Shown here: positions 1 to 64,000 of the stretch, one piece after another
Layout: each line of letters starts with the position of its first letter
Position numbering within the stretch: the first letter of the stretch is position 1
NCBI RefSeq assembly: GCF_032362555.1
Contig: NC_083507.1
Span: forward strand, 9,551,001 to 9,615,000
Direction: 5' to 3'
Length of the DNA: 64,000 nt
Source of the DNA: Amyelois transitella
Taxonomy: Eukaryota > Arthropoda > Insecta > Lepidoptera > Pyralidae
Notes under the pieces: model-generated
The model's database searches: none
What the model was told of the DNA's origin: nothing
The model's input: the letters and a program-made list of their open reading frames with translations, nothing else
Translations under genes and position numbers: made by a program

Positions 1-241
1 CAACCGACCAAGAAAGCGCCAATTTGTATTTTTAACAAAATCCATGAAAAATTTGAATGACTTAAATGAATAGAGCTTTATATAGCTGAAAGAGACATGA
101 AGTATATCCAGTCCATAAAATCGCGATCTATAAATAAACTCATATCAAGATGGTAACGTAACACTAAGTTTGTAAGAATGATAAATCTACATATTTGTCA
201 ACATTGAAAGAAAACGAATATTCAAAACCGGTTTGCTCTGA

Positions 242-736
242 ATGTCTAGTTCAGAGTTCGGAAAGTGGGACGAAAGTAGTCTGCACAGCTTTGTGGATGC
301 AGGGCGACCGCTGCAGCAACGGTGTTTGTTGACGAGTTGGTGGGCGGCTCAAGGGGCGCGGGCGGCGGCTCGACCGCGGCAGGTGCGCGCCGCGGCAGTT
401 CCGCGACTCTCGCCGCTCGGTCGCCACGTCCCGTTCCACAGACATGTAGCGCTAACTCGCGCGCGCCACCGCTGTGACTCGTGTGTTGTGTTCCAAACGG
501 ATAGTGACGAAACTCTCAAAGATATGGTGGTGCTAGAGGGCGGCGGCGCTCTTCTGGAGCCCGCGCTGGCGCTCGACGGAGCGGCCGCGGCTTGCCTTGA
601 GCGAGCTTATGCACAAGCGGATGTTTCACTTAAACTTTTACCCAAGCGGTACATAAACTTACACCAGTGGTTGTCGCCAGTTACCACCTCTGTCACAGCC
701 GCTGCTGCTGCTGGAAAAGATCTCAAACTACAAATA
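242..736 (+). CDS. candidate GC-rich first coding exon, product not recognised
   Basis: An open reading frame starts at ATG 242 in a GC-rich block and stays open to a good donor (ATA|GTAAGA) at 736/737, ending on a codon boundary (phase 0). A second in-frame ATG lies near 524. The predicted protein ends with ALDGAAAACLERAYAQADVS and then a LLPKRYINLHQWLSP stretch, which I do not recognise. The next plus-strand exon that clearly belongs to a gene is pumilio at 18648, which also begins at phase 0, so this could be an alternative first exon of pumilio joined over a 17.9-kb intron. It could equally be an exon of another gene, or partly 5' UTR. Composition and the donor support it; homology does not. 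Confidence 0.3.
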
Positions 737-1499
737 GTAAGATCTCTTTAATTGACTACTTTCTTTCATATGATCAAATTAACTTTTCTAAAAATCCTAT
801 TACTTGTTTTGGTTTGGAGCTAAGGTTTCGTATAAATCAAAAATTAACTAATGCTCCCATCAATATATAATAAATAGCAACGAAATGTAGGGGTTTCAGT
901 TGAAGGCACCTTAATAATGACAATAACCTTTTACCTACTATAAAAGATTTAAAAGACTGGCTAGTGCTTAAACATATTCAAAATTCTCTATAACAATAAC
1001 TCTTCAGCGGTGATCGAAACATTTTGTGAAGCGCTACAATTATTTTTGTATTCTTTGTAAGAATGCATTTCCACTATATCGTGTTATGCAAACCGTCAAC
1101 TGAAATTTATGATGAGAGAAATAAACAAAGAAGTATTTTAAAACATTCTTGGGTCGTATTATTTACATTAGCTTATGAAAACATATTTTTAGTTTCATAA
1201 TATAATTTGGATTTAAATTATTTTTCGTAGACGAAAGTTTTTAGAATAAATAGCTATAACAATCCGCAGTGTGATTAGGACTATTAAATTAATATTTAAA
1301 GATTTCCCCTAGTTAGTGGGAACTTTCATCGAAGTAGGAAAGTGGACAGGTTTTCAATACCCCTAAAACGGGTAAAGCTAAGCTAATTCATGTTATGTTT
1401 CAAAATGAATAATGATTTCAATGATTACCTATGTCAAAACAGATTTACCTGTAGGACTAGCTGGAACGAGTTAAAGTACAATTCTTTAGAAATATGTAC

Positions 1500-1726
1500 A
1501 TACGTATGGTCACGTCTATATCCCTTGCGGGGTAGATAGAGCCAACAGTCTTGAAAAAACTGAATGGCCACGTTCAGCTATTTGGCTTAATGATAGAATT
1601 AAGATTCAAATAGTGACAGGTTGCAAACCCATTGCCTAAAAAAGAATCCCAAAGTAAGCCCATCCCTTAGTCGCCTTTTACGACATCCATGGGAACATGG
1701 GATTGGTGCCGGGAACCACACGACAC
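1500..1726 (+). repeat. family A interspersed repeat, copy 1
   Basis: Roughly 230-bp element running from CACGTCTATATCCCTTGC to GGGAACCACACGACAC. Further copies lie at 7617-7838, 24118-24372, 30692-30944 and 35222-35436, with fragments at 33117-33246, 38557-38592, 39688-39735, 46980-47170 and 57358-57490. It has no coding capacity and resembles an abundant lepidopteran repeat. I cannot name its class from sequence alone. Confidence 0.8.
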
Positions 1727-1950
1727 AGAAATATGTAGTTGATATATTTTTGATTAGTCAGCAACAAAACGGCAGAAGCTATTTTACCAATATTATTTTT
1801 TTATTTGCAATGTTAGTCTTAAAATAATTATTATGTACAAAATTTCATATACCTAATAAGCTATTCATTTGCGATTTATTTCTACATCAGATTTATCACA
1901 ATACAGCAGTTCATGCAATAAAAAATATTAAGTTTATTTTTTTCTGAAAA

Positions 1951-1999
1951 CAATTAGAAGGCCAGTATGTATCTCTATCACATACTGGCCTTCTAATTG
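1951..1999. repeat. perfect 20-bp hairpin
   Basis: Arms 1951-1970 and 1980-1999 are exact reverse complements around a 9-nt loop (ATCTCTATC). The next bases begin a GTTAGTCAGTTAGTTAGTTC mini-repeat. It matches none of the other repeats here and no microRNA I know. Confidence 0.75.
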
Positions 2000-4900
2000 G
2001 TTTCTTCGTTAGTCAGTTAGTTAGTTCGTTAATCATCGAAACTCATTATATCATTTGAACATGAAAACCAAACTATTAACGTTGTCTGAATTCTTGCTGA
2101 TATCAGGTGAATTTAGTAGAAATTGAATAAAATCAAGCGATTTCAACTTCCCTCAAGATCTAGCACTAACCGTAGTTGTGGCTATGCTTTGATAGTCTTG
2201 GTAAAAACATCGAAAAGCCTAAATCTTCCCCATCAATTACTTTGATTCCGGAAATGTCATGAAAATGTGGAATTTGAAAATTTTGTGAAATTAAATACAA
2301 TCGACATCCAAACATCAATTTAAAAAATTCAATAAGTAATTTATTCATGAATATTCCAAAATGTCTATTGAGATGTAAGACTGTACAATGTATACCGTGT
2401 TTCATAAAGAAAATTCTTGGTGGCTAGTCCGCAATTTTGTCCTAGGTATACTTAACTATCTCTTATTATTTATATATTTACGTACATCAAGGAAAATAAG
2501 AATAAAACTTAAAGAGAAATTCAGTACAAAGGCTTATTATTTATTTTTATTGTACACTCTCATTTATTGACCCTTAACAAAAGGTTAAATTTAATGCTAA
2601 TGCATTATCTACTTCATCTTTGGGATTATGCGGAGGTAGGTGTAGTCGAAGGTGAACTAGTGTGCTTCTTCATCCAACTCTGTTTTTATATGGGCAAGTA
2701 ATAGCCGCAGCTTTCTTTAAAATATAAATAAACAATACAGATAATCCTTACAGATTTTAAGACCTCAGTCCTAAATACGCTGAAAATACAAGTTATTGAA
2801 AACTAAGTTTCTAAGATTTTACATTCAAAGTTAATTAGTTCCTTGAGTTTAACCTTTTCATTAAGAAAGTAATTTTCCGTAGTCTTGGGGTGTTTGAGAG
2901 TGTATAGAAAATTCCCAACGGTCAGGGTTTACGGTAGATGTACCCGCGATTGCAAGTTGTCCGCCTTTTACACGTTCGTAGTCCGTGCGGCAGTGGCGGC
3001 TACGGTCGTGGGTGCACCGTATCATTCCGCCCCATCTCGCTGCATTCATCGTTTTCCCCGGAAAAGCGCTAAAATGTAGAGATATTCCTTACAGCGACCT
3101 CACCTAGCTTTTTGAGAGTTTGCGAACGCCGGCTAAAAGTTGCATTACTCAAATTGAATCCAGCCTTTTGTATTTCTAGTTTATTCATACTGAAATCCTA
3201 AAGCATATAGTAGGTCCATGCAGCATTTAATAAATGAACAGCCCTCTTCTATTCAGGTCTAGGTGTTACAATAATACTGATTACTAAAAGTGGTCTAGTT
3301 CCTGTGATGCCGCTTAGATATTTAGGTCTGTCGGCGTGCGTGCACCCGGCTCGCTTGCCGCAGAGCTCGTTTATTTGCGACTTCCTAGCTCTTTTGTTAC
3401 ACTCTGTCGCCTCTGTCTGCTTTGAAAAATTGTAATGCAGCGGTTTTGTAGTACCGAGTGGTTGCGATTGTGCTTGCTTACCATACTTACTAGATGACAT
3501 AACTATCGCAATATATTACTAAAATTGTGAATAAACTATAACACCGGGATATGTATTTCATGCATTGCTCTAGTTAAGTCTACTTTCTAATGTTTTCCTT
3601 TAAAAGTGTTATTATTTTTTGGTGACAAGTGAAACCTTTTTCCACAAAAATCACTTGGTATTCGTACTTCGTATTTGACTTGTAAGAAAGGTATCAATTT
3701 TATACTTAACTTAATTTTATACTTAACTCAAGTACTTTAACTTTTTAGGTAATACTAAGAAAATTTTGGTAAAAAGGTGAAACAGCTTATGTATGAACCA
3801 CTCAAACTATTTGTTCGTTGATTGTACATAAAACAAAACCCTTTGTTGTTTTACTTTTGACACATTTCCCATAACTTTTTGCATTAACATATGCCGCACG
3901 TCGTATGCAATGTATTTAGTTGGCTTGGCAAGTGGCGCGTGTACATAAGCACAAAGACGAAGGTAAAGCGACGGCGAGGGTGGAGCGTACGAGCTGCGGA
4001 ATACATTAGCCGGCACCGCCGGTGTCGGCGTCGGAACGCTGTAATATATTTCACTGGCGGTCATTTTCGACAATTAACCACATAAAATAAGTGAAATTAT
4101 GCATGCGGCCGACGACGGCGTATATCACGTCCAGTTACGGGGCACGATACCTACCTAACTAGAACATTCATTATTCAAAGAAATGTTTCGCTCCACCATG
4201 CGGCGTCCGGAAGCGAGGGCTCTGTTCATGTGATTGATGGTAGCTCTTTATTTTTTACTCGTTCTTTTTCCCATTATGCAATGTTTGCACATTCCATAAT
4301 TCATATTCACAAGACAATTGAAATGTTAATTAAGGGGCTTGATCACTATTGAAATGTACAATAGTATGCTTATCATTAACCAATCAAGACGACATTTTAA
4401 TTTTCTACGTATAATCTTGTCCTTTATGAAAAAGGAAAGATTTTAGGGTCAGAAATAGGTACGTAAACTTTATTGGTTTAATGTTTTTGTCTATTTTTAA
4501 ACCAATTAGTTATCATAACAAAAATTTGCTACGAACAAATCTTATTCGATTGAAAGGAAAAAGGTGGATTACATATATTTAAAAAGTAAAATTGTATTGA
4601 AATCGGTTCGAGCAACTGCTAAATTCATTTTTATTCTGAAAACACCGTTATGTTTTCTCTATCTGATTTCATAAAGATATTATATTGCAGTATGTATTTG
4701 AACTTGCACACTGATTAATTATTGCCTGTCTACCTTTACACCTATCCCACACGACAGCTACATAGCTACCTGAAACGATTTTCGTGAGCGTTAGCTCCGC
4801 TCGGAGCCTCGGACCTTAAACGTCGGATTCATTTTCTCTTGCAATTTCCTACAATTTCCGGCCTGCATTTGCGTATACTGATGTGTTTGAAAATAATTTT

Positions 4901-6320
4901 CATTTATCTTATGCGTAAAACTGTTTTTACTCTGCTTTAAAAACTGAACCTGTTTTAACCGTAGCTGTTATTTTTATTACTACCTGAAAACATGCATGTT
5001 TTATAGGCTCATTGAGAAATATAGTTTTACCTGGCAAAACATTTATTCAAATCCGAAATATGTTTTGTAAAATAGAATACTACTACTATGAAATTAATAT
5101 ATAATTTCATTATTTTGCAAATTAAATGGTTGCTTCTGTTTTAATTGACAGTACGAATTGAATACCGTACTCAAGTTCAAGACCTCGAGATCAACGTCCT
5201 GCAGGCTGCGGCTTGCCGGCGGCGACTCTTGCGCAACCTCTAGAGGCGGTCGATACGCTTGCACGCGTCTGCCACGCGAGCCTTCGCCGCCTTACCTTAT
5301 TATCAGATGTGCAATTATACTCGCTAAATAGCAATCTAACGTTATTCTACCTCTACTACTCGGGGCAACCTGACAAATTTTTCCTTAATTTTTTTTTTAT
5401 TCACTGTCGGACGATGCTTCCATCCTTTAATGAACTTTCTCTCCATTCGAACGTAAACGTAAAGATTAATAAGCTTGTAAAATAACCGGTAATGAAAATA
5501 ACAAATCACACTCATTGTCTGATTGTTTTATATTCTGGCGCGTATGACCCACTTAATTTACTAATAATATTTTTTAGTGCTTCTGTCGCGAAAGAATTGT
5601 TAAATTGCATTTATTAACAATCCATATGTATGTCACTCAATTGTAGTAGATTTGCCCTAATATAATCGCATTACTCATCTATTGCTTGTTGCTATCATCA
5701 TTATTGTACTGGTCTTCGATGACATAATGATGTATCAATATAGATTAACGAACGATTGCTCTATTAAATTTGCAATGGTTGCCAGTACGTGTATAGAGTG
5801 CATCTGACAGTCTACTGATTGACATGTTGCCAGGGTTGACGATTGCTGGACCAATTACCCGATATATACATATGTCCGTTCCTGCGGGCATCACCTTGAG
5901 GTGTGCGTGAATCAGCAGACTGCCCGCTCACCGGCGTGACGGTGGCAATTCAAGAATAGCGGCCGGTCTATTTAGAAGTCCTCTTCGTTTGTTTGCCAGC
6001 GAAATGTGTCATTGTTAACTAATTTAAGTAACAGCCACTGCCAGCTGTTACGACACCGGAGTATTAGCAACGGTCCTCAGGCGGTCACCGATACCTGTAA
6101 TCAATTTTGTTGGGCCCGATCTTGCCCATCGGTACTTATGTGTGTAGGTGCTATAACAGTTTCGTGGATCTATGTTGCTAATGTATCCCCAACATTCTCG
6201 TTCTTACGACCGGAATGATTCATGAGCCCTAGAAAACAGTAAATTCGTGTCTTTTTGTTTTTATTACCTTCTCGTAAGGTCCAAATGTGGATGTATTCGT
6301 TTTACCAATATTAAGGACAG

Positions 6321-6346
6321 AAAGATTGTATTTAAATACAATCTTT
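6321..6346. repeat. perfect 26-bp palindrome
   Basis: The two halves, AAAGATTGTATTT and AAATACAATCTTT, are exact reverse complements with no loop. Confidence 0.8.
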
Positions 6347-7032
6347 TTAACGTACGTGATAACGTAGCATGATTTTATGAAAATACTTTATCACTTCACC
6401 TGTAATAAGTAATGATAATTCTTTTCCTTCTCCATGTAAATAAGCAATTTGTATGCACAGGACTTTACTAACCGTAACGAGCTCAATAATGAAACTCTTT
6501 TAATTTTTAGTGGGGTGGTGTGGGGTTCGTGTAATTATTAATTAATATGAATACGGGCGGCGCTGTCATGCCGATAGCCCGCGACATTATCGTTTGAGAG
6601 TTACGTAAACATCAGAATGTAAAACACGATATCGTTTAGTCGGTTAATTAATTGCCGTGACCGGGGCCCGGGAAGCCGGGACGGGCCCGGAGTCGGCGCG
6701 GTCGTCGCGAGCTCGTTATGAAGTAATGAGTGCGACCGCTGCACAGCCACTGCACAAGTTGTTCTGCTTCCGCCGCTGCTGTTACTGCGCCTACTTCCAT
6801 TTTCATTGTTGTCACGAAAGCTTTACAAGTTTAATTAACTCGATCGTCTACGATTATGTTCCAGTTATTTTCAGGGGGCCCCATTTTATATGTCTTTTAC
6901 GAGCAATATATATTTACACACGTCTGAAAGTCATAAATAAATTATATATGCGGTTAAGGTGAATGTCAGCCGTAAAATGTAAAAATTCATGACATAAGGC
7001 TACAACATATCCCCGAGGTATCAATTCTGAAT

Positions 7033-7133
7033 GTCAAACAGTGTCTTAGTTTAATAAACTAAGACACTGTTTGACTAGTAATATAAAACTATATTAAGTA
7101 TAAATTATACTTAATATAGTTTTATATTACTAG
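7033..7133. repeat. two abutting perfect hairpins
   Basis: Hairpin 1 has arms 7033-7052 and 7056-7075 (20 bp, loop AAT). Hairpin 2 has arms 7075-7102 and 7106-7133 (28 bp, loop AAT). Both arm pairs are exact, and the two hairpins share the base at 7075. The tiny loops give extruding cruciforms. This looks like a recent palindromic insertion or MITE remnant, not a microRNA. Confidence 0.8.
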
Positions 7134-7616
7134 CACTAGTCCCAGATAAGGAACAGTATAATTTTTTACGTTATACAGAAATAAATTAGCTAAATACCTA
7201 ACTAATGTACAAACCAGGATTGGATGGATGTGTTTATTGTAGTAGTTCTCACTGTGCCTGAATGTTTTACCCATAAGTAACGCGTACAATAAGAAGTGCT
7301 AATATATAAATAATTTCTATAGCACATTATTTTTATTTGCATATTTCAAAGAAGGACGGAGTTTAAGGTTAAGATTCAAGCTTGTATGACGTGTAGAACC
7401 AATTTAGTTCTGCTCTCGGGTTTATTGGGGTCTTGTGATTGAGGTAACCGACGAGGAGACGTGTCACTTGATTTAATTAAGAGCCGTTTTACCGCCCGTT
7501 CCTTCGAGGTAACGCTTCATACCGTACGGCGTCGTAGCTAGTTAATTTCAAGCAGAGTAATTTCGCAAGATTTATTTCAATATTGAACCCATAAATATGT
7601 ACTACGTGTACGTTTA

Positions 7617-7838
7617 TGCCGTGTGGTTCCCCGCACCAATAAAAAAAAGGAATAGGACCCCTCCATCTCTTTCCCATGGATGTCGTAAAAGCTACTAAGG
7701 TAAAGGCTTATAAACTTGGGATTCTTCTTTTAAGGCGATGAGCTAGCAACCTGTCACTAATCTAAAATCTCAATTCTGTCATCAAGACAAATAGTCTACC
7801 CCACAAGGGATATAGACGTGATTATATATATTTATGAA
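7617..7838 (-). repeat. family A repeat, copy 2
   Basis: Reverse-oriented copy that begins GCCGTGTGGTTCCCCGCACC and ends at GGGATATAGACGTG. The segment carrying GACTGTTGGCTCTGTC in other copies is deleted. Confidence 0.8.
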
Positions 7839-10621
7839 TGTAATATGTACTACTTACCCCGCTTACGCTTTTACAAGTTACACATTAAAATTTCCAACAA
7901 TTTAAACTTAAACAAAACGTTTAACCTAAAAGAGTCACATAATCTTTGTTTTCATTAGACTTATTTTTGCTTTTCAATCGTCTGGCAGATTGGAGTAAAA
8001 TCTAAGTACTATGAAAGTTTCACTTCTTTATAATTATCTCTTGAAGGTTGTTTATGGCTAACAAGACTTTCTTTCCGTCGGAGCAAAAAGATTAAAAGGA
8101 CTTGCAAAAGGTTGGAAACCTTTTAAATCCGCTAGTGATTGCATCGTTTAGCCGAGATAGTCGTCATATTTCAACGTGCAACCTCCTACTTGGAATTTAA
8201 CAAATAGACTTTCATTTGTTAGATCTGTTGCCAACCTTCTGTTCGCGCCCCTTTTTCTATCTCAGGTTATCCTAGATTTTTCGTTGGTAATTGTTATTGT
8301 TGTGAGATTTGGTTTTAACCTTAATATTTATACAACCGAGTTATACAAGTAACTTGATAAGTGTTAGTCCTGTTTATATGTATACTCAGTATTGCACCAG
8401 GATCTGCTAGTTCCCTTAGAGAAATTGTGTAAAAGCATTACAAAGGAGGAGAAATGGTTCTTTCATTTACGAAAATTGAAAAGTACATTAAACAATTTTA
8501 AAACTTTCATAATTTATTACAAATAGCTTATGCATAAACATTATTTAGGCATTCTGTCCGTCTTGTCTAAGTTTAGAGTTGATTTTGATGTACTTTTTAT
8601 AATACTTCCTAAAGTAATTTGTACGAAAAAAATATCTGACGATAATTAGCTCCAGATTTTTTGAATTTTCACCGGCTTCTAATGCGCTACTCGTGTCGGC
8701 CGTCATCACGCGTCGCGGAAGAAGTTCGTTATTAATTCACCACCTCTCTTCTTGCTCACTTATGTAGGTACGTTCAGTGCCCGAAAGCGAAGCATCTTTT
8801 TATAGGTTTGAGTTTATGGAATTTGCGCAAGTGACTGTTTTTTGGCATGTTGTTTATTTCTTTCTTTGTAGCTTTGTTTCGCGAAGAACTAACATTTAAA
8901 CATTCTTAGTGATTACGGTATGACAATCGGCAATCACATTGCACCTAAAAAGCGTCCACGCGATGTTGATTGTGACATTGTCTGGTGCGGGTGGGCGCCG
9001 CGGCGAGCGAAGGGCGAAGCGCATCGCGGCTGCCACCCGCATTTGTGATGCAAATTGTTGCGCTCGCCGCATCGCGCCCCGCCGCGCCTCTATGCTTTGC
9101 GCCTTACCTGCTGCAACCACCGTAATTATTATGAAAAATATTCATTTGTCCGTTTCTACAACTTCATTAACATGAAGCACCTTTATTGTTGTGCAGACAA
9201 ACATAAACTCTGTTTCGACATTTTATAATATCGTTTGAAATACTTCGTGTAAACCGATACGTCGACGCCGTTAGCTGTAATAGTGGGAATTCAATAGCTA
9301 ACTGTACCTGGTGCAAGAAGTCTGTGTGAAGTTTCATGAGAACTTAGAATCGCTCTGTATAAGACGGAACGTTATCATATTTCAAACGATTTCGCAAAAC
9401 GAATAAATAAGAACGAAGGCAAGAAGCGTGCGGTGAAACCGAGTCAAAGCGTGGGTATTAGAAACGCTCCGATTACCACGTCGAGACGAGGAACCCGCAG
9501 CCCGGCTGTGCCTCCGCGGGGCGTCATTTTGTATTGTAAATTCGCACTTCTTATAGGACTGCAAGTTGTTTGCTTTCAGTAAATCATTTATCTTCATTAT
9601 TTCTTTCCTTCATTACTTTAACAAAGAAAACGGTAGTCTTTCTTTGTAGTAAGCATATTAAAATATTCCTGGTGTAATGTTACTTATACTTAGCAATTTA
9701 TAATGTTATCAATGTGTTAAACGTACATGATCTTATCTTTATATATGTTTGGTTTAAGTTAAGCAAAATACTTAAGCATAGGTATTTCGTTTTAAGCCTA
9801 CCTCATGGATCTATTATTTAAATTTGAATCACATATCAGCATAATTACAGACTGATTATATTCTTAAAGATTCCTCGAGCTCAAATTTGTTAGGTTTTTT
9901 CGTTTTGGCAGTTTGATAAATGATCAATTTTGAATTAACAATCTATAACAATGCAGGTATAGTTTTTGTCGGGATCAAATTCATTCGCTAATGTTAAGTT
10001 TAGCTACAAGTAAAGAAAGGTGATGTGTCAATGTCGCAGGCACGGTCACCGGTACCGCTGCCGGCTTGACCGCGTTCCACTAACGGTATCCACTCAGAAG
10101 TATTTCTCTGGCACACTTCGTGCGTACATTCACCTCGGCCATCTTGCTGTCTCCACACTAAAACAACACTATCCCTCGCAAGTCGTGAATCCTATACAAC
10201 ACTACCGCATACTTCGACAAACGCAGACCTGAGTAACGCAGGAGTCATTACCATAAACAGTTTCTAGGGCTGCGTTTAATTTAAATCACGTCAATGACTA
10301 ACATTTTCTTTGTGTCGAAGTAAATATTTTACTAAGATCTCTGATTGAATTCGCAACCTCTTTGTTTGCCGCCCAGATTGAACATTAATTTGTTTCTAAT
10401 TTTTAATGTCGTATGGGCATTACAAGTAATAGTCATCCGTTCCCCCCGAAAGCATACTATGCTATGTTGTTCCAGAATTCGGGGTCTCTCTAAACCACTG
10501 CTCTAGCGAGATTTTTTTTACAGCATTAGTAATTTTTTTTTTATAATTAATATAATAAAATACGAAGGAAACATGTCCTGATGTAAACGACATAAACGAG
10601 CCATTCTTCCGATACACACAT

Positions 10622-10740
10622 GAGAATATAATGATTGTTTTACATCTATACATGTTAATGTATAAATGATATGTAAACTAATCTGACTAATAAATATATA
10701 CATTAACATGTATAGATGTAAACTAATCATTATATTCTTA
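10622..10740. repeat. long imperfect inverted repeat
   Basis: Arms of about 43 bp (10622-10664 and 10697-10740) with few mismatches flank a 32-nt spacer. The whole segment is AT-rich and folds as one hairpin, consistent with a MITE. Confidence 0.7.
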
Positions 10741-11385
10741 TATGTAACGCTTGCTGTTCATATCGTCACAAAAATTATTTTTTTGCAATTATTCTATAGC
10801 GTCAATGTAATCGTATCTATTCACCTTTTCAGCATGGATCCTTGATCAAATTATTTGTAGTTTTCAGATACTCTTCTTCGTTGTATAATAAGCTCTACAG
10901 TTTTGTCACAAAAGCAAAGAGTTTTTTTTATTGTGAATCTTCCAAAGATAATGTAATTTTAGTTTCTATAAATAAAATTAATGTTATGTAAATTGTCTCA
11001 CAAAGTTGTGAAACTTAAAAAAGAAACTGTACTTAATGAATTCGGATCAAAATACCGTTAGAGTTCGACGCTCCGCTCTCGGTTGTTAAGTAAAAGCTTA
11101 CAGTTTCTACAAAAAAAGACGCATTTTGTTTGTGACACAGAACTTACACGCAATTTCTTGCGAAATATTAATTAAAAAACCCGGAAGTTATACTTTAGGA
11201 AACATGTAAAACGGTCTACCTGATAGAATTTAGACCAATACATTTTCAACTGCTACAAATCGATTTTTTTTTAAACAAAACAAAGAGACCGATCACTTTC
11301 ACCATGTTATAATGAAACCTCTTATACAGTCTCTGTATGAACGTTGGTAGTGTGTCACGAACTTGATTTCGACGTTACTTAGATA

Positions 11386-11440
11386 CATACATACGTAAAA
11401 TCATGCCTCTTTCCCGGAGGGGTAGGGGTTGTCTTCCATA
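11386..11440 (+). repeat. family E repeat fragment
   Basis: A CATACATACGTAAAATCATG lead is followed by CCTCTTTCCCGGAGGGGTAG. The fuller copy is at 22688-22872 and a further fragment is near 36020-36100. Confidence 0.7.
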
Positions 11441-12670
11441 TTATTATACAGAATCTACAAGTATTTTTTTAAATCAAAGTACAAATAAACTACATATAGA
11501 CCACTTTTTGGATTATCTAGGCATAATGCAAAAAGTGATAGAAATTTTAAGAAGGCCTGCACCATAATGTTGTCTGTTTCTGGGATCTAACTAAAACAAA
11601 ACTGACTACAGTTCTATAATTATTAAGTTTTCTATGCTACAACTACTATTACTATTTTGACAATCATTTTCTCGACATTGTGTTAATGTAGACTGATTAG
11701 CTTAGATAAATTACAATTTGTTTGGCAGATTGTTTATTTGTTTTGAAATAAAACGTCCGTAATGAGGTTTATCGGTCTTTTAATAAAAGTTCACAAAATA
11801 TGATAAGAAGAATTAAGGAAGCTATTTCGCTATCCCTCTACCACGTCAAGCAGCATAATTAGATTGACTTTGCTTGTTCTCCTTTCGTTTATTTTCTGAA
11901 AATGAACTTGCGATGTTAATATCGCAGGAAAATTGTTTTTATTTCTCGTCAAAACCATTTTCTTTGCTTCCCTTCCTTACTCCAAAATAGTTAGCATATG
12001 ATATCAAGTTAATTGTATGTGTCTAGTACCAGTTAATACCGTCGTATCTCGAATTAGTTTATGTATGTATACGTACTTTGCGAAGGTAATATAGTTGGCA
12101 GTAAACGCCTTAGGGTCGTTGTGTTAGGGGTCCAGTTAGCGCAAAATTGGAGCGGAGGTACGAACCTGGCCCTAACGTGCCACTTCATTACGCAGCTTCG
12201 TTACCCACGCGTCTTGTGTCTATACTTCTTGTACTATGACAAAAATAATTTTATATATGATCATAATCTTGCTTTTAGGGGAAGTAACTATAGGATCTAC
12301 CGGTATATTCTCAGTGGTTTTGCTTTTCAATCTCTAAATATGTCTGGACTGGAACGACTCCTGTTTGTAATATCGTTAGCAATATTTCTTTTTCTTCCCA
12401 AATTGCTCGAAATTAAAACGTATAAAAGTTGAATTATTGGTTTTGGGAGAATTACTCCCTTTGCGACCGTGCACTGTAACGGGCGGGGTCCTTGCGTGCG
12501 TGTTATTGCTTTGTTCGCATTGCCTCGTAATATATTCACATTTTCACCACCTTCGCATCTTTAATGATTTGTTTCCTTTTTTGTTTACCGAGCTACCACG
12601 ATAGCTAAAGTATTTTATACCAGCTTAATACACTGGTTTTTTCATAAAAACATATGCGGTCACACATGTC

Positions 12671-13422
12671 TAGGGTTGTAAAATTACGTAATTTTACTGA
12701 AATCATCGGTAAAATACGCGTATTTTATGGTAATTTATATATATTACGGTAAAATTACGAGTGACTTTTTTTTTTACCTCCAAGCTTACGACATTTAGAA
12801 TTTAATTTGTTTAATTCACCGCGACCATAAATTTGCAAAATCATTATCCGACAACTACAATCCTGTTGTAATGGATATGTTTGATTTTGACACCGAATAC
12901 CAAGAATCAGACGCAGAAGATGTAACAGCAGATCCACTTAGATTTTAAGTTTTTTATTTATTTTATGATTGAATACTAAAATAATAGATAATATAAATAA
13001 GAATAATTATAATGAAGACGTAAAATCTAACGCAGACAATACAACATAAAATGATAATTTATTTATAAAAAACGATTTTTTGAACTTAACATAAAGAATA
13101 AAAAAAGAATTTTGTTTTTATAATTAATCATTATTATGTTTATTGAATTAATCATTCTCACATTTGACATATTTTATTATTTTCGAATAAAAACTGCTTG
13201 TATTTCCGTAAAATTTCATTCAAATCTATTAATCTGCAACAGAGTAAACAAGTAAGCAAGCCAATATATACAATTCTGTATTTTAAAGTTTTGCGAACGT
13301 AAGTACGTTTAAAACATTTCTTACCAAATTTTACCGTATTTTACCGTAAAATACCAAAAATTACGTCGTATATCGTTTTTTACCGAATTTTACCAGGGTA
13401 AAATTACCGATTTACATCCCTA
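12671..13422. mobile_element. non-autonomous hAT-type transposon with 8-bp target duplication
   Basis: CACATGTC occurs at 12663-12670 and again at 13423-13430, exactly flanking a 752-bp element. The element begins TAGGGTTGTAAA and ends TTTACATCCCTA, so the termini are imperfect inverted repeats (TAGGG...CCCTA). An 8-bp duplication with short TAGGG/CAGGG-type ends is typical of hAT elements. Subterminal regions are dense with TTTTACCGTAATTTT-like motifs in both orientations, probably transposase-binding repeats. Inside is a short acidic reading-frame remnant (DFDTEYQESDAEDVTADPL near 12880-12945) but no transposase, so mobility would depend on another copy. Confidence 0.85.
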
Positions 13423-13430
13423 CACATGTC

Positions 13431-16400
13431 TCGATAAATTTGATATCACTTTAAAATCGTCACCAATAATTTTGTTGTCCTAAGTTGCCTTTACCGTAAC
13501 CAAGTTTATCTTTTGCGTTACGTACAAGTTATTTTATAACAAGATCACATCACGTTAACTTCGCGAAAGTAGTTGGGAGCAACACAAAATCGTATCAGTA
13601 CTTCTAAGATAGCGCTCAGCAGCAGAGCGACGAAAAGCTTTGGCCGTCGTTGGTACGAGATATGGAATCGCTTCCGACGCTCGAGTGTTGCACATCCACC
13701 TACCTGCTCTAGTGAATATCGTCGTACTCTCGCCGTGTAATTCCACTCACTTTGGATATTTGCCAACTAAAAAGCTTATAATGAAGGTAGGACATACCCG
13801 TATCACTCCCCCTTTATTATTCATGTATCATCAATTATGTATGAACAGAATAAATCAATATACTAATTAAAATTGTATAACGTGTATTTATAACATCATG
13901 TAATATCACCAGTAAAAAGATCGAGCACGTGTGTTCATACCGCATACAGATGACGCGATAATCAGTCCGCAATGTGTACACGTCCTTACCTCGGCCGCTT
14001 GGCCAACTTATTGAGTCACATTCGCCATTTCGCCCATTGATTTAGGACCATTACCATTCTGTGTGTGCTCTTAAATTAGGATCAACTGTTGTTGCAACAT
14101 GAACGGACAATCCAAACCCGAGTGGGTAAACTTAATCGCAATGTTTTTGAAACTAGAAAATACCAGTTAAGTTTAATAAATACAGAAAACAATATTTAAA
14201 AGTTTAATTTTAGTACTTCGACAAATGAGAAAATTTTGCAGAATTTCATTTTTTAGGCAGCCAGAATACGGAGTTCTCATTCTGTTGGTACAAGGTTTAC
14301 TGGTTATCCCATAATCCCGCATTGTGATGTATGTCCCGAATAGTGGCTTGTTGCTATTCCGCGAAGTGTTTGTCATCCTCGCTTATAAACCAACCCGTCC
14401 GCGTTCATCCCCGTAATGGCCATTGTGGATTTAAAAGAGCCAAAAAACAAGCTCTCGTCTACCAATGTCGCTATTACGATTTATATTTCGGCGCGCAGTT
14501 GTTTCGGGTGACCCAGTGAAGCAAACGAAATATTGATATAAAAAAGAGGGTAAACTATTAGGGAACGACAGCTAGGTGTGGTATCTGAGCCGTCGTCGTG
14601 CGGTGATGTGGTGTTTTTACGAGTGGGGTGCGCCGACGCGGGCGCGCCTGCTAATTTTGATAAAAGCATCGTCCGGCCGCACCCGCCCGCCACCGTCGCC
14701 ACTGAGGCCAATAAATACTCATCCATAACCCTCATATGCTCTTCTATTTCATAGTTTATATATTTACATTGCCACACAACTTTCTATTTTTATTATTTAT
14801 TATTTCATTCAATATGGATGCTCTAGACTATAAAAATGCATGCAACTTGCATGCTGCCAAATATTTTACCACTGCCACGGATAATCTGTAACTTACCATA
14901 ATTTCTAACTAGCAAATTAGAAATTATGGAACGTTTACATTGCAAAAGGATGTAGTGCTATGTGGATCTCGAAATCGTATGGGTATATCCCAAGAGATTG
15001 TAAATATATTATTGTTTAAGTTTTGCCCGCGGCTCCGACCGCGTGAAAAGTACCCTATGTCTTTTTGTACTCCACACTATCGGTTCAGTGGTTCTTACGT
15101 GAAAGACGGACAAACATACACACCTACATATTTATATTAGTATAAATGTATATTTTAAATGGAAATAATACCTACTTGAAAATTTTCTTTTGTATTGGAG
15201 ATTATTGTAGAGCCGAATTCGTCGTAGCGCACGTAGACATTGTAAGTTTTCGGTTGTCGTAGCATTTGTAGATTTCGAACAGGATTAAGATAATCAGATA
15301 AAGATTGTTGTACTAAAATAATTGGACTTTATCAAGTTTTAATAATGAAAACCTAAGTTTTAGATTTATTTTTATATTAGTGACCGAACTATATAGTCAC
15401 TCACATTGACTACATATTCAGCTCGATGCCTATTTTCAATACCTATAAAGTGCATATCTTAATCAATCTCAATAGGTTTTCTTTAATTTAATAAGTTTAA
15501 CTTGTGCTTTCAGGAAGTCAGTTTGGATAACGTCTTTCAAGTAAAATTTATTATACCGAATATACTTGGTCCTTGTCCAAAGTTCTTGTCAGATGTGAGA
15601 AAGTGTGACTGAGATGTGTTTTCCAACATGGACCATCACAACATTAATCATTCTAATTAATTATATATAGATAGGGACTTATTTATATGTTTTATGTAAA
15701 AAGAAATACTAAATTCTAATAGGGCGTGGGCGTGGTGGGCGTGTCTACGCTCCGCCCAACTGGGACCCGCCCTCGCCCTTTGCCAACGTTTCGTTCAAAA
15801 TCCTTGAACGATGTCTTGTAGGTATTCAATGTACTATTTATTCAAAGAAATTTTTTTTTGTAAAAAAAAAAATATAATATCGTTCAAGATATTTTCGCTA
15901 TAATTGTTTATGTAAAAGGAAATGTTTACAAGTAATAAAAAAAATGTAATCTCTTACTGATAAAGAAATGATTAAAGAAATTGTCATTTGAAATTGATTT
16001 CGTTTATGACCTTTGATGGGAAAATATATGAGCCTCGTCGCGGAAGTGTCTCAGCCCGCGGGCAGATAAACTCGTTAGAACAAGATAGGCCAACCGGGGA
16101 TGGCGGCGGATGAGCACGCGACAGCCCGGGATATCCGCGTAATCTTGTTGCGGCTCCGGGCACGTCGATTCCTATTCTCCCCAAATTACCTTTTGTACTC
16201 GATAGACAATCCAATTCGTTGCCGTCTAAAATGCTTTTCTCGCAATTTACTCAACTCTCGACCTGTTTGACAAACAACCGTGTAGCAAACTGCTAGGTGG
16301 CTTGGTCTAAAGAAGCACGTAGCACCTCGTCGTCGCCACTAAAAGCTTCTTGTTGACGGAGCGTTCGATTCAAGAGCCGCGACGTTCTGTTCTGTCCTTG

Positions 16401-16620
16401 TAATTGATTGCTTTGTCGCGTAATTTGTTTGTCGACGGCAGGCGGGGCGTGTATCCTCGCGGGAACTCGCGCCGCTCGTCCTCTCGTCATCGTCTCCGTA
16501 AATAATAAATATCCTCGGAGATCGCCGCCGGTGCCCATCTCCCCCTCCGTGACTCGGCATCTTCATGTCTTACTTACCTTTGTACAACAGAAATGAATTA
16601 AATGAAACGTTACGTTACTT
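13431..16620. other. no supported gene
   Basis: AT-rich DNA with GC-rich patches near 13.6-13.76, 14.58-14.72 and 16.02-16.56 kb and no recognisable protein. A short hairpin (arms 14896-14908 and 14917-14929) is present. At 15721-15780 a GC-box cluster (GGGCGTGGGCGTGGTGGGCG) could bind Sp/KLF-type factors. Confidence 0.45.
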
Positions 16621-16626
16621 AGCTAT

Positions 16627-16880
16627 TGTCGGCCTCTGTGGCTCAGCGGTAGTACGCTTGTCTGTGACACCGGAGGTCCCGGGTTCGAATCCCGGTCAAG
16701 GCATGATGAGAAAAGAACTTTTTCTGATTGTCCTGGGTCTTGGATGTTTATCTATATAAGTATTTATTATAAAAATATAGTATCGTTGAGTTAGTATCTC
16801 GTAACACAAGTTTCGAACTTACTTCGAGGCTAACTCAATCAGTGTAATTTGTCCCGTATATATTTATTTATTTATTTAGC
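16627..16880 (+). mobile_element. tRNA-derived SINE (family B), copy 1
   Basis: The head resembles a tRNA. GTGGCTCAGCGGTAG fits an A box and GGTTCGAATCCC fits a B box 30-odd nt later. The body has GTTGAGTTAGTATCTCGTAA and the tail is TATTTATTTATTTA. The same head-body-tail unit recurs at 34727-34985 (minus), 48966-49198 (plus), partly at 54262-54335 (minus) and 58438-58555 (plus). Repeated copies with shared bodies argue for a SINE, not a functional tRNA gene. Confidence 0.85.
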
Positions 16881-18647
16881 TGATATGAGTGAAATGCACT
16901 ATATAAATACACTATGAAATCAATGCACTATCTTTTTTCCTATAAATAATTTCGTCAATGTAGCCTCAGATAACAATAGTGTGGCAAGAATTTGTGACCG
17001 AGTCGAGAGAAACGCGCGCTCCATCACTAATAACCCCGTAATTGGTATCGAAGCTCGCCGCCACCGGATTACTGAGCGTCTAATTGAATGCAAGATAGTG
17101 GTTGTGTCGCTGCCACCTTACAGGGCACACGGGCGACTTAATTTTGTGCGGTCAAGTCGGTCCGCTTTCCGCACGTGCACTAACCGAGGCGCACAACGCT
17201 CAATTACACCGGCTCTGGTGAATTAAATTGCCGTGGAAGCCATGTCAGGAGATCAAACGAGACTCCCCGACGAATGAGACTTTGGATTTACCCCGCCCGC
17301 AAAGTTTCCCGCTAGATAATAATCATTTCGTGTCAATTAGCTAATGAAAAATAAAATAGGCCCCGGCAGTGAAGAAGCGATGTAATTAAAATTATGGCGA
17401 TGGTTCGGCATCTGTTTTAGCCTTGTCTTTGATAATTATTCATATCCAAGATTAAAATTTCATTTTAATTATATTCGTGAAACGTTGGTGTATTTTGTCG
17501 AAATATAAAGATCATGATACCTTTAAGCTTTAAGCAAATATAGTTTTCCCCGAAGTTGTTTTTTTATTATATTTTCTTTTAGGCTTAACCTAACCTAACC
17601 AGGAACATATATACAGCTTATTAGATGTACGTATTTATTTTTGACATAGAAAGCGTGTTGACCTCCGTTTCGCCAAAAAAATTACATATTGAAGGAGATT
17701 AATTCTTTCCTGGCATTATAGGAACTCAAAGATTTAAAAGTTCAACATAATACGAATTCAACATTATGCAAAACAATAAAAATCCCATACTTTCTGGAAA
17801 TTCTACGTTCTGGAATATAAACTTTATGAGAGATCAACTTACTAATCCTAAAAACAAAAATCTGATTATATTATAATGTAAGACTGACGTGAAATGTATA
17901 TAATTTGTGTGTGCGATGAATCAAGAGTCGGGAGATCGTCGAAGGCGGCAGGTGGTAGCAATAGACGCGCCGGCACGAGCCGTGCTCCTGCGGCATATTT
18001 CACGATGTTTACACATCAGCGCCCTGGACCACGGCCAACTCGTTCCAACAGGTAGATAGGCTAAATGACATCACACACCATACTCCGATACTGTGATTCA
18101 CCTCATTCAAAATACTCCCGACTTACGACTCTAGTTTATTTCGGTGGAACACGTTACGTAATTGAGCTGTTTTGATGGTTAGTTCGCTGTTGTTAATGAT
18201 TGATTACGTTCTTTCGGTCACATCTGGATGCTATTTATTACACTTAATATTCTTTTTAGACATTTGATGACATCGTTTGTTAAATCGTCTACGATTATTT
18301 GGTATTCATTTCATTGCTTACAATTTCAGTGAGATAGGAAAATTGTCTGGTAAATCGTTGGAGTAGCAGCACGTGCAGCGGACAGCATATGCAGCTTGTT
18401 ATTAAGTTTTTAAACGATTGCGTTAATTAGCGGACTGCGCCAGAAGCCGTAGAGCCGCCCTCGAGCGACGGGTAAAAAAACAATAAACGATACATTCCGG
18501 TATTAATTAAAATGCTATACGATTCGCATCCGCCTCACTTTTAAGCTTACATCATACTAGTACGAGAAGTTGCATAAAACGTAATCGATTAAAGAAATCG
18601 TTTACATAGTCGTGATTAATTTTAACGTTTTGTTTCTTTTGTTGCAG
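16881..18647. other. region 5' of the first pumilio exon seen
   Basis: Contains GC-rich patches (16.98-17.29 and 17.92-18.06 kb) and the acceptor (TTTCTTTTGTTGCAG) at 18633-18647. A 12-codon open segment from ATG 17916 to a possible donor (CAG|GTGGTA) at 17951/17952 is in phase 0 with the 18648 exon. It might be an alternative first exon, but the evidence is weak. Confidence 0.35.
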
Positions 18648-21600
18648 CAATTATTCCGGTCACAACAAGCGGCAGCGGCGGGCGGGCAGGCGGCGGCGGC
18701 ACAACTACAGCTGCTTCAGCAGCAACAGCAACAACAATTTCAGTTGCAACAACAGTTGGCCGCCCAACAGGCCTTCACCCAAGCACCGTATGTGATAAAT
18801 GCCGGACAAGAGGGTGCGCCGTACGTGAGCGCGTTGATAGCGGGCGTGCCACCTCAGGCGTATTACGGCGTCGCGGCGCCATGGGGCATGTACCCGAGCC
18901 TGGTGGCGCAGCCCGCGCAACAACAGGCGCAGCAGCCGAGACGGCCGCTGACTCCCCAGCAGGGGGAGCAGCAGGTGAATGGACAGGGCCAGTACGTGAT
19001 ACCATACTACGACGCCGGGTCAGCACTGGTGATGAGCGGGCGCAATGGCACTCCGCTGCGGCTGGTGTCGCCGGGCGGCGTTTTGGCGCAGCGTCAGTAC
19101 CAGCCCGCGCCCACGCACCCCGCCGCCTCGGCCGCGCCGCCTGCGCCCGCGCAGCAACCGCAACAAGCGCTGCCTGGTGAGTCACACTCTCTGTTCTCTA
19201 TAATGCACATGAAACACACGAAACACATGAAACTAGCACGTTCGAACATCTTTGTATTTTTTTTAGTAAGCAATTTTTTGCTATATTCAATTGTTTGTGA
19301 CACACTTGGGAAAAATCTAAAGAATGGCATAGAAAACGTCACTTAAAGCTAAAATTTTTAAGCCATTTTCATATTGAAAACTGCCGTTTGCATATACAGT
19401 CTTAGGGATCTAAGGATGCATGTTTAAATGCCCCATGCACTTTAACCTGCATCCTTTGATCCCGAATCCGTGAAATCTTTGAATCGAAATCCCTGAATCC
19501 TTAGGTCGTTTCTAAATGCTATGTAGTCCTTAATTTTAAAAAATAAAAATATACCTTGACCTCATTTTGCCACTGTTTGGCGATATGATTTTCCATATTT
19601 AAGCATTTTGAATAAATAAAATCCTGCTGGTCCCACACTAAATGGTGTTATATTACATTGACTTCTAATGTGTGTTTTAAACATAATGTCAATTGTAAAA
19701 TTTAACAATGATTTTTGAAATATCTAACAATGTAAATACTCAATTGTTACATTTTCAAATCTGTTTTGACAATTAACTTCTTGAAAAATTTAAAGAAAAT
19801 TATTTTATTGACGTGTTTCCTAAATTCATTCTCATCCAAATTAATTGACTTTTAACTAATTTTATTATTGTTATGTGTTTGCAGTAGATCTTACATAGCA
19901 TTTTTCAAAGTAAGCGTAATGTTTATAACTGTATCAGCCAACGTTTCGTTTAATATACGTAATTAGCTTAAATAGTTGCTAATGTGTAATAAAAATCCTC
20001 GCACTTTAATTATTCTTAGCAATACTTGTACATAAAATGTTTTATGGTTGTGAATATTTTGTGTGATTTTACTCATTTGTTTAAATAACATGAATAAAAA
20101 ACAAATGTGTTTGTATGATGTCAATTACCAATCATAACTTGGGATTGTAAAAAAAGCCATAGAAATTTTACAGTGATTTACTGTGATGGGTAAATTACAC
20201 GAATGTCTAAAATGCGCGTAGCGAAGATACGCGTTCGGTCTTTTTTTATTTTAAGCTGTAAATTGTTTTTTTAAATGTTTTTTATTATTTTATTTGTTGT
20301 AGTTTGTTTGTCACTAGTGTTTAAAATTTATCTTGAGCTATCTGGTTTGTTTGCTATTAGACGCAACTCAAACCAGTTGGCTAGTGTTTTTGAATTTGAT
20401 GATTTGATACAAATTTCGCTGTAAATTTTTTAGGTAATGTTATGTGAGCAAACTATAACTTTTTCTTTTATCTCCATGATTCTGGCCGCCTACATTTGTA
20501 AATTACTAACGGCATAACAATACACTATTCCACCTTAAATTAAGAATTGACATCATACAAGCACCGGCAACTACAAAGGATCTTATGAGCCCGTAGTGTA
20601 TATTGTGAGCGTACATCTATAACTTTGTACATAGCTAGGGCTGCCAACTCTTTATGACGAGTAGACCTGAAGTCCGCGTTGCGAGGATGACTGGGGTGCA
20701 AATACTTTAAATTTTACAATTTTGAAATATACAATTTTAGTGCTAGACTTCTCAACACACGAATAATCGCACCCGTCTCTAAATTCGGCTCGTACAACCT
20801 GATCTTGGTAGAGCCGTGGATGGATAGAGCGCGGTGGTGGGATAGTGCTCACCGCCTTTTTGTTACTGAACCTGGTGTCTCTCGTGGGTAAGAATTGTAA
20901 GTGTAACCCGGAGCGTTGGCGGCCCTATAGATAGCGCACTGGGCACTCGCGGTGCGCTCGTCGTGTACAGTATAGAGCGCCCTCGGCGGCACAGAGCGGG
21001 TGAGTGGAGCGCGGAGATGTTGCAGGCGCAGGCGGGCGCCGGGACTCGCTGGAGTTCGGCGGCGGCGGGCCCGCGGCGGCGCTGCAGGAGTACGCGCGCA
21101 AGTGGGGGCCCTCGCCGCTGTCGCCCACGCTGCAGCCCGCGCTGGGGCCCGTGGGGCTCCGGCCCGTGTCCGCCGCGCCCGGCGCAGAGACTGCCAAGTA
21201 CAGGTCAGGGGACGCGGCCGCGAAACCGCACACTCGCACTAACCAATACTTACAAACATGCAGATAAATTAACCTAATAAAAGATAGAAGACGTTCTTAA
21301 GGCCAAAAATTTTTCGAGTTAGTTGCGGATAGCATGGTTGGATAGTATTGGATAGCATGGCAAAAGGTTAATCTGGAAAGATCATCTTCCATCTCGACTT
21401 GACCAAAGTACTTTATTATCAAACTTGGACTCTCGGTGATTTTTCGTTATACATTCGCTGTATTTTATGATGTGTGGTGTCCGCATCTGATGGGAAGCCC
21501 CGAAACTAGAAACAACATGTGTGGTGATTTTAAAACAAATTATACCAATGGGACAGCCCACAGTATTATGTCAATTGAACACAAACACATGTCTTTATTA

Positions 21601-24600
21601 ACATATTCTTATTTGTCTTCCTCCTCTTGAATAATAATGTTCATTTAAAGTTTAACACTTGTTACAAACAGTCACAGGGTTGGTGCGAATGTGTGCAATC
21701 GTATAAATGTAATTTGTATGTAAAATTGTAAATACTTATTATATAAAATACATATATGAGGTTGTTGTTGCCCTTGTACAGTTGTGCAGATATTGCTATT
21801 TAGCATGCTTTTTGAGTTTTTATCTTCATCTATATATTATCCATCAATTTCCACGTGCCTATTCTTGAACAGCTCTATGTATACGTTACAGAGCTGTGAG
21901 CAGCTTAGCCCAAGGTCTCACGTCAAATGGAATGTTCGGATCTTCATCTTCGTTACTCAGCAAACTCAGCGGAGTGGGAACTATCTCAGGTCAGTCAACA
22001 ACAGATGCTTTATTATTACGATCACGTCGAAAGGCGATCCTCGCGCTCACTTGCTTGTAAATATTGTACATACCTATATCTTGTAAATATCAATAACAAC
22101 TAAACTATACGTTGCTTGTACATGTACTGTAAATATGCGGTTGTGCAATACACTGACTTCGCATATAATGCTGCGGGTCAATTGTAAACCTTTAAATGAT
22201 TTTTATTTCAGGTTTTGATGCACATGCTACATAATATTATGTCTTACATTTTGTAAAATAAAGTAGACGTTCCTGCATCAGTATTTCACCCCGGATGCTC
22301 TGGATAAGGTGAAACAATGGAAATTCTTGTTACGGGCTTAATATCCGATATTCACACTTCGGTTCTTATTTACTACCTTGGTAGGGCTGAAATCAACTTG
22401 TCATGATTTAAATTAGCCGTGTTTTACACATTGTCATATCAAATGTGTTACGAAATTTTAATATTGGACTTTGCATTAATTACATTACCTATTGTACACT
22501 AACAAAGAAAGTAATTTCTTTACACGTTTATATTTAAAAAGACGCTGCGAATACCATTATTAAATGTCGTCGGTTTTTAATTTCGATCAATTTAATTATG
22601 ATCATTAAATTTATACAAATAATGGAAGTAGGGAAAGGATTATTCAGACAAATATGTGTGACGTCGAATCAGTGTCTAGGTATTAATAGACATACATACA
22701 TACATACATACATAAAATCACGCCTCTTTCCCGGAGGGGTAGGCAGAGACTACCTCTTTCCACTTGCCACGATCTCTGCATACTTCTTTCGCTTCGTCCA
22801 CATTCATAACTCTCTTCATACAAGCTCGGCGGTTTCGGGTACTTTTGACCTGACCCTTTACCAGGACGTCCTTATTATTAATAGTACGTATTAATAGACA
22901 TTTAACTTAATTCAAATAAGAGTACCTTTAGTTTTTTGATTAAACTAGTGATATACATAATTCAAAGTTCAATTAACCTTTTTTTTAAATTCGTAATTAT
23001 AATATTTTTTTTTTTTTTTTTTTTTTTTAATATTTGTTTAGGACATAAATATTCGCTTAATTTCTCTGATCAACGTTCGTTTGAGGGATTTTTTCATTGG
23101 GCTTAGATTAACGTTAGAGAACATAACATTCATCTGCTCATTTTGAAATTCTTTTTACTCTAAGTTTACATATGGGATTCCTGCTGGAATATTCTAATAC
23201 AGAATAAAATATTTCTAGGCTAGTTAATGCTTTTCACGGTGATTATAATGAACAGTATGTGCCATGATGGTAAATTTACCATTATATATATTACCCGGAT
23301 ATATTCCTTTGTGTATATGAAGATTATATAAGTGTATATGAAAATACATGAAGATTTCATTGATATACTAAACAAACTATAAACAATATATGCTCGCAGG
23401 TTCAAGGAAAACCTACAAGAAATTAGCCATGATTGATTGTATTTTTTTTTAAAGGTATATTAGTTTAAAGACAAAAGAGTATAATCGGGCTAGTAACCAA
23501 AATATTGTTGTTTGTATACAGAACTAGTCGGCGCCGGGGTGGGAAGCGTGAGCGGGGTTGGCGTGGGCGTGGGCGGCGTGGGCGTGGGCGCGCTGGTGGC
23601 TGACAAACCGCCCGCCGGCCGCTCGCGCCTTCTCGAAGACTTCAGAAACAACCGCTTCCCCAACCTACAGCTCCGCGACCTGGCCAACCACATCGTAGAA
23701 TTCTCACAGGATCAGCACGGATCTAGGTATGTTGGTTTTCGTTTTAAAACACAAACATGAGAGAAAAAAGAAAGAGGCGTGATTTATGTATGTATGTATA
23801 CGCTAATCTCGAAGATGTGTTCATGTTTATAATGTGGGAAAGGGTGTTTTCTGATGAAGGTTTATAACGCTACCCATGCGATCATAACACATTAAATTCT
23901 ACAGGGCCGATTTTCTTAAATGTTAGAATGATAATATTCTGTTTGCTGTGGGAAAATTAGTAAAGATCTTAAATTTTTACATATTTATATATTTTACACA
24001 CTAAAACACATAATATTTAACTACACATAATATGTATACTAGTGTTTCACGGAACACAATTTGTTGTACGAAGTTTTTGGCAAAATGTGGTATTTACTCA
24101 TTCTGAATGTATTAGTATGCCGTGTGGTTCCCGGCACCAATACAAAAAAGAATAGGACCACTCTATCTCTTTCCCATGGATGTCGTAAAAGGCGACTAAG
24201 GGATAGGCTTACAAACTTGGAATTCTTTTTTAGGCGATGCGCTAGCAACCTGTCACTATTTGAATCTCAATTCTATCATTAAGCCAAATAGCTGACGTGG
24301 CCATTCAGTCTTTTCAAGACTGTTGGCTCTGTCTACCCCGCAAGGGATAAAGACGTGATCATATGTATGTATGCTGAATGTATTTTGTATCTACTTATTT
24401 GCTAATTATTTGCACGTGGTATGATGTATGAACAATACAGTAAGTAAGTAATTAATTACACTTGATGTTGCAAGTGAGTCACACCCTACATAACTGTACG
24501 CTAACTAGAACGATCGTTTTTGTTGCAGGTTTATACAACAAAAGTTAGAAAGAGCAACAGTTCAAGAAAAGCAAATGGTGTTTAACGAAATTATTGGCGC

Positions 24601-27560
24601 CGCATACAATCTCATGACGGACGTCTTCGGCAATTACGTGATACAAAAGTTTTTTGAATTTGGAACCGCTGAACAGAAAACGACTTTGGCACAGAAGGTA
24701 AATACAAAAATGTTAATTTATTTTGGTACCATAAAGCACCATGATCCATCCAATAAAGGAAAGGTACTCTTGCAAAGGTTGCGGACGTCAGATGCGAGTC
24801 GCTTTGAAAATCAAGGATTATGGTCAAACGGCGCACCCTAGCACCCTCTCCAGAGAGGTGAGGATGTGATCGGGATTAACGCCGGGAGCTACTGGATAGA
24901 CAAAGCTAATAGTGTCAAAAGAAGTCCAAAGACTACTTTCACTTGGATGTTTTAAATGTCCCTTATATTATGATATGATGCGGTGAAGCGCGATTTGTGT
25001 GCAAGTGGTGAAAGCACCGATTTAAATGTAAATCGTGATATGGACATAGAAAGGAGGTCGGCAAATTGAGAGCACAGTTAACGGGATTCTATCATATTCT
25101 TGAATTTTACGGTAAACAAATGTACAGATATTTGGAATAAAGTTATATTCCAAATATCTCTACATTTGTAAATAAAGTTTACGCACCGTAAATGAAATTA
25201 TTTGGTCAGATTTTTATAAAGGAATTAACATTTTGTTTTCTTATTTTTTGGAATATTATAAAATAAGCAATTCTCATAAGCTCTTTCTTCTATAAAAGGT
25301 ATATTTGTTTGTGACCTTCGGGAATAATAAAAGCTTTACTTCTCTTATTCCTGGACATTCCCATGGGCACGAGAAAACTGGAACAAGTAAGTGACAAGGA
25401 ATAAAAACAATCATTAAAATAGCGTTTTGATAATTTGTCAGGTCCGAGGTCACGTGCTAGCACTTGCACTTCAAATGTACGGGTGCCGCGTGATCCAGAA
25501 GGCGCTGGAGTCCATCCCGGCCGAGCAGCAGCAGGAGGTCGTGCGCGAGCTCGACGGACACGTGCTCAAGTGCGTCAAGGACCAGAACGGGAACCATGTG
25601 GTGAGTACACACATGCCTGTATAAAGAAAGTTGTGAATGCGGATGAAGCAATGGAGAATGCGGGAATCGTGGCAAGTGAAAAGACGTAGTATCTGCCCAT
25701 TCTCCGGAAAAGCGAAGGCCCAGAATCGGAACCACATCATATGAACACGCATGTTTAACTAGACACTAGTATACTAGCCTAATAACAGGGGGGCACTGGG
25801 GCTTCATTGTCTAGAACTGAACCACGTGGTTAATACACCATGTATTACAATAACCACGCTGGTATACAAGCTTTATGCCTGAGGTGACGTTACAGGGCAG
25901 CATACAATACGAAATAATACCATAATACACTTCAGCTTCTTGTAATTTTTTGCTTGGAGTATCATTTCCTTCAAAACTTAAAGTTCCTCTTTTTCCAACT
26001 TGTGTATATGGCTGTGTGTTCGAGTTATAAACGTTTTGCCATTCGTCCTGTTTCCGTATTCCCTGGATAAATAGGAAAACTCATGATGTGTTTTAAAATT
26101 TGCAAAAATAAAGTAATTTTACCAGTAGAGACTGTTTCAGATCTAGTAATTTAAAATTTAAAATACATCGCCATAGTCCTAAAATATTATTTCTTTTATC
26201 TGCTGTAAGATAGCCATTTGTTCTGTGTAAGCGTTCGATAAACTCATACGCAGCGTCAACGCCGCGTTCATCTTTCGTCGAGGGAACGCTGTGTGCGTCT
26301 CGTTGCTGTTTTAAATAAATTAATGAGGCGAATGATATTTCCAGGTACAAAAGTGCATCGAGTGCGTCGAACCGACGGCATTACAATTCATCATAAACGC
26401 GTTCGCGGGGCAGGTGTACGCCCTGTCAACGCACCCGTACGGCTGTCGCGTCATACAGCGCATCCTCGAGCACTGCACCGCCGAGCAGACCGCGCCCGTG
26501 CTCGCCGAGCTGCACTCGCACACCGACCAGCTCATACAGGTAGAGTGACGTCACACCGTCATACAGGCAGCCTCGAGCACTGCACCTAGCTAGCCTAGCT
26601 CCGACGGTGCTGTTGGATAGTGTTTGGCACTATCCAATTTTGACTGGTCTTATGACAGGGTTGGATTACTTTTTTAACCTTTAATGTCGGAATCAAGTTG
26701 ACTTGAAAATTGTATTTACGCTACCAACCGCTAATAACGCAATGTGTTTTCCCCAGGACCAGTACGGCAACTACGTTATCCAGCACGTACTGGAGCACGG
26801 CGCGGCGGAGGACCGCTCGCGGCTGGTGGCGGCGGTGCGCGGGAAGGTGCTGCAGCTCTCGCAGCACAAGTTCGCGTCCAACGTCGTGGAGAAGTGCGTC
26901 TGCCACGCCACGCGCACCGAGCGCGCGTTGCTCATCGACGAGCTCTGCGGCTTCAACGACAAGTTAGTACTCGCATATACTGTGGCTACAATCCGCTACC
27001 CACACACAATACTCTTTCTTGCATTTTTTTTTTTTTTTTTAAGAAATAATAATACTACGGCGCGTGGCCTGTACTTTTTTTTTTTGTTTAAATGTTTTTT
27101 GTTAGTTTAATGTTACATCTGCTGTCCGGTGATAATGACAGTTTCGTCGACAATTTGTTTTTTTTTTAAACTAAAAACTAAAGACTAATCTTAACTAAGG
27201 TTTTTTTTTTTTTTTTGTCATTTTTTTTTTTTTTTGTCATTTTTTTTTTTTTTTTTTTTTTAATTTTTTTTTTTTTTTTTTGTCATATTTTTTTTTTTTT
27301 TTTTTTTTTTGTCAAAACCTTATACTATTATACATGCCTTTATTTATGAGCGGAACCTCAGAATGTGGCAGACCAGGACCCCCTGACAGCACCCGTTCAC
27401 GAGTTGACGCATGGGTCAGCCATCGCGAGACTCAACCATATTTGAGGGAATCCCACGACCCGGCCCACGTCGCCGCCGCCAGGTTGACCACTTTAGTGAG
27501 CATGACGTACCTCATACTGATGCTCCGCTCAATCGTCTTATGAATTAGAACTAAAGCTAA

Positions 27561-27592
<32 letters not shown>

Positions 27593-28444
27593 ATTGTCAA
27601 AATTTTTTTTTTATTTTTTTTTTTTTTTTGTTTTTTGTTTTTTTTTTTTTTTGTCTTGTTTTTTTTTTTGTCTTTCTTGCATTAATGCGACTTAGGTCGC
27701 GGGTTCCCCCTATTTAAGTCCGTCCGCACCAGCAATATCCCAAAGACCTATTCGTATCAACGGATAGCGCTAGAAGCCCTAGTAAAGAGGCCGTTGTTGG
27801 ACATCCGCCTCCGTGACATGGCAAACGCGATGCCGTTTTTATAGCATAATGAAACGCGAAACGGTGATAAATTTTCGCGCGATAAAAACGGCATCGCGCG
27901 AGCCATGCTACAGCGGCTGATAAAACCTAAGTAACGATTGCAACTGACGACATTTAAATATTTCTCATATTTGATAGACGAAAAAAATAGTTTTTATTTA
28001 ATGTCATTTAAAATATGGTTACTAATCAATTTCTACATGAATATGGTGCGGTAACAGATTATATTGAAGTTTTCAAAAAATCCTAGTTACTTTCACTGTA
28101 ATTGTACCTTCATTATGTATGCAATAACACCTGTATAAAGTTTCGCCAAAATTTACTTGTAATGTTTGAAGAAATTTCGAGACTGACTTAACGGTAGTCG
28201 TTCGTTCCTCAGCGCGCTGCACGTGATGATGAAGGACCAGTACGCCAACTACGTGGTGCAGAAGATGATCGACGTGGCCGAGCCCACGCAGCGCAAGGTG
28301 CTGATGCACAAGATCCGGCCGCACATCGGCTCGCTGCGCAAGTACACGTACGGCAAGCACATCATCGCCAAGCTGGAGAAGTTCTTCATGAAGGCGCCGG
28401 AGCTGGGCCCCATCGGGCCGCCGCCGCCCGGCGCCGTGCTGTAA
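18648..28444 (+). CDS. pum: Pumilio RNA-binding translational repressor (3' part of the gene)
   Basis: Nine exons join in frame: 18648-19176, 21026-21203, 21892-21989, 23522-23726, 24529-24697, 25442-25600, 26345-26539, 26757-26962, 28213-28444 (1971 nt, 656 residues plus TAA). The first is phase 0 and clearly internal (QLFRSQ matches the fly protein), so the N-terminus lies upstream or outside the window. It has a Gln/Ala-rich stretch, conserved PWGMYP and RRPLTP blocks, GGRRDS, and SAAPGAE as in vertebrate PUM. The PUM domain spans about residues 304-645 with eight repeats: GSRFIQQ, GNYVIQK, GCRVIQK, GNHVVQK (split by an intron), GCRVIQR, GNYVIQH, ASNVVEK and ANYVVQK. These recognition residues are canonical and predict UGUANAUA binding. 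Pumilio binds such sites in mRNA 3' UTRs in the cytoplasm and represses translation or destabilises the mRNA, with Nanos, Brat and CCR4-NOT in flies. The C-terminus ([14 protein letters not shown]) resembles vertebrate PUM. Confidence 0.96.
21990..22262 (+). promoter_or_regulatory. pum: candidate intronic 3' UTR of a short pumilio mRNA, with four Pumilio sites
   Basis: Reading through the donor after exon 21892-21989 adds 23 codons and reaches TAA at 22058-22060. That stop lies inside a TGTAAATA motif (22056-22063). Further exact TGTANATA sites follow at 22065-22072, 22082-22089 and 22128-22135, and an AATAAA is at 22257-22262. The sites and signal are seen. That an mRNA uses them, giving a protein without the PUM domain, is inference. 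Confidence 0.35.
22688..22872 (+). repeat. family E interspersed repeat
   Basis: A CATA microsatellite leads into CCTCTTTCCCGGAGGGGTAG, then CACTTGCCACGATCTCTGCA and GACCTGACCCTTTACCAGGA. It sits in the pumilio intron before exon 23522. Confidence 0.75.
23005..23028. repeat. poly-T run
   Basis: Uninterrupted run of about 24 T in a pumilio intron; the exact length is prone to assembly error. Confidence 0.8.
24118..24372 (-). repeat. family A repeat, copy 3
   Basis: One of the most complete copies, from GCCGTGTGGTTCCCGGCACC to GGGATAAAGACGTGATCATA plus a TATG tail, inside the pumilio intron 23727-24528. Confidence 0.85.
24765..24905 (+). repeat. family C repeat, 3' portion
   Basis: Has the shared blocks AAAGGTTGCGGACGTCAGAT, CCTCTCCAGAGAGGTGAGGA and a GCCGGGAG end. 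It matches the 3' half of the longer copy at 34152-34505 and lies in pumilio intron 24698-25441. Confidence 0.75.
25107..25192. repeat. long inverted repeat in a pumilio intron
   Basis: Left arm near 25107-25140 (TTTTACGGTAAACAAATGTA...) pairs with the right arm near 25143-25192 (...TACATTTGTAAATAAAGTTT). Pairing is interrupted by small bulges. It is MITE-like. Confidence 0.6.
27021..27672. repeat. poly-T / TGTCAT-rich low-complexity tract with embedded unique segment
   Basis: Many T runs of 10-25 bases are separated by TGTCA in pumilio intron 26963-28212. A 200-bp non-repetitive, GC-rich island (about 27340-27545) lies between the runs and may be a retroelement fragment inserted with its tail, but I could not identify it. 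Run lengths are unlikely to be exact in an assembly. Confidence 0.7.
27816..27918. mobile_element. palindromic MITE (family D), copy 1
   Basis: ACGCGATGCCGTTTTTAT and ATAAAAACGGCATCGCGCG are inverted, flanked by CATGGC/GCCATG ends. Related copies are at 36108-36205 and 61183-61316, sharing GCATGGC, CGCGCGAT and AAAACGGC/ACGTCG-type arms. Confidence 0.7.
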
Positions 28445-29506
28445 GCTCGCGGCCCCGACGCGACGGCGCGGGCGACTCCGCCTATTATAAATTTTGTGAA
28501 TATTCCCATTGTACATTTGTAACTATAGAGCGGCGCCCTGTACATATAGCGGCAGACTGATGTACAGACAAACCGTAACTGTATACTGTAACCATAGTTG
28601 TACAGCGCCGACCGATCGCTCGGCCGTCGCCTCACCGCGGCGTAGCGTTTATTGCGTTTCTAGCTCTAAGTGTTCTAGTATTATTCGTTGTTCGTATGAA
28701 TCTATGTATAAATATTTGAACGTCTCATTCTCGTGTAATTTATGAATCGAAGGAAAGCGAGCGGTCGATGAACCCGTGCGTTTCCGTAATGTAGTGCGTT
28801 GTAGATTTACTATTAGCTGGGCTAGGGGACCTTGAATCTTCTAAAGTGAGGAAGAAATGCCGCAGGCAGTTCTAGACAATCGGCACTATAGTCGTGATTC
28901 TAATAATATTGTTTTGTACTATTCAAGTCAGCTCTCGTTTAAGTTTAAAACCGGCTTTAAATCGTACATAGCTTATCGAATTGTTTAGTGCCGGAATGTA
29001 TAGTTTGTCGATTATAATTTTGTGAAAATGATATTTTTGTATATTTTTATGTGTATAAGTTATTTAGTTAGTTAGTCTCCGTGAGTCCGGAGCGAGCGCT
29101 TATCGAGTGAACGATGCTTATGTTAGTGTAGAAATGTTAGCTGTTAGGTTATAGTGATGATTGTAAAGTCCTGTACTGATAGTTGTAGTTCCGAGGTCTA
29201 CCTTCTGCCGGTCGCACGTCACAAGCGTAGCTGCTCCTCATTCCCCGTGTAAAATTTTATAGGAAGCGTAGTTTCCTACATCACCTCAGATTTTTTACGT
29301 CTAGATTGTAATTGAAAATAAAATTATTGTATATGGCTGTACAAAAATGTTAACAAAATGATTTGTAAAACCTGTATGTGATGGAATAAGGCGAGGCGTC
29401 AGAGGTGGCGAGGTCAGACTGAGCACCGCGTCGGTCGCCTCGCCCGTAGGTTGTACTAGATAACATTTATATGATGATCCATATATTAGACATTAATTAT
29501 AATAAA
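28445..29506 (+). promoter_or_regulatory. pum: pumilio 3' UTR with polyadenylation signal and one Pumilio site
   Basis: Follows the TAA at 28442-28444. A canonical AATAAA is at 29501-29506. One exact TGTACATA (28539-28546) lies about 100 nt after the stop; near-matches (TGTATATT near 29038, TGTATATG near 29330) fail at the last base. This is compatible with self-repression, which is inference. Confidence 0.7.
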
Positions 29507-30157
29507 GCATTTCTGTAATAATATTACAAAGAATCCTTTATTTTATTTTGTTTATAACTTACCCCCCCACACTAAAATTAACGAACATTGATAGATAGAT
29601 AAATAAAACTCTTTATTGCATTATAAGAGTAAAACATACAAAAATGGTATAAAGGCGGACTTATTGCTAATGCAATCTCTTCCAGTCAACCTTTGGGTGG
29701 AAGGAAACCAAACAGGAGATTGGCGTTGGCGCAGAGTATACATAATATATATCTACATATAAATACACACAAATGCGCATAAATACATAATAATGACATA
29801 TACTTAGAATAGAGTAGATACTGATAACTAAAGATCGGAATAGGTAGATTGAATTGGGGTCAATGAACTGAAACGTATATATTAACCCTTTCCATGCGGC
29901 TGGCGTAATATCACGTATAACTAAAACCCGTTGGCCACACGGTGGGCGTATTATTGCGTCCAAAACAAATCCTTGTGTTAAACGATTAGACCAATATGAA
30001 AGTTGGTTCCCCTGCACTGTAGTTATAAACTCAACAACCTTACGTGAAACGGTGGAAAAATACTTACTTATTATTATGTAGATACGAGTGCATGGTTTAC
30101 GCCGATAGTGTTGTAAGCTTTTTATATCAAAAGTCTAATAAAAGGAGAATAATATGA

Positions 30158-30495
30158 ATGGTAAGTTTATTACTAATGTGTTTTACCTCGAATCCTTTTG
30201 ATTTCGATAATATTTTTAAAGATAAATCTTCAGATGAGACTCAAATTGACGAGCATGAACCATATTCGCAACCAAATTTATCGACGATGATGAGATGTCG
30301 CAAAGTATTTTATCTAGAAAACGAGGAAGAAACAATGAAATTTCTCCCGAAACTATTGACGAGGTCAAAGAATCTCAAGTATTTAAGATACCGCAACGAA
30401 TTTTACAAAATAAAGTGAAATGTTATGATGACTCCAAATCCGATAACACCATGTCCAATACAAACACGATACAATGTACAAGATATGTCATCTAG
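30158..30495 (+). pseudogene. broken N-terminal fragment of piggyBac-type transposase
   Basis: An acidic N-terminal-like stretch (FDNIFKDKSSDETQIDEHEP) reads in one frame to about 30290 and then continues in another frame (MSQSILSRKRGRNNEISPET), so there is a frameshift near 30285. The frame stops near 30495 and no catalytic DDD region follows. The assignment rests mainly on the surrounding termini, since the N-terminus of this family is poorly conserved. Confidence 0.55.
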
Positions 30496-30691
30496 CCAGT
30501 TACTTATTGTACCCTCATAAATTAAATTTTAAGCTACCCTCGTTACATTTTATTATAACCATAGATTTTTTTTAAAAGCATGATAAAAAAATGTAAAATG
30601 AGTATGTAAAACACTGAGTGTTTTTTTGCTTATATGCTTGCTCATACCCAGTTGCCCAAAAACTTATTATGATTAATAAAAATTTGATTTG

Positions 30692-30944
30692 GCCGTGTGG
30701 TTCCCGGCACCATTACAAGAAAGAATAGGACCACTCCATCTCTTTCCTACGGATGTCGTAAAAGGCGACTAAGGGATAGGCTTATAAACTTGGGATTCCT
30801 ATTTTAGGCGATGGGCTAGCAACCTGTCACTATTTGAATCTCAATTCTATCTTAAAGCCAAATAGCTGAACGTGGCCTATCAGTCTTTACAAGACTGTTG
30901 GCTCTGTCTACCCCGCAAGGGATATAGACGTGATTGTGTGTGTG
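30692..30944 (-). repeat. family A repeat, copy 4, nested in the piggyBac element
   Basis: Full-length copy from GGCCGTGTGGTTCCCGGCAC to GGGATATAGACGTGATTGTG with a GTGT tail. It lies wholly inside 29886-31275, so it inserted after the piggyBac element. Confidence 0.85.
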
Positions 30945-31279
30945 TAAAAATTTGATTTCAATATACTACATAATTCAGTTTTTTATAAAAAATATATATG
31001 CAAGTAATTTTATATAAATATTTGATATTCTTATAAAGACGTTATTGTTTCAAGGTATGGCAACACCAAAATTGTCTATATAATTTTGAAAACGAAATAA
31101 TACGCCAACCGCGTCTAGCGAAAAAAATTACAGGACGCAATAATACGCCTTCCGTACAGTAGAACCATTTTTGTTAGGACGTAATATCTCGCCCATCGTT
31201 TTATAGAAGGGCCTTAATACAAAACCGCCCGTACAGAGACGGCGAAATTGAAATAATGCTTCCGCATGGAAAGGGTTAA

Positions 31280-32155
31280 TATGGACATCCGTCCGGGATT
31301 GCGGGATTTGCAAATTATTAAGATTTTTTCCGGAATTTTTACAAGTGGGATGAAGAATATATTAGTGGTAGCTGTTTTCCCCAGACTTCGTTCACGTAAA
31401 TTGTAGTCCTATGTTACCCGTGGACAATGTAGTTTACTGTGAGTGTAAGTACTGAAATGGAATCCCGGAAAAGAGGCTTATCCATGTTTTGCTTTCTATG
31501 GTATGGTATTCATGATGCAAGTACATAAAATCAATCTTCCTATTCTGATCTCTGCTGATAACCGACGCCAACGACGTCTATAGTTGACAAAAAACCCAGT
31601 CCATAAAAATAATAAAGACATTGGAAATTATAACTGGTACATATTTTAATTCTACATTCCTCAAAAAAAGAAAGTCTCAGAAACATGTGAGGGTAAAAAA
31701 CAGCAACTTTAGAGCCACAAGTACTGAGAAATATTAAACTAAAACACTACATGTCTTTTATTTTAGTAAATTCCATGTCCAGCACGCCAATGTCGTCTAT
31801 GTTTGACCGCTAGTGTTGTAATGTGAAAGACATAAATTCCTTGAAAACTGTTTAAAAATTTACTCAATTGTGTTTTTTACTTATAATATTATTAATATGC
31901 GATAGGGGTACATCTCTATGAAAGTTAAAAAAGGAAATATTAGTGGCGCTATTATTTCGTCCAGTCGTGACAGTCGTCTAGTCGTGTGACAGTGACGTCA
32001 TCACTTTGCTCCCATCCCTTAGGGAGCAACACTGGGGATCAGCTTTTGTGTATTGTAATTGTCGGCGAACAAAGTTGCAGGCAACTAATAATTTGAAAAA
32101 GCCTTTGCCTTAAGAAATTTAAAAAAAATATTTTTGAAAGAACATTTCCCAAACA
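31280..32155. other. intergenic, no gene seen
   Basis: Between the piggyBac element and the FIP1 3' end on the opposite strand. No coding frame, RNA gene or strong repeat was recognised. Confidence 0.6.
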
Positions 32156-32161
32156 TTTATT
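32156..32161 (-). terminator. FIP1 polyadenylation signal
   Basis: AATAAA on the minus strand, 30 nt past the stop codon at 32191-32193. If used, the 3' UTR is very short. Confidence 0.6.
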
Positions 32162-32190
32162 TCCGGTCTTAACATAATCTCTCAAAAAAA

Positions 32191-35100
32191 TTATTTCTCA
32201 TCATCCTTCTCCTTGTCTTTCTTGGACGGCTTGACGCTGCGTTCGCGGTCACGATCGCGCGATCGCTCGCGGTCCCGGGAGCGGTCTCGCGGGCGCGGCG
32301 AGCGCGATCTAGACTTGTGGCGGCGAGACCTTGACCGGGAACGCTCTCGGCGGTACGATCTGAAATTACATTATTTTTAGGTAAAATAATTCATTATCCT
32401 CCTGATAGTCGATGGTCGAATCTGTTAGTTGCTAGGTTCAAATGCACGATGCATAAAGGCACAGGTACAAACGGGACATGTACCAATGACTATTATTTTT
32501 TGAAGGTATGTTTAGTTTTAATACCAACCGATGCTCTCACGGGTATCCAATACAGGTTCAGGTTCAGGTTCCTCTGCAAAGTTGTCGGAAGTTAGATGGT
32601 AGTCGCTTCGTGTTAAAACCTGACTCGACAATCGTATCCATGATTGTAAAGACGCATCCCGAGCTCCTCTCCAGACTAGTGAGGATGTAACCTTCCTGGC
32701 TAGGAGATAAAAGAAGAGTTCATCATCCTCTTGTCTCGATTTTGGATTGGTTTTATTTAGTTTGTTCCGCCGCTTCTTCTTCACATACGCTATTTGGAAG
32801 CGGTAGTAGATATAATTAGATTTAAGTGGTGTGATATCAATAAGTGAAATATTGTATCCAATTTTGAAAAAAAAATCTATTCTATTTTCTTTTTTCACAT
32901 CTCCACCCCTCTGGGGAGGAGCCGGGTGTACCTTTTGACCATGATCCCGGTATAAGGTTTTTATTTTACAGGAGTCCCGTCTGACCTTCGCAACCGAAGG
33001 GAACTATGGGTTAGTTCCCTGCAAAGGTTGCAAAGGTCGGACGGGACGGATCAGTGTAAAAGCTGTAAATTTAATATTGATGCTGTAGTAAAATCTGACA
33101 CACATTCATCCAAATCGTCACGTCTTTATTCATGTCTACTTAGCTATGTTTAGCTTATGGTACGACTTAGTGATAGAATTGGGATTCAAATAGTGACAGG
33201 TTGCTAGAGAAGAATCCCAAGTTTATTAGCCTTTCCCTTGATTGACATTGAGCTGGCACACACCCACATAGGAACTCACACTAAATGAATGTATGCACCT
33301 ATTTCCTATTATAATATTGCTTATGTGGTATAATCTTACTTTTCACGTATTCGCTCCGGTTTGATGGATCGCGACCGTTCTCGCTCCCGATCCCTGTCTC
33401 GGTCCCTCTCCTCCTGTAGATTTTACGAACAGATATATAATTATATAAAACCAGCCAAGTGCGAGTCGGACTCGCGCACGAAGGGTTCCGTACCATCATC
33501 ACGTTTGTTACCTAAATTTTTTTTTCCATATTAACATTACTACCTGTTCAATGAAATAGACCAAAAAAATTGCTGAATAATATAAAGTCAGTGCATTACC
33601 TCATCCCTCCTGTCTCTGCGTTCGCGGTCGTCTCGCTCCCTCATCCTGCTGTCTCGTTCCCTGTCGCGGTCTCGCTCTCTATCTCTTTCCCGCTCCCTAT
33701 CACGTTCCCTGTCGTGCAGATGCGGCGGGAGATGCCTGTACGGAGAGACATAGGGCGGCGCCGACATCATGTGTGCGGGCGGCATCAGCGGCGCGGGGGC
33801 GGCCATGGAGGCCGGCGCCATGCCCATGGGCGGCCCCATGGGACCCGGGGTCAGCTCTTTTATCTCACTCGGAGCCCACCCCGTTTGTTCTGGGTGACCT
33901 GTTATAATTATGGAATACTTATTATCGCATAAACAAACAATACTTCAACTCAATCCAAAAGCTTTTATTATTGATTTATACATAGACAATTATCATCATA
34001 ATATCCCTAGTCCTTCTGACACAAAGGTCTCCTCTAGAGGGACCGAAAAAGGTGGCAAGATATAGACTCTAGATCTTGCCACCTTTTTCGGTCCCTTGTG
34101 AATCTTACCCATTAAATACTCGTAATTATAAGTAGATAAAGAGACTTGTTAAGAGCGTCGGTGGTCGAATCGGTAAGGTAGGTTTAGGTAGGTAAATTTC
34201 GTGATGCGCAGAAAGGCAGAGGTTCAAATCCTACATCACCCATGTACCAATGACTATTTTCGGAGTTTTGCATATTAGTTTGATTACTAACCGATGCACT
34301 TACGATTAGGGAAAACATCATAAGAAACCTGCACATTCAGGCAACTGGATGTGTAATCATGATCGATCCAATACGCTTTGAGTTTACCAGCGAAGGTTGC
34401 GGAGGTCAGATGGAAGTTGCTTCGTATAAAAACCAGACTCACCCAATCCAGGATCCATGTTCAAAGGCATACCCTCTCCAGAGAGGTGAGGATGCGGGAC
34501 TTAAGCCAGAAGAAAGAAGATAAAGGACTTGTTCTTTTTATTAAAATGAACTCAACAACTAATGGGGTACGGGGTATATTCGTAAACAAAAGTAAACCTA
34601 CCCCAGGGCTCCTCGTAGGCGTGGTGCGGCGGGTAGTAGTGGTCGGCGGGCGGCGGCGGGAAGTAGTCGGCCGGCTGCTCGCGGCGGCCGTACTCGCGCC
34701 GCTCCGCCGTCATCACCTGACAAACGGGGATAAATTTATTTGAATAAATATATACAGGACAAATTACACTCATTGAGTAAGCCTCGAAGTACGTTCGAGA
34801 CTTGTATTACGAGATACTAACTCAATGATACTATATTTTATAATAAATACTTAAACAGCTAAACATCCAAGACCCAGGCCAATCAGAAAAAGTTCTTTTC
34901 ACATCATACCCTGGCCGGGATTCGAACCCGGGACCTTCGGTGACACATACAAGCGTACTACCGCTGCGCCACAGAGGCCGTCAAAAATTTGCACGACTTT
35001 CATATGTATAAGTACACGATCATAATCATCATCTTTAAAAGTTTCTTCTTTCATTAAATTTAATATTTGTTTCATTTTAACCTTTTGAACGGTGCGACCA

Positions 35101-38100
35101 TATTTATTTTAATACAAATAATCAAGTTTTCATCCCTTACGCGATAGACAGAGCCAGCAGTGTCTGAAAGGCACAGACTAGAACATAAAGCGACAAGGCA
35201 GCAGGTGAATCATTATAATGTGACATACATTCATACATATAGTCACGTCTATATCCCCAGCAGGGTAGACAGAGCCACCAGTCTTGGAGAGACAGAAAGG
35301 CCACGATTAGCTGTATGAATTTATGATGGAAATGAGATTCAAATAGAGACAGATTGCTAGCCCATCGCCTTTGAGAGGAATCCACGGGAAAGATATGGTG
35401 TGGTTTTATTCTAAAGGGCCGGAAAGCACACGGCATTAATGATGTGACTGTCTCATATTTCCATCTCACCTGTATCGTATTTTCTCTGTTTTGGTAATTG
35501 TTACCCATAGGTGGCATCTGCATATCATCGTTTCTTGGTGGACCTGCAAATAATAAATGAAACTTGTACTCCACTAGAATTATTTTCCATTAAAAGCCTT
35601 TTATTGCTCAAGTTACAATAATTTTCTTATAAATAAAAATACAATTGACTACATACAATTGTCAATGACACAGGCGTCCAGATATTACTTATTGGTATTA
35701 ATAACAAACCCTGGAAGACAGTACTTTTTTTCCAGGTTTCAAAAATAAAATCAACATAGGAAAAGGCAAGTGAATAACTCACATTGACTTTCATATTTTA
35801 CTCAGAACAGGGAAGATGTGTATGTCTACCGATACCCATATTCTATTATTAAGATCATTATTATAAATATAGCATTAAGATGTTTATTTACCAGAAAAAA
35901 TATTGCAAAATAAGTAAAAATGTACCCACTATACCAATTCTTATCAAGTTTTTAATCAAACATCAATCAGATTCTCATCAAACTGACAAAAACAGTCTTA
36001 CTGAACTTGGGTTACATAAGTACATACAAGTTATGTCACGCCTTTTACCCGGAGGCAGAGGCTACGATATATTTTCATCATCCTTGAATACTTTAATATG
36101 CAGCCCACATAGCATGGCACCCGCTGCGCCGTTTTACGGAAAAATTGTGAAAAATCGAACTGATAAATTTCGCGCGATCAAAACTGAAGGGGCAGGTTTC
36201 CTAAACGACATTTTCCCGCACCATAAGGGTATCGTAGTTTGAGTACGAAAGTTGCAACCTAGAAATATGTGTATGCATACCGGACGGCCTGCGGAGGTCG
36301 GGCGGCGGCGCGCGCGCGCCGGGCGGCCCCGCGTGCAGCCCCACCCCGGTCTCGTTGACGCGCATGCGCCGCTGGCGATCGCAGTACGCGCTCCACGTCA
36401 CCTCGTTGAATCCGTAGTTGAAGTAATCTGCGAACATCACATTTAAGACTTGAGTGGCTGAGTAACATGCATGACTCCTTGAATCTCTTCTTATTTTTGG
36501 TTAACCTTATGGCTGAAATAACACTACTTTTCTTTAATTACTTTTTAAAGAAATATTTTGGGGGGAATAATTCTGAGAAAACAACATATTATAAACCAAC
36601 CTGAAATGTCAGCACCAGGCTTGTTCCATGGTTTATCTTCTATTGTGTCAATATTGAACTCTAGCGCCGGGACTCCGTTGATGCTTCCCGGGCCCTCCAG
36701 GTCTTCCAGATTTACTTTCCCACCAGTAGTTGTGCCTGCACGGGGCTTCTCAGCTGCCCCACTTGCTACTATACCCACTCCTCTCTGAAAATAAGTAGAG
36801 GTATGTTGTTAATTGGATCTAGCATTTTGCCCAGAATTCTTTACAATAAAAAAAATTTAAATGATGTGACCTCAATAAGTGATACCTTGTATCCAATTTT
36901 GAAAATAAATGTTGGTGGCAAAAGAAAATAGCGCAATATTGGCGCCATCTATATTTTCACTATGGTAACAATGCGGCGCTGGCAGTTGCACCCCACTGCG
37001 CCACCGCACCGACGACGAGCCGGTCGACGGTGCAGACAGAGGGCATTCTACAACAAGCTGCCGGACGTATAGTGTCTTGCAAATAATTATTACAATAGTG
37101 TAGTGTTGTGTCTATTTTAAATATATGTGATTATATTAATCTGTATTTGCTTTCATAAATCTATTTCTATTCTATGTATATAGGACACAAATCTACAAAA
37201 TCTTCCCCTCCTGGCGTAAGTCCTGGTTATATCACTCTGAAGATGAGCCAAGTCAAGAGTTTGCTTATGACAATGGATCCTGGTTTGGGTGAAACAAGTT
37301 TTTATATGAAGTCACTCCCATCTAACCTCCATAAGCTTAAGGAGGTTACATGGAGGATATTGAATCATGGTTACACATTCAGTTGCCTCAGCACTCAAAC
37401 TAATAGACATACTTCAGAAAAGTGTCATTGATACATGGCCTAGATAAGATTCAAACCAGATCAGAAGAAATTGTATATTTTAGACAGGCATTGTAACCGT
37501 TGAAAGGCTACAAAATTAATCTGCGTACATTTTTAGCACTTCCCCTTAATTATTAATATCATCTTGGTAACCTTAAATTACCAGTTGACCTACTACTATC
37601 TAAAACCTTTAGTGTGAAACTGATTGTGTGCCTTCAGGCAAATTAAAAAAGGAATTAGCGGGTTCATCATGTTTTTAGTTGCAATTTGCTGTAGAAAATT
37701 AAAGTAAATATAATAACAAAAATAATAAAAAGGTTATCCAATTTACCCACCTTGATATTAAGACTGGCATATGCTTGTGGACCAGATTTTATCTCGCCGA
37801 TAGTAACTTTAACATCGTCACTATCATCAGAATCTGAATCCGCATTGTCTTGACTGTCGGCGTCTCCATTCTGTTCTTGCGCGTCTTGCCCCACGTCCGC
37901 AAAGTGCTCGTCATTTAACGAGTCATCATTGTTGGCTTCATTGTCCTCCTGCTCTTTGTCATCCTCCTTTAATATTTAGGAAAAGATATAAATACAAGGT
38001 TCACAAATTTAAAAAATGTTTCAAAGAAAAATGTGAAACCTTACTCCAGTTTCAGCGGGTTGTTCTGAAGCATCCTTTGCATTTGGTTCTTTGTTTTCTT

Positions 38101-38185
38101 CGGCCTGCTCCGTGGTGGAGTCACCATACAACCAACTATCGTCATTTTCATCTCCGGGAGCAGTTTCAACAGCGGCGTCTGCCAT
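32191..38185 (-). CDS. Fip1: FIP1-like pre-mRNA 3'-end processing factor
   Basis: Nine minus-strand exons: 38185-38045, 37966-37751, 36784-36601, 36427-36281, 35543-35470, 34716-34602, 33898-33600, 33413-33340, 32359-32191 (1419 nt, 472 residues plus TAA), all with GT-AG junctions in phase. The start is the ATG that opens MADAAVET, followed by the N-terminal WLYGD motif. An acidic Ser/Asp run leads to [11 protein letters not shown] (about 95-110). The conserved Fip1 motif spans about 150-200 ([35 protein letters not shown]). A Pro-rich segment follows, then Arg-Asp/Arg-Glu repeats (about 350-410) and an RS-rich C-terminus ending [13 protein letters not shown]1 is a CPSF subunit that bridges CPSF30 and poly(A) polymerase, binds U-rich RNA through its basic tail and promotes nuclear polyadenylation. 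Length and domain order fit animal FIP1L1, though it is shorter than the human protein. Confidence 0.96.
32405..32700 (+). mobile_element. family C tRNA-headed SINE, copy 1
   Basis: Starts near GTCGATGGTCGAATCTGTTA with a B-box-like GGTTCAAAT, then CATGTACCAATGACTATT, CCAACCGATGC, and 3' CCTCTCCAGACTAGTGAGGA. It sits in the last FIP1 intron. Confidence 0.75.
32888..33055 (-). repeat. family C-related fragment with internal inverted repeat
   Basis: CCTCTGGGGAGGAG and CATGATCCCGG match the reverse of the family C end. GTCCCGTCTGACCTTCGCAA and TTGCAAAGGTCGGACGGGAC form an inverted pair, suggesting two oppositely oriented copies. Confidence 0.6.
33448..33500. repeat. LINE-like 3' fragment in a short FIP1 intron
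   Basis: Contains CCAAGTGCGAGTCGGACTCG and CGCACGAAGGGTTCCGTACC, a motif I remember as widespread in lepidopteran genomes at the 3' end of a non-LTR element. It occupies about a quarter of the 186-bp intron (33414-33599), starting about 35 nt from the acceptor. Confidence 0.6.
34038..34096. repeat. perfect 24-bp hairpin in a FIP1 intron
   Basis: Arms 34038-34061 (AGGGACCGAAAAAGGTGGCA + AGAT) and 34073-34096 are exact reverse complements around an 11-nt loop. Confidence 0.8.
34152..34505 (+). mobile_element. family C tRNA-headed SINE, fullest copy
   Basis: A-box-like GGTGGTCGAATCGGTAAGG, B-box GGTTCAAATCC, then CATGTACCAATGACTATT, GAAACCTGCACATTCAGGCA and 3' CCTCTCCAGAGAGGTGAGGA. Other copies or fragments lie at 24765-24905, 32405-32700, 37250-37480 (minus), 53540-53710 (minus) and 54970-55100. 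Confidence 0.8.
34727..34985 (-). mobile_element. tRNA-derived SINE (family B), copy 2
   Basis: Reverse-oriented copy with B box (GGGATTCGAACCCGGGACC on plus) and A box (GCTGCGCCACAGAGGCCG on plus). Its AT-rich tail ends about 11-20 bp from the acceptor of FIP1 exon 34716-34602. Confidence 0.85.
35222..35436 (+). repeat. family A repeat, copy 5
   Basis: CATACATTCATACATATAG leads into CACGTCTATATCCCCAGCAG and ends GGAAAGCACACGGCAT, about 35 bp from FIP1 exon 35543-35470. Confidence 0.8.
36108..36205. mobile_element. family D palindromic element, copy 2
   Basis: TAGCATGGCACCCGCTGCGC, GCCGTTTTACGG and AAATTTCGCGCGAT match the family D unit at 27816-27918 in reverse. It is diverged and its palindrome is eroded. 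Confidence 0.55.
37250..37480 (-). repeat. family C repeat, minus-strand copy
   Basis: AATCATGGTTACACATTCAG followed by TTGCCT is the reverse complement of the family C block GGCAACTGGATGTG. It sits in FIP1 intron 36785-37750. Confidence 0.6.
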
Positions 38186-38865
38186 TTATGTTCTTATTAA
38201 ATTTATTTAAAGAAATAAACACACGAAACAAGCACGCAGCAGCATAGCTCAATGTTTTACTTCATTTTCAACTGACAACTGACACAAGTCAATGACAGTT
38301 GGATGAGTCATATTTATTTTTCATGAACTGGCCTATGGCATCTTTTCATGCAGTTATCTTTCTTTGCTTGTTTTGTAAACTTATCTTTTTGCTTTATTCA
38401 TTCAAACAATATCTTAATTTAAGTAAATTCCTGTCGCAAATAGGATTCAGACAAACGCGTCAATACGATTTTTGTTCTCCTATTCCATGTTTATTTCTAT
38501 AATTGTCAATAAAACAAACATGTGGAAAGTGCTTTAAATTTACATATGTTTAATATGATCACGTCTATATCCCTTGTGGGGTAGATAGAGCAAAATTTAA
38601 CTTGCAACATTTGTCATACTCATACATACAAGTATATTTATATTATATTTTGATAAATAAACCCAATATTAATTAAAAAAAAAAAAAAAAAAAGTATATA
38701 TATATAATTTATGTTTTTAAAGGATCTTTCTGGCATAATTCTCGCAATAACACAAAATTTATTTATTTAGAAATACTGTTTAATTTTTGGACTAAACAAA
38801 ATAATTTAGCAGGATTAACAAAACATAAATAAAAAGCACCAAAATATAATTTTATTAGAATATCT

Positions 38866-39968
38866 TCAATCCAGCCCATTTCTTCTCTTGGGGAACATCT
38901 TATCCTCCACTTGTTCCACTTTTTGTGCAACATTGGTCAGTTGTACAGATCCCTCCAAGGCGGCGGCACCACACGTCTCTGCTAACTGCTGGACACCAAG
39001 AGATACCTGACAATCACAAATAACAATATTTCATTTCTGAATGAAAATGAATGCAAAAATCACAAGATGAGTTATTTTGTTTGTTTATTCAATTATGTTG
39101 TTAATAAGCTGCTCAAAGTTCTTATAGCTTTTAAGGCATTGTGCTTTAAAAAAATAAAATATAATAGGGTCATACAATCCATCACTTATGTTAGACTTAA
39201 AAATGGTTAGTTACCGCATCAGCTTCTGCTTTAACCTCAGCCGCTGCTGCGTGCATGGTGTTTACAGTCTCCTGCAATTGGGGCACTTGCTGGATGGCTT
39301 CAGACTCCAACACAGGTGCTGCCTGAAACATTGGCAACATAAAGTTTAAGTTGCTATATTATAAATAGTATTGGTCTGAAATTTACATGAGAAGCACTAG
39401 GTACCCTAAACCTTTTGACAAATCCTATCAGTACAGAAAAACATACCTGTTTGCAACGATGCATGCATTGACAATGATGTCTAATGACTGGCTCTGCTGC
39501 AGCTACTTCTTGCATGTGCATGTTGTTTTGTTGAATCTGAAGAACAAACAAATTAACAGGATTCAAATGTTTTCTATTAATAATGAACTGTAAAATATCA
39601 CAGTGGAAACATATTCTAATTCTAATATAAGAGGCTTCTGGCATATCCAGAATAAGTAACTAACTTTATTTAACGAAATAAACATAATGACTATATCCCT
39701 TGCGGGGTAGACAGAGCCAACAGTCATCAAAAGACAAACATACATTTTCCAATAAATTTGGGTCAGTATAATTGTTCAGTTCCGTGGCCATCTGCATAGA
39801 TTCATTTAACTTCTCATGTCCCAATGTTGCATTGTTGATTGCTTGAGCTGTGTTCAACAAATTTGTTGTTGCAGAATCTCCTTGTTGCCCTTCAACGGGA
39901 ACGTTGGCCAAACCCAACTTTGCTTCTAGTTGTTCGATTCTACTTTGCAAAATCGCTATGGGGTCCAT
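38866..39968 (-). CDS. DCTN3: dynactin subunit 3 (p24)-like protein
   Basis: Four minus-strand exons, all phase 0: 39968-39744, 39536-39447, 39322-39215, 39006-38866, giving 187 residues plus TGA. Human DCTN3 is about the same length. The start is the ATG opening MDPIAILQSRIEQLEAKLG; an upstream in-frame ATG adds a hydrophobic stretch unlike the family and was rejected. Family-like features are the N-terminal coiled coil, a NNYTDPNLLEN block, a VLESEAIQQVPQLQ segment and a C-terminal helix (NVAQKVEQVEDKM). DCTN3 is part of the dynactin shoulder with p150 and dynamitin and supports dynein-driven transport in the cytoplasm. Identity is inferred from length, coiled-coil pattern and a few matching blocks. 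Exon 2 (IQQNNMHMQEVAAAEP...) matches poorly. The AATAAA at 38851-38856 is just past the stop. Confidence 0.7.
39688..39735 (+). repeat. family A fragment beside the DCTN3 exon 1 donor
   Basis: ACTATATCCCTTGCGGGGTA then GACAGAGCCAACAGTCATC. It ends within about 10 bp of the minus-strand donor at 39743-39742, so the intron's start is nearly all repeat-derived. Confidence 0.7.
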
Positions 39969-40257
39969 TTCTACAGTCTGTAAAAAAGATGTACTGTACA
40001 CTGTAACCAAAATAAAACTAATTAATTCTACAAGAAAGTAGTGCCTCCTACACAGCACAGATAAAAAAACTAAATAAATGCTTGTAAAATAAAAATGAAC
40101 ATCGAAATTTTAGAACATCACACAAAAATTCAATTTTAATTTTGACGTTTCTGTGTATTTTGTGTTTTCACTCATTGGTTTTCACAAATCCTCACAGATT
40201 ACAGCTGTATGTATTTTTTGACTGTTTGTCAAAATGCTTAATCGAAAACGAGCACTG

Positions 40258-40885
40258 ACTAAGGGGCCATGCAGCTTGGCGTAACTTTGTCAGATCTAGG
40301 TCTGACCGACTTGGCAGACTGAATTAAAAGATCGGAATGCACACATTTTATAAAAATAAGTTAATTTTTGTATATATGTATTTTGATAATTTGAAAGTAT
40401 TTATTAGTGAGACAGACGTCTCAATATAGAGCAGTATCTTACAGAGTAATATCATTAGATATAGAGTAGTCTCGGGTATACTTTTCCGACTGCTATGACT
40501 CGTGTGTTTTAACTTTGGTAAGCAGATTACGTCCTCAGTCAGCACCACTCTATAAGTGTTTTAAAGTTCATGATCGAAATCGATCCGCCTTCAAAGTGAC
40601 TACTAGTGTATCAGAGACCTACGTCTACGTCTCTAGTCTACTCTCCTCAGAGGGGTTTGTGCGAGTTTAACTCGATCAAATGCGTCGAGCAAGTAGTATG
40701 CAATTTGATACCTAGTGGTAACGCGATCGCACTAATGCAATTTCATACAAATTTGTGATTACTTGCTCGACGAGGTTGATGGTGTAAGATAAGTGGAGTG
40801 GATCTATACTATAAATAGTAGCTCTGAGGGGTTACTCAGATTTACTGTCTATAATATAGATCCATTATTGGCTGCATGGTCTAGT
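40258..40885. repeat. possible inverted-terminal-repeat element between divergent genes
   Basis: GGGGCCATGCAGC near 40262 and GGCTGCATGGTC near 40869 are inverted. Within lie further inverted pairs: GTCGAGCAAGTA with TACTTGCTCGAC (about 40685-40771) and GGATCTATACTATAA with TATAATATAGATCC (about 40800-40863). No target duplication was confirmed. It occupies much of the 1.2 kb between the DCTN3 and archease start codons. Confidence 0.4.
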
Positions 40886-41162
40886 GTCCTTTGCTTCCTC
40901 AATAAAACGAGGGAATAACCTGATAAACCAGGCAAAAAATGTCTATCCATTTTGACAGTCCGCGTAATAACCAATAATATCAAAGAATAATATCCAAAAC
41001 AAACCAGCGCTTACTTGCACACAGCGATTTGTAAACACCTTTAAACTTATGATATGATTTGCATAATAAAGACGTACGAAATTATTAAGACATTTGTGAA
41101 AAATAGATTAGCACAACGGTGACCGGTTTGTGTTTTATTTCGCTAAACTAAACTGGCGTAAC

Positions 41163-42228
41163 ATGATGGATGAAGAACTAGGTGGTTTATCGGAAGGTGA
41201 TTTCGTCCTTCCCCCTATTAAATACGAGTGTAAGTGTTCTACTTATTTTAAAGCTAAATAATTATATATGAACCTTATAGTGTTTATTATGAAACATTGC
41301 AAATAAATTTTATGCTAGTCACTTTTTTAGGTTCAAATGATGCAATGTCGAATGAGTACGTTTTTCATTTTCAGATTTGGATCACACCGCTGATGTCCAG
41401 TAAGTAAACAAAGTCAGAAATATTGACATAGGAGATAATTTATTCATATTAGTACAAAAATAATTTGGTTATGAAATATACATATTAGGGACAACTTATT
41501 ATATTCGATTTAATGTGTTTTACTTAATTTGGTTATAAACTGCATGTATAATGCAGTTCAATGCTGAAAGTGAGTGGTATAATTATTTTAATAACATATT
41601 ATATTGAAGCTGTTATGTATAGCTAAATGATAGCTTTTTACCACATTATACTATTTAGTAAAACTTTAATAATAGTTACCTAGTTTGTATAGTGTGATAA
41701 GTTAAAAATATTTAAAAGTTTATTGTCTATTTTAAATTAATGTGTACAACAGTAACCATTATTTAATTTCTAAGAAGTGGTAAATAACTTACATTAATAT
41801 TATCTGAACTCAAATGAAGGCTACCTTTACATTACAGGTTACATGCATGGGGTGACAGTCTGAAGGAAGCATTTGAACAATGTGGAATGGCAATGTTCGG
41901 CTACATGACAGAACTAGAATATGTACAGATAAGGGAAGTACATTCAATAGAAGCTACAGCAGATGATATGATGGGCCTTTTGTATCACTTCCTAGATGAA
42001 TTGCTATTTTTGTTCTCTGTAGAACCATTTCTTATTTGTAAAAAGTTGGTAATTACAGAATTTAATACAGAAGAGTTTCGAATAGTCTGTAAGTGCTATG
42101 GGGAGGAATTTCAAATAGGGAAGCATCCACAGGGCACAGAAGTAAAAGCAATAACTTATTCAGCTATGCAAATTATTGATGAACCGAAAGATAATAAGTT
42201 TGAAGTGTTTGTTATTATTGATATTTGA
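41163..42228 (+). CDS. ZBTB8OS: archease (tRNA-splicing ligase activator)
   Basis: Three exons join in frame: 41163-41229, 41375-41399, 41838-42228 (483 nt, 160 residues plus TGA). The second exon is only 25 nt and encodes the heart of the archease signature, YLDHTADVQ, completed by LHAWG in exon 3. Other family blocks are FEQCGMAMFGYMTE, LLYHFLDE, GEEFQIGKHPQGTEVKAITY and the C-terminal VFVIIDI. Acidic residues of the HTAD motif and the C-terminal Asp are the metal-binding residues known in the family. Archease stimulates RTCB-type RNA ligase (guanylylation and turnover) in tRNA exon ligation and XBP1 mRNA splicing. Two tandem ATGs open the frame and the first was chosen. AATAAA follows at about 42244. 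Length and motifs match animal archease closely. Confidence 0.96.
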
Positions 42229-42249
42229 ATATATCTTTGTTAAAATAAA

Positions 42250-45200
42250 TTAATGTTTTATTTCTTATTACAATTATGATTTGAATTACAGACACCTCTT
42301 TCTCTTGCAAACACATTTTCCGTGTCAAGTGCGACAAGTAATTAACCAGCAGGATGGCCTAAGGTTCTCTATTATAAAATTAGGTATATAAAATATACCT
42401 AGCTTGGACTCGGGGAATGACGACATCGGTTTTCGATCACTGCCACAGAACCAATAGTGCATTTATTTATTATGGTCTGTTCAGTTTGCCTGAAGTTGAA
42501 AAACCAATCACAGGTCCCTGGGTTTAATGAGAGAGCTGTCAGTGGCAAACCAATTAGGTAACAGCTGCTAAGCGTCCGTCTCTCTATTCCAATCATTAAC
42601 ATCAGGTGTCAGTTTTATGGGCGGTAAAATTAGTAGGAACCTTCTTATAAATTACTATTGGTGAAATACCTAGAATAATATACCTACTCTTGGGTAATGT
42701 AACTACCTACAGTAAATCAAATGTTAGTTAAGTATATATTATTTTTATATTTTGATCTGGCAAAGGACTGGCAATTCCATTTCCACTCTGCTTTTAATTT
42801 TCTTTATTGAAATTTTATGCACGTCCTTCACTAGCGACCCTTGGATGCATTTCTCTGTTCCCGCCAAAAAATTTAAATAGGCACCTACCTAAGACAGTAA
42901 AGCTTGCCATTTTTCACTCTAATCTTGGAATTTGACTTTTCATCAAGTTCTCGTCTCGTCAATCAATGTCATGTTGTCTATGGAATTTATCGATACTATG
43001 TTCTATGCTACTATGCCAACAGTATTCTACTTACCATACCAATTCGTTGGACATTATTTAACATATTTTGGTTTGGATTTTTTATAGTAAAAGTGTATCT
43101 CGAACTTCTCGGAAGTAAATGGGCTGGGCTGACTCTCTGCCGTATTAATTATAAACGCATTGGCGTTGACTGAATGACATGACTTTCGAGTCAGAATCGA
43201 AATATTTCAAGATTTGTTTATGGCGCTTGTCTACGGTAAAAATATTTCTCTCACTTCCCCTTCCTTTACAAGCCTACAACTAAATTATTGATTTCCGTAT
43301 CCTTGTAAAGAATTATAGGTATTTGAAATATGCCTACCCAAATCGCTTATGATCGAACCTTATCCACACGTATAGAGCATAATTATAATTTATTTAAGAC
43401 ATTATTATCTTAATTTTTTTATATAAAATTCTACTTCATAGCCCAGCTCCACATATTTTTTTTATTACATATCTAATTAATTTTAATTTATAATTTAAAC
43501 TTATGTCAATAAAACTTAAGCTTTTTTAAAATTATGTAAGTATGTAAAAGTTCTATCTGAGAATTATTATTCATGCGTTTGTAATTATTACTTTATTCAC
43601 GGCAAAGCTTGCTTTGATGCATTAGTTGTTATCTACATAAATATATCAATAAAATATGTTTTAGGATGATAGTTAATGAAGTACTCTTACAAGCCCCGAA
43701 GCACTGTGGGCCACAATGGGGAAGGGCGCAACTGGGGAACTTGCTGGGAACACACCAATAACAGAGAGAATTCAATGCACATTGGATGCGTTTCCTTGCA
43801 TTTCTTGCTTTCCGTTAGCTCCAGGTCTTAGTAATGTCATTTTGGTATGTAAAAATAATTTTAATTTAGGAATCAATGAATTTTAAATCTTAGGGGTTTA
43901 TTGCCTCCACTGCAAATGCTAAAAAAAGGGTAGGTAAGGTAAATGTATGAAGCCGTAATTTGATATTAAAGCAAATAACGTCTTCTTTTATGTTCAGGAA
44001 GTAGGTAGTCCTGCCTACTTTCTAGAAGAAGAAGTAAATAGCTAGGGTATAGTAGTCCACATAAATTATTTAAGTAGTAACTATTTATTGTTCTATTAGC
44101 GTATATGGACTTTAAGAGGTTTAATAAGCTCATATCAAAATAACTGAAGCTTTGGAATTATTGCGGTACTTTAAGATTTTTTGGAAATTTCCCCTTCGCC
44201 TTCCTTCAGCCTATTTATTATACCTACCTTCTGTACACATTAATTACTTAGGTCTAGGAATAAGTACATATGTAATATGTACATAATTTTAAAAAGCTGT
44301 TAGCATAATTGCGTTTAATTTGTCAGTTGCCTTTTTATTAATTTGTAAGTAACCCCAGTTAAAATATAAAAGACCTATGCCTAGATTGCACCATTCCCTC
44401 AATAATGATTATTTATAACACAAAAATAATAATTTAAAAATAGGTTGTTCTGTCTGTCCCATTGAGGTTTATGGGCGGGATCTCTTCAACTTATCCTATA
44501 CAGCTGCCGCACATGTATATACCCTTAGGCACGACTACAGGCATCATCATAATTCTAGTCATTTGTCCTGACAGCCAACGCCCAGATTTGTATGAGGCTA
44601 AGATCTAGAAGTAGGGTCGATAGTAGTTCAGGGATAGGTAATCTGTGGTCAGTGAAAGTGGAGCAACAATCATCTGACTTCTGCCTGCCGGAAAAATAGG
44701 TCTATGTCTGCTAGCAAACCTTATCTTTTTGGGAATAAAGTAACTAAATTGTCATAGGCATAGGTTTCATACTTAGTAGTTTTGTTTTGTCGTTACGAAG
44801 TAAGTTTGATGTCATAGGTTCCTATATGTAGTAACGAACTTCATCTGCGATTATTCCAGTGTTCGTTACAAAAGTTTCAAATTGCCCGACTGACTTAGAG
44901 TCCCGATCCATTTCAGTGTTAAATTTTATTACAATTGTTTTAGCTTTGGTGGAAAAAAAAAAGTTTAAAGAGTTTATATTCTTTAATCTTAAAAGATATA
45001 TTTTTCGACTTTCATTTAAATGTGGACTTCCAATACCTACTTCCAACGGGGAAAAATAATTAACTCTTTTTGTATTATAAATATGTACTTACAACAATAT
45101 CTCACTTAATGTATTGTTAATGAAAATGAGCGGACTATTAATAAGTAGGTAGGTACATTATTATTAGCTCATTATATTTTCGGCTCAGTGTGTGAAATAT

Positions 45201-46106
45201 TTAAAAGTTAAATGGCGCCACTTTAATTCGAACTAAAGTGGCAAGGCAGGTAACGCCGTCGACTTTCTTCGCTCAAACCGGTCGCCAACGAAAATTTAAA
45301 AATTCGTTATATTTTTTATGGCTTCACCAACGAGGGGCGGATTTGGATAGCGGCGTCCGCTAGGGGTTGCTTGCTGGGTCGCTTCGCGCTTGCGCACGTA
45401 GTTCGCGCCACTGCTACGTCGCTTGCAAGCCAGATGTTCTGAAAAGCTTCCTGTCGCCGTTCCAATACTCCGCATTTTATCTAATAATTAAATATAAAAT
45501 GTACATTAGGACCCTTTTATTGTTTTTTGTAAAAAGTGAAATAATCAGTGAATAAAATAAAATATGTGTTGAATAGACTGTGCAGGCAACTTAAAATTAT
45601 CGAGCGTCTCGATGTCCACGAGTTCACTCGGGACCAACAAAGCGGCGGACATTTTATTTTGAGTACTCGATAATGTAGCGTTTGCGTCGAAAACATTAAT
45701 GTCGTTTTATGGTTACATATTTTCATATCGTTCGCTTGCACCTTTCGTAAGTATTGTAATTTCAAATTGGATATTTTGTGTACAGTTCTTGTGTATACCC
45801 CACAGTTTAGATTGCTGTGATGCCACTAAATTACCGCTAGATTGTCGATATTTTTGGGAAAATCATATTGAATAAGTGACGTAAGCGTTTATCTACAGCT
45901 GCAAGTATTACTACGGACCTTAAAAATTATAAAAAAGTCAATAAATTTGTTATCGACCCGCTTCGCTTCGGAGGCTTCTCACCTGTGATTTCCGCGCGCG
46001 CGGCGCCCCTAACCTCTTTACTAATTAAATTGTCATGATTAATAATCAAAGCATTGAAAATCAAAATGTTCGTTATAAATTCTGATATTCTTATTATTCG
46101 ATAGCG
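42250..46106. other. intergenic region upstream of E2F
   Basis: No supported gene. The last kilobase is likely the E2F promoter and 5' UTR, with GC-rich patches at 45.24-45.44, 45.60-45.66 and 45.96-46.01 kb. TTTCCGCGC near 45990 resembles but does not exactly match the E2F consensus TTTSSCGC. I saw no convincing TATA box. Confidence 0.45.
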
Positions 46107-49100
46107 ATGCCGAGGGGGGTGAAGCGAGGGCCGGTGGAGGGCGAGGCCGAGGTGGTAGTTCGCGCCGGGGCGTCACCATCGAAAACCACGCTTCTGGACG
46201 ACAGCCCGAGTCAGCCCATCAGCTACCATCTGCTGGATCACGGTTATGGCGCCACGCCGCAGCACCAAATCAGGCGCGAGGCGCCCTCGGCACCGCCTAA
46301 AACATCTGAAGTAAGTAGTCTCTACATCACTATAGGTTTCTTTCAGCACCTTCAATATTTTATGATTGTATGAAATAGGGCAATAATTTTATGATAATAT
46401 TTTATCAATCTTATAATAAAATTACAAGGTAAATCAATAATAATAACCAAACCCTTGGGATATTTTATATGGATTCATTATGGGAATATAGTGTGATTAG
46501 ATGACCTTATTGGAAAATCATCAAATTTTTTTGTTGTTTTTATTCTGTATAATAAGAAATTTACTAAAATATTCTATCTTGACTTAAAATTTTCTAAACA
46601 CCCTACGTAGACCCCAGGCTCAAGAGGTAAGAAGACAACGGGGACCAACAGCTGGAGGATGATTATTTGAAATTTTTTAAGGAATTTTACTTGATATTTT
46701 TTATCAATTAATGTTAGCAGCTTGTATTCTGTGTAAATTTTAATCCAATCAAGAAGGCAATCTAAGAGTAGGGGTACATGTTCAACAGTAGACTTATGTG
46801 AATGAGATGCTGGTGGTATTAAATGGGTATTCAACAGCGGAAATATTTAATGAAACCATCCAAAGTTAACAAATGCCGAAGTAAAACACTTATTATGTCA
46901 TGTATTATTTTAGCACATTCAAGAATTTTGAGTTTCAACTGACAATAAGACTAGAGACTAGATTTTCCCCTTAATTAGCCTTGTGTCCATTGTGTATAAT
47001 TATGTCTATAACTTATGGGTTAGACAGTACCTACTGTTTCGAAAAGATTGCAAGGCCATGTTCAGTTGTATGGGCCATTAATGGAATTAAGATACAAACA
47101 GTAAGGGCTTGTTGGCCCATCACCTATATGGAGAATCCTAAATTTATTAGCCTATCCTATATAAATTTATAAATCCGGGTACCAAGTTCAAAATCTTGTT
47201 ATTTATGTAACACAAAATGTTGGCCTTCTTTTTAATTCTACTTTCCAAAATCTTGGATGATCTTTTTTCTTCACAAGTTATACAGTATGAATTACATGAT
47301 TACCTACTGATTAAACTTGTGATACTGGACATTTTTGATATTGGTGTGAAGTTCCATTTCAATACTGAGAGGTCATTGCACTCAGCTATAATATGGATTT
47401 TGGAATCTTTATCAACATTGATATAATTAAATATATAAGTTTAAATGAACATTTGATAGCAAAATAGATCATTATTATTGATATTTCACTATTAATGTGG
47501 GATGTAACTAAGTTTTATGGTTGCACCTTCCTCTTGATAAATCATAACCTCTTTATCAAAAGTAGCACAACTTCAATTCTGCTATTTTTATTAGTTGAAC
47601 CTACTGAGGAATTGACAATTGGTTGCCTACTGTTTTTTGGTAGGTAGGTATATACATAGTTTTGATGATTTGTCACTGACATATTTTATTGCCTTTTAGG
47701 TATAATGGTTGGCTATTTGGCTGAGCATACATATGCCACACTCATAAGGTAGACAGCTCATTTTGCAAATTTGCCAGATACCTATTTAGTAGTTTGTTAA
47801 ATAAATTGTCTGTTCATGACTACTTCTTCTATTGCAAAGTAGGTAGGTTGACTCTTAATACCTTAGCTCAGAATGCAATTGTGGATACGTTGTGATGAAA
47901 GAGTATTCTTTTACCCCTGACATGTCACAAGTTTGTGTTGCTATTAGCACAGATAAGAATGAACCACTAGTTGCACGCGGTTTTAACTGGTGTGTTGGTT
48001 GCAATTTTTTATTTTAATATATCAATGATTTCGTGAATTAAACGACCACTGAGCATGATTGAAATAATATAGAATAGCTAGGTTTCCCCTGTCAATAGGG
48101 TCACTATCCCACCACCACCAATGGCTCTACCAACCTTTCGGTTATAGGAATCGAATCATGAGAGTATTTTGCTCCCTAACAGCGCACCCTTTCTTGACTC
48201 CCTACAAAATCTATAGCGTCCGTTTAGTTCTGTATTACTATCCCCGTATTCTAGGAGTGAATGACGATACGCGTTACGCCTGGCGTAGCTAATAGACATG
48301 TCGTAGTATCACCGAATGATCACCCCAATCAAATTTTTAACCAATATTTAGACTAAATTATGATATCTTTCCAATAACAGTAGTACTGTCATCCCTTAAG
48401 ATTATGGGCTAACCAAATTATGATATCTTTCCAATAACAGTAGTACTGTTCATCCCTTTAGATTATGGGCTATTCGTCTATTCTGTTTTGTTCTTTTCTT
48501 TCATCAAAGCTTATTCCAGATTGCATTTTTAGGAGACGTTTCGTTAAGTTCGTTTTCCATGCTGGTCTAGTAACCTTTGGAATTTTGGGTGCAAATGAAG
48601 TGGTCTTTTCTTATTCAGTTCTACTTGAAACCACACCAAGTGTTACTGCCACTAGTGCTGCTTTACAACTATCCCTTGCACATTTATTCATTACCTATTT
48701 TATCAATTCTAATCCAATTTGTAACTATTCAGCAGAAATTATTAATGAGTATAGGTGTTTTTTTTAACAACAGGCATTATATAATAGTTAGGTAGGTACT
48801 TACCATAAGTAGATTTACTAAAAAGTAAATCGATATCGATCTGTCAAATCCGTATACGTAATTTATTAATTGGTATTATCGGTTTAAAATATGACTATGA
48901 TTGTAAAAAGGTGAAATATGTAGTAACATTCCTACATAAATTTTGTGTCTCCATTCTTCCATTCCATTTGGCCTCTGTGGCGCAGCGGTAATACGCTTGT
49001 CTGTGACATTGGCGGTCCCGGATTCGAATTCCGGTCAGGGCATAATGAGAAATGAACTTTCTCTGTTTGGTCTGGGTCTTAGATCTAAGTATTTATTATC

Positions 49101-52100
49101 AAATAGTTGTTGAGTTAGTATCTCGTAACACAAGTTTCGAACTTCGAGGCTAACTCAATCTGTGTAATTTGTCCCGTATATATTTATTATTTATTGATTA
49201 TTCACATTTGGAGAAATAGCCCTAGGTTTGAAAAATTGACAAGGTTTGATAAATGTGGGCTTGCTTATGGCAAACATTTTTGAGAAATAGTGACAGCTTG
49301 GTGATAGCCTTAATATAAACTATCAAAGCATGATCATGGTACCTATTCAGCGATTTTGATGATGTTATAGTTTAACATTAAGGCCATTTGAAATCAATCC
49401 GAAAACTCTTCAACCATTAGAAACCGCATTATACTGACAAGTGTAACATTAATTTAATGCGAATGCATGAAATTCACGCAGCTTAAGTCCGCAAAGAAAT
49501 ACCTACTCTTATTATTATTATGTATGTATTTCATTAGAGAAATCAGTTCAAGCTAGGCATTGTTAACTTTACTAGACCGCTGCCGATACGAATCTTGTTG
49601 CGTGTGAAATTGATGATGCGAGTAATTCACACATTTCATTCCTTGATAAAAAGTATTTTTACTACATCTTCAGCAAATAACTTGGATATTTTGTTAAACT
49701 CTTATCATTCGTAATCAATCGCTCTCATTAAGACATGTGGTCAAACAGTTGTAGATTCGCAGAGGACTGGAAATGACATCATATTTTTATTTGTTATGAG
49801 TAGTTATGATTTCAAAAATAACCGAGCTTATATTATTGCCGTATGCTCTGAACTACTACATACTTAATTGTGTTAAAAAACTTCCGACGACAAATTCGGT
49901 TGCCATTCAATTTATTGAGAGCACTCTCCAAATTTGAAGGATCCCTAAATAAAGGGCCAGAGGGACGGAAGTTTCCGCGGCAACTCGTCTTTATTTCACG
50001 TTTGTAGAAAAGCAAGTGAGAGTGTTGGCTCGTCCCATGTAGGTCTTTTATGTTCATAGAGTTTGTTTGTTCAAGACATACCTTGACTATGGCGGTTATA
50101 ACAGTAATCTTGTAGTTTTTTAAAGTTACAAATCATAGAAAAACAATGTGGCGAGTTTTTGATGTGAACAGTGCTGTTAAGTTAGGTTTGATATTTGATT
50201 TTCCTAAAGGATAGAATAGCTCAATCGTTAAATGGTCTTGAACAATTCAATTGCAGGAATGTATAGCTGTTCCCGATTTTTTTTTGTTATTTGTACGGTA
50301 ATGGGATTGTGTGTCTCTTTTGCCCTTGCGATTTGGGATATAGATCCTTCGCGTACTAACATGGACATTTAGACGAGGGGAGATTATATTATATTTGTAA
50401 CGTACGCGCATGGCCCTATTTATTTCAGTTTTTACCTTTATATACTTTTAGAAGAAACGAAGGGTTCAATGGCCCAGACGCCCAGTGCAGTGGTGCGTGT
50501 GCGTTTTTGGGTTAACGCATTTAAATTACCAAAGGACAAGGCGATGTAAAACTATCTGTATGTTTTTTGTAAAGCTTATGTTCTGTTTTTAGGTAACCTG
50601 AATTACTTTCATGGTGAGTTCGTTAATAACAAGAACCTAGGCAATTCGCAAAAGGTGGAAGTATAGTTCAAAATTGGTTTATTAATTTAAGAAAGAATAT
50701 CCCCTGAAATGTGATTTTATTTTGGTTCATATTTCTATGTTTTTAAAAACAATGACTTTCATGACTACGTCTTGACCTACGCCTTGTGTCGTGGTTTGAT
50801 TTGGTTGGATAATTGTAATTGACAATCACGCTTCTAGGAATACAGATAAACTCTTTCCTGTATTCCGAATGACTTTGTTGCTGTCCGCTTGATTCTATAT
50901 TTCTGATAATAGACGGTTAGACATCAGAGTATTACAATAAACAGTTTGTCCTTCTCAAAATTACAGGATCTCTTAAAAAATGATCCAGCGTTTTAGCGAT
51001 ATCTCTAGATTTTTGGTTTTTATTTCTTGCGATTAGAGTTCAAGTGTACAGTGTTTTGTTATTAAAATTACAGGTTTATAGTTTAATGTACAAGTCTGCT
51101 AGTATCCTCTTTCAATCAAGCAAATATATTTTAAAGTTTTTGATCAGCTTGAACCGCTTCAGTCAGCTGGAGGTAGGCATATATAACCTTTAGCTTATTT
51201 TGCTCAAAACATTCCTATATATATAATAATAGCGGCAAGTGTGTATGAACAAGAACACATATGTTAGCAGTTTGTCTTGCGGAGTGGCATTCACCCGCCG
51301 CCATGTGGTGAACCACCATGGGGGTCACGTGGCCAGGTACTTCCTGTCCTCACTTGCGTTGCACATTTTCAGTCTTTGTCCTTTCTATTTGCACAAAAAG
51401 TTGGCAGACATTCAGTGCATTGAATGTAATAATATACCACACCCGAGCCGTTAAAATAGCATCGCGAGGATATCGCGCGCCGTTGGTTAATTTAATTTGC
51501 ATAAGGTAAAGGAATAGAAAAAAAGGCATTGTGACTTAGGTCTGTGTGCCTGCGTCGTCGTCGGTTGCAAATTATTCGCATACCGCTAAGGGTTAAATTG
51601 ATTATGTTCATAGTGCAATCATTTACCGAAGGGATACTATATCATTAATGCTTTATCTCCTGAGGTGTCAAACGAGAAGGCACATCTGCTCTGATTTAGT
51701 TGAGGCTCGGGGTTACACATGCGCACAAAGAAGCGCGGGACCCATGGTACGGCAGATTGACAATAGTCCTCAGTTCACTATTAATAATAGCATAAACTTT
51801 TGAGATAAGAAATTGCCATTCTTTCGCTAGAGGTCCCTTCCGAGAGCTCGCCGGCTTTTGTGTTGATTCTAATTTATGTCATGTATTGTTGATACCGGGT
51901 ACCCTCCCCACACACTTCCTTTTCGGGGGCTTTGGCCCCGCGCTCCATGTCGAAATTGAATTTGTTGCATCGGCTTATTGAAAATGCTTCGTGCATCTTT
52001 CTCCGCTCCATTTTGTTTTACGCGTAGTGCCAAATAAACGCTGTGTCCACAGAATGACGTTGTAATCGCAGTGTTATTATAACTTGTTTCATTAATTTGA

Positions 52101-55100
52101 GGTCATTGTAATATTATGAAATAGTGCTTTATGATTAGTGATGTGATGAAATAACTTATAACTTCAGTGATGGACCTGAGAAGATTAACGATGACATATT
52201 CCGTGCTAAGAGTGAGTTTTATCTATTATACGAGTCGGTACGCTAACGGAACAGTTTTAATTGCACCAACACTTATGTTTTTCTTCTCGTGACACCTACT
52301 TTGCTGGAAATCGGATGATCTCGAACTGCTCTTTGTGTCAGCTAATTACTTCACATTTAAATATGATATTGCGTTATAATTGGCTTTTATATAATCGAAA
52401 TATACAAGGTAAAAATTTCATTAGTTGTGGTGTACCATTGGCGAGTAGTAGATAAAATTGTGTCTGATATTAGATGTACGGATTCATTAGGGTTCAAATT
52501 GTTTCCTTACCGAAATTTTGATGACGATGGAGCACATTTTTTACGTTGTACAAACGGGACGAGTTTAGAATCGTTCCAGGTATCGCATACTTGCAGCTTC
52601 TTCCCGTTCAACCCTGGCGTCACTCAGGTAGGCGCCTCGGGATGATATAAAAAGTTAATTCAACTTTCATTTGTATTCGGATTTCATACTTACATTCCTG
52701 TTGTACTAGTTTGTCTACGGTGTAAGCTTTGCTTGGTGGTTTTATCTACGAATAACAAAATCAGTATTGCTGTTTATTTATACGTTGCAACGACATTGTG
52801 TTACAACACACTGCTCTTATAAATAAATTAGAAAATCAACGATTAAGCTCAATGCAATGCGGCATTACCTTTTCTGGAACAGCCACCATGCTCTTTTGAC
52901 TTCGACAAGAGAATTGAAGGGAATATCTAAACAGTGTTGTGTCTGGCAGGCAGTTAAAGCTATTGCAGGGTTTTCTTAAAAGGCATGCCAACACAGTATG
53001 TTATGACATTAACAGTAAAATAAAGATGAGTGAGACGTCACAGATTCATCCCACTTGCCTATGAGTATTTACAGCGACACCCACGGAGAATGACTTTGTT
53101 TATTGGCAAGAAGAAAAAATGTTCATATGTGAATTTCGTTGTTTCTTGTGGTTTCACCTAATTTTATTTTATCAGTAACATATATATTTTTTTTAACTAC
53201 AACGATAAATAGGTTTTCCTTATATTTATAACACCAAATACGAACTGGTACACATCATCAAATTATTCTCCGTCTGATTGATTGTTATCTATTGGTTTAT
53301 GTTACTGCGCGATTATAAGAGGGAGTAAAGCGCCGGGCAAAAAGAGAATGTTATAAGATGGCCACCATTTCAAGTAAATCATTTGAGTATTCAATTTACC
53401 ATAGTTGCTCTTCTAAAAATTCCGGATCATGTGTGATCGAACGATTATGTATTAGTTGTGCGTGTTAATAGAAGCTCGGGAATATTATTCAGCACGATAT
53501 TAAAATCATGCTCGACATGAAGTGATATCTTTAGAAAGTTTCGAATTTAAATCGCCTTGTTGTTGAACATCTAGTTGCCCGAATTTATTGGTTTCCTCAT
53601 GATGTTTTCTCCCACCGTAAAAGCATTGACACATCATCGCCCTTCTGGTGTTTGTCTCGGCCATGATTTTTCCACGAAGGAGCCAAGGCTTTGTGACCTC
53701 GATCCTGGAGATGGTAAGAAAGGGCAATACATGAAGTGACACTGTCAGCAGAGGAATCCAACCTAACTTCGATCAATCGACCTTATGGGTTCGTAATTCT
53801 TTAGATATTTTGAAAAATAAGATATATTAATGTTTAAAATAATTACAGGCGGTAAAAAGAAGACTGAACTTGAGTGAGAGCAGTTCAGGGAGTCAGGGGC
53901 ATGTGGTGCCGATGAAGGCGGACTTCAAGACGCCTAAGCAGAAACGCGTGAAGGTCCTCACGCCCTGCAGCCGACCGTCCAGTTCTATGAAAAAATACAC
54001 CGAACGTTCCAGGTACATATTTGCACAAGGTAATTTCATCATTAATAAGTACAATATACGAATAAGTATAAATATGAAGAATATCGAAGGAAGCTTCGAC
54101 ATTGACAGCTCGTTTTACGGGATGGCAAAATCCTCTGACAAGAATTTCAGGACATAAAATGGGCTAGTGCCAAACAAAGTTTGAGACTTGTGATTTGGCA
54201 TAATAACTCAGCGATACGAATGAAAACTAATTATATACGCTGATAGTATAACATTCGGGACCCAGACCAATAAGAAAAAGTTAGTTTTTCATCATGACCT
54301 GATAGGGGTTCGAACCCAGGATTTATTTCTGGGAATGGGCTCATTATGGTTGAACATTAAGGTATACTTACTAAAAAAATATTTTTTTTTTAGTAAGTAT
54401 ACCTGAAAATTTACCTTAAAGTGCACTTTAAATGTGCCGGTTTCCTGACAATGTTTTTTTTACATCGGTAGAACATTGGTTAGCATTCCAACTATAACAT
54501 AGTCAATGGTTTTCTGACTCGGATACTTTTACCTCCCGTTCAGGGTCTTAACTTCGGTCTTAACGACATAGCCACCTACTTATATTTAGTGGTCAACTGC
54601 ACCGTACTTGTTGTTTCAGGTTTGACACATCATTAGGTTTACTCACAAAAAAGTTCGTCGCACTGCTGAAGTCGTCGCCCAATGGAGTCCTCGACTTGAA
54701 CATAGCGGCGGAGCATCTTTCGGTCCAAAAACGACGTATATACGACATCACTAATGTATTAGAGGGTATAGGAATATTAGAGAAGAGGTCCAAAAATAAT
54801 ATACAATGGAAATATGGTTAGTTCAATTATTTGTTTTTTATTTAAGATTTGTTAGTATCATGGCTTGATAATGAGGTGAACTCACACCTATCAAGACTTT
54901 ATTTTTATCCCTAAGGACCTCCTCAGGTAGAGCCTAGTCTTTTCCCTATTGGAAATTATGTTTGAATATATAATATGGACTGCAAAGATTGCGGAGGTCC
55001 TGCAGTCACTTTAGGTACAACTTTATTTACCTAATCCAGGATTATGGTCAAAGACTTAATCTTCTCCAGAGAGCTAGAACTAACGCCAGGAGAAAATATT

Positions 55101-58100
55101 ATTTAGACTGTCTTTTGTTGATGATATCAAATGCACTTTAACGTTAGAACAAAAGCAATATAATATATTCTACATACTCCCCTTGTTGAATTGAATTATG
55201 AATCAATAACTTTCGTAATAGGGAAAACCAGGTGGGGATGTCGTTTTGCCTGGTTTTAAGCATTAATCATTTGAAAGTTTTTACATACCATTAACTTCAA
55301 GAAGCTTTTTGCCATAATCCTAATCCTGCGTTTGACATAATAATCCAAGCTGGATTTGGTAGTGTAGGTACTTAACCCTTCTTTGCATGATGATGGAAAT
55401 TTCAATCATAACATTTAGTGAAGAAAAAAAGGTACTCAAAAACTGTAAACTTTAAATTTGTTGTTCCTGGCAACTTTATAAATGACTATTGCATACAACA
55501 AAACCCTAGTACCAGTCTACTGGAAGAAGAATTACAATAAAAAAAAAGAAAGGTCACTTCGGTGTAAATTTCCCAAATGTAAAGGCTATTCCACAATTTC
55601 GTGTAATCAATGTGGAGTTAATTTGTGCTTGAATAAAATAATAATTGTTTTTTAAATTATCATTTAGAATATAGGAGAATAAGTAAACAATATCTTTTGA
55701 CTTATTTAGTACTGAGCTATATATGTAACAATGCATAATGATGTAAATTTTCATCACTGTTTTTTAAATAATTCAAATTCTTATTTATACTAGGATTTTT
55801 TTAAATATTTTTCCTTTAATCTAGAGCATTAATTACATCAACCTGATTTATTTTAACAAAATAGGAAAAATCATGCAATTAAGGGTTAATTTTGAAAAGT
55901 TAAGTCATGGAGATCGGATCTTTCTGTGTATCTCACTAAGCTACTCATCATCATGCTTGTAGGCGAAACCCGGGCTCATTTTTAGGAAAAAAATCAGTAT
56001 AGACGCCTGTAGGAACGCATTCAATGAAAATGGTCTCTGCGAGCAGCGGTCAGGTCTAAAATTGCATTGTGACGGTCTAAAAAGACGCCGAATATATCCT
56101 GCGCTGGGACGGATCAATTGTGTCGAATCCTTGAAAGGTCCATATTTACAATGTGAAATAGTTCATAAAGCAAAGTTCCGGCAGGGGTGGGCAGCGGCGG
56201 CGACAGCGGCTGCGGCGTGGTGGCGGACGAGTGGCGCGCGCGGCGGCTGCGGCGCGAGTGCCGCGCGCTGGCGGCCCGCGAGGCGCGCGTGGGCCGCGCC
56301 GTGGCGGCCGCCGAGCGCGCGCTGGGCTCGCTGTCGGCCGAGCACGACGGGCTCGCCTACATTACGTATGCGGACCTCCGCTCTATCAAAGACTTTAGGA
56401 ATCAAACCGTTATACCTATCAAAGCGCCGCCGGACACGATACTCAGGGTAAGTCTATTTCAAAAATATCATTTCATTAATACATATAATATGCAGTTGGG
56501 CTCACGCGGTTGCTTTGTGGTGGGAATGCCGTGCGAATTGCGCGATGGCCGTCGATGAATGAGTTTGGGATAAGATAACTAACGATTTTGAGGATAACGA
56601 AATTTGCATATTCATACAACTGAATGTTTAACTATGTTCATTACGATAAGATTCTTCTGAAATCCTCGCATTCGGATGTAATCGAGATTTACTTTAGAAT
56701 GATATGATGTCTAAAAACATGAAGTCTATTCATCCAGTTTTGCAATCTTGATGTAGGTATGATTTTTGCAAATAATATTTTACCTTGTTTGCAGGTACCT
56801 CATCCCGATGAAAAGGGTTATATGTTCTATGTTAAGTCTAAATCTGGTGAAATAGAAGTCTTCCTATGTCCTAAGGAACGACCTCCTTCGCCATCACCTC
56901 GTAAGTATATTTCTTACCATACCACTGTGGCATAAATAATTTTGATTAGAAACTTTGTAACTCAAAATATCTGTAATATATTAACAGTGTTTGAAGTACT
57001 ACTAGATTAATAAGATGACATCAAACCTCAACATCCTACTACTACAAGTTTTTTCTAACAATTCAATGGAATCACTAAATTATGTATGTCGTACAGACAA
57101 CAGACTGTAATGGATACATTAAAAGGTTTTATTAAATCCTTCAAAAGCGAACTTGTACAAAATTGTAATTTTTTACTTTTAATAAACATAGTCTTAGAAC
57201 AAATTAAAATTTTGTAAAATACTTGTTTCAGCTACGGAACTCCTTCCGGATCCCATATCGGAAGACAACAAGGCGCTGCTGGCGCCGCTCATAGCTCAAA
57301 TGCAGCACATGCCTTCAAGTTCTATTACTGCAGACTATACGTGAGTTTTAGTTTTTACATACATATGATCACGTCGTATCGCTGAGAGCCAGATCCAAGA
57401 ATCTCGAAAACGCCAAGCTTAAAAGGCCAAGATTCAAATAGAGACACGATTGCCTAGAAGAATCCCATGTTATTAGCCTTTCCTTCGATACTTCGAACTT
57501 TTAAACGGGAAGAAAAGCAGTCGACACTTTTCATCGCTACTAAACCAGCAAGGCAGCTTTCTTTGTACCGTATTTAAAATAGACCACTTTCTTTTTCTTG
57601 GAACTTAGGTTAATTTTTGTATTCAGCAGTTCACTGCTGTACTTAAAAAATGCCTGTATGGAAAGTAATTTTGTATTTGTCAAGATTTTATACTTTTTCC
57701 AGGACTCCTATAAAACGAGAACCCGTTGAATGCCCGCCAAGTAGTAGCTCGTCGGCCACGTGGAGCGCCTCAGCGGCGGAACACACCCCCCAACAGGAGT
57801 TACATACGCCGCAACACGACCTCAGTACGCCCGATGGTTAGTATACACCTTGCGTAGCTTTATAACAAACATCCTGGTCTATTATTCTACTAAAAAAGGA
57901 TACATACTAGTTAACACAGATGCTGACATTATTGAATCTCGCAAAAAATTCGTTGCGGTCAGCCGTAGTGAGAGTGTCATTTGTATTTCTCTAGTCTGTC
58001 CATGACTTCTATCAAGTCAGAAACGGTTGCAGTAGTTGTAAACACTGCAACACGACTTCAGCACGGCCGACATACCTTACTGAGACTATCTGGGAAGGAT

Positions 58101-61100
58101 TTGGAGTCGTATCTTTCACAATCAAACAAGAATCGTAAGGAAGAAAGTGGCCGTAGTTGCGTATGACGTTTTTATACAATGTTTGACGAGAAGATGATGA
58201 ACTGTTTTCTCTGTTTTATTTGTTTTGTATGATTATCAAATTGACCGATGTGTTCCTCAGCGTTCACGGCGCGGTGTCGCCTGCGCAACGCGCTGATCGC
58301 GGAGAGCGACGACTTCGCGCCCACCATGGGCGGCGGCCGCTTCCAGCTGCAGACCGAGGACCAGGAGCAAGGTATGGAACACAACCATCACGCAGATTGA
58401 GGTCAAACGCCTCTCATATTCAAAATAAAAACAATCATAGTCGGCTTACGTGGCGAAATGGTAATGTGAACAAAGTACCAGTGTCGATCTCAGGTCATGA
58501 TGAGAAACATTGTGGTCTCCCTGGGTCATAGATGCTTATCTTTGCATTCTAAAATTAAGGTTATCAAATTACAAGCACATATTTTCAAACATAGAGAAAC
58601 ACATGCAGAGAACACATTGTACACACATTAACTCGCTAGGTGGTCGTTTTGTTTAAAATTTCCACAAGAATCTGAAGTCAGATTATAACAAAAAAAAAGT
58701 AATATAAACCGTCATACACACTGGACAAAGGTTTAATGTCTACTCTATACCGCACAAAATGTTTTATAAGCATATTTAAAAAATAATCATTATAAATAAA
58801 TGTTTAGTAAGTAGCGTGCACATCAGCAAACGAAGATGATCAGAAGAAGTGCTCGTTTTGTGGCTAGAACTCGAACTGTGACTTGTGTTGGATTCCACAT
58901 CACAGTCAGAGTTCTAGCTTCACGACGCTGCTTTCCAACATCGACAGAAGATGCGGAAGAAATTATATGAACCTTTAATTTACTTCTTCTAGTAGGTATT
59001 TGAAGATAGTGAATGCTCGGTAGTCACCATTTTGATTATTAACAAAATCGCTCTGGTTTTCAGCAATTGTTGATGATTTTAAAATTTATTTTTACATTAT
59101 GATTATTCTTCTATTCTCAAAATTGTCAGGTTTGTATTCGGCTTTTATTTTTTCTAATATCAAATTTAATTAATTTGTAAGTCACAAAGTTGTGGCATTT
59201 GCTATCAAGTGAATGAGATAACAGTAAAGCTTTAATATTTAATTTGATACCTGCAGCCATGGTTTTTGGTTTCAAGGTTTCATAAGCACAATTTTAATCA
59301 AATTCAAGGTGGCGGCTGAACCTGTCACTAATCTTCAACCTATTTGAAAATGTATACTTATGGTTAGTGAAGAGCGAATAAATCTGACTTATTAGTAGCG
59401 AAGCGACTGTTTAATATCGCGGGTCAGATTTCTCTGCTGCTCACGGATACACTTCATCCCAATGACAAAATTTTTGTTGAAGACTTTTTTATCACTGTCT
59501 TAGAAATTTGGGTTGGATACGGATTTTTGCTTTAGCTATTGGGACGGAGTGTATATTAATGGTGTTATATCAAAATGTGCATGCTTTTCATCCTTCATTT
59601 CATTGTGTTTTATCATCAAGGCTTCCAACTAACCTAAAGTGAGTGTGACTTGTCCTCAGACAAGTTATATGATGTTCATATAGTACATGGACTATTGTCG
59701 TTTTATCTTCAATTTCTAATAATGTGTTAAGGTTTTTCTATAATTTTGTTTTGGTCTATCTGTACTAAAAGTAACTATTTAAATGATTAATTAGAAAAAT
59801 TGTGACTGAGTCAAGAGGTTAACGCATTATTATATAATGCAAAGGTTTTCATAGCATAATCTTTTCTGGAATACATAGAAATTCAGCTTTAAAAAATAAT
59901 ACAATGCAGATCCATACGTCCACTGGCCTTTTATTTTACTGGTTTATTTGTGAATATAATTTAATTATATATATACAACTTAGTCATTTGCAGCGAGCTA
60001 AAGTTTCATTTCACTGTCAAACTTACACAAAAGGCCTTCAAGCTCTGAATTTATATATTTTTATTGCACTGTCAAACTGCAAAGAATAGAAAGAACGATG
60101 GTCCTTTTTTAACGTACCAAAAGAAAGAACAAAAGTCCTTTCAGCTTGACATAATGTTCTTGACTCAATCAACAAAAAAAAAAAACAAAAGTTCTTTTTT
60201 ATTATTTCATAACGAGCCTTGCATGTAAAAAACCATTGTACATACACTCGTCTCCGCGTCGGGCCGCGGCGGCTGCGGCGAGCTGGATCTCGTGCCGCTG
60301 CAGTGCCTCGTGTAGCACCATGGGATTCAGCTCACCGCGGCGCCACTAACATCTACTAATACCACGCCACCATCGATCGCCCATATCTAACGCGCACTAA
60401 CTGTTTTTTTTATGTGACAGCACTTTGGAAACGCTAAAAGGTTGATTCCGTAATTTGTCCCGTTTTCGCGCCGTGTGGTTTCCGTCATTTTAGGATGACT
60501 CTTGGTCAGACGGGCCAATTAAGGATCATAGTCAAATGACGTAGAGCCTGGGTGCGTCTTCTTATTCGTCTTCTTTCGTTTTAAATATATGTACATAATC
60601 TTGCTCCTCACTATAGAATGGGTTGCGTCTTCTCTGGAGAGGAATCCGGGGGTTATTTTTATATAAAAATACGAAGAGCTCACCTGGGAACCATATTCCT
60701 GGGAGTACCAAATAAGCCCGTTACGGAATCAGCCTCTTATTATTCTATAATGGATTATGTGTATCTCTTAAGGACAACCAGCGACGTGCAAATTTAATGT
60801 AATTTAGAAGATTTCCATGGCATTGTTTCATTTGTCCATGCACGCCACTGAATACTAGTTAATCAATTGATAAAGAAATTTCACCACACTGCTAAATGTA
60901 ACGCGCACTAACTGGCACTGGTCTTGGATTCTTTCTATCGGTATATATGGTCCGTGCGTGTAAGTAAAAATATTTTCAAAATGATTCAGTTAGTGGTAGA
61001 AAAGCTACGCTTTTGGAACAATCTTAATTTTTTATTAATGACAAAATAACAAAAAATTAAAATGTTTAAAAGGGGGAAAAATTCTTGTGTAAATTTTCTA

Positions 61101-62075
61101 ACATTAACATTTCTGTGGTTCGCTTTTCTGTGGTCGCACTCCAGTGTGGTGAAATCCGTGTAACATTTACATCCGGGGGCCAGAATTTCACGCATGACGA
61201 CGTTTTTATCGCGCGATAAACTATCGCTGTCCCGTTTCATGTCATAATAAAAAGTGAAACCGCGATAGTTTAAATCGCCCGACAAAAACGTCGTCGTGCG
61301 TGCCATGCTAGCCCCGCTGGTGTGCTATTCTTGAATTTGGTGACTGGCTACAAATCGGAGAGAATAACTTTATTAGATTAATCCAAATGACGAATACGAT
61401 TGTTAACAGCAATCTTTAAAATTTGTTTGAACCAAAATTACTCTTAACGATTTGAATCGCCGATGTTTTTGTAAAGATTATTTAACTGTTGACATACTAT
61501 TGGAAGTTATCCTGACTTTTTAAATGAAAGTATAAATTAATCAGTATATGAAAAATGTCTTGTGAGTGTTAGTTTTAAATATGATGCATATTTTGTACGG
61601 AAATTATTGTAACGAAAATGTTTTCGTAATTATTAGTTTTAAATTTACAATGTATTCAGCATGTGCTTATGATAAATTTTTACTTTTGCATATAATTGGG
61701 CCCCAAAGAATTGTTTTATAAAATAAATATTGTTTTATATAACTTGAAAAACAGTTTCGTTCTGTATATGTAACTATTTTACAAGTTCAGATTTCTGTGA
61801 ACAAAGCTGGACCAAAACATCTTTGAACGCTTATATAAGCTTATAGGAATAGTCTATAAAAATGGTTTCCTCCGCCCGAAGCTTCAACTTCTCTGGCGGA
61901 GTACTAGACAAATGTTAACTCTTTCCATCACAACTTTTCAGAACCTATGGAGTTGCCGTTCCTAGCACTGGAGCCCCCCATGTCGGCGACGGACTACGGC
62001 TTCTGCCTCGACCACGACGAGGGCCTCTCGGAGCTGTTCGATTTCGAGTTCTACTCTCACGACCAGAAGGCCTAA
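46107..62075 (+). CDS. E2f1: E2F1-type cell-cycle transcription factor
   Basis: Nine exons in frame: 46107-46310, 53849-54012, 54620-54816, 56185-56447, 56795-56900, 57232-57340, 57703-57836, 58261-58371, 61942-62075 (1422 nt, 473 residues plus TAA). Exon 2 opens with the cyclin A/CDK2-binding motif AVKRRLNL (69-76). The winged-helix DNA-binding domain (about 120-188) includes [20 protein letters not shown] (161-180). A heptad-like dimerisation helix (about 197-240) precedes the marked box (about 241-310; [26 protein letters not shown]). The C-terminus has the retinoblastoma-binding core [18 protein letters not shown] (447-464). With a DP partner, such proteins activate S-phase genes and are restrained by RB-family proteins in the nucleus. 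The first intron is 7.5 kb and may hold an alternative promoter. The last intron holds two microRNA hairpins. Confidence 0.97.
46980..47170 (+). repeat. diverged family A copy in E2F intron 1
   Basis: GTCTATAACTTATGGGTTAG, GGCCATGTTCAGTTGTATGG and GGCCCATCACCTATATGGAG align block by block with family A at lower identity, so this is an older copy. Confidence 0.6.
48355..48474. repeat. 60-bp tandem duplication
   Basis: Two consecutive near-identical units (48355-48414 and 48415-48474) share ATTATGATATCTTTCCAATA and ACAGTAGTACTGT, differing by small substitutions and indels. Confidence 0.85.
48966..49198 (+). mobile_element. tRNA-derived SINE (family B), copy 3
   Basis: GGCCTCTGTGGCGCAGCGGT head, GGATTCGAATTCC B box, GTTGAGTTAGTATCTCGTAA body and TATTTATTATTTATT tail, within E2F intron 1. 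Confidence 0.85.
52170..52211 (+). CDS. E2f1: candidate alternative first coding exon of E2F
   Basis: ATG 52170 opens 14 codons ([14 protein letters not shown]) ending on a codon boundary at a strong donor, AGA|GTGAGT. Exon 53849 starts at phase 0 with AVKRRLNL, so the two join in frame to give an E2F lacking the normal 68-residue N-terminus. Mammalian E2F3b is made the same way from an intronic promoter. GC-richer DNA at 51.9-52.06 kb could be that promoter. There is no direct expression evidence. Confidence 0.4.
53540..53710 (-). repeat. family C-related fragment, minus strand
   Basis: GGTTTCCTCATGATGTTTTC and CATTGACACATCATCGCCC match the reverse of family C blocks. It ends about 140 bp before E2F exon 53849. 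Confidence 0.5.
54262..54335 (-). repeat. family B SINE fragment
   Basis: CCCAGACCAATAAGAAAAAG and GGTTCGAACCCAGGA match the reverse-complement B-box end of the SINE. Confidence 0.65.
54360..54404. repeat. short perfect hairpin in an E2F intron
   Basis: AGGTATACTTACTAAAAAAA pairs with TTTTTTTAGTAAGTATACCT; the loop is only a few A/T bases. Confidence 0.7.
54970..55100 (+). repeat. family C repeat, 3' portion
   Basis: GCAAAGATTGCGGAGGTCCT, CCAGGATTATGGTCAAAG and CTCCAGAGAG...CGCCAGGAGAAA match the 3' part of family C. Confidence 0.65.
57358..57490 (+). repeat. diverged family A fragment in an E2F intron
   Basis: ATGATCACGTCGTATCGCTG, AAGATTCAAATAGAGACACG and AGAAGAATCCCATGTTATTA follow the family A order with deletions. 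Confidence 0.6.
58438..58555 (+). repeat. diverged family B SINE in the last E2F intron
   Basis: GTCGGCTTACGTGGCGAAAT, GGTCATGATGAGAAACATTG and CCTGGGTCATAGATGCTTAT track the SINE head and body, but the B box is mutated (GTCGATCTC), so it is probably transcriptionally dead. Confidence 0.6.
58850..58932 (+). ncRNA. mir-11: miR-11 precursor in the last E2F intron
   Basis: The 3' arm 58898-58920 reads CATCACAGTCAGAGTTCTAG + CTT. From memory, Drosophila miR-11 is the same except for two substitutions past the seed. The 5' arm (58860-58881) pairs over about 20 bp with a two-base internal mismatch and an 18-nt terminal loop, which is normal pre-miRNA geometry. The seed ATCACAG puts it in the miR-2/6/11/13/308 group, which in flies targets pro-apoptotic genes. 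It lies on the sense strand of E2F, so it should be co-transcribed with the host. Confidence 0.92.
60268..60345 (+). ncRNA. mir-998: miR-998 precursor in the last E2F intron
   Basis: The 3' arm 60313-60333 starts TAGCACCATGGGATTCAGCT. From memory, fly miR-998 differs by one base. The 5' arm GAGCTGGATCTCGTGCCGCT (60280-60299) pairs along the full mature length with only a two-base mismatch and a few G-T pairs, and the loop is about 12 nt. The seed AGCACCA is that of the miR-29/285/998 group. It sits about 1.4 kb after miR-11 in the same intron and strand. A GC-rich island (60249-60350) in AT-rich intron marks it out. Confidence 0.92.
61183..61316. mobile_element. family D palindromic MITE, copy 3
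   Basis: GCATGACGACGTTTTTATCG and CGACAAAAACGTCGTCGTGC are inverted; CGCGCGATAAACTATCG pairs with CGATAGTTTAAATCG. It ends in GCCATGCTAGCCCCGCTGG, like the 27.9-kb copy. Confidence 0.75.
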
Positions 62076-62587
62076 GTCGCAAGCGCACTCGCCTCGAATG
62101 CGCATTTGACGGTACCTGTAGGGCGAGGGACGGATACGTGTATTTTATTTATGATCACTGCTGTCCGGGACTGTACGCTTTTTTAAACGTTACAGCACAT
62201 GCTGATAAATTACTTTTGTTATTGATTTTTTTAGAAGTGACCCGAGAAAATTTGGTCCAAATTAAAAAAAAAGTACAATCGTTTGGAAATTACTTTCGTT
62301 TAGCGGTCGTGATGTCAAACCCGTTAAATGTAACAATAATGTTACAATAACAGAAGGCAATTTATATGTGTAAGATTGTGAAGGTGTAGCTGTGGCATTG
62401 TTTCGTTCTCAACGTTCTGTCAGATCACTGTTTTTTATATTGATGTGCCGAGGTAGTCACGCGGTGTAGAATGCATGCAGAAAGACAGGGTGGGTCACAG
62501 CACTATGGACAAATACGATGGATGAAAACTCGGCACCGTCTGAATACGCTTATTTGTATTATACATATTGTCTATAATTATAATAAA
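62076..62587 (+). promoter_or_regulatory. E2f1: E2F 3' UTR and polyadenylation signal
   Basis: Begins after the TAA at 62073-62075. AATAAA at 62582-62587 is the first canonical signal. No exact TGTANATA Pumilio site was found in it. Confidence 0.6.
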
Positions 62588-62599
62588 ATAATCTGCCAC

Positions 62600-64000
62600 A
62601 ATGTTGAGAATGATTTCTGATCTACAGATGGCTTGACAATATACATTGTTACTCACAGCATAATGGATTTTGATAATTAATGTGTTAGTTATAAAAATTG
62701 ATTATGTTGCGGACTTATGTTAATCAAAACCTCGGTTGGTTTTATCCTATTCGATCTTCCTCTATTCACTACTTTCCTTCTGTTGTAAGTTGAATTATTT
62801 TCGTAATTTACTAGAGGTATGTTGTTAAATCTGTAGTTATGTTCATTTGGAATTAACGGTGAGTTAGAGTAGATTTCAATTGCTGTAACTTAACATTGTT
62901 CTAACTCCAGCATTGTGTGTGCATCAAGTTAAATCGAAAATATAAAAAAATATTGAGCAATTTTAAGGTGCAATGAATTATTAGATTTGTGTTACGGTTG
63001 TCTACAAAAGTAGTAGCCCGATTATTTATATTTGAATTTTATTTTATTGAACAACTTCCAAGTAGAAATGGAAAAAACGCCTTGCATTTCATGTAATGCC
63101 GTGCATTTTGCCCATTTCTAGTTGAGGATCATTAGTGCAGTTTTTTTTGAGACATACGCACATGTAGCATTATGTTATGCGTGAGAATGGTTAAAATTTA
63201 CACCCTTTGAAATAGGAATAGTCATTAAAGATTGGTTGTGGCTATTCTGCGTACGCTACAGTTTGGTGAGTGTGCTGTCATTGAGATGCACGCACATTTC
63301 ATTTCTTTCCACCTCAATCTATTGGACTATGTACAATTGTACACTCGCTGTTTATGCATACGGATAAACAGGATTTTTATTAAACGTCAGTTATTTTATT
63401 TCAATATTATATGATTAAAAATATTTTACAACTTTTTGTCAAGTCACTCTTCATTGAGTTAATGTTGCGTACTGAAATAAGAACTTACCTCATATAAAAC
63501 TAAATCCAAGCGCCGTCCGAGCGACAGTATTCCGACCGAGAAAGTATTAGGGTGCTATTCCATTGAGTTGAGTGCTTTGCGCATAAAAATATAAAAAAAA
63601 ATTAAACAACGTTCGTGCGCATTGAGATGCGTTTTAGCTTATTATCAGTGGAAGCAGTCAGGCAGCGATAACTTGACAAGGTTAGCTGATTTCGTAGCAT
63701 AACTTGACATGTAATCGCAATTGGTGGAAAAGCATACCTACATAATAAACTTAAGTTTTCAGCTTTAAGTTCAAAAATAATTATTATGTGACAGAGATAT
63801 AATGTCTCTGTTGCGCGAATTAAATCGAATTAAAGTCTTGTTCAAATGACATAATCACGCATTAACATGAGTCTTCTAGTGGCGTCTATGGAGGCAAAAA
63901 GGTAATTTTATTTAATGATACAAGACGTGTTTCGAAAAGATTAACTTTCAGCGCTCTTTTTTGCGCACAGTTTTAAAATATATTCAGCGTCGGAGATTAG
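62600..64000. other. right flank, no supported gene
   Basis: AT-rich DNA without a recognisable product. A 35-nt open segment from ATG 63867 to a possible donor (AAAAAG|GTAATT) at 63901 might start a neighbouring gene, but it is too short to judge. Confidence 0.4.

Follow-up and report, generated by a model that had tools for sequence, protein, structure and literature searches.

The DNA considered here, from the moth Amyelois transitella, raises the question of whether an E2F gene that carries microRNAs in its own intron is a peculiarity of Drosophila or an arrangement older than the split between flies and moths. Two microRNAs, mir-11 and mir-998, occupy the last intron of the Drosophila gene dE2f1 and are co-transcribed with it (PMC4109884), and an earlier note on the moth DNA had claimed a miR-11 hairpin within the last intron of a lepidopteran E2F gene. 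Here we describe this locus in the window, i.e. the whole stretch of 64,000 nucleotides that was analysed, and argue that it very probably corresponds, in Lepidoptera, to the dE2f1 locus of Drosophila and was passed down from the ancestor common to flies and moths.

Structure of the host gene

The host is an E2F gene of the forward strand whose coding sequence, located by tblastn with the deposited A. transitella E2F protein (P0001), runs from its start methionine to its stop codon in nine coding pieces (Table 1). Splice sites were determined for exons 3 to 9, exons 1 and 2 being placed from tblastn limits; for exon 2, the tblastn piece (53846-54031, residues 68-129 of P0001 at 90%) runs past the exon itself. 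Translated, the exons spliced from the window give 350 amino acids, which show 100% identity to the deposited protein and 89% identity to a relative from Plodia interpunctella. This full agreement confirms the last splice junction, and tblastn placed the exons flanking the last intron at 58260-58370 and 61941-62072. The intron bounds proposed in the earlier note therefore stand. The intron interrupts the reading frame in phase 1, following the residues ...QTEDQEQ.

Pfam searches recovered the winged helix (PF02319, E2F_TDP, 2.7e-28 on the ORF 54564-54818) and the CC-MB domain (PF16421, E2F_CC-MB, 5e-14 on the ORF 56169-56555), the end of the latter in exon 5 being matched as a fragment at 4.6e-5 (23.9 bits, under the cut-off of 33.9). 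The last exon encodes a 20-residue motif that we take to be Rb-binding, and whose pattern is present in 102 of the 120 relatives retained (the best 120 of 4612 matches); searched alone against the PDB, this C-terminal piece gave no match. Best matches of the CC-MB part in the PDB were to E2F1 (2aze, 6.1e-12), followed by E2F4 (2.3e-6) and E2F5 (0.0018), and the Bombyx relative of the host protein is named E2F1 isoform X1. The host gene thus appears E2F1-like by its CC-MB match and by the Bombyx name, its winged helix being nearer E2F-4, the nearest PDB match of that domain (1cf7). Among the matches listed, lepidopteran relatives have been deposited as E2F1, E2F2, E2F4, E2F5 and E2F6, so that database names do not reveal the E2F class.

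Elsewhere in the window are an ORF that lies upstream of the E2F gene and has an Archease-family match (41818-42225, forward strand, Pfam 3e-37), an ORF with a Dynactin p22 match (39666-40109, reverse strand, Pfam 5.5e-7) and a tRNA-His(GTG) gene (16632-16703, forward strand).

Table 1. Coding exons of the A. transitella E2F gene, its last intron and the microRNA features within it (positions in the window).
Feature	Position	Strand	Basis
E2F coding exon 1 (start Met)	46107-46310	+	tblastn limits; P0001 residues 1-68 at 100%
E2F coding exon 2	53846-54012	+	end estimated from where the next exon resumes the protein
E2F exon 3, winged-helix DNA-binding domain	54620-54816	+	Pfam E2F_TDP; PDB 1cf7 E2F-4
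E2F exon 4, CC-MB domain	56185-56447	+	Pfam E2F_CC-MB; splice sites
E2F exon 5, end of CC-MB domain	56795-56900	+	Pfam E2F_CC-MB fragment; splice sites
E2F exon 6	57232-57340	+	splice sites, tblastn
E2F exon 7	57703-57836	+	splice sites, tblastn
E2F exon 8, directly 5' of the miRNA-bearing intron	58261-58371	+	splice sites, tblastn
Last E2F intron, phase 1, 3570 bases, holding both hairpins	58372-61941	+	GT..AG; flanking exons match P0001
mir-11 precursor hairpin	58856-58925	+	Rfam RF00813, 71.8 bits, E 1.2e-13
Predicted mature miR-11-3p, seed ATCACAG	58898-58919	+	match to published mature miRNAs
mir-998 precursor hairpin	60265-60347	+	Rfam RF03419, 51.9 bits, E 7.5e-9
Predicted mature miR-998-3p, seed AGCACCA	60313-60333	+	match to published mature miRNAs
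E2F last coding exon, putative Rb-binding motif, stop 62073-62075	61942-62075	+	splice sites, tblastn

Two microRNA precursors in the last intron

The miR-11 hairpin claimed for the sense strand of the last E2F intron was recovered by the Rfam search on the same strand as the host, with a score (71.8 bits) that exceeds the curated cut-off of RF00813 (45 bits). The opposite strand of the hairpin reached 40.1 bits, as expected of a nearly self-complementary hairpin. The folding check suggested for 58840-58940 gave an energy of -42.1 kcal/mol and a z of -5.03, none of 200 shuffles being equally stable. At one stem pair, both sides depart from the Rfam consensus and the pairing is kept, as indicated by the ':' sign of the alignment, which we take to mark a both-sided change that keeps pairing; read against the published Aedes arms, this pair is G-U in Aedes and U-A in the moth.

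The predicted mature arm, CATCACAGTCAGAGTTCTAGCT, is identical at 22 of 22 positions to the Bombyx form of miR-11-3p, as implied from the notation of PMC5291412, in which the Grapholita miR-11 is given as bmo-miR-11-3p with one change (A to G at position 11). Identity to the published arms of Grapholita (21/22), Diabrotica (21/22), Aedes (21/23) and Bactrocera (20/22) amounts to 20-21 matches in each of these four other forms, in agreement with the near-exact arm previously described. The count column of the small-RNA table for the moth G. molesta lists 27,252 for miR-11-3p (PMC5291412).

The same intron harbours, on the same strand, a second microRNA, mir-998, which was absent from the earlier note. 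Its score for RF03419 (E 7.5e-9 for the region) falls 0.1 below the curated cut-off of 52 bits, which is a detection limit and not a biological feature; an Rfam scan with curated cut-offs applied omits it. The stretch 60240-60345 folds at -58.7 kcal/mol with a z of -4.10, again with 0 of 200 shuffles equally stable, and the predicted mature miR-998-3p matches the published arms of Diabrotica at 21/21, Aedes at 20/21, Bactrocera at 20/21 and Daphnia at 18/23 positions. Under its Bombyx name, miR-998 is also listed in the Grapholita small-RNA data (PMC5291412).

On the forward strand, mir-11 lies upstream and mir-998 downstream, both sense to E2F, with predicted mature 5' ends 1415 bases apart. 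Past both predicted 3p ends, a CNNC motif, a motif linked to Drosha, starts at a distance of 17 bases, such a motif being expected between +16 and +18 with a probability of about 0.1 in this intron.

Genome-wide search and other candidates

Genome-wide Rfam searches covered the moth's own 327-Mb genome (33 contigs). At E<=0.001, RF00813 matched this locus only, on both strands of the one hairpin, among the best 60 of 25,973 first-look candidates that were scored; for RF03419, mir-998 (E 1.4e-7) was the sole match at this threshold among the best 60 of 4014 candidates scored. Within 58100-62200, no other Rfam miRNA than mir-11 and mir-998 was found among the 12 matches at E<=5, the remaining matches being the opposite strands of the two hairpins, cross-matches of related miRNA families to these hairpins, or matches that scored far under cut-off. 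Mature patterns of mir-11 and mir-998 gave 0 matches each in viral_contigs. In genome_contigs, the mir-11 pattern had one match, in a Woesearchaeota record, which was discarded: its fold is weak (-16.6 kcal/mol for 100 bases), it matched no miRNA family, and a pattern of 19 fixed bases should turn up about 2 times by chance in 257 Gb searched on both strands.

The intron also contains two inverted-repeat stretches, 60435-60739 (19 nt arms at 89%, starting 88 bases past the mir-998 match) and 61176-61315 (42 nt arms at 83%), both resembling small non-autonomous DNA transposons. The strongest other hairpin of a sliding fold, near 61202, was considered as a further miRNA and rejected, as it corresponds to the second of these repeats. 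The E2F site TTTSGCGC was likewise rejected as a sign of autoregulation: its one occurrence in the intron (60464), among four in the window, is near chance expectation and sits between the inverted repeats 60435-60453 and 60721-60739, which look like transposon ends. Self-targeting of E2F was searched for on the forward strand of 53000-64000, exon 1 lying outside this stretch, and zero 7-base sites were found for miR-11 or miR-998; 6-base sites numbered two for miR-11 (53432 and 54189) and one for miR-998 (63551).

Putative role of the pair in moths

In the fly, rpr and hid are among the death genes repressed by miR-11, and EGFR signalling rises through the repression of dCbl by miR-998, the authors leaving open the directness of the action on dCbl (PMC4109884). 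Under the mechanism that we propose, the E2F1-like gene would be transcribed together with miR-11 and miR-998, both being cut from its last intron, so that at each transcription of E2F the intron would release the two miRNAs and part of the E2F output would be damped. In flies, the outputs damped are death genes such as rpr and hid (by miR-11) and Cbl (by miR-998), whose repression raises EGFR survival signalling, and such wiring forms what we term an incoherent feed-forward loop. By analogy with the fly, we infer co-transcription, processing and an anti-apoptotic role in the moth, and a damping role of the pair in moths seems more likely than not. Transferring the apoptosis brake of the fly to the moth, as the earlier note did, appears reasonable as a hypothesis; to our knowledge, clear counterparts of rpr and hid may be lacking in moths.

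An alternative accepts the same locus and the same ancestry and denies any functional tie to E2F output, the miRNAs being kept by inertia and perhaps transcribed from an intronic promoter of their own. It would fit the functions reviewed for lepidopteran miR-998, which are unrelated to E2F, namely the repression of ABCC2 in three moths (PMC11257933) and, in Galleria, a fall on Listeria infection with a link to optineurin (PMC10161253). It is at odds, however, with the sense orientation that both hairpins keep, in the fly as in the moth, within the last intron of an E2F gene, and with the co-transcription of the fly miRNAs with their host (PMC4109884), and we hold it to be unlikely, though worth keeping in mind beside the damping role that we favour.

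Origin and age of the arrangement

The likeness between the fly and moth introns is one of host, rank (last) and strand, the fly side being taken from PMC4109884, and on these points the agreement with Drosophila put forward earlier is confirmed. That two miRNAs agree in all three respects between the species is much better explained by descent than by repeated insertion, and a single ancestral locus established before the fly-moth split is far likelier. The presence of mir-998 in the same intron makes this argument much stronger than that of the earlier note, whose claim of a linkage predating the split is thus supported and strengthened. An independent entry of miR-11 and miR-998 into E2F introns in flies and in moths, to which an intron likeness based on rank and strand and not on codon position leaves some room, would require two miRNAs to land twice in an intron of the same rank and on the same strand, and the order from mir-11 to mir-998 is common to two dipterans, Aedes and Bactrocera; we consider it highly improbable. 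Nor is it credible to any appreciable degree that the hairpins are inverted repeats arisen by chance or from repeats, and not miRNA genes, as the other inverted repeats of the intron, some like small transposons, might suggest, against which stand the family-specific Rfam scores, the conserved mature arms, the shuffle z values (-5.0 and -4.1) and the fact that neither family had a further match at E<=0.001 when its best 60 candidates were scored.

Inheritance from the fly-moth ancestor is hence the origin that we retain, and the ancient insect age proposed in the earlier note holds back to this ancestor only. A deeper age is not supported by the reports of miR-998 from a thrips, a beetle and Daphnia, which give no host gene for it in the text consulted. 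As a tentative extension, the last E2F intron might have limited E2F output through two miRNAs from a time before flies and moths diverged, perhaps even before Holometabola arose, mir-998 being possibly the older resident as it is reported in thrips and Daphnia too; each burst of E2F could then free two conserved brakes, and E2F activity in moths could also be tied to miR-998 targets such as ABCC2.

What was a Drosophila curiosity, an E2F gene whose killing output is limited by two miRNAs of its own intron, becomes an arrangement very likely persisting since the fly-moth ancestor, and its being kept for so long is suggestive of selection on the tie between the host and its miRNAs. This link becomes testable in silkworm or other moths, and the locus supplies a host gene for miR-998, which has been studied in moths for ABCC2 repression. 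No statement of a lepidopteran E2F as host of mir-11 or mir-998 was found in the literature searched, subscription papers falling mostly outside this search and the arrangement being readily visible to users of miRBase or of a genome browser. The fly dE2f1 arrangement was already known; the moth E2F as host of the pair was not found stated before.

Comparison with known systems

In the Grapholita small-RNA set (PMC5291412), the miR-11 arm is one base off that of A. transitella and miR-998 is present under its Bombyx name, the accessible text giving no host gene for either. The pairs of Aedes aegypti (PMC2797818) and Bactrocera dorsalis (PMC4593211) resemble that of the moth in both miRNAs, in their order, mir-11 being upstream of mir-998, and in their location on one strand, and differ in spacing, which is under 300 bp in Aedes and about 2.4 kb in Bactrocera, against the 1415 bases measured here between mature 5' ends; E2F has 0 occurrences in the main text of these two reports. 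Published reports of mir-11 clusters are not uniform, as in Anopheles a miRNA named mir-285 was reported within 1 kb of mir-11, in an arrangement said to be unconserved in Aedes (PMC4112208). The Drosophila dE2f1 locus (PMC4109884) belongs to another insect order, and its function was demonstrated in the fly, whereas that of the moth locus is proposed by analogy; its miRNAs are co-transcribed with their host, those of the moth being co-directional with theirs. With these differences, the fly and moth loci have in common an E2F host, the last intron of that host and both miRNA families.
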